NCBI GenBank assembly: GCA_902615145.1
Contig: CACMNK010000002.1
Coordinates: 84,838-117,316 of the forward strand
Source of the DNA: an uncultured Pelagibacteraceae bacterium
GTDB taxonomy: Bacteria; Pseudomonadota; Alphaproteobacteria; Pelagibacterales; Pelagibacteraceae
Reading direction: 5' to 3'
Length of the DNA: 32,479 bases
Shown here: positions 1 to 32,479 of the stretch, one piece after another
Layout: every line of letters starts with the position of its first letter
Numbering within the stretch: position 1 is the stretch's first letter
Position numbers and translations under genes: made by a program
Notes under the pieces: model-generated
The model's database searches: none
What the model was told of the DNA's origin: nothing
The model's input: only the letters and a program-made list of their open reading frames with translations

Positions 1-970
1 GTACTACATAAAAAAAAATCCATTTGGCAAAAAAGGAGATTTTATCACAGCTCCTAATATATCAAGATTATTTTCTGAAATGATTGCTATTTGGGTTGTG
101 AGTTTTTGGAAAAGCATAGGGTCACCAAAAGAATTCAACTTAATCGAACTTGGTGCAGGAAACGCTGCAATGATGAAAATTCTCATTGAAAGTTTTAAAA
201 AATTCCCATCGTTTTTCAAATCCTGCAGATTGGTAATTCATGAAATAAGCCCTTCTTTAAGGAGGATACAAAAAAAAGAATTATTAGATTCAAATATAAA
301 TTGGGTAAACGATTTAAAAAAAATTAAAAAAATTCCTAGTATATTTGTTGCGAATGAGTTTTTCGATGCACTTGCAATTAAACAATTTCAAAAAAAAGGG
401 AGTCTATGGTTTGAAAAATTTGTTAGTTTGAATAAAAAAAAAACTTTTTTCTCAGAAAAAAAGATTAATATGAAAAATTATGAAAGAAAGATTGATTTTA
501 GAATATCTAAAAATCAAAATTTTATAGAATATTCAGAGCTTGGTATTAATTACCTTAAACAAATTTCAAAAATAATTAAAGTGAGATCTGGAGGAATTTT
601 AATCATAGATTATGGATATACTGAAGATAAAATGAAAAATACTTTACAAGCATTATATAAACACAAATATTCAGATGTTTTAGCTAAAATTGGAAATTCC
701 GATATCACACATAATATTAATTTCCGATTATTTGAAAAAATAATCAAGAAACTTGGGGGATTAAAGCATAGTTTAACAACCCAAAAAGAATTTCTTACAA
801 AGATGGGTATTCATGAAAGAGCTGAGATGATTGCAAAAAATCAAAACTTTTTAAAAAAAGCAGATATTTACTACAGATTAAAAAGGCTAACAGATGAAAA
901 ACAAATGGGAAAATTGTTTAAAGTTATGTTAATAAAAAATCAAAATAATAATTTTAATTTAGGTTTTTGA
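1..970 (+). CDS. MidA/NDUFAF7-family SAM-dependent methyltransferase (5' truncated)
   Basis: The reading frame is open from base 2, so the gene starts outside the window; about 322 residues are present and perhaps 30-40 N-terminal ones are missing. The first visible residues (YY...PFGKKGDFITAP) are the family's N-terminal signature. They are followed by the SAM-binding glycine motif LIELGAGN (visible residues about 47-54) and the NEFFDAL motif. The family (COG1565/DUF185) includes mitochondrial NDUFAF7, an arginine methyltransferase needed for complex I assembly; a bacterial role in complex I assembly is inference. The ATG at base 80 is internal and is not the start. The stop lies two bases before the proposed pgeF start, which suggests one transcript. 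Confidence 0.88.
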   Translation, partial: YYIKKNPFGKKGDFITAPNISRLFSEMIAIWVVSFWKSIGSPKEFNLIELGAGNAAMMKILIESFKKFPSFFKSCRLVIHEISPSLRRIQKKELLDSNINWVNDLKKIKKIPSIFVANEFFDALAIKQFQKKGSLWFEKFVSLNKKKTFFSEKKINMKNYERKIDFRISKNQNFIEYSELGINYLKQISKIIKVRSGGILIIDYGYTEDKMKNTLQALYKHKYSDVLAKIGNSDITHNINFRLFEKIIKKLGGLKHSLTTQKEFLTKMGIHERAEMIAKNQNFLKKADIYYRLKRLTDEKQMGKLFKVMLIKNQNNNFNLGF

Positions 971-971
971 T

Positions 972-1730
972 CTGATCACTTCTCAAAAATTATTAAAAAA
1001 CAAAAATATAAGTCATGGTTTCTTTGATAAGAATGGAGGTAAATCAAAAGGAATATATAAAAGTCTTAATTGTGGCCCTGGTTCTTTTGATAACAAAAAT
1101 AATATTTTAAAAAATTTAAAAATTGTCCAAAATAAAATTGGAAAAAAAACAAAAAATATTTATTTAGTTCATCAAGTACATAGCAATAAGTTGGTTTTTC
1201 TTAATAAAAATTCTAAATTAAAAAAAAGGATTAAAGCAGATGCAATCATAACTGATCAAAAAAAACTTCCGATAGCTGTATTGACCGCTGATTGTGTGCC
1301 AGTGTTGTTATATGACTATGAAAAAAAAATTATTGCTGCTATACATGCTGGTTGGAAGGGTGCATATAAAGGCATAATTAAAAACGTTATTAATTATATG
1401 CTTAAAAAAGGCTGTAATCCAAAAAATATTATTGGAGCAATTGGTCCGTCAATTACTCAAAAAAACTACGAAGTTAAAGCCGACTTTAAAAAAAAATTTA
1501 TTAAAAAACACAAAAAAAACAAAATTTTCTTTAAGAATAAAAATAAGTTAATTTATTTTGACTTACCAAATTATGTCAAAACTCAACTTATATCACAAAA
1601 AATCAATAGAATTGATATGATTAAAATTGATACATTCGATAAAAAAAATAATTTTTTTAGTGCAAGAAGATCATTAAAATTAAATCTTAATGATTATGGT
1701 AGAAATATTTCAATAATTATGATTAATTGA
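972..1730 (+). CDS. pgeF: Peptidoglycan editing factor / laccase-domain multicopper-like protein PgeF (YfiH family), probable CTG start
   Basis: YfiH/PgeF-family protein of about 252 residues, normal family length. Putative zinc ligands are His70 (HQVHS), Cys108 (LTADC) and His125 (IHAGWKG), followed by IGPS...YEV. The family removes wrongly built muropeptide precursors in E. coli, and some members act as purine nucleoside phosphorylases. The conserved N-terminal part (SHGFF, then [12 protein letters not shown]) lies well upstream of the first conventional start codon in frame, a TTG at 1191, so that start would remove 73 conserved residues. The frame is open only from 963, and the CTG at 972 gives the residues ITSQ next to the family start. 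An AGG at 961-963 sits 8 bases upstream. A base error changing ATG to CTG is the main alternative. Confidence 0.85.
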
Positions 1731-1737
1731 GTTTTTC

Positions 1738-2670
1738 ATGAAATTATTAACTGGAAATAGTAATAAAATCCTAAGTAAAAATATCGCCAAATATTTAAAA
1801 TCTAAACTTGTCAATTCCAGCATAAGAAAGTTTGCAGATGGTGAAATTTACATCGAAATTAATGAAAACATAAGAGGGAATAGTATTTTTATAATTCAAT
1901 CGATTTCTTCACCAGCTAATGACAATCTAATGGAATTATTGTTATGTATTGATGCTTTGAAAAGATCATCAGCAAAAAATATAACTGCTGTAATTCCTTA
2001 TTTTGGTTATGCAAGACAAGATAGAAAAGTTGTACCAAGGACCTCTATATCAGCAAAGCTTGTTTCAAATTTAATTACTCAAGCTGGAGCAGACAGAATA
2101 GTTACAGTAGATTTGCATGCTGGTCAAATTCAAGGTTTTTTTGATATCCCAGTAGATAATCTTTTTGCAACTCCAATATTTGCGCGACATATAAAAAAAA
2201 AAATTAAAAGTAAAAATATAATCTGTGTTGCACCAGATGTTGGTGGAACAGAAAGAGCTAGGGCTCTCGGAAAAATTTTAAATGTTGGACTTGCTATAGT
2301 TGACAAGAGGAGACCTAAACCAGGCCAATCTCAAGTAATGAACGTAATTGGTGATGTCAAAGGTAAAACTTGTATTCTTGTTGATGATATAATTGATTCC
2401 GGTGGAACTATAGTTAATGCAGCTAAAGCTTTAAAAAATAGAGGTGCTAAGGATGTTTTTGTTTATATTACTCATGGTGTGCTTAGTGGAGACGCAGTAA
2501 AAAAAATTAAAAATTCTGTCATTAAAAATTTAGTAATAACCGATACAATTGACAATTTTGAGAGAACAAAAAATGTAAAAAATATAGAAGTTTTACCAAT
2601 TTCTGGCCTTATGGGTGAGGCGATTAAAAGAATTTCTAATTCAACTTCAGTTTCAGATTTATTTAAATAA
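1738..2670 (+). CDS. prs: Ribose-phosphate pyrophosphokinase
   Basis: Makes PRPP from ribose 5-phosphate and ATP for purine, pyrimidine, histidine, tryptophan and NAD synthesis in the cytosol. At 310 residues it has standard bacterial length. Visible signatures are [11 protein letters not shown] near the N-terminus, [11 protein letters not shown] (ATP-site flexible loop), [12 protein letters not shown], and the PRPP-binding loop [10 protein letters not shown] at about residues 215-224. The ATG follows the pgeF stop by 7 bases. In many bacteria prs, rplY, pth and ychF lie together, and the same order occurs here. Confidence 0.97.
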
Positions 2671-2713
2671 TTACCTTGATTATTTATCAACATGGGTTAA
2701 AAAACTCTGTTTT

Positions 2714-3442
2714 ATGAATTCATTAGAAGCTAACATCAGAGATAATAAGACTAAGGGCGAGTTAAATGCTATCAGAAAAAGAGGAGAGGTGCCTGCAATT
2801 GTCTATGGTGGTAAAGATGAAAATCAAAAAGTTTCTATCTCAAAAAAAAATCTTAAACACTTAATCGAAAAAGAGAATTTTTTATCTAATATTATAACAT
2901 TGAATGTCGGTGGTAAAAATCTTAACGTTTTACCAAGAGAAGTAAAATATCATATCTTAAGTGATGATCCTACTCATGTTGATTTTTTGAGAATTTTACC
3001 TGGAGTTAAAATCAAAATTGAAGTCCCAGTAAACTTTATAAATCATGAAAAATCTCCAGGACTTAAAAGAGGTGGTGTATTAAATATTGTTAGAAGAAAA
3101 GTTGAATTAAAGTGTCCTAGCGAAAAAATTCCTGAAGACTTAACAATTGACTTAGATGGTGTGGATATTGGCGAAAGTTTTAAAATTTCTTCTATAAAAT
3201 TAGACAGTGAGGTAACTCCTACAATTCAAGGAAGAGATTTTGTAATCGCAACCTTGGCAGCGCCGACTGTAATGAAAGAGCCTGAAAAACCAGCTGAGGC
3301 CGAAACAACAGAAGGTGAGCCAGGGGCAGAAGGATCAGAAGCAGCAACAGCTGATGGTGAAAAAACACCAGCTGAAGGTGAAAAAAAAGATGCTGATGAT
3401 AAAAAGTCTGCTGATAAAAAACCTTCAGAAGAAAAAAAATAA
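2714..3442 (+). CDS. rplY: 50S ribosomal protein L25 / general stress protein Ctc, with acidic C-terminal tail
   Basis: Binds 5S rRNA in the large ribosomal subunit. The protein is 242 residues when started at the ATG giving MNSLEANIRDNKTKGE; the longer in-frame TTG/ATG candidates overlap prs and give no family-like sequence. The N-terminal L25 domain has the typical RKRGEVPAIVYGG, and the CTC C-terminal beta domain follows with HVDFLRI...IEVPV and CPSEKIPEDLTIDL. About the last 60 residues are a low-complexity tail of Glu, Ala, Lys, Pro and Gly. That tail is encoded by DNA noticeably richer in G+C than its surroundings (about 3255-3430). It lies between prs and pth, the common bacterial arrangement. 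Confidence 0.95.
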   Translation: MNSLEANIRDNKTKGELNAIRKRGEVPAIVYGGKDENQKVSISKKNLKHLIEKENFLSNIITLNVGGKNLNVLPREVKYHILSDDPTHVDFLRILPGVKIKIEVPVNFINHEKSPGLKRGGVLNIVRRKVELKCPSEKIPEDLTIDLDGVDIGESFKISSIKLDSEVTPTIQGRDFVIATLAAPTVMKEPEKPAEAETTEGEPGAEGSEAATADGEKTPAEGEKKDADDKKSADKKPSEEKK

Positions 3443-3476
3443 TCTAATTAAATTGGATATAACTTCTCAATAATTT

Positions 3477-4037
3477 ATGCTTTTGTTTGTAGGTCTAGGT
3501 AATCCAACTCCAGATAGCGAAAATAACCGTCATAATGTTGGTTTTAAGATCATAGACAACATCAATAAAAAATTTAGTCTTTCTAAACAAAAGCCAAAAT
3601 TTAAAGGTCTTCTTACAACTGGAAATATAAATAATGAAAAAATTTATGCAATTAAGCCTCTAACATTTATGAACAATTCAGGTATTTGCATAAGAGAATT
3701 AATTGAATATTTTAAAATTGATGCTGAAGACGTGATAGTTTTTCATGATGATCTTGATGTTGAATTAGGAAAAATTAAAGCAAAATTCGGTGGGTCTAGT
3801 GCAGGTCATAATGGGATTGCCTCAATCGATAAATTCATCGGCAAAGATTACTCAAGAGTCAGGATAGGTATTGGAAAACCCAAGAATGGTATTGAAGTTG
3901 CAGATTATGTTTTACAAAATTTTGATGAGGATGAAACAGTTGGTATTAAAAAAATTTCAGACAGCATTACTGAGTCAATTTCTATTTTGGTAGAAAAAAA
4001 ATTAGATCTATTCTCAAGTACTGTTAATAATAAATAA
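3477..4037 (+). CDS. pth: Peptidyl-tRNA hydrolase
   Basis: Releases tRNA from peptidyl-tRNA dropped from stalled ribosomes. Its 186 residues are normal for bacterial Pth. The active-site residues are visible: Asn9 (GLGNP), the catalytic His19 in RHNVGF, the PLTFMNNSG loop, the aspartate in HDDLDVELG, and SSAGHNGI. The stop codon shares one base with the ychF start (TAATG), which suggests translational coupling. Confidence 0.97.
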   Translation: MLLFVGLGNPTPDSENNRHNVGFKIIDNINKKFSLSKQKPKFKGLLTTGNINNEKIYAIKPLTFMNNSGICIRELIEYFKIDAEDVIVFHDDLDVELGKIKAKFGGSSAGHNGIASIDKFIGKDYSRVRIGIGKPKNGIEVADYVLQNFDEDETVGIKKISDSITESISILVEKKLDLFSSTVNNK

Positions 4038-5110
4038 TGAGCTTGAAATGCGGAATTGTTGGTTTGCCAAATGTTGGTAAATCCACATTATTTAACGCTT
4101 TAACAAATTCAAATAAAGCACAAGCTGCAAATTTTCCATTTTGTACGATTGATCCTAATGTGGGTATTGTTGCTGTACCTGATAATAGACTTGATAGTTT
4201 AGCAAAAATATCCAAATCTAAAAAAGTCATTAATACAACAATCTCATTTGTTGATATTGCAGGATTAGTCAAAGGTGCTTCAAAGGGTGAAGGTCTTGGA
4301 AATAAATTTCTCTCTCACATAAGAGAAGTTGATGCAATCATTCATATGATAAGATGCTTCGATTCTAGTGATATTCAAAATGTTAATTCAACTGTTGATC
4401 CGGTAAGAGATCTAGAAATTATTGAAACAGAAATGATGCTTGCTGACCTTGAATCGATACAAAAAAGGCTCGAAAAGAACAATAAAAAAAATGTCGACAA
4501 GTTAATAATTAAAATTCTTGAGAATGCTTTAGATTGTATTAACAATGATAAGGATATTTCTATATTAAAAAACCAATTTGATAAAAAACTATTAAATCAA
4601 AGTGGGCTATTGTCTCTCAAACCTAAAATATTTGTATGTAATGTTGATGAAAAAAGTGTTCAGAGTGGGAACAATTACTCAAAATCTTTTATAGATAAAT
4701 TCGACCAAGAAAACACATTAGTTATATCTGCTGATATAGAGAATCAAATTAACGAATTAGACATTGATGAAAGAAAAAACTATATGGATATGATTGGTTT
4801 AAAGAGCACAGGGTTAAGCCTATTAATACAAAAAGCTTATAAAATTCTCGGATTAGAAACTTACTTTACGTCTGGTCCAGAAGAAACTAGAGCATGGACT
4901 ATTCAGATGAATAGTACTGCGCCTGAGGCAGCAGGTGAAATTCATTCAGATTTTGAAAAAGGATTCATAAGAGCTGAAACGGTTTCATATGACGATTTTA
5001 TTAGTAATGAAGGTTGGGTGAACTCAAAAACCAATGGTAAAATGAGATTAGAAGGTAAAGATTATGTTGTTCAAGATGGAGATATTCTAAACTTTCGTTT
5101 CAATACGTGA
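4037..5110 (+). CDS. ychF: Ribosome-binding ATPase YchF (Obg family)
   Basis: A 357-residue cytosolic ATPase of the Obg/TRAFAC class that binds ribosomes and takes part in stress responses. The Walker A motif GLPNVGKST is at residues 8-16, the G3-like motif is FVDIAGLVKGASKGEGLG, and the specificity motif is NVDE (as in YchF, which prefers ATP over GTP). A C-terminal TGS domain ends at [13 protein letters not shown]. The start overlaps the pth stop by one base. The 3' end runs 24 bases into the convergent cytochrome c1 gene, so a normal intergenic terminator cannot fit between them. Confidence 0.97.
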   Translation: MSLKCGIVGLPNVGKSTLFNALTNSNKAQAANFPFCTIDPNVGIVAVPDNRLDSLAKISKSKKVINTTISFVDIAGLVKGASKGEGLGNKFLSHIREVDAIIHMIRCFDSSDIQNVNSTVDPVRDLEIIETEMMLADLESIQKRLEKNNKKNVDKLIIKILENALDCINNDKDISILKNQFDKKLLNQSGLLSLKPKIFVCNVDEKSVQSGNNYSKSFIDKFDQENTLVISADIENQINELDIDERKNYMDMIGLKSTGLSLLIQKAYKILGLETYFTSGPEETRAWTIQMNSTAPEAAGEIHSDFEKGFIRAETVSYDDFISNEGWVNSKTNGKMRLEGKDYVVQDGDILNFRFNT

Positions 5111-5866
5111 CCAAATTCTTTTCATACTAAAGTAAACTAAAATTGTAAGAATAATTAAGTATACGATTGCTTTAAATCCCATTTTATGTCTAGATTCTAA
5201 ATGAGGTTCAGCTGCCCACATCAGAAAAGTAGTGACATCTTTTGACATCTGTTCAACTGTGGCCTTTGTACCATCTGAATACTCAATTAACCCATCAGAT
5301 AATTGATTGGCCATTTTTATTTTATTACCGTACATATATTTATTGTAGTAAACTCCATCATCTAAAGTAACTCCTGGTGGTGGATCTTCATAACCTTGCA
5401 ATAATGAATAAATATAATCTACTCCACCTCCCCTTGCTTTAACTAGCACGGACATATCGGGTGGATAAGCCCCTCCATTAGCAGCTTGAGCTGCTTTCAC
5501 ATTTTCGTAGGGCATCACAAATTTATCTGACAATTTTCCAGGTCTTGTGAACATCTCTCCATCAGAGTTAGGACCATCTGTCACCTCAAAAGAGGCTGCA
5601 ATTGCTTTGGCCTCAGCTTCAGTAAATTCGGGACCCCCCTCTTGGGCTAAATTTCTATAACTTAAGTATTTCATAGAATGACAAGAGGAACATACTTCAG
5701 TATAAACATGGTAACCTCTCTGTAAAGCTGAGCGGTCAAACTTGCCAAATAAACCTTTGAAACTCCAATTAGTGGTCAAGTATTCGACCTTTTCTGCAGC
5801 ATGTACCTGGGGCAAAAAAGGGATTAAAAAGAAAATGTAAAAAAATAATTTTAAGAATTTTTTCAC
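5087..5866 (-). CDS. petC: Cytochrome c1, bc1 complex
   Basis: Haem-c subunit of the ubiquinol-cytochrome c reductase, anchored in the inner membrane with its haem domain in the periplasm. Of 259 residues, 1-23 form a signal peptide ending VHA. The haem site CSSCH is at Cys59, Cys62 and His63, and a C-terminal membrane anchor (about residues 232-250) follows RHKMGFKA. Start is GTG, overlapping the petB stop by four bases (GTGA), so translation is probably coupled. The 3' end overlaps the convergent ychF by 24 bases. Confidence 0.96.
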
Positions 5867-7131
5867 TTTAACTTTTCTAACCTACTATCATCTCTGGCGG
5901 CTGCTAAGTTTGAAGAGCCACCTAAAACTGGTTCTGTAATGCTTAATGGAACTGGCAATGTTCTCTCCTTAAAGCCTAAAATAGGTAAAATAACTAAAAA
6001 ATGTAAAAAATAGTACGCGGTCGCTACTCTGGCAATAAGCAAATATAAACCTTCAGCGGGCATTGCTCCTACGTATCCTAAAATTAAAACATCAGCTACA
6101 AGGATCCAATAAAATTGTCTGTATAAAGGTCTAAATACTGCTGATCTTATTTTTGAGGTATCCAACCAAGGTAAGGCTGCTAAAATAAAAATAGCTGATA
6201 ACATTGCTATTACACCCATTAATTTATCAGGTACTGATCTTAAAATTGCATAAAATGGTAATAGGTACCATTCGGGAACAATATGAGCTGGTGTAACAAG
6301 CGGATTTGCTTCTATGTAGTTATCTGCATGACCTAAAATATTCGGTGTATAAAAAACAAAAAAAGCAAAAACAATCATGAACATTAGTAAAGCAAAAGCA
6401 TCCTTTATCACTATGTAAGGATGAAAAGGTACAGTATCTTTAGAAGGTTTTTTAACATCTATACCAATGGGGTTATTATTACCTGGAACATGTAATGCCC
6501 ATATATGAAGAACAACTAAACCTAAAATTAAAAAAGGAATTAAATAATGAAGAGTAAAAAATCTTGTTAATGTTGGGTTGTCAACAGAATATCCTCCCCA
6601 CAACCATGTTACAATACCTTCACCAACTAATGGGATCGCGCTAAACAAATTTGTAATAACAGTCGCTCCCCAAAAACTCATTTGTCCCCAAGGAAGAACA
6701 TAACCCATAAAAGCAGCTGCCATCATCAATAAATAAATAATAATACCTATAATCCAGATTATTTCTCTTGGAGCTTTATAAGATCCGTAGAACAGGGATC
6801 TGAATATATGTATGTAGACAGCTAGAAAAAACATTGATGCTCCATTTGCATGAATATATCTTATTAACCATCCATAATTCACGTCACGCATTATATGTTC
6901 CACACTATCAAATGCCATATCGGCATGAGCAATATAGTGCATAGCAAGAACTAAACCTGTAACTATTTGGGTAACTAAACAAAAAGTTAAAATACCTCCA
7001 AATGTCCACCAATAATTTAAATTTTTAGGTGTTGGATAATCAGTTAAATGGTTTGCTAAAGTTAGTAATGGTAATCTGTCATTAAACCATTTTCCAAAAT
7101 TTGACTTGGGTGTATATTCGTGATCACTCAT
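5863..7131 (-). CDS. petB: Cytochrome b, bc1 complex
   Basis: The 422-residue, multi-spanning membrane subunit that carries the two b haems and the Qo and Qi quinone sites. Seen: TGLVLAMHY and [12 protein letters not shown] in the haem-binding helices, [20 protein letters not shown] around the Qo-site cd helices, and the Qo-site [14 protein letters not shown] motif. The length includes the C-terminal helices of an alphaproteobacterial or mitochondrial type cytochrome b, not the split b6/subunit IV form. It sits between the Rieske gene (5-base gap) and cytochrome c1 (4-base overlap) in one operon. Confidence 0.98.
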
Positions 7132-7136
7132 ATTTT

Positions 7137-7646
7137 TTATCCGATCTTAATAGTATTGGCGTTAACAAATTCATATTTAGGTATTTCCATGTTTGTAGGC
7201 GCTGGTCCTTTTCTAATTCTTCCAGAAATATCGTAATGAGATCCATGGCAAGGGCAGAACCAACCGTTGTAATCACCTTTTTGGTCTAAGGGTACACAAC
7301 CTAAATGCGTGCATACTCCAAGCATCACAAGCCACTCTGGATTTTTAGCTCTATCTTCATCTTTTTCAGGGTGTTTTAAATCTTTTAGCTTAACTGCTTT
7401 TGCCTCATTGATTTCATCTTGAGTTCTTCTTCTTATAAAAACAGGCTTGCCTCTCCACAGAACTGTTATAGTTTTTCCTGGGTTCATTGAGCTCACATCT
7501 ACTTCAGTGCTGGCTAAAGCCTTAACTGAAGCGTCCGGATTCATTTGATCTATCATCGGCCAAACTGTAGCCCCCACTCCTACAGCACCAACTGCAGCTG
7601 TGGCTGTGAATAAAAAATCTCTTCTTTCAGTTTTTTTTTTAGACAT
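7137..7646 (-). CDS. petA: Rieske iron-sulfur protein, bc1 complex
   Basis: Accepts the first electron from ubiquinol and passes it to cytochrome c1. A twin-arginine signal (ERRDFLF, residues 7-13) and one hydrophobic N-terminal helix anchor the 169-residue protein. The 2Fe-2S ligands are Cys112/His114 (CTHLGC) and Cys131/His134 (CPCHGS), and Cys117/Cys133 form the expected disulfide. It is first in the petA-petB-petC operon. The 92-base region upstream, shared with divergent trmL, should hold the operon's promoter. Confidence 0.97.
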
Positions 7647-7738
7647 TTTTAAAATTAATTAAATATACTCAAAATAGATTTTTTCTACTTAAATATATGT
7701 TTCATATAATATAAAATATTCAATTTACTACTGAAAGA
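7647..7738. promoter_or_regulatory. Divergent promoter region petA / trmL
   Basis: This is one of the longest non-coding gaps in the window. A perfect TATAAT lies at 7705-7710 on the + strand, about 28 bases before the trmL ATG, but its -35 region (near 7682-7688) is only a weak T-rich match. On the - strand, TATATT boxes at 7692-7697 and 7662-7667 are candidate -10 elements for the bc1 operon, without a convincing -35. The position between two divergent genes makes promoters likely; the exact boxes are tentative. Confidence 0.45.
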
Positions 7739-8215
7739 ATGACACATAATAGTTCAACATTTACAAGGCCTAAAATTGCTTTATTTGAACCTGATATACC
7801 CCAAAATACAGCAGCTATAATTAGAACTTGTGCCTGTCTTGGGGTAGAATTAGAAATTATAGAACCATGTGGCTTTTTATTGAATGATAAGAGATTTAAA
7901 AGAGTTGTGATGGATTATATGGATAATAAAATGATCAGATTTTACCAAAGCTTTGACAGATTTTATGAAAGTAAGGAGAATCACAGAATTGTATTAATGA
8001 CAACTAAGGCTCCAATTTCATATACTAAATTTAAGTTTGAAAAAAATGATACTATTTTATTTGGAAGGGAAAGTGCTGGGGTACCAGAAAAGGTACATAA
8101 ACTGATTGAAAATAAATTAAAGATACCTATGAAAGATAATAAGAGGTCACTTAATGTCTCTTCATCTGTTGCTATTATTTTAACCGAGAGCCTAAGACAA
8201 ACAAATTTAATTTGA
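7739..8215 (+). CDS. trmL: tRNA (cytidine/uridine-2'-O-)-methyltransferase TrmL (SPOUT)
   Basis: Methylates the wobble ribose (position 34) of certain tRNA-Leu species in characterised homologues. At 158 residues it is the minimal single-domain SPOUT size. Family motifs are EPDIPQNTAAIIRTCACLG near the N-terminus, LFGRESAGVPEKVH (SAM-binding loop of the knot) and RSLNVSSSVAIILTESLRQ at the C-terminus. It is the first gene of a trmL-hemF-greA run and is followed by hemF after one base. Confidence 0.92.
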   Translation: MTHNSSTFTRPKIALFEPDIPQNTAAIIRTCACLGVELEIIEPCGFLLNDKRFKRVVMDYMDNKMIRFYQSFDRFYESKENHRIVLMTTKAPISYTKFKFEKNDTILFGRESAGVPEKVHKLIENKLKIPMKDNKRSLNVSSSVAIILTESLRQTNLI

Positions 8216-8216
8216 T

Positions 8217-9044
8217 ATGGATTTTGAAATTAGAAAAGATTTAACAAGTAGCTGGTTTAAAACTTTACAAGACTCAATATGTCATAGCATAAGTGAGTTA
8301 GAGAAAAATAAAATTAAATTTGAATCCACAACATGGAAAAGAAATCAAAATAAAGATGAAGGTGGTGGTGAATATAGAATACTTAAAGATGGAAAAATAT
8401 TTGACAAAGTAGGCGTAAATTTTTCAAAAGTTTATGGAAAATTTCCAAAACATTTTCAAAAGCAAATTCCAGGTGCCGAGAAAAATCCGAATTTTTGGGC
8501 ATCAGGTATTTCTGTAGTAATGCATATGAAAAACCCCCTAATTCCAGCGATGCATTTTAATACTAGATATATTTGTACATCTCATGATTGGTTTGGCGGA
8601 GGTATGGATGTCACTCCATCCAAAAAAGATGGAAATGAGAAAAAGGAATTTCACAAAATATTAAAAAAGATGTGTAATCGTCATAACAAAAAATATTATC
8701 CAAAATATAAAAAATGGTGTGACGAATATTTTTATTTACCCCACCGAAAAGAAGCAAGAGGTATTGGGGGAATTTTTTTTGACTACAAAAAAAATAATTT
8801 TGAAAAAGATTTTAAATTTGTCAGGGAAGTTGGTACCACATTTGAATTAATATTTAAAAAAATTATCAAAAAAAAGTTAAAAAAAAAATGGACTTTAAAA
8901 GATAAGGAAATGCAATATATAAAAAGAGGTAGGTATACAGAATTTAATTTGCTTTACGATAGAGGGACAAAATTTGGTTTACAAACAGGTGGAAACGTTG
9001 AAGGCATTTTAATGTCGCTACCACCTATTGCAAAATGGAAATAA
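8217..9044 (+). CDS. hemF: Oxygen-dependent coproporphyrinogen III oxidase
   Basis: Converts coproporphyrinogen III to protoporphyrinogen IX with O2 in haem biosynthesis, in the cytosol. At 275 residues it is slightly shorter than the usual 290-300. Signatures: [65 protein letters not shown] and the terminal LMSLPP. Use of the oxygen-dependent enzyme fits an obligate aerobe. The stop is one base before the preferred greA start. Confidence 0.97.
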
Positions 9045-9045
9045 A

Positions 9046-9522
9046 ATGGATAAAGAGCCAATTACTTTAAACGGTTTAAATAAACTTAAAGAAGAACTAA
9101 TTTTTTTAAAAGAAAAAAAACGTCCTAAAATTGTTGCTGCAATTGCTGAAGCACGCTCACATGGAGACTTGAAAGAAAATGCTGAGTATCATGCTGCTAA
9201 AGAGGAACAATCCCATAATGAGGGAAGAATTACTGAAATTAATGACATAATCGCAAGAGCAAACATTATTGATGTTACAAAATTGAATAATGATGGCAAA
9301 GTTATTTTTGGATCAACAGTTTTTTTAGAAAATTTAGATACAGGTGAAAAAATAAATTACAAGATTGTTGGAAAGGATGAAGCAGATCTTAAAAGTAAAT
9401 TAATTTACTATCAATCACCAATAGGAAGAGGGCTCATTGGGAAAAATAAAAATGATCTAGTCGAAATTACTACTCCTGCCGGTAAAAAAAACTTTGAAAT
9501 TAAAGATGTTAAATATATTTAA
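9046..9522 (+). CDS. greA: Transcription elongation factor GreA
   Basis: Rescues backtracked RNA polymerase by stimulating transcript cleavage. The ATG at 9046 gives 158 residues, exactly E. coli GreA length; an upstream ATG at 9028, inside hemF, would add only six unconserved residues. The N-terminal coiled coil contains [34 protein letters not shown] (with the acidic tip D and E residues), and the C-terminal FKBP-like domain has [10 protein letters not shown]. The 3' end overlaps the convergent cca gene by four bases. Confidence 0.96.
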
Positions 9523-10793
9523 TTATTAATTATGTTTTCAATCTGTTGTTCTGATATTTGAAAATTATTTTCGACCCATTTACTCTCAATAAGTTTTAGT
9601 TTTTCTCCTAACATTTTTCCCTCTGGAATATCATATTTTGACATTAAAAAATCTGCTTTAAATGGCATTGTCGGTACCGATTTAATTTCAAATTTGCTAA
9701 TTAATGCCAATATATTGTTATCTAATTTGTTAGTTTTTAATATTCTATAATTTAAAATATCCAAGACTGCCTCTTTGCCTGAATGATAAAAGATCAAATT
9801 TAAATTTTTTTCAGTAAAAGTTTTTGAAGTTATTTTTTTTTTATAAAAATCACTTATATTTCTAATCCTTTTTTGGTCCTTTTTAGATAAGTTAAATTTA
9901 TAAATGAAATACTCCACATTATCAGTTTCATCGATAATTAATAATGAAATGATAAAGATAAAATCAACTTTGGAGAGCATATCCTTTAGATTAGTATTTA
10001 GCCTAGAAAAAATATTAAAGTGTTTTAATTGAGGAAAAACTGAAACAAAAATTTCTAAAATTATTTTATCTTTTGACAAACTTTCTAACATATTTGGTTT
10101 GAGAGTCTTTCTTAGTTCATCTAAAAGTCTTTCTTTAGAAAGATTTGCGATGCCCATAAGATTCATTTTTAAAACTTTAACAATTTTAGGATCATGTGGT
10201 TGTTTAGAATAATTTAAAAAAAAACGTAAATATCTTAATATTCTCAAGTAATCCTCTTTTATTCTTTTTTCTGGGTTACCAATAAAATTAATTTTACCCT
10301 TTTTAATATCCTCATAACCGTTGTATGGATCAAATAAGTTGCCTTCTTTATCTGAGTAAATAGAATTGATAGTGAAATCTCTTCGCGAAGCGTCAGTTTT
10401 CCAATCTTTAGAAAATTTGACTTTTGCATGACGGCCATCAGTTAAAATATCTTCTCTCAAACTAGTAATTTCAAATTTACTATCTCCTACTATTGCTGTT
10501 ATTGTGCCATGATCTATTCCACTCTCATAGAATTCAACGTTGCTTTTTTTGAGTGCAGAACAAACCTCTGTTGGATCTATATTTGTTGCTAAATCGATAT
10601 CATCAAAATTTTCATTATTTATAACTTTTCTTATGCAACCACCAACATATCTAAGTTCACTTGTAGATGAATAAGAATTGATAATATTAAATATTTGAGA
10701 CACAGGAGTTTTTTTGGATATGTCCCTTATTTTCTTGCTTATCAGATCTAGATTGTTTCTTCTGAAAAAAAATTTGTCAATAAAACTTTTCAT
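9519..10793 (-). CDS. cca: CCA tRNA nucleotidyltransferase / poly(A) polymerase family protein
   Basis: Class II nucleotidyltransferase of 424 residues, expected to add or repair the 3' CCA of tRNAs. The active-site motif is [21 protein letters not shown], with the catalytic Asp-x-Asp pair near residues 66-68. It is followed by HGTITAI, the RRDFTINS motif, and [13 protein letters not shown] (start of the neck domain). The C-terminal half is divergent and Lys/Asn-rich. A CCA-adding role is the usual one in alphaproteobacteria; poly(A) polymerase activity cannot be ruled out from sequence. Its start is 3 bases after the 3' end of tRNA-Gln on the same strand, so both may be on one transcript. 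Confidence 0.9.
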
Positions 10794-10796
10794 ATT

Positions 10797-10870
10797 TGGC
10801 TGGGGCGCTAGGATTCGAACCTAGGATGCAGGTACCAAAAACCCGTGCCTTACCGCTTGGCTACGCCCCA
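10797..10870 (-). tRNA. tRNA-Gln (anticodon TTG)
   Basis: Read on the minus strand, a seven-base-pair acceptor stem (TGGGGCG with CGCCCCA) encloses a D arm (GCC-AAGCGGTAA-GGC), an anticodon arm with loop TTTTGGT, and a T arm with TTCGAATC. The anticodon is TTG, and T1 opposite A72 with discriminator G matches bacterial tRNA-Gln. The terminal CCA is encoded (plus-strand TGG at 10797-10799). Length is 74 bases including CCA. It lies between ispE and cca on the same strand. Confidence 0.95.
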
Positions 10871-10903
10871 ATATAAAATTGATATAACACAAAAAAATAA
10901 AAT

Positions 10904-11746
10904 TTATATAGTTTTTGAGCTTATACACCAATATTTTTTATATTCTTTATTAAATTGTATAAGTGCTTTGTCGCATTTTTTTTTAGAATTATAATAGGCA
11001 ATAAAAGCTGATCCAGAGCCAGTCATTCTTACAAACTCAGGATTATATAAATTTGTTAAATAAATTTTAATTTTTTTCAAGATTGGGTGTTTTACCAAGA
11101 CAATTTTTTCTAGAGAATTACTCATTTTTTTTAAAAAATTAAGATTAAACATTTTCTTTCTAGGAGTATTAAATTTGGCAGTCTCATAATTTCTTACATC
11201 TGCGTAAATAGCTTTTGTCGAACAGCCAAAATTAGGTTTAACAACTAATGTATATAATTTTTTACAATTTTTGAATTTTTTAGTTTGGTTTTTAGAGGTT
11301 AAAACTTGATAATCATTGGTTAATCCTAAAATTACGTCTGATCCTATATATCTAACTATTGAATGAATTTTTTCTTTTTCTAAAGAGAAGATTTTTTCCT
11401 TAATAAAATAATTAAGAATACTAGCGGCATTCATTGAACCACCTCCTAAACCAGACTGTTGTGGTACATGCTTGACTATCTCGATATGAAATTTTTCTCG
11501 AAGTAATTTCTTTTTATCAAGTATTCTTAATAATTGAGTGATACTGTTTTTCGAGCCAATTTTTTTTGAAAATTTTCCTCTAAATTTTACAATATGATTT
11601 TTTTTTTTAATTTTTTTTATGAAAATAAGATCATAGATATTTATGAAAGCAACCAGGCTTTCTATTTTATGAAGCTCGGATGATTTGCCTACAACATTTA
11701 ATGCTAAATTAATTTTAGCATATGACTTAATCTTCTTAAATTTCAT
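10904..11746 (-). CDS. ispE: 4-diphosphocytidyl-2-C-methyl-D-erythritol kinase
   Basis: GHMP-family kinase of the MEP pathway, phosphorylating CDP-methylerythritol on the way to IPP and DMAPP. The 280 residues begin with KIKSYAKINLALNVVG (substrate-binding Lys in AKINL) and carry the ATP-binding loop PQQSGLGGGSMNAA. Near the C-terminus is MTGSGSAFIAYY. The glycine loop has SM where most homologues have SS/SN, a mild variation. It starts 3 bases after the TPR-protein stop on the same strand. With ispH elsewhere in this window, it shows that isoprenoid precursors for the carotenoid genes come from the MEP route. Confidence 0.94.
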   Translation of the reverse strand: MKFKKIKSYAKINLALNVVGKSSELHKIESLVAFINIYDLIFIKKIKKKNHIVKFRGKFSKKIGSKNSITQLLRILDKKKLLREKFHIEIVKHVPQQSGLGGGSMNAASILNYFIKEKIFSLEKEKIHSIVRYIGSDVILGLTNDYQVLTSKNQTKKFKNCKKLYTLVVKPNFGCSTKAIYADVRNYETAKFNTPRKKMFNLNFLKKMSNSLEKIVLVKHPILKKIKIYLTNLYNPEFVRMTGSGSAFIAYYNSKKKCDKALIQFNKEYKKYWCISSKTI

Positions 11747-11749
11747 TAA

Positions 11750-13438
11750 TTATGATTTTTTTATGCCTCTTATTAATTTAAGATTAATCTTATCTTTCAT
11801 TTCTTTTTCTGCTTTTTTCATTTTAAGTACGTTTTTCCAAAAATATCTTGCTTGTATTTTTTGATCTAATTTCCATAAGATGTCACCGTAGTGATCATTC
11901 ACTATTGGATCTTCAGGCATTAATTCTACTGCTCTTTGCAAAAATTTTTCAGCCTTCGAATAATCCTCTATTAAGTAATAAGCCCAACCAATTGAGTCAA
12001 TTATATATGGATCATTACTTTCTAACTCATAGGCAATTTTAAGCATATCTAACGCTTCATCTATTTTGTAATCTCTTTCAAGCCATGAATATGCTAAGTA
12101 ATTTAAAACGTAGGCATCATTTGGTTCTATATTTAAAGACATTAACAAATCTTTATCTGATTTTTCATATTTACCAATTCTCTCGTAGCTTCCACCCCTT
12201 CTGTAAAGCATATCAGCTTTAACTATGTTATTATCGTCCAGATCTTCAATTACTTTTGAATAATATTTTATTGCATTTTCATAATCTTTGGAACTTTTAT
12301 AAAAGTTAGCTATATCGAAAATCATCTTATGATTATGTTTTTTAATTTTATTAAATTCAGACGTAATAAAAGCAACTGATCTTTTTTTATTATTATCTTC
12401 CTCAGCTATAATTTGTGCCTCTTTTTTAATACGAAACCAATAATAAATTTTATCATCTTTATCAAATTCTTTTAAAATTTTTTTAGCTTTAACAAAATCT
12501 TCATTAAAGTAATAATTTTCAGCTACTAAAGACAAATTATATACAAACTTTGGATTTAAATAATTTGAGAGATATAAATAAAAATTAGATTTTTCAAAAT
12601 CGTCTTGGGATGAATAAAGGTTAGAGACTAAAAATAAAAATTCACTAATTACATGATTATGATTTTTGCATGAAAATATATTTTTAAATTTGTCATATTT
12701 TCTATCCTCAACCCAGTTTTTAGATTGGGATATTAATAATTTAGAATTAATATAATCATATTCTGATAAAATATTACGAATATTAGAAAGTCTCCCTTTT
12801 TCAATTAAATAACTGACATAAAAAAATATGTATCTCGAATAATCAGAATTACTTTCATTAATTACTTTCAAGAAATAATTTTCAGTATTTTTGTCGTCTA
12901 AATAGCATTTTTGAAAAGCTTCTGAAATTTTCGATAAATTTCCGTAACTTGTACTGTTTTCAAAATAGTTTTTTTCTTTAAAAACATAAATGTATTCTTT
13001 TAAGATATTAAGAATTGCCAACTTTAATTTTTCTTCATTAAAAAAATTTGTTACTCTGTTGACTTGATCGTAAGCATCGTCAAAATTACCACGTTTTAAA
13101 CTATCGATAATCAATAATAAATATGCATCAAAAAATTTTGTATTTTCATTCCCTTTATTTAGCCTAATAATATTAATTGCTTGAGAAACTTTATTCTCTA
13201 GCACTAAACTAGTTAAATATCTTTTTAGGTATGGATCGTGCTGATTAATCAATATTTTTGATGAGTTATAAAAATTCAATGCTTCGGAATTTTTTTTATT
13301 TTCGAAAGCAACTATTCCAGAAAAATAATTTGATAAATTTTTTGGATTAAAATTATTAAAACTATTGCTTTTAGAATAAAGATGAGTCTGATAGAATAAT
13401 ATGAATATTATTACCGTTAAAACTTTTTTTAAACACAT
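11750..13438 (-). CDS. Exported tetratricopeptide-repeat protein
   Basis: A 562-residue protein starting with a Sec-type signal peptide (MCLKKVLTVIIFILF..., about 22 residues), so it is expected in the periplasm or attached to a membrane. The N-terminal and central parts are helical and degenerate. Clear TPR units occupy about residues 370-535, for example DYENAIKYYSKVIED, GKYEKSDKDLLMSLNIEPND and DYSKAEKFLQRAVELMPEDP. Similar TPR proteins lie directly upstream of ispE in other alphaproteobacteria, but the partner and function are unknown. Its start is 11 bases from the divergent uracil-DNA glycosylase start, so its promoter must lie inside that gene. Confidence 0.82.
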   Translation of the reverse strand: MCLKKVLTVIIFILFYQTHLYSKSNSFNNFNPKNLSNYFSGIVAFENKKNSEALNFYNSSKILINQHDPYLKRYLTSLVLENKVSQAINIIRLNKGNENTKFFDAYLLLIIDSLKRGNFDDAYDQVNRVTNFFNEEKLKLAILNILKEYIYVFKEKNYFENSTSYGNLSKISEAFQKCYLDDKNTENYFLKVINESNSDYSRYIFFYVSYLIEKGRLSNIRNILSEYDYINSKLLISQSKNWVEDRKYDKFKNIFSCKNHNHVISEFLFLVSNLYSSQDDFEKSNFYLYLSNYLNPKFVYNLSLVAENYYFNEDFVKAKKILKEFDKDDKIYYWFRIKKEAQIIAEEDNNKKRSVAFITSEFNKIKKHNHKMIFDIANFYKSSKDYENAIKYYSKVIEDLDDNNIVKADMLYRRGGSYERIGKYEKSDKDLLMSLNIEPNDAYVLNYLAYSWLERDYKIDEALDMLKIAYELESNDPYIIDSIGWAYYLIEDYSKAEKFLQRAVELMPEDPIVNDHYGDILWKLDQKIQARYFWKNVLKMKKAEKEMKDKINLKLIRGIKKS

Positions 13439-13449
13439 TAGTTTATTCT

Positions 13450-14169
13450 ATGTCCAAAAAACCCTTAAATCAAAACACTAAATTTACGCAAGATTTCATT
13501 AAATCATTTGAGGCAGATTTTATCTTTAATAATGAGCCACAAAATAGATATAAAGATTTAAAAAGTAATCTGATTAATTCAAACTCGCAAAAAAAACAAA
13601 AACTATCTGATCTTAAAAATCTAATAAATACAATTGAGGATTGCAATCTAAAGAAAGCTTCAAAAAATCTTTTATTTGGTAGTGGAAATATTAACAGTTC
13701 TATAATGTTAATTGGCGATGCACCAGGTGAGGAAGAAGATGACTCTGGGTTACTTTTTCAAGGTGATGTGGGAAAACTTTTAGAAAAAATGCTCTTAGCT
13801 ATCAATGTATCAATGGATAATATTTATTTAACTTATTCAATAAACTATAAGACAACTGATGAACGAAAACCTAATACTAGTGATATAAAAAGATATTCTA
13901 AATTTTTGAAACAACATATTTCAATAATTAATCCACAATTGTTAATTCTAATGGGTGGAACTGCGATGGAGGCTGTCACTGGGTTAAAGAGTAAAATTTC
14001 AGATGAAAGAGGGAAATGGAAAGAAATAATTATAGGAAGTAAAACAGTTCCCTTAATAATTAGTTATAGTCCATCATATTTAATTAGATTCCCAGAGAAT
14101 AAGAAATATTCTTGGGAAGATTTAAAAATGATTAAGCAAAAAATTCAAGATCTAAATATAAAGTTTTAA
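13450..14169 (+). CDS. Family-4-like uracil-DNA glycosylase, degenerate motifs
   Basis: A 239-residue protein aligned by eye to alphaproteobacterial family-4 UDG: CNLKKASKNLLFGSGN, then MLIGDAPGEEEDDSGLLFQGDVGKLLEKML (motif A region, GDAPG instead of GEAPG), LLILMGGTAMEAVTG, and YSPSYLIRFPENKKYSW at the C-terminus. Family-4 enzymes remove uracil from DNA and carry a 4Fe-4S cluster held by four cysteines. Here only one cysteine exists in the whole protein (about residue 64), the NRTP-type motif reads ERKPNT, and the catalytic-loop His-Pro is Ser-Pro. The fold is probably kept, while cluster and activity may be lost or changed. The stop overlaps the rnhB start by one base. Confidence 0.78.
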   Translation: MSKKPLNQNTKFTQDFIKSFEADFIFNNEPQNRYKDLKSNLINSNSQKKQKLSDLKNLINTIEDCNLKKASKNLLFGSGNINSSIMLIGDAPGEEEDDSGLLFQGDVGKLLEKMLLAINVSMDNIYLTYSINYKTTDERKPNTSDIKRYSKFLKQHISIINPQLLILMGGTAMEAVTGLKSKISDERGKWKEIIIGSKTVPLIISYSPSYLIRFPENKKYSWEDLKMIKQKIQDLNIKF

Positions 14170-14738
14170 TGAAATTAATTGCTGGAGTTGATGAGGTTGG
14201 ACGTGGAAGTTTAGTGGGACCTGTATATGCAGCGGCTGTAATTTTAAATCACTCAATAAACAAAAAACTATTAAAAGACTCAAAGAAGTTATCAAAAAAA
14301 AGGAGAGAAATTTTAGCTCAATATATCAAAAAAAATTCTACATGGGCCATAGCAAAAGCATCGATTAGTGAGATTGAAAAAAAAAATATCTTACAGGCTA
14401 GTTTGATGGCAATGAAAAGAGCAATCCTTAAATTGAAAAAAAAACCCTCAATAATTTTAATTGATGGAAATAAATTACCAAAGATAGAAAACTACAAACT
14501 TAAATCTGTAATCAAGGGAGATCAAAAAATACCGTCAATTTCTGCTGCATCAATTATTGCAAAAGTAGCTCGTGATGATTTTATTTCAAAATTAGGTATT
14601 AAATATAAAAGTTACTCATGGGGTCAAAATTATGGGTATGGTACCAAAAAACATTTAAGAGCTATCAAAAAGTTTGGGGTCACAATTCATCACAGAAAGA
14701 CTTTTTCACCTGTAAATAAACTAAATACCTCAAAGTAA
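14169..14738 (+). CDS. rnhB: Ribonuclease HII
   Basis: Cleaves RNA in RNA-DNA hybrids, including single ribonucleotides in DNA. Its 189 residues match the family. The catalytic Asp8-Glu9 pair is in AGVDEVGRGSLVGPV, the third acidic residue in ILIDGNKLP, and AASIIAKVARDDFI and YGYGTKKHL are further family motifs. The start shares one base with the preceding UDG-like stop (TAATG). RNase HI (rnhA) is also in this window, so both classes are kept despite the compact genome. Confidence 0.97.
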   Translation: MKLIAGVDEVGRGSLVGPVYAAAVILNHSINKKLLKDSKKLSKKRREILAQYIKKNSTWAIAKASISEIEKKNILQASLMAMKRAILKLKKKPSIILIDGNKLPKIENYKLKSVIKGDQKIPSISAASIIAKVARDDFISKLGIKYKSYSWGQNYGYGTKKHLRAIKKFGVTIHHRKTFSPVNKLNTSK

Positions 14739-14781
14739 TAAACACTAGATATAGATATTTCTAGAATAAAGTACACAAATT

Positions 14782-14830
14782 GAGTCTTCATAATTCAATC
14801 GTAGGTTGACCCAAGAATCTTTTTCGAGTC
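14782..14830 (+). promoter_or_regulatory. Cluster of three GANTC sites upstream of ccrM
   Basis: GAGTC at 14782-14786, GAATC at 14815-14819 and GAGTC at 14826-14830 lie within 49 bases. GANTC is the sequence methylated by CcrM-type enzymes, one of which is encoded directly downstream. At this base composition a site is expected about every 350-400 bases, so three here exceed chance by eye. In Caulobacter, GANTC sites in the ccrM promoter region take part in its own control; the same role here is inference. Confidence 0.55.
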
Positions 14831-14834
14831 TAAT
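14806..14834 (+). promoter_or_regulatory. Sigma-70-type promoter of ccrM
   Basis: TTGACC (14806-14811, five of six bases of TTGACA) and TCTAAT (14829-14834, five of six bases of TATAAT) are separated by exactly 17 bases. Transcription would begin near 14841, only about 7 bases before the ATG, so the mRNA would be nearly leaderless; no Shine-Dalgarno sequence is seen. One GANTC lies in the spacer and another overlaps the first two bases of the -10 box. Confidence 0.6.
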
Positions 14835-14847
14835 TTATTTTTATAAA

Positions 14848-15918
14848 ATGAGCTCAAGTTTCAAAAATAAATTAATTAATGGTGATAGCCTGAAGGAATT
14901 AAAGAAGATACCAAATGAAACTTTTGATTTAATTTTTGCTGATCCACCCTATAACTTACAATTAAAAAATGAACTCACAAGACCTGACAGATCAAAGGTT
15001 AATGCAGTAAATGATAAATGGGATCAATTTGAAAACTTTAAGAAGTATGATGACTTTACTTATCTGTGGTTGAATGAGTGCAAAAGGATTTTGAAAAAAA
15101 ATGGAGCTATTTGGGTAATTGGTAGTTATCACAATATCTTCCGAGTAGGAACGGTAATACAAAATTTAGGTTTTTGGATTTTAAATGATGTTATTTGGAA
15201 TAAAAAAAATCCTATGCCAAATTTTAGAGGGACACGTTTTACAAATGCTCATGAAACTTTAATTTGGGCTTCAAAATCTGAAAAATCAAAATATACTTTT
15301 AACTATCAATCTTTAAAATGTTTAAATGATGATCTTCAAATGAGGTCTAACTGGGAATTACCAATTTGTAATGGTTCTGAAAGATTAAAAAAGAACGGAA
15401 AAAAAGTACATTCTACACAGAAACCTGAGGCTCTACTTCACAGAATTTTATTAGCAACTTCAAATAAAAATGATTTAGTTTTAGATCCTTTCTTAGGGTC
15501 AGGAACAACGGCAACAGTTGCTAAGAAATTAGGGAGAAATTATTACGGCATTGAAAAAGAAAAAACTTATTTTAAGGCTGCTGTACAAAGATTAAGTAAA
15601 ACTAAACCTATAGAAGATGATTATTTAGATACTCTACAGAACGGTAGATCTAAACCAAGAATACCATTTGGCTCGTTAGTTGAATTAGGAATAATTAAAC
15701 CAGGCTCCACTATTTTTGATAATAAAAAGAAAGTCAGTGCAAAAATTATGGCTGACGGGAGTATCAAGCATGCTCAAACTGAGGGCTCAATCCATAAAGT
15801 AGCAGCTACAATCTTAGGTGCTGAAAGCTGTAATGGATGGACCTATTGGTATTATAACTTGAATGGAAACGCAGTTCCTATCGATCATTTAAGACAAAGG
15901 TTAATTTCTAATAGTTAG
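14848..15918 (+). CDS. ccrM: CcrM-type DNA adenine-N6 methyltransferase (GANTC)
   Basis: Cell-cycle methyltransferase family, methylating adenine in GANTC after replication in alphaproteobacteria. With the ATG at 14848 the protein is 356 residues, as Caulobacter CcrM. The catalytic motif DPPYNLQL is at residues 32-39, the following RPDRSKVNAVNDKWDQF and IWVIGSYHNIFRVG are near-identical to CcrM, and the SAM motif is LDPFLGSGTTAT at about 213. The C-terminal CcrM-specific domain (PRIPFGSLVELG..., then CNGWTYWYYN) is complete. An in-frame TTG at 14806 falls inside the promoter and is rejected. It is a solitary methyltransferase: no restriction gene is adjacent. It overlaps the convergent monooxygenase by four bases. 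Confidence 0.96.
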   Translation: MSSSFKNKLINGDSLKELKKIPNETFDLIFADPPYNLQLKNELTRPDRSKVNAVNDKWDQFENFKKYDDFTYLWLNECKRILKKNGAIWVIGSYHNIFRVGTVIQNLGFWILNDVIWNKKNPMPNFRGTRFTNAHETLIWASKSEKSKYTFNYQSLKCLNDDLQMRSNWELPICNGSERLKKNGKKVHSTQKPEALLHRILLATSNKNDLVLDPFLGSGTTATVAKKLGRNYYGIEKEKTYFKAAVQRLSKTKPIEDDYLDTLQNGRSKPRIPFGSLVELGIIKPGSTIFDNKKKVSAKIMADGSIKHAQTEGSIHKVAATILGAESCNGWTYWYYNLNGNAVPIDHLRQRLISNS

Positions 15919-17060
15919 TTCTTATATATTTTTCCAAGATAGCCCTCTAAAAACTTTTTATTTTTTACTAATCTTTTCAAAAAAATATTTCTTAATAATG
16001 TTGTTAAAGGATTAGATAAATGAAAAGCAAATTGATTTAATTTTGAGCGATTATTCACCATCTTTATTTTATCAACTCTATTTCTAAAAAAATCACTCTC
16101 AGTATTATTCTCTATATTCTCAAATAATTCATATGCACCCTCTATTGATTGTGATGCACCTTGAGCAAATGATGGTGAAAAAGCAAAAAAAGCATCTCCT
16201 ATTAGATGAATATTATTATTATTAACCTCAAAAAAATCATGACTTACAAATACTGGGTATATCTTTAAATCATTAACACTATCAAAAAATTCCTTATTTA
16301 AGTGTGGAACTTTTTCTAAAATCTTTCTGATAAAATTGTCATCTTTAAACAAAGAAAAATCTTTTTGTTCATCCCTTGAAAGTTTGAATTTCATTACAGC
16401 TATAAAGTTTAAATCACCATTAGGAGATACCGGATAAATAACATAATGAAAATTTGAACCTAAAAACAATGAGATGTTTTTTTTATCAGCCATGTTTGAA
16501 GAACTTGGTATAATCCCTCTAATAGCTAACGTGTCGTTAAATTTGGGTTCAATTTGATTTTTTGATAACAGATTTTTACTTTTTGAAAAGACTCCATCTG
16601 AAATAATTAGATAATCAAATTCATAAATTTCATTATTTTCAAAAGAGATTTTAACGATTTGATCTTGTTGTTCTATCTTGGAAATTGTGTGGTCAAATTT
16701 TATTTCTTTTTCTAAATCCTTTTTTAAAAAATTAATAAGTGATGATCTTTTAAGAGTAGTATATTTACAATTTTCAGTATTAAAATCTGATATATTTAAC
16801 TCACATATCTTATTAGAATTCTTAACTGAGTAAAAATTAATTTTATCTGGATTAAATTTTTCACTGTTTTCTAATTTATCAAACTGAATTTTATTTAAGA
16901 GTTTGATGCTGTTAACAGATAATTGAATACCGTAACCTTCTTTTGAATTGATTAAGCTATTTCTCTCAAAAATATTTACTTGATACTTTTTGTTTCTCTT
17001 AAATAAATTAGCAATAAATAGCCCTGAAATTCCAGCACCAATTATAGCTACTTTTTTCAT
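15915..17060 (-). CDS. FAD-dependent monooxygenase (PHBH/UbiH-like superfamily)
   Basis: A 381-residue flavoprotein. It has the N-terminal dinucleotide-binding motif IIGAGISGLFIANLF (residues 6-20), the mid-protein DG motif ISDGVFSKSKN, and the FAD-ribityl motif LIGDAFFAFSPSFAQGASQSIEGA (GD...P, with EG where most relatives have ED). The family hydroxylates aromatic rings or epoxidises alkenes using NAD(P)H and O2. Ubiquinone-pathway hydroxylases belong to it, but the sequence resembles salicylate-hydroxylase-like members as much as UbiH/UbiF, so the substrate is unknown. No transmembrane segment is evident. Its start overlaps the mutY stop by one base, suggesting coupled translation with a DNA repair gene. 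Confidence 0.8.
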   Translation of the reverse strand: MKKVAIIGAGISGLFIANLFKRNKKYQVNIFERNSLINSKEGYGIQLSVNSIKLLNKIQFDKLENSEKFNPDKINFYSVKNSNKICELNISDFNTENCKYTTLKRSSLINFLKKDLEKEIKFDHTISKIEQQDQIVKISFENNEIYEFDYLIISDGVFSKSKNLLSKNQIEPKFNDTLAIRGIIPSSSNMADKKNISLFLGSNFHYVIYPVSPNGDLNFIAVMKFKLSRDEQKDFSLFKDDNFIRKILEKVPHLNKEFFDSVNDLKIYPVFVSHDFFEVNNNNIHLIGDAFFAFSPSFAQGASQSIEGAYELFENIENNTESDFFRNRVDKIKMVNNRSKLNQFAFHLSNPLTTLLRNIFLKRLVKNKKFLEGYLGKIYKN

Positions 17061-18040
17061 TAATTTTTTTCTAAATATTTAACAACTTTCTTAGTGAATG
17101 ATGGAAGCATATAATTATCTAATTTTCTTCTATCAAACCAGTAAGATGAAGGAAATCTTTTTGCATTTTTGAGATATTGAATTTTTATGTTCATATTCAT
17201 GTTTGACATTTTAAAATTAAGATTTTCATTAAAATTTTTTGGGTTAGATAGCTCTTCCATTGGAAAAATTGCTAAATTTTTAAGAAAACTAAATTTTGTG
17301 TTTTTTATAAGCAAATACCTTTTATTTTTTTTATAAACTTTTAGAATAAAGTATCTTTCTTTATTTTTTTTTGTAATTTTAGCTAAATCAAAATCTTTCT
17401 TCTTAAAAGACTTACAATTTTTTGAGATTGGACACCCGCTACATTCAGGATTTTTAGGTTTGCAAATAATTGCTCCTAATTCCATTAAAGCTTGTGCATA
17501 ATCGCTTGCTCTTGATGAAATTCCAAAAATAGATTTTTTTTCTATTAGATTGTCTTTTTGAATTTCCTCATCTTTTTTTAAATGAAGATATCTTTTTAAA
17601 ACCCTTTCAATGTTTCCATCTAGAGGAATATAGGATTTATTAAAGGCAATAGCTAAGATTGCATTAGCAGTGTAATTGCCGATACCAGGTAAAGATATTA
17701 AATCCTCATAATTATTTGGAATTTTTCCATGAAATTTACTAATTATAATTTTAGCAGTTTTTTGTAAATTTCTTACTCTTGAATAATATCCAAGACCTTC
17801 CCATAATTTTATTAATTCTATTTCTCTAACTTTAGCTAAGTCCTTAAGTGAAGGTAATTTTTTTATAAATCTATTAAAAAAAGGAATAACAGTTACAACT
17901 TGTGTTTGTTGTAACATAAACTCACTTACCAATGTATAATAATGCTTTTTATAAGAAGGTACTTTTTTCCGCCATGGTAAATTTCTTTTATTTAAATCAT
18001 ACCATTTAAGAATTTTTTTTGTTATTATCTTTTCTGTCAT
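17060..18040 (-). CDS. mutY: A/G-specific adenine DNA glycosylase
   Basis: Removes adenine mispaired with 8-oxoguanine. Of 326 residues, the N-terminal part has NLPWRKK, EFMLQQTQVVTV and the helix-hairpin-helix LPGIGNYTANAILAIAFN with the catalytic Asp in PLDGNIERV. The 4Fe-4S ligands are in CKPKNPECSGCPISKNC (C-x6-C-x2-C-x5-C, about residues 194-210). A shortened C-terminal NUDIX-like domain (to KYLEKN) recognises 8-oxoG. Its start codon abuts the divergent dciA start with no base between. The order mutY, DUF721, dsbA-like, smc is common in alphaproteobacteria. Confidence 0.96.
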   Translation of the reverse strand: MTEKIITKKILKWYDLNKRNLPWRKKVPSYKKHYYTLVSEFMLQQTQVVTVIPFFNRFIKKLPSLKDLAKVREIELIKLWEGLGYYSRVRNLQKTAKIIISKFHGKIPNNYEDLISLPGIGNYTANAILAIAFNKSYIPLDGNIERVLKRYLHLKKDEEIQKDNLIEKKSIFGISSRASDYAQALMELGAIICKPKNPECSGCPISKNCKSFKKKDFDLAKITKKNKERYFILKVYKKNKRYLLIKNTKFSFLKNLAIFPMEELSNPKNFNENLNFKMSNMNMNIKIQYLKNAKRFPSSYWFDRRKLDNYMLPSFTKKVVKYLEKN

Positions 18041-18529
18041 ATGTATTTCAAAAATAATACTAAGCAGAGATTAAGATCCATTCAAGGCTTAAGATCTTTT
18101 AAAGACACCTTACCAACAAGTGTAAAAAAAGTTATCGACAAAAGAGGCCATATTTTTTCTGAAATACTTAATAATTGGAAATTTTTGGTAGGAGAAAGTC
18201 TCTTTAAAGTTTGTTTCCCAAAATCATTTAAAAATTCAAATAAATTTGGAGTTAGTACGTTATTAATTATGGTTAAGAGAGGTCATGAAATAGATTTAGA
18301 ATATTCGAAAAAAGAAATCATGGATAGAATAAATAATTTCTTTGGAAATATAATAATTGAAAAAATCAAATTTACTACTTTTGAGGAAGAACGAAAGCAG
18401 GTAATCAGTGACAAAATAGAGAAAAAAGCTGTGACAAGAAAAACATACCACAAAAAAATCGAGGGTGTTAAAAATGAAAAAATCAAAAAATCCTTAATAG
18501 AATTAACAAAAGTATTTAGAAAAAAATGA
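18041..18529 (+). CDS. DciA-like DUF721 protein (candidate replicative helicase loader)
   Basis: A 162-residue basic protein with a DUF721 domain in its first ~100 residues: FSEILNNWKFLVGESLFKVCFP corresponds to the family's WxxIVGxxLAxxxxP pattern, followed by a short beta segment (TLLIMVKRGHEIDLEYSKKEIMDRIN). DciA proteins load the DnaB helicase where DnaC is absent. The long lysine-rich C-terminal tail is not conserved. It starts head-to-head with mutY and overlaps the dsbA-like gene by four bases (ATGA). The assignment rests on the pattern plus the conserved neighbourhood. Confidence 0.75.
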   Translation: MYFKNNTKQRLRSIQGLRSFKDTLPTSVKKVIDKRGHIFSEILNNWKFLVGESLFKVCFPKSFKNSNKFGVSTLLIMVKRGHEIDLEYSKKEIMDRINNFFGNIIIEKIKFTTFEEERKQVISDKIEKKAVTRKTYHKKIEGVKNEKIKKSLIELTKVFRKK

Positions 18530-19101
18530 AAAAAACTATTTTATTAATCTTAATTATTTTAGGACTTTCTATTAAGGTAAATGCTGAGATTAATCGTATT
18601 GTTTCCGGACAAGATGATGCCAAAATAACAATTATTGCTTACGAGTCCCTGACTTGTAGTCATTGCGCAGATTTTCACAATAATATTTATCCGTTACTTA
18701 AAAAAGAATTTATTGATACTGGTTTGGTAAAAATAGAATTTAGGCACTTTCCCTTAGATATTGTCGCTCTTAATGCATCAAAAATTTCACAGTGCAAACA
18801 AGATCAAAGTTTAGAAATTATGATGAGTTTATATTCTGATCAGCAGGCTTGGATTAAAGGCAAAACAATAGAGGAGGCTAATGAAAACTTAAAAAAATTT
18901 GTTAAAAACAAAAATTTTACTTTAGATTTTGAAAAGTGCATAAACGATAAAAAAATTGAAGATTTTGTTTTAAGCGATCGAATCGAAGGCACTAAAAAAT
19001 TTGAGATAAATTCCACTCCTACGATAATAATTAATGGAAAAAAGTTTGAGAAAACTCTTAATTATAAAAATTTAAAAAAATCTTTAGAAAAGCTGATATA
19101 A
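18526..19101 (+). CDS. DsbA-family thiol:disulfide oxidoreductase (thioredoxin fold)
   Basis: A 191-residue protein with a cleavable signal peptide (residues 1-20, ending VNA), so it should act in the periplasm. The redox centre is C44-S-H-C47 in ESLTCSHCADFH, and the cis-proline loop is STPTIIING near residue 165. Two further cysteines (SQCKQD and EKCIND) may form a structural pair. Such 'thioredoxin domain' DsbA homologues sit between a DUF721 gene and smc in many alphaproteobacteria. The natural electron partner (DsbB or other) is not in the window. Start overlaps the dciA-like stop. Confidence 0.9.
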   Translation: MKKTILLILIILGLSIKVNAEINRIVSGQDDAKITIIAYESLTCSHCADFHNNIYPLLKKEFIDTGLVKIEFRHFPLDIVALNASKISQCKQDQSLEIMMSLYSDQQAWIKGKTIEEANENLKKFVKNKNFTLDFEKCINDKKIEDFVLSDRIEGTKKFEINSTPTIIINGKKFEKTLNYKNLKKSLEKLI

Positions 19102-19109
19102 GCTAATTA

Positions 19110-21506
19110 ATGGAGTTTAAAAAAATCCAACTAAATGGGTTTAAGTCCTTTGCTGATAAAACCAATTTCTTAATCGAAGATGGTTTAACTGGTATAGTTG
19201 GACCTAACGGTTGTGGAAAATCAAATATTGTCGAGTCCATTAGATGGGTTATGGGCGAAACATCTGCAAAAAGTTTACGTGGCTCAGGAATGGAGGATGT
19301 AATTTTTTCTGGTACTTCAAATAAACCATCTAAAAATATTGCTGAGGTTTCTATAACAGTTAAAAATGATAGCGGTGAGGGACCTATTCAATATCGAGAA
19401 GTTAATGAGATTAATGTTAGAAGAAAAATTGAAAAAGATAAAGGATCCAAGTTTTACATCAATGATAAAGAAGTAAGAGCAAGAGACTCTCAAATGTTTT
19501 TTGCTGATTTATCCACTGGAGCTCATTCTCCATCGATGATTAGTCAGGGTAGAATTGGGGCCCTAGTGACGGCTAAACCTACTGATAGAAGAGCAATTCT
19601 TGAAGAAGCAGCCGGTATCTCTGGTCTACATGTAAGACGACATGAGGCTGAATTAAGATTGGGCGCAGCTGAAAATAATCTTAAGAGAGCAGATGAATTA
19701 AGAAAACAGCAAGAAAGACAATTGGCAAATCTTCAAAAACAAGCGGAAGAGGCTTCAAAATATAAAAATATAACAGATGAAATAAAAAAAATTGAAGCTG
19801 GTCTTTACTATCTGAAATTAATGGAAATTGATAAAGAAATAACAATTGAAAATGAGATAAACAAAGAGGCCGAAGTTGAGGTTAGTGGATTTAATGAAAG
19901 AATTACAGAAATTGAAAAGTTAATCAAACTAGAAACAGAAAAAGTTACTCCATTAAGAGAAAAAAACATTGAAAATTTGTCTAAAATCCAAAGATTGAAT
20001 TTAGAACTTCAAAGTTTAGATAAAGAAAATACTAGGACTCAAGAAGAAATTGAGAATATTAAAAAATCATTAACAACACTTGATGAAGATGTTTCAAGAG
20101 AAAAAGGAATTATTATAGATGCTAATTCCAATGAGAAAAGACTCAAAGAGGAAAAAAGTGACCTAATAGAAGTTGATTCAAAATATTTTGAGACAGAAAA
20201 AAAATCAAATGAGGATCTTGATAATTCAAAAAATAATTTAATTGATGAAATAGGAAAAATTAAAACTTTAATAAGTTCAAATCAAAATGATACTGCGTTA
20301 GATAGTCTAAATGATCTTGAAAAAATTATTGATAAATATGCTGATAGCTATAGTAAAAATCAAAATATCAAAAAAGAATCTGTTAAAAGAAATGAGAGAA
20401 TCAAAATAATTGAAAAAGAGATTGAAAGCTGGAAAAATTTACTTTCAAATTCTGAAAAAATGGTAAATGAATTAACTGGTAGAAAGAATAGTCTAACCGA
20501 TCAATTAGAAATACTTGATAACCAACCAAAAATACAAGCCGAAAAAAAGGGACAAATTTCAGAGAATTTAAGAAATTCAGAGGAAGAAAAAAAAGAAAAT
20601 GAAAAAATTATAAACCATAATGATGAAAAAATTGGCTCACTCAGAACGAAGCTGAATGAAATACAAGAACAATCTATACAAATAAGAGAGAGAAAAGCAA
20701 GTTCAGGTGCAACTGTCGAGGGATTAAGAAAAAGAAAAAACGATTTAATAGATCGAATTACTTCTGAGCTTAATTTGACTGAGGAAAATATCTTAGAGAA
20801 TTCAAATTTAAATGGTGTTGAAGAATTACCTGACGCTGTCAATCAAGAAGATTTATTAGATAAAAAAAAACAGGAGAGAGAAAAATTAGGGTCCGTTAAT
20901 TTAAAAGCAGATGAAGAAACTAATAAATACGAGACTGAAATTAAAAAAATGGAGTCTGACCGAGCGGATTTAGTGACAGCAATTGTAAAATTAAAAGACA
21001 GTATTAACGAACTCAACCAAAAGGGTAGAGAAAGATTGGTTGAGGCCTTTGAAAAAGTTAATAGAAAATTTAATGAAGTCTATACAAAATTATTTAATGG
21101 TGGTAACGCAAAACTTGAACTTGTTGACTCAGATGACCCTCTAGAAGCAGGTTTAGAAATGTTGGTCAGTCCACCAGGAAAAAGACTTCAATCAATAACT
21201 TTATTATCGGGTGGAGAACAAGCTCTAACTGCGCTATCACTTATCTTCGCAGTTTTTTTGACTAATCCCTCTCCAATTTGTGTGCTAGATGAAGTAGATG
21301 CTCCTTTAGATGACGCTAATGTCACAAGATTTTGTAATTTATTAAATGAACTAACAAAAATAACAAATACAAAGTTTATCATCGTCACACACCATGCATT
21401 GACAATGTCAAAAATGAATAGATTATACGGTGTAACCATGCCCGAAAAAGGAATAAGTCAGCTGGTAGCAGTTGATTTACAAAAAGCAGAGAGTATGGTT
21501 GCTTGA
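19110..21506 (+). CDS. smc: Chromosome segregation protein SMC, unusually short, hinge not recognisable
   Basis: ATPase of the condensin-like SMC family. Walker A GPNGCGKS is at residues 31-38, the R-loop region is IRWVMGETSAKSLRG, and the alphaproteobacterial SMC motif ISQGRIGALVTAKPTDRRAILEEAAGISG follows. The C-terminal head has LLSGGEQALTALSL (about 698-711) and Walker B ICVLDEVDAPLDD (about 724-736). Between them are two Lys/Glu-rich coiled coils. The whole protein is 798 residues, against about 1150 in most bacteria. Around the midpoint (about 385-420) only a short polar stretch, SSNQNDTALDSLNDLEKII, occupies the hinge position; no glycine-rich hinge pattern and no Cys-x-x-Cys hook is visible. 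No frameshift is evident. ScpA and ScpB are not in the window. Confidence 0.93.
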   Translation: MEFKKIQLNGFKSFADKTNFLIEDGLTGIVGPNGCGKSNIVESIRWVMGETSAKSLRGSGMEDVIFSGTSNKPSKNIAEVSITVKNDSGEGPIQYREVNEINVRRKIEKDKGSKFYINDKEVRARDSQMFFADLSTGAHSPSMISQGRIGALVTAKPTDRRAILEEAAGISGLHVRRHEAELRLGAAENNLKRADELRKQQERQLANLQKQAEEASKYKNITDEIKKIEAGLYYLKLMEIDKEITIENEINKEAEVEVSGFNERITEIEKLIKLETEKVTPLREKNIENLSKIQRLNLELQSLDKENTRTQEEIENIKKSLTTLDEDVSREKGIIIDANSNEKRLKEEKSDLIEVDSKYFETEKKSNEDLDNSKNNLIDEIGKIKTLISSNQNDTALDSLNDLEKIIDKYADSYSKNQNIKKESVKRNERIKIIEKEIESWKNLLSNSEKMVNELTGRKNSLTDQLEILDNQPKIQAEKKGQISENLRNSEEEKKENEKIINHNDEKIGSLRTKLNEIQEQSIQIRERKASSGATVEGLRKRKNDLIDRITSELNLTEENILENSNLNGVEELPDAVNQEDLLDKKKQEREKLGSVNLKADEETNKYETEIKKMESDRADLVTAIVKLKDSINELNQKGRERLVEAFEKVNRKFNEVYTKLFNGGNAKLELVDSDDPLEAGLEMLVSPPGKRLQSITLLSGGEQALTALSLIFAVFLTNPSPICVLDEVDAPLDDANVTRFCNLLNELTKITNTKFIIVTHHALTMSKMNRLYGVTMPEKGISQLVAVDLQKAESMVA

Positions 21507-21519
21507 TTAAAATAACCAG

Positions 21520-21795
21520 ATGTCTAAAAATCAGTTCAAAACTCGCTTAGAAATTGCAAAAAAAAAGCTCTCAAAGAAAGACAATGAAAACAAAAAGCAA
21601 AATTCATCGCCTATTGGCTCAGCTTTTAAGCTAAGTACAGAATTAGTGTCAGCAGTTGCTGTAGGGACAATTATTGGGTTTATTTTAGACAATACCTTTG
21701 GTACTAAACCATGGTTAATTTTAATTTTTTTTTTTGTAGGTGTAATCGCAGGTATTACGAATGTGATTAGATCTGCCAAAAATATGCAAAAATAG
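21520..21795 (+). CDS. atpI: ATP synthase protein I (AtpI/AtpZ family)
   Basis: A small 91-residue membrane protein heading the F0 operon, thought to help c-ring assembly. A charged N-terminus (about 35 residues) is followed by two transmembrane helices: STELVSAVAVGTIIGFILDN and PWLILIFFFVGVIAGITNV, with FGTKPW in the loop, as in alphaproteobacterial AtpI. It begins 13 bases after smc, with no visible terminator, so the F0 promoter probably lies within the smc 3' region or transcription continues from smc. Confidence 0.85.
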   Translation: MSKNQFKTRLEIAKKKLSKKDNENKKQNSSPIGSAFKLSTELVSAVAVGTIIGFILDNTFGTKPWLILIFFFVGVIAGITNVIRSAKNMQK

Positions 21796-21806
21796 ATATA
21801 AAATTT

Positions 21807-22541
21807 ATGGCATCAAATCCAATGACTCAATTCGAAGTTTACAGAATTGGGCCAGAAATAAAAATCGGAGCTTTTGATATCTCTTTTACGAATGCAAGTT
21901 TGTTTATGGTAGTCAGTTCTATTGCAATTCTCGTGATCTTTAATTTAGGAGCTAAAAAAAATTCTATGCTACCTAATAAGATTCAACTATTAGCAGAATT
22001 AAGCTACACATTCGTATCTAAAATGATCAGCGATACTGCAGGATCTAAGGCGAAACCTTATTTTGCCTTTATATTTTCATTATTTATGTTTGTTCTTTTT
22101 TGTAACATGTTTGGAATGATACCTTACACCTTTACGGTCACTAGTCATATAATAGTAACATTTGTCTTAGCTGCATTCATATTCATTGGTGTAACAATTA
22201 TTGGTTTTATGAAACATGGTTTTGGTTATTTAAAACTTTTCGTTCCAAGCGGAGTTCCTATTGTTTTATTACCTTTGATAGTTGTCATTGAAATAATCTC
22301 ATATCTAAGTAGACCTATTAGTTTATCAGTAAGACTTTTTGCTAATATGATGGCAGGTCACACAATGATGAAAGTTTTCGGGGGCTTTGTTATAAGCCTT
22401 GGAATAGTTGGAGGATGGCTTCCTTTAACATTTTCTGTTGCATTAACTGGTTTGGAGATCTTAGTTGCTTTTCTTCAAGCTTATGTTTTTGCAATTTTAA
22501 CATGCATTTACTTAAATGATGCATTAAATTTACACCATTAA
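21807..22541 (+). CDS. atpB: ATP synthase F0 subunit a
   Basis: The stator membrane subunit that forms the proton half-channels against the c-ring. It has 244 residues and five or six transmembrane helices. The essential arginine is Arg176 in SLSVRLFANMMAGH, and the last helices contain GLEILVAFLQAYVFAILTCIYL with the conserved Glu/Gln residues. N-terminal PMTQFEVYRIGPEIKIG is typical of alphaproteobacterial subunit a. The F1 genes are not nearby, as usual for this class. Confidence 0.97.
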   Translation: MASNPMTQFEVYRIGPEIKIGAFDISFTNASLFMVVSSIAILVIFNLGAKKNSMLPNKIQLLAELSYTFVSKMISDTAGSKAKPYFAFIFSLFMFVLFCNMFGMIPYTFTVTSHIIVTFVLAAFIFIGVTIIGFMKHGFGYLKLFVPSGVPIVLLPLIVVIEIISYLSRPISLSVRLFANMMAGHTMMKVFGGFVISLGIVGGWLPLTFSVALTGLEILVAFLQAYVFAILTCIYLNDALNLHH

Positions 22542-22547
22542 CTAACA

Positions 22548-22554
22548 AAGGAGG
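22548..22554 (+). promoter_or_regulatory. Full Shine-Dalgarno sequence of atpE
   Basis: AAGGAGG, a complete match to the anti-Shine-Dalgarno sequence, ends five bases before the atpE ATG. Most genes in the window have no such sequence. A strong ribosome binding site is expected here because roughly ten c subunits are needed per enzyme against one subunit a. Confidence 0.8.
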
Positions 22555-22559
22555 ATATA

Positions 22560-22787
22560 ATGGAATTAGAAGCAGCAAAAATGATCGGGGCAGGTTTAGC
22601 AGCAATCGCTTTAGCTGGCGCTGGTGTCGGAATTGGGATAATTTTTGGGAATTATCTTTCAGGAGCAATGAGAAACCCTTCTGCAGCACAAAAACAATTT
22701 CCTAATTTGCTTTTAGGATTTGCTCTCGCAGAAGCAACTGGGTTGTTTGGTTTGGTAGTTGCATTAATCATTCTATTTGCGTTTTAA
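22560..22787 (+). CDS. atpE: ATP synthase F0 subunit c
   Basis: The c-ring proteolipid, 75 residues forming a two-helix hairpin. Helix 1 has the glycine-rich AGAGVGIGIIFG, the polar loop is MRNPSA (Arg38, Asn39, Pro40), and helix 2 carries the proton-binding carboxylate Glu58 in GFALAEATGLF. No sodium-binding signature (Gln in helix 1 with ES/T pattern) is obvious, so proton coupling is expected. It has the strongest ribosome binding site of the window. Confidence 0.98.
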   Translation: MELEAAKMIGAGLAAIALAGAGVGIGIIFGNYLSGAMRNPSAAQKQFPNLLLGFALAEATGLFGLVVALIILFAF

Positions 22788-22792
22788 ATTTG

Positions 22793-23383
22793 ATGATTAG
22801 AAAATATTTTTTTCAGTTAATATTTTTATACCTCTTTTTTTCAAAAGAGGTTTTTGCAGCTGAAAGTGGTGGTATGCCTCAATTAGATCCTGAATTTTGG
22901 GTTTCTCAGATTTTTTGGCTTACATTAGTTTTTGGTACTTTGTATATTGTTTTATCTAAGCTTATATTACCAAAAATCAGTGCAAATTTGGAATTAAGGA
23001 AATCTCAAATACAAGAAAATATTGAGGCTGCGGATAAGCAGAGGAAAGATAGTGAATTAAAGCTCAAGGAATATGACGATATAATTTTAAAAAGTAAACT
23101 TGAGTCAAAAAATCTTTTTAACGAGACTAGAGAAAAAACATTAAGAAATATTAATTTAAAAAGAGATTCTTTAGAAAAACAGATTGATGAAGAAATTAAG
23201 AAAGCTGAAACTGAGATTGACCAGCTTAGGAAAAGTGCTCCTGAAAAAATAAATAAGATCGCAATTGAAACGTCTTCAGAGATACTTAAAAATTTGATAG
23301 GCACTGAAATTAATAACAGCAGTATTTCAGCTATAGTTGATGATTTATACAGGAAAAATGGAGGCAAATACTATGGTAATTGA
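22793..23383 (+). CDS. atpG: ATP synthase F0 subunit b'
   Basis: The second peripheral-stalk subunit of alphaproteobacteria and cyanobacteria. It has 196 residues from the ATG at 22793; a TTG three bases earlier is less likely. A hydrophobic N-terminal segment ending VFAAE looks like a cleavable signal or an extra anchor. The true membrane helix follows (FWVSQIFWLTLVFGTLYIVLS), and then a long charged coiled coil (about residues 65-165). It lies between atpE and atpF and overlaps the atpF start. The name atpF' is also used. Confidence 0.92.
   Translation: MIRKYFFQLIFLYLFFSKEVFAAESGGMPQLDPEFWVSQIFWLTLVFGTLYIVLSKLILPKISANLELRKSQIQENIEAADKQRKDSELKLKEYDDIILKSKLESKNLFNETREKTLRNINLKRDSLEKQIDEEIKKAETEIDQLRKSAPEKINKIAIETSSEILKNLIGTEINNSSISAIVDDLYRKNGGKYYGN
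23360..23364 (+). promoter_or_regulatory. Ribosome binding site deciding the atpF start
   Basis: GGAGG ends eight bases before the ATG at 23373, at good spacing for that start. The same bases form part of the codons after the upstream ATG at 23358, which would not be served by them. This is the reason for choosing 23373. Confidence 0.55.
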
Positions 23384-23870
23384 CTCTACATTCTGGGTTG
23401 CAGTTTCATTTTTTATTTTTTTTGGTGGGTTGGTTTATTTAAAAGTGCCACAAAAAATAAATGAAATATTGAATAAACTCATTACTGATATAAAAAATGA
23501 AATTGATGAAAGTGAAAAACTTCGAAAAGAAGCAAAAGATTTATTAAGTAATGCTCAGAGTAAACTTGATACTGCACAATCTGTAAGAAATGAAATTTTG
23601 GAACAGGCTAAAAAAGATAGTGATAGATTAATAATAGATCTTAATGACAAATTTCATAAGTCATCAGAAATTAAAAAAGCATCTGCTGAAAACAAAATAG
23701 TTCAAATGAAAGAAGCAGCGATTAAAGAAATAAAGGATGCATCAGTAAAAATCGCAGTAGACTCTGTTAAAAAAATTATTACCACATCTGTTGATAAGTC
23801 TAAACTAGATAACTTGTTTCAAAAAAATTTAGAAGAGACTAAAGAAGAGTTAAAAAAAATTAATTCATAA
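23373..23870 (+). CDS. atpF: ATP synthase F0 subunit b
   Basis: Peripheral-stalk subunit with one N-terminal membrane helix (STFWVAVSFFIFFGGLVYL) and a long polar coiled coil to the C-terminus (KLRKEAKDLLSNAQSKLDTAQ..., EETKEELKKINS). From the ATG at 23373 it has 165 residues; upstream ATGs at 23358 and 23340 lie inside atpF' and lack a well-placed ribosome binding site. It overlaps the b' gene by 11 bases. It is the last F0 gene. Confidence 0.93.
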   Translation: MVIDSTFWVAVSFFIFFGGLVYLKVPQKINEILNKLITDIKNEIDESEKLRKEAKDLLSNAQSKLDTAQSVRNEILEQAKKDSDRLIIDLNDKFHKSSEIKKASAENKIVQMKEAAIKEIKDASVKIAVDSVKKIITTSVDKSKLDNLFQKNLEETKEELKKINS

Positions 23871-23910
23871 TTTTCTTACAATTTTTTTAAAAAAACTATA
23901 GATTATTAAG
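23871..23910 (+). promoter_or_regulatory. Gap between F0 operon and crt cluster; possible crt promoter
   Basis: Forty bases with a T7 run directly followed by an A7 run (near 23882-23895) and a TATAGATTAT stretch at 23897-23906 that could supply a -10 box. No clear -35 box at 16-18 bases is seen. It may instead hold nothing and let F0 transcripts run into crtI. Confidence 0.25.
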
Positions 23911-25371
23911 ATGAATTCTATTGTGGTAGGCTCAGGTTTTGGCGGTATTGCTGCAGCTCTGAGATTAAAAGCTAAAGGTCATCAAGTTACATTAGTTGAA
24001 AAACATCCTGATCTTGGCGGTAGAGCAAGAGTTTTTAAAAAAAATGGTTTCATTTACGATGGTGGACCCACCGTTATTACTGCGCCATATTTAATTGATG
24101 AATTATTCAAATTATTTGAAAAAGACTCAAAAAATTATATAGAACTTTCCCCTCTTAAAATTTGGTATCAATTTATTTTTGAAGATAACTCAAAATTTAA
24201 TTACTCAGGTGATGAAACTCAAATGAAGAAACAAATTGCAGAAATTAGTAAAGATGATGTTGAGGGATACGAAAAATTAGTAAATTTTACAAAAAAAATT
24301 TTTGACAAAGGTTTTTTAGAACTTGCGGATGTTCCTTTTGATAAACCTTTCTTTATGATGCGGCAACTTCCTTCACTTCTAAAACTTAAAAGTTATAAAT
24401 CAGTTTATTCATTAGTTTCATCTTTTATAAAAAATGAAAAACTAAGAAGAATGTTAAGCATGCATCCTCTTTTAGTTGGTGGAAATCCTTTTACAACTAC
24501 TTCTATTTATGGACTAATATTATATTTAGAGAAAAAATGGGGAATTCATTACTCAATGGGTGGGACAGGTAATATTATTAAAGGTTTTGAGAAACTTATG
24601 AAAGAAGTTGATATTAAAATCATAAAGGGCCATGAAGTAGAAAAAATTATTTCAAATGGAAATAAAATAACTGGTGTCAGACTTGATAATGATACTAATA
24701 TTTTAGCTGATAATGTTATTTGTAATGCTGACCCACCTGCAGTTTATGAAAAGTTGCTTAATGGAAACTCAAAAAATTCAATCATGTTCAAATGGAAAAG
24801 ACAAAGGATGGAATACTCTATGGGATTATTTGTTTATTATTTTGGAACAAAAAGAACTTACCAAAACATTGAACATCACACAATAAAATTTGGAAATAAG
24901 TATAAAGAACATCTCGATGACATATTTGAGAATAAAAAATTAAATGATGATATAAGTTATTATCTACATAGACCCTCTGCTACTGACAAAACTATGGCTC
25001 CTGCTGGACAAGATTGTTTTTATGTTCTTGTTCCAGTTCCAAATAATCAATCTAAAATTAATTGGTCTATTCAGGGAGAAAAAATGAAAAATTTGGTAAT
25101 TGAAAAAATGGAAAAGGATCTTATGCCAAACTTAAGAGAGAATATTGTTGAAGATTTTTATTTAACACCAGACTATTTCGAAAAAGATTTAAACACAAAG
25201 TATGGATCTGGCTTTTCAATTCAACCAAAATTTACACAATCCGCTTATTTTAGATTTCATAATAAATCTGAAATGTACGATGGACTCTATTTTGTTGGAG
25301 CTGGGACACATCCAGGGGCTGGTGTGCCTGGCGTACTATCCTCAGCTAAAGTGTTAGATAAAATTTTATAA
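23911..25371 (+). CDS. crtI: Phytoene desaturase (CrtI)
   Basis: FAD-dependent desaturase that converts phytoene to lycopene; 486 residues, normal for CrtI. The N-terminal FAD motif is VVGSGFGGIAAALRLKAKG, followed by GGRARVF and YDGGPTVITAPYLIDELF. The C-terminal CrtI signature is YFVGAGTHPGAGVPGVLSSAKV. It is first in crtI-crtB-crtY-blh, and its stop overlaps the crtB start by one base (TAATG). The genes together lead from geranylgeranyl diphosphate to retinal. Confidence 0.97.
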   Translation: MNSIVVGSGFGGIAAALRLKAKGHQVTLVEKHPDLGGRARVFKKNGFIYDGGPTVITAPYLIDELFKLFEKDSKNYIELSPLKIWYQFIFEDNSKFNYSGDETQMKKQIAEISKDDVEGYEKLVNFTKKIFDKGFLELADVPFDKPFFMMRQLPSLLKLKSYKSVYSLVSSFIKNEKLRRMLSMHPLLVGGNPFTTTSIYGLILYLEKKWGIHYSMGGTGNIIKGFEKLMKEVDIKIIKGHEVEKIISNGNKITGVRLDNDTNILADNVICNADPPAVYEKLLNGNSKNSIMFKWKRQRMEYSMGLFVYYFGTKRTYQNIEHHTIKFGNKYKEHLDDIFENKKLNDDISYYLHRPSATDKTMAPAGQDCFYVLVPVPNNQSKINWSIQGEKMKNLVIEKMEKDLMPNLRENIVEDFYLTPDYFEKDLNTKYGSGFSIQPKFTQSAYFRFHNKSEMYDGLYFVGAGTHPGAGVPGVLSSAKVLDKIL

Positions 25372-26222
25372 TGTCTGATAAAAGTTACTTGTCTGTTTAT
25401 GCAAAGTCATTTAGCTGGGCAGGTTTTTTTTTACCAAAGAAAACACTTAAAAAATGTTCTGTATTATATGATTTTTGTAGAGTTGCAGACAATATTGCAG
25501 ACGATAAAGACGAGATAGAGGTCAAAGAAAAAAAATTTGCTGAATTTGAAAATGACTTTAATCAAAAAAAATTTGATAACCTTATTATAAAGAATATGTG
25601 GGGTATCATGGAGGAATTCAACATATCCATAAAAATAGTTCAAGATTTATTGGCTGGTATTAAATCAGATATAAAAGAAAAAGTTGAAATGAATTCAAAA
25701 AAAGAATTATTAATTTATTCGTATAGAGTAGCTGGGACTGTTGGCTTAATGATGGCTAAAATTTTAAATGTAACAAAAAAAAATTCTCTCAAGTCAGCTA
25801 TTGATTTGGGAATAGCAATGCAATTAACAAATATATCTAGAGATGTCTTGGAAGATTCGAAAAATAACAGATTTTATATAGATGAAAATTTTGAAAAGAT
25901 CTCCTCAACTATTAATCTCGCAAACCGTTATTATCAAGATTCTTTCTATGCAATAAAAAGCATACCAATAAGTTTCCGTTTTTCTATATTGGTTGCTAGA
26001 AGAGTGTACAGAAAAATAGGATATAAAATTTTAAAAAAAAAAAACTTGGAGAACTACCAAAGATCAGGGAAGATTTATGTATCAAATATTGAAAAAGTAC
26101 TGGAGACTTTTCTATCAATTTTTGACTTAATCGGTCTATATTTAATTAATAAAAACGAAGATCAAATTCAACATGATCACATTCTGATAAATGAGGAAAT
26201 AAACTTAAATGAAAGAATTTGA
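25371..26222 (+). CDS. crtB: Phytoene synthase
   Basis: Joins two geranylgeranyl diphosphates into phytoene. It has 283 residues of the all-alpha prenyl-synthase fold. The two aspartate-rich motifs are D40-x3-D44 in CRVADNIADD and RDVLEDS with nearby RFY (about residues 159-170); MQLTNISRDV is the family's second-motif context. Start shares one base with the crtI stop, and the end overlaps crtY by 14 bases. The precursor synthase crtE is not in this window. Confidence 0.96.
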   Translation: MSDKSYLSVYAKSFSWAGFFLPKKTLKKCSVLYDFCRVADNIADDKDEIEVKEKKFAEFENDFNQKKFDNLIIKNMWGIMEEFNISIKIVQDLLAGIKSDIKEKVEMNSKKELLIYSYRVAGTVGLMMAKILNVTKKNSLKSAIDLGIAMQLTNISRDVLEDSKNNRFYIDENFEKISSTINLANRYYQDSFYAIKSIPISFRFSILVARRVYRKIGYKILKKKNLENYQRSGKIYVSNIEKVLETFLSIFDLIGLYLINKNEDQIQHDHILINEEINLNERI

Positions 26223-27276
26223 TTATATAATTATAGGTGGTGGTTGTGCAGGATTATCTCTTGCTTATGAATTAGAAATTCATGAAAAATTAAGAAATAA
26301 AACTTTGGCAATTATTGAACCCAGGGAAGAATATAAACGAGATAAGACTTGGTCTTTTTGGAAAGTAGCAACCCATAACTTTGACGATTGTGTGAAAAAA
26401 AATTGGGAAAATTTTTCAGTTAATATCCCAGGTAAAACAAATTATTTAGAATGTAAAAATTTTCCATATCAAAGCATTGACAGTGGTTTATTTTATGAAA
26501 AAATTAAGAGTAAATTAAAAAAAAACGAAAATATTTTCCTTTTTAATAATATAGAAGAGGTTAACACACAAAATTCTTTAGTTTTTAATAGTGTGCCAAT
26601 TATTGAGAAAAACTATCTAAATCTTTGGCAACATTTTTGTGGTGTGGAGATTAAAACAGAAAATGATATTTTTGATGAAAAAATTTTTAACCTTATGGAT
26701 TTTGATTGTGAACAAAGAGAAAGCGTACATTTTTTTTATACATTGCCATACACAAAAAATAGAGCTTTAGTGGAAACAACTTGGTTATCAAAAATGAATG
26801 ACAATTCACAAAAAGATTATGAAAATCAAATCAACAATTATATTAAAAATAATTTAAAAATTAAAAGTTATGAAATCACCTATAAAGAAGAGGGAGCAAT
26901 ACCTCTGTTTTATCCATTAAATAAAAACGCAAAAAATAAAATTAATATTGGAACAGCTGGTGGAATGACAAGATTAAGCACTGGATATACTTTTTTAAAT
27001 ATACAAGAACATAGCAAGTATATTAGAGAGAATATTGATAATATTTCAAATGCTAAAAAATTTGAAATAGATAAAAAATATCAATTTTTGGATGAAATTT
27101 TTCTACGTGTTCTTAAAAAAAATCCTGAAAAAATGTCTGATATATTTTTTAGGATGTTTAAGACTTCACCAAAGACTGTTATAAAATTTCTATCAAACAA
27201 GAGTAATTTTTTAGAGGATTTAAGTATAATTTTTAAAATGCCAAAATTGATTTTTATTAAAGCTTTATTTGACTAA
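26209..27276 (+). CDS. crtY: Lycopene beta-cyclase (CrtY)
   Basis: Cyclises both ends of lycopene to give beta-carotene; 355 residues, slightly short of the usual 380-390. The FAD-binding motif YIIIGGGCAGLSLAYEL is at residues 6-22, the CrtY motif KTWSFWKV follows, and IGTAGGMTRLSTGYTF matches the family's second signature. The ATG lies inside crtB (14-base overlap), and blh follows directly. Confidence 0.94.
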   Translation: MKEFDYIIIGGGCAGLSLAYELEIHEKLRNKTLAIIEPREEYKRDKTWSFWKVATHNFDDCVKKNWENFSVNIPGKTNYLECKNFPYQSIDSGLFYEKIKSKLKKNENIFLFNNIEEVNTQNSLVFNSVPIIEKNYLNLWQHFCGVEIKTENDIFDEKIFNLMDFDCEQRESVHFFYTLPYTKNRALVETTWLSKMNDNSQKDYENQINNYIKNNLKIKSYEITYKEEGAIPLFYPLNKNAKNKINIGTAGGMTRLSTGYTFLNIQEHSKYIRENIDNISNAKKFEIDKKYQFLDEIFLRVLKKNPEKMSDIFFRMFKTSPKTVIKFLSNKSNFLEDLSIIFKMPKLIFIKALFD

Positions 27277-27282
27277 TTGATA

Positions 27283-28218
27283 ATGAATATACAGATTAAG
27301 AAAATTAATTTTAAACATTCTTTTATTTTTTTTTTATTTTGTAATATTGTTTCTCTACCGTTTATAAAAGCTTACAATCTAAGTATTTCTCCATTGGTTT
27401 GTCTATTATTAATTTTAATAATTGGTGTATCACATGGTTCTTTGGATCATATAAAGGGAATGAAGCTTCTTAAAATTTTCCAAATAAATAATATAATCGC
27501 TTTTTATACATCTTATATTCTGCTTGCCGTAACAATTATAATTCTTTGGGTACTTTTACCAACAGTAGTGCTTATTGCTTTTTTAATTGTTGCTTCATTT
27601 CATTTTGGCAAAGAAGATACTCAATTTCTAATTGATAATAATTCATATTTAAATCAATTTTTATTTTTTCTTAAAGGATCGCTAGTTATATTAGCACCAC
27701 TGTATTTTAATTTTAATGAAACAGTTTCTATTTTCAAATTACTATTAATCGAGAATGAATCATTTTATCAAAGTTTAAGTGTGATTGAAAATAATAATTT
27801 TTTGATAATTGGGATTGTGTTAAGTGCATTATCTAGCATTATTTTATTTTTCAAAAAATTTGAGTTAAAAAAATTTACAATTTTTTTTGATTATTTCTCG
27901 ATAATAACCATAAATATGCATTTCTCTCCATTAATAGCCTTCACAATTTATTTTTGTTTTTTACATTCTATAAGACATAGTATTTCATTAATCACTGAAC
28001 TTGATAAAGAAAGTTTAAGGAATGGACTTTTAGTTTTTATTAAAAAAGCTACCCCTTTAACTATCCTTACTGCTATTATTTGTTTAATAGGTCTTTATTT
28101 TTTAAATAATAATTACAATTTAGATAGTTCAATTTTGAAATTAATATTTATAGGTTTGGCGTCTTTAACTTTTCCGCATATATTGCTCGAATACTTAATT
28201 GAAAAAAATGAAAAATAA
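27283..28218 (+). CDS. blh: Beta-carotene 15,15'-dioxygenase, Brp/Blh family
   Basis: Integral membrane enzyme that cleaves beta-carotene to two retinals, the chromophore of proteorhodopsin. About 311 residues with seven or eight hydrophobic helices. The family's metal-binding histidines are visible in GVSHGSLDHIKG (about residues 49-60), ASFHFGKED (about 107) and LHSIRHSIS (about 228-235). I chose the ATG at 27283; a TTG at 27277, directly after the crtY stop, would add two residues. The end overlaps ispH. No rhodopsin gene is in the window. Confidence 0.94.
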   Translation: MNIQIKKINFKHSFIFFLFCNIVSLPFIKAYNLSISPLVCLLLILIIGVSHGSLDHIKGMKLLKIFQINNIIAFYTSYILLAVTIIILWVLLPTVVLIAFLIVASFHFGKEDTQFLIDNNSYLNQFLFFLKGSLVILAPLYFNFNETVSIFKLLLIENESFYQSLSVIENNNFLIIGIVLSALSSIILFFKKFELKKFTIFFDYFSIITINMHFSPLIAFTIYFCFLHSIRHSISLITELDKESLRNGLLVFIKKATPLTILTAIICLIGLYFLNNNYNLDSSILKLIFIGLASLTFPHILLEYLIEKNEK

Positions 28219-29152
28219 AGAAATAAAAATTTTACTATCTGCACCAAGAGGTTTTTGCGCAGGTGTCGAGAGAGCAATCGAAATTGTTGAAAAAGCCATT
28301 CAAAAATACGGTGTTCCAGTTTACGTTCGACATGAAATTGTTCATAATAAATTTGTAGTTGATGATTTAAAAAAGAAAGGAGCTATATTTGTTGAAGAGC
28401 TTGAAGAAATTAAAGATAAAACTAGACCTGTAATTTTTTCTGCGCACGGGGTTCCAAAAAAAGTTCCCTCTGAAGCTGAAAGTTACAAAATGACTTATGT
28501 GGATGCTACTTGTCCACTTGTGTCGAAAGTTCATCGTGAAGCTGAAAATCTTCATAAATCAGGTTATCACTTAATTTTGATTGGACACCAGAACCATCCT
28601 GAGGTTGTTGGAACAATGGGACAATTACCAGTAGGTTCGATAGATCTTATTCAAGATGAAGATGAAGCAAAAAAATACGAATTTAAAGAAAAAAAAAAAT
28701 TAGCTTTTGTTACTCAAACAACTTTATCAGTAGATGACACAAAAAGTATAATTAGTATTTTAAAAGATAGATTTCCAGGAATTAGAGAACCGCATAAAGA
28801 GGATATATGTTACGCAACGACAAATAGACAGATGGCTGTAAAAAATATTGCAAAAAACTGTGATATGTTTTTTGTAATTGGAAGTAGAAATTCCTCAAAT
28901 TCAGTGAGGCTAGTTGAGGTCGCAAAAAAATCAGGTTGTAATAATGCTCATCTTATTCACTCCCAAAGTGAAATACCTTATCATTTAATTGAAAAATCTA
29001 AAACTATAGGGGTTTCTTCTGGGGCTTCTGCACCAGAAATTCTTGTAGAAAACTTCATAGATAATTTAAAGAAGAAATTTACAGTATCCATAGACGAGGT
29101 TGAGATAATTAAAGAAAACGTTGTTTTCAAAGTACCTAAGAAATTAAATTAA
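28208..29152 (+). CDS. ispH: 4-hydroxy-3-methylbut-2-enyl diphosphate reductase
   Basis: Last step of the MEP pathway, giving IPP and DMAPP; an oxygen-sensitive 4Fe-4S enzyme of 314 residues. The three cluster cysteines are in PRGFCAGVERAI, VDATCPLVSKVHREA and DICYATTNRQMA. The catalytic-pocket motifs HEIVHNKFVV and GHQNHPEVVGTMGQ are also present. The ATG at 28208 lies in the blh 3' end (11-base overlap); a TTG at 28199 is less likely. The overlap with blh suggests that precursor supply and retinal synthesis share a transcript. Confidence 0.97.
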   Translation: MKNKEIKILLSAPRGFCAGVERAIEIVEKAIQKYGVPVYVRHEIVHNKFVVDDLKKKGAIFVEELEEIKDKTRPVIFSAHGVPKKVPSEAESYKMTYVDATCPLVSKVHREAENLHKSGYHLILIGHQNHPEVVGTMGQLPVGSIDLIQDEDEAKKYEFKEKKKLAFVTQTTLSVDDTKSIISILKDRFPGIREPHKEDICYATTNRQMAVKNIAKNCDMFFVIGSRNSSNSVRLVEVAKKSGCNNAHLIHSQSEIPYHLIEKSKTIGVSSGASAPEILVENFIDNLKKKFTVSIDEVEIIKENVVFKVPKKLN

Positions 29153-30118
29153 ATGGCTGTCTATACTAAGATTAATAGGAGTGATTTATCATCTATAAAC
29201 AGAAAATTTAATTTTGAAAATTTTCAAAGTTTTAAAGGAATAAAACAAGGTATTGAAAACACTAATTATTTACTCAGATCAAAAAATAAAAAGTTTATTC
29301 TTACAATTTTTGAAAAAAGAGTTGTGAAAAAAGAGATACCTTTTTTTATGAAGTTAATGGATCAATTAAGTAATCTAAATATTAATTGCCCCAAACCTCT
29401 TAAAAATAATCGAGGAAATTATCTAATCAAGGTTAAAAATAAAATATGTTGTGTTGTAACTTTTCTTGATGGAAAAGACAAAAAAAAACTTAACCTTAAG
29501 AATTGTTTTGATATTGGTAAAACAATTGCGCAAATACACTTGTCTACAAAAAAGCTAAAACTATATAGAAAAAACTCAATGGGTATTAAAAATCTTAATC
29601 CTCTATTAAATAGTGTTAAATTTAAGTCTCAAAAATTTAGTAACTTAGAAAAGTTTTTGAAAAATAATTTTAAAGATATAAAAGATAAATGGCCAAAAAA
29701 ATTACCTCAAGGTATTATTCATGGAGATCTATTTATAGATAATATTTTTTTTAAAGGTAATAAACTTTCTGGCATAATTGATTTTTATTTTGCGGCTAAT
29801 GATTATTTTATGTATGAGATTGCTATCTGCATAAATGCTTTATGTTTTGATAAAGATAAAACAAAATTTATAATTAATAAAAGAAAGATCAAGAATTTAA
29901 TAAAAGGTTACGAAAGTGTAAAAAAAATTACTAAAAAAGAAAAGAAATCAATAAATATTCTATGCCGTGGTGCAGCAATGAGATATTTTTTAACCAGACT
30001 TTATGACTATACAAATACTCCTAAAACAGCATTAATTAAGATCAAAGATCCTAGAGAATATTATCAAAAATTAGTAATACATAATAATTTAAAAACTTAT
30101 AAGGATTACTTAAGTTAA
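29153..30118 (+). CDS. thrB: Homoserine kinase, aminoglycoside-phosphotransferase-like type
   Basis: Phosphorylates homoserine in threonine synthesis. The 321-residue protein has the APH fold: EFFSFKGIKQGIENTNYLL-like N-lobe (here FQSFKGIKQGIENTNYLL), the Brenner-type catalytic loop IIHGDLFIDNIFF and the metal-binding IIDFYFAANDYFMYE. This is the alphaproteobacterial ThrB type, unrelated to GHMP-type ThrB. It follows the ispH stop with no gap and overlaps rnhA by one base. Threonine synthase is nearby on the other strand. Confidence 0.93.
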   Translation: MAVYTKINRSDLSSINRKFNFENFQSFKGIKQGIENTNYLLRSKNKKFILTIFEKRVVKKEIPFFMKLMDQLSNLNINCPKPLKNNRGNYLIKVKNKICCVVTFLDGKDKKKLNLKNCFDIGKTIAQIHLSTKKLKLYRKNSMGIKNLNPLLNSVKFKSQKFSNLEKFLKNNFKDIKDKWPKKLPQGIIHGDLFIDNIFFKGNKLSGIIDFYFAANDYFMYEIAICINALCFDKDKTKFIINKRKIKNLIKGYESVKKITKKEKKSINILCRGAAMRYFLTRLYDYTNTPKTALIKIKDPREYYQKLVIHNNLKTYKDYLS

Positions 30119-30540
30119 TGATTAAGATATATACAGACGGTTCTTGTATAGAAAACCCAGGTAAAGGTGGTTGGGCGGCAATAATATTAGATGATGGAAA
30201 AAAAACCGAAATAAAAGGAAATAAAAAAAATACTACGAATAATCAGATGGAATTATTAGCACCTATACAAGCTCTTAAAAAAATTCCAAAAGGTAGCAAA
30301 GTTCAAATTTTTACTGACTCCAAGTACGTGAAATCTGGAATAACAGAATGGGTTCACAATTGGAAAAAAAACGGATGGAAAACAGCAAACAAACAAGATG
30401 TAAAAAATAAAGAACTTTGGTTAGAATTAGATCTTTTAAATAATGAATTTGAAATAAGTTGGAATTGGGTAAAAGCACATTCTACTGATGAGTTAAATAA
30501 TGAGGTAGATTTTCTTGCAAGATCAGCAGCAAACAATTAA
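30118..30540 (+). CDS. rnhA: Ribonuclease HI
   Basis: Degrades the RNA strand of RNA-DNA hybrids. It has 140 residues; the catalytic acidic residues are Asp7 (YTDGSC), Glu45 (NQMELLA), Asp67 (FTDSKYV) and Asp131 (NEVDFLARSA), with the loop histidine in KAHSTDE. The start overlaps the thrB stop by one base; the same thrB-rnhA pair is common in alphaproteobacteria. Confidence 0.97.
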   Translation: MIKIYTDGSCIENPGKGGWAAIILDDGKKTEIKGNKKNTTNNQMELLAPIQALKKIPKGSKVQIFTDSKYVKSGITEWVHNWKKNGWKTANKQDVKNKELWLELDLLNNEFEISWNWVKAHSTDELNNEVDFLARSAANN

Positions 30541-30560
30541 AGCACACGCTTGGAAAACGC

Positions 30561-30579
30561 ATAATTTATAGTAAATTAT
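30561..30579. repeat. Perfect inverted repeat at the rnhA/peroxiredoxin junction
   Basis: ATAATTTA-TAG-TAAATTAT forms a perfect eight-pair stem with a three-base loop. It starts 20 bases after the rnhA stop and covers the last codons and stop of the convergent peroxiredoxin gene. All pairs are A-T, so as a terminator it would be weak; a bidirectional 3'-end role is possible because of its position. Confidence 0.35.
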
Positions 30580-31054
30580 TTAATAAATTTTCCGCGGAAG
30601 TTAAACCACACTCTTTAGTCTCTTTTTCTTCGTGAATATTAATAACTGTGAAATTTTCAATCACCATTAAATAACGATTTGATCTAATTCCCATTCCTTT
30701 TGCATTACGATCAACTTCTGCTCCAATTGCTTTAGTAAATAATAAATATGGGTCAGATAGCATTTTTATTTTATCTCCGGTATTATTAATCTCTCCCCAG
30801 CCATTCATTACATAAGGATCATTGACCGATAGACAAAATATTTGTTTTATTCCTTTTGATTTGATTATGTCTGCTTTTGCCACAAATCCTGGAAGATGAA
30901 GTTTGGAGCAAGTTGATGTAAATGCCCCAGGTAAACCAAACAAAACAACTTTACCGTTACCAATAATTTCTCTTAATTTGTTTTTTTGTGGTTCTCCATC
31001 AATAAGTTGAAAAACTTCTGTGTCTGGTAGTTGGTCTTTTATTTTAAGTTTCAT
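30566..31054 (-). CDS. Peroxiredoxin, Prx5-like (redoxin family)
   Basis: A 162-residue cytosolic thiol peroxidase. The peroxidatic cysteine is Cys49 in LPGAFTSTCSKLHLPGF, the pattern of type-5 peroxiredoxins, with the conserved arginine in NRYLMVI. Cysteines near residues 74 and 150 (FCLSV, KECGL) could be resolving partners. No glutaredoxin domain is fused. The start overlaps the thrC stop by four bases (ATGA), so it is the second gene of a thrC-prx pair. Confidence 0.93.
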   Translation of the reverse strand: MKLKIKDQLPDTEVFQLIDGEPQKNKLREIIGNGKVVLFGLPGAFTSTCSKLHLPGFVAKADIIKSKGIKQIFCLSVNDPYVMNGWGEINNTGDKIKMLSDPYLLFTKAIGAEVDRNAKGMGIRSNRYLMVIENFTVINIHEEKETKECGLTSAENLLNNLL

Positions 31055-32424
31055 ATTGAATTAATTATATATTCTTTTACTTTTTCAATATCATTTGACA
31101 GAATTTCAAATTTTTCTTCTCTTTCATTAATATATTTAAGACTTTCTGGTAAGTTTTCAGTTTTTGAAATTGCATCCTCTATTGCTTTTGGAAATTTACA
31201 AGGGTGCGCAGTTGATAATACAACACAATTTTTTTCTAATCCTAATTTTTTCACAGCACCAATACCCACTGCAGTATGCGGATCAACTAACATCTGATTT
31301 TCATCATTAATGATCTTTATCATTTTAATAGTTTCATTTTCATCAAGCATTTCAGATATAAAATTCTTTTTAATTTTATCTAGATCATTTTTATCAATTT
31401 TATAAGTATTATCTTTTATTTCAGCCATTACATCTTTTGTAACATCTGAGTTACAACCTTTTACATCGTATAAAAGTCTTTCGAAATTACTTGCTATCTG
31501 TATGTCCATACTTGGTGTATTTGTTTCCTCAACTTTCTTTTGACTATAATCACCACCTGATATTGCTCTATGAAGAATGTCGTTTTTATTTGTAGCTACG
31601 ATTAGTTTATCAATAGGAAGACCAAGTTTTTTTGCTAGGTAACCAGCGTAAATATCTCCAAAGTTTCCTGTTGGAACAGAAAAGGATAAAGGTTGACCGC
31701 TTCCAATTTTAAAGTAAGCGTAAAAATAATATACCGATTGAGCAATTATTCTTGCCCAATTAATTGAATTAACACCCGACATATTAATTGCTTTAGAAAA
31801 TTTTTCATCATTAAACATTGCTTTTACTAAATTTTGGCAATCATCAAAATTACCTTCTATCGCAATATTAAATACATTACTCTCTTCATGTATTGTCATT
31901 AGTCTTCTTTGTACTGGTGAAATTTTATTATTGGGGTGTAACACAAAAACATTTAAATTATTTTTTCCCTTTAAAGCATCTATAGCAGCTGCACCTGTAT
32001 CACCTGAAGTTGCTACTATTATATTAATATTTTTTTGATCACGACCTAAATGGAATTGATAAAAATTACCTATTAGTTGCATTGCGATGTCTTTAAAAGC
32101 AAGTGTGGGGCCATGAAATAATTCTAATACTTTTAAATCTCCTAGATCTGAGATTTCTACAACATTGTCAGATCTAAAGTTTGAATATGATTTTGAAATC
32201 ATAAAGAATAGGTCATCTTTAGACATGAAATCTCCTATGAATGGATAAATTATTTCAGTGGCTAAATCATTGTAACTAAGGTTTTTTAGATTATCTAATT
32301 CCTCTTCATTAAATGATTTAATTGATTTAGGTACAAATAGCCCCCCATCATCTGCCAAACCTTTGAGAAAAACATCTTTAAAAGTGAAGTTTTTTTGATT
32401 GTTTCTTGTGCTTATATAATTCAT
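31051..32424 (-). CDS. thrC: Threonine synthase
   Basis: PLP enzyme converting phosphohomoserine to threonine; 457 residues, the longer class of gammaproteobacterial/fungal/alphaproteobacterial type. N-terminal MNYISTRN is typical. The PLP lysine is in ELFHGPTLAFKDIAMQ (about residue 110), with ATSGDTGAAAIDAL and PTGNFGDIYAGYLAKKLGLP as further signatures, and LSTAHPCKFPKAI at the C-terminus. Its start shares one base with the stop of the SURF1-like gene at the window edge. Confidence 0.97.
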   Translation of the reverse strand: MNYISTRNNQKNFTFKDVFLKGLADDGGLFVPKSIKSFNEEELDNLKNLSYNDLATEIIYPFIGDFMSKDDLFFMISKSYSNFRSDNVVEISDLGDLKVLELFHGPTLAFKDIAMQLIGNFYQFHLGRDQKNINIIVATSGDTGAAAIDALKGKNNLNVFVLHPNNKISPVQRRLMTIHEESNVFNIAIEGNFDDCQNLVKAMFNDEKFSKAINMSGVNSINWARIIAQSVYYFYAYFKIGSGQPLSFSVPTGNFGDIYAGYLAKKLGLPIDKLIVATNKNDILHRAISGGDYSQKKVEETNTPSMDIQIASNFERLLYDVKGCNSDVTKDVMAEIKDNTYKIDKNDLDKIKKNFISEMLDENETIKMIKIINDENQMLVDPHTAVGIGAVKKLGLEKNCVVLSTAHPCKFPKAIEDAISKTENLPESLKYINEREEKFEILSNDIEKVKEYIINSI

Positions 32425-32479
32425 TAATAATTCTTTTTTCTAAAATATAGATATAGCAAAAGAATTGAAATCGCTAATG
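32424..32479 (-). CDS. C-terminal fragment, probably SURF1-family protein
   Basis: On the minus strand, 17 codons and a TAA precede thrC and share one base with its ATG. They read as a hydrophobic helix followed by a basic tail, LAISILLLYLYFRKKNY, which resembles the last transmembrane segment of SURF1 (cytochrome oxidase assembly). SURF1 genes often lie upstream of thrC in alphaproteobacteria. The rest is outside the window, so the name is inference from a short piece plus expected context. Confidence 0.5.
   Translation of the reverse strand, partial: LAISILLLYLYFRKKNY

Follow-up and report, generated by a model that had tools for sequence, protein, structure and literature searches.

A chromosomal Smc protein without a hinge domain in SAR11 bacteria, predicted to fold as a hairpin with a bare tip

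Most models of how SMC complexes entrap DNA and extrude loops assume a ring that closes through the hinge. The hinge can nevertheless be exchanged: the accessible text of Burmann et al. 2017 (PMC5344682) reports that the zinc hook of Rad50 can replace the hinge of B. subtilis Smc and that arm length is critical, natural prokaryotic Smc arms having modes at 238, 341 and 515 residues by a measure that needs a hinge. As the hinge was there swapped for another dimeriser, not just removed, this precedent does not cover a bare tip. In yeast, engineered hinge-less sub-complexes of Smc5(EQ) and Smc6(EQ) associate with ATP and not without it, in the part of PMC8327961 that was available, and therefore heads alone can join SMC subunits. 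A natural hinge-less SMC has been described from an abundant marine actinobacterial clade by Sussfeld et al. 2025 (PMC12153180), the accessible main text of which makes no mention of SAR11, Pelagibacter or Alphaproteobacteria. No report of a hinge-less Smc in SAR11 was found in the literature searched, which extended to neither bioRxiv preprints nor most subscription papers; a paper that appeared to link Pelagibacterales with condensin (PMC10308909) was, in its accessible text, a false match on the word "condensing". What appears to be new here is the hinge-less Smc of SAR11, that of marine Actinobacteria being known already since 2025.

The window analysed, by which we mean the whole stretch of 32,479 nucleotides, belongs to a metagenome-assembled genome (MAG) of the Pelagibacteraceae (SAR11) and carries at 19110-21506 on the forward strand an open reading frame for a Smc of 798 residues (Table 1). 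This protein scores 681.8 bits with the TIGR02168 (SMC_prok_B) equivalog model, which has a cut-off of 567.35, and at most 53.1 bits with the Rad50 family models, for which the cut-offs are 700 or more; its N-terminal half-head is matched by Pfam SMC_N and AAA_23, and it is the sole Smc match in its own MAG (0.84 Mb in 55 contigs, estimated to be 73.6% complete). The closest named relatives of the protein, 97% identical, are uncultured Pelagibacteraceae, i.e. SAR11, and the genome closest to the MAG, G036, has a Smc that is 98% identical. We take the ATPase motifs to be Walker A, Q-loop, C-loop and Walker B, and residues 554-600 are presumably the SMC joint. Across 29 aligned proteins, the window's own included, Walker A, C-loop and Walker B hardly vary, if at all, and the Q-loop is near-invariant, in agreement with the preliminary description of this DNA, which had called both ATPase halves intact. 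The same description had put the protein at about 350 residues below a typical SMC; the shortfall is 354 residues against about 1152 aa, and as the hinge core (135 profile positions) accounts for less than half of this, both arms must be shortened too.

Table 1. The smc gene, the parts of its product and its neighbours, in positions of the window; residue numbers are those of the 798-residue protein.
Feature	Positions	Strand	Basis
DciA-like (DUF721) gene, upstream neighbour	18041..18529	+	synteny with full-length alphaproteobacterial smc
DsbA-like gene directly upstream of smc, most constant neighbour	18526..19101	+	synteny, 21 of 26 hinge-type loci
N-terminal ABC-ATPase half-head, residues 1-172	19110..19625	+	Pfam SMC_N, AAA_23; motif positions
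Walker A GPNGCGKSN, residues 31-39	19200-19226	+	
Q-loop, residues 145-150	19542-19559	+	
N-terminal coiled-coil arm, residues 173-389, single helix in model	19626..20276	+	AlphaFold2 secondary structure
Predicted turn, residues 390-392, at the expected place of the hinge	20277..20285	+	AlphaFold2; arm spans; paired arm deletions
C-terminal coiled-coil arm, residues 393-553 (helices 393-470 and 472-553 in model)	20286..20768	+	AlphaFold2 secondary structure
Presumed SMC joint, residues 554-600	20769..20909	+	model elements; motif position
GSVNLKAD (presumed joint)	20889-20912	+	
Neck helix near the head (601-662) and C-terminal half-head (663-798)	20910..21503	+	Pfam; AlphaFold2; motif positions
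C-loop LLSGGEQ, residues 698-704	21201-21221	+	
Walker B ICVLDEVDAP, residues 723-732	21276-21305	+	
smc stop codon	21504-21506	+	
atpI-like gene, downstream	21520-21795	+	synteny
atpB, downstream	21807-22541	+	synteny

The surroundings of the gene, for which we assume the names mutY, dciA, dsbA, atpI and atpB, are those of many smc genes elsewhere in the class. Among 26 hinge-type alphaproteobacterial smc loci a dsbA-like gene lies upstream in 21, the full set mutY-dciA-dsbA-smc-atpI-atpB is found in 10, one has the two atp genes only and four (L186, L198, L203 and L212) are without any of these neighbours. Since its neighbours are common to full-length alphaproteobacterial smc, the window smc is most likely an orthologue at the ancestral locus. 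We read the protein as the Smc of the SAR11 chromosome, an orthologue of the one in other Alphaproteobacteria from which the hinge and part of the arms have been lost. Further along the window, after the ATP synthase genes, there is a group of carotenoid/retinal synthesis-like genes (23911-28218), which look to us like crtI, crtB, crtY and blh.

The hinge is missing from the window Smc. The preliminary description had recognised none and had proposed a search with Pfam SMC_hinge of the gene and of its SAR11 relatives; this gave no match to the window Smc even at E<=10 and none in 61 genomes, its own included. Of 240 alphaproteobacterial genomes, however, this model finds a hinge in just 74, and its silence alone is therefore weak; it was dropped as the only test and alphaproteobacterial profiles were built. 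The first was made from 13 hinge segments of other Alphaproteobacteria (the 13 of 40 rows caught by two patterns) and scores the window Smc at -0.5 bits. Among the 60 rows listed, full-length rows reach at least 112 bits each and Pelagibacterales rows no more than 0, with the short or partial hinge-bearing proteins L094, L104, L102 and L107 at 50-88 bits. Loci fetched later gave 136-190 bits for 25 full-length proteins (among them L189, whose contig has the same length as that of L079, a row used to build the profile) and 62-64 bits for two short ones; the 20 Pelagibacteraceae rows listed were all at -0.2 bits or below and the rest gave no line. A second hinge alignment, A3 (22 rows, 135 profile positions), finds a hinge in 150 of the 240 genomes of the class, ten of which contributed a row to it, and in none of 297 genomes of the order Pelagibacterales. 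The alphaproteobacterial hinge region matches one solved Smc chain, 5h69 (E 3e-4), and the distance between the 74 genomes detected by Pfam and the 150 detected by A3 is an annotation gap in its own right.

A strongly diverged hinge that is present and was missed would have the poor sensitivity of the Pfam model in its favour, and yet it is extremely unlikely, as the purpose-made profiles separate the two kinds of protein cleanly and the three-residue turn of the structural models described below leaves no room for a globular domain. Nor is there a Cys-x-x-Cys hook, as the preliminary description had also said: CxxC is absent between residues 175 and 640 from all 93 complete hinge-less Smc rows. 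Genomes of the class with a strong Smc match and no hinge match are G000, G267 and G158 of the Pelagibacterales, G083 and G215 of family f25, then G076, G104, G197, G247, G284 and G288, where the open frames are fragmentary, and G124.

The preliminary description had named loss of the hinge in all relatives as support, and the short forms are indeed common to the order. Smc is found in 266 of the 297 Pelagibacterales genomes (140 of the 150 with at least 90% completeness and no more than 5% contamination), with no open frame above 891 aa among the matches listed. The complete hinge-less proteins, 93 rows of which 90 are distinct, some genomes being present in both collections, are 798-864 aa long as against about 1150 in full-length relatives, and fall at 857 (31 rows), 798 (25), 862-864 (21), 809-814 (9) and 858-859 (3), with four of 803-817 aa in f25. 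An assembly deletion or a truncated pseudogene might be suspected in a MAG broken into 55 contigs, but the chance of this is negligible: the exact length of 798 aa recurs in 25 distinct proteins, one of them in G267, a single contig that is 99% complete, and these genomes rule it out together with the order-wide occurrence of short forms. None of the findings that the preliminary description had named as contrary to its claim, namely a hinge match, a hinge fold in either of two models or a full-length Smc among the relatives listed, was made. In two genomes the smc gene (L006 and L011, in G015 and G014) has one or two in-frame stops, possibly errors of sequencing or assembly.

AlphaFold2 monomers of two length forms are alike in general plan. 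The 798-aa form, from a 29-row alignment, has a mean pLDDT of 77.1 and a pTM of 0.47, with the helices and turn listed in Table 1; the 857-aa form (32 rows; 73.9 and 0.40) has helices at 173-418 and 422-444/447-529/531-611 about a turn at 419-421, its confidence dropping to 55 at about 391-400 and to 58 at about 441-450, on opposite arms. No globular tip is evident in the secondary structure and confidence of either monomer, and the model confidence is moderate for both. The preliminary description had placed a short polar segment at about residues 385-420 where the hinge should lie; the bare segment stands, and the site can be narrowed to the turn at 390-392. A Foldseek search of the model against the PDB returned SMC heads, Smc5/6, condensin, cohesin, Rad50 (ranks 10 and 14) and MukB.

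The length forms themselves bear on this geometry. The best fit of the 857 form to the 798 form, obtained by scoring every placement of one or two deletions with no gap penalty, so that some gain is free, loses 29 residues before and 30 after a kept apex of 20-27 residues in 17 of 17 distinct proteins; a single deletion of 59 residues scores lower in all 17, by a mean of 40 BLOSUM points, and was rejected. In the mean matrix the 29 + 30 split gains 39 points over one deletion, other two-deletion splits no more than 15. Measured between motifs of 4-9 residues, the N-terminal span (neck motif to turn) and the C-terminal span (turn to joint motif) are 215/200 in the 798 form, 220/203 in the 809, 244/230 in the 857, 244/229 in the 859 and 247/231 in the 863-aa form of family f2, so that the offset between the arms stays at 14-17 residues over five length forms; the turns come from the models for 798 and 857 and were chosen by eye in the other three, the spans of which are for this reason consistent and not independent. 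An antiparallel, folded-back coil requires matched loss from both arms, which the losses of 29 and 30 residues fit, and the long helices and turn of both models together with these paired deletions fit an antiparallel arm with a joint. The small hairpin suggested at the outset is thus upheld at the level of prediction: the chain of SAR11 Smc is predicted to fold back at a three-residue turn into an antiparallel hairpin with a bare tip. Paired changes of arm length, taken alone, would equally be expected if the N-terminal arm of one chain paired with the C-terminal arm of another to give a rod with the two heads at opposite ends, and both models are of monomers; such a rod is nonetheless very improbable, because both models turn at the midpoint and a turn-like segment can be placed in the other forms.

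How the forms arose is less simple than their geometry. Quick trees of the remainder of the gene mix proteins of the 798 and 857 forms, and their well-supported branches make 2 or 3 switches of length unavoidable, the number varying with the part of the gene used. When the tree is made from the apex and 40 residues on either side, 1 switch between 798 and 857 is enough, whereas the upstream part needs 4 and the downstream part 6; this would suit a tip cassette spread by recombination; once the apex and 6 gap-adjacent residues are removed the flank tree needs 4, control windows along the gene needing 4 to 12. The single-origin signal thus comes from the apex and gap edges alone and the cassette did not survive this control; either exchange or repeated origin may lie behind the two forms.

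Outside the Pelagibacterales, family f25 (G083 and G215; L171 and L173) also has a hinge-less Smc, of 803-817 aa. At the level of the class, f25 with MarineAlpha6_Bin4 was noted for hinge-less full smc open reading frames (L087, L088, L171 and L173). A single clade of f25 and Pelagibacterales is not rejected (p-AU 0.497, with long branches and odd composition flagged), and there may have been one hinge loss or two, both being compatible with the data. Families f142 and f32 and the loci L178 and L179 have a Smc of 864-880 aa with the hinge kept, and L094, L102, L178 and L179 group together with support in a quick tree of the heads; shortening does not, therefore, require loss of the hinge. Other alphaproteobacterial families have an unusually long Smc, of 1523-1531 aa in G086 and G218 and 1426-1428 aa in G093 and G222, measured from stop to stop, and many nearly complete small genomes of the class are without a strong Smc match, for example G065, G080, G107, G128 and G154.

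Of the 61 genomes, 44 gave a match for ScpA, 46 for ScpB and 51 for ParB. The check for scpA and scpB proposed in the preliminary description gave a divided answer, as neither was seen in the window's own MAG (73.6% complete), where ParB is present, and all three proteins are present in its near twin G036. With these partners in most relatives, the gene content indicates that SAR11 Smc most likely works as a Smc-ScpAB complex whose heads are held together by ScpAB and ATP. It would seem very unlikely that it has given up loop extrusion to become a DNA clamp or a repair ATPase like RecN, SbcC or Rad50. Heads and arms without an SMC hinge do recall Rad50, which is among the Foldseek matches, and a changed function has been raised for the actinobacterial variants in the accessible text of PMC12153180; the protein, however, passes the Smc equivalog cut-off and falls far short of the Rad50 ones, it lies among Smc neighbours, has no CxxC hook and is the only Smc found, in a group of which most members have the Smc partners.

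As the hinge that normally joins two copies of Smc is missing, the halves must be held together otherwise, and we lean towards a complex in which two Smc hairpins are probably joined through their heads, by means of ScpAB and ATP, with no stable hinge dimer. In such a complex the ScpA kleisin, with ScpB, and ATP-dependent engagement of the heads would hold the hairpins together, ATP-driven clamping of DNA at the heads would do the work with the short arms as levers, and the top would be open or closed only by weak contacts of arms or tips. The minimised loop-extruding or DNA-tethering machine of the preliminary description is at this stage a conjecture. More tentatively, and with less confidence, we suggest that the order may possess a condensin in which no domain is given over to dimerisation: a Smc-ScpAB with an open top, its paired arms joined by nothing but kleisin and ATP and shortened in matched steps.

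The main rival is that the bare tips dimerise, two apices forming a small four-helix bundle, a minimal hinge that would close the ring like a metal-free Rad50 hook. It owes this rank to a cysteine about 12 residues past the apex (Cys432 in L012 numbering), present in 30 of 30 distinct 857-form proteins amid otherwise poorly conserved sequence, and to the aromatic-rich apex of f2 (YDDP..W, F and FY at about residues 418-440 of L116); furthermore the two dips in confidence of the 857 model look as if the last ~45 residues formed a knuckle of their own. We nevertheless regard a tip dimer as rather unlikely. Conservation is lowest at the apex, at 0.56 in the 798 form and 0.45-0.63 in the 857 form as compared with 0.9 or higher in most of the head sequence, and this argues against a conserved interface for dimerisation in these forms; among the 25 proteins of 798 aa just 12 have an equivalent of the cysteine, the window Smc having Leu, and CxxC is missing throughout. 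The apex of Pelagibacteraceae is variable and N-rich, unlike that of f2, for which the conservation set was 7 rows after thinning, one of them foreign (L114). The conserved Cys of the 857 form and the aromatic-rich apex of f2 do suggest, as residue patterns, that the tip is not idle.

SAR11 are very abundant ocean bacteria and a hinge-less chromosome-folding machine is accordingly widespread. With cultured isolates and the usual partner genes present they offer a natural test of the need for a stable hinge dimer, and the natural length classes (798, 809-814, 857-859 and 862-864 aa) are a ready series for the study of arm length. An open-topped Smc-ScpAB, if true, would mean that chromosomes can be organised without a closed SMC ring. 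Taken with the 2025 report from Actinobacteria, our observation suggests that the hinge has been lost in two distant groups of ocean bacteria.

Of the known systems, bacterial Smc-ScpAB (TIGR02168) shares with SAR11 Smc the half-heads, the presumed joint, the long helical arms as predicted and the gene neighbours, with the partners in most relatives; the SAR11 form differs in being without a hinge and in having arms shorter than those of full-length alphaproteobacterial Smc. Rad50/SbcC likewise has no SMC hinge and combines ABC heads with an antiparallel coil, which in SAR11 Smc is predicted, but its own CxxC zinc hook is missing in SAR11 Smc, the sequence and neighbours of which are of Smc type. 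The mini-Smc and zinc-hook Smc of B. subtilis, as far as the accessible text of PMC5344682 goes, have in common with it arms shortened in length classes and a hinge fold that is dispensable; those constructs keep a dimerisation domain, whereas SAR11 Smc is natural and none is seen there. Finally, the hinge-less SMC of Actinobacteria is likewise, in the accessible text of PMC12153180, an SMC by sequence that consists of heads and coil and lacks both hinge and CxxC, and its hosts too are bacteria abundant in the ocean; it belongs to another phylum and was found as metagenomic open reading frames.
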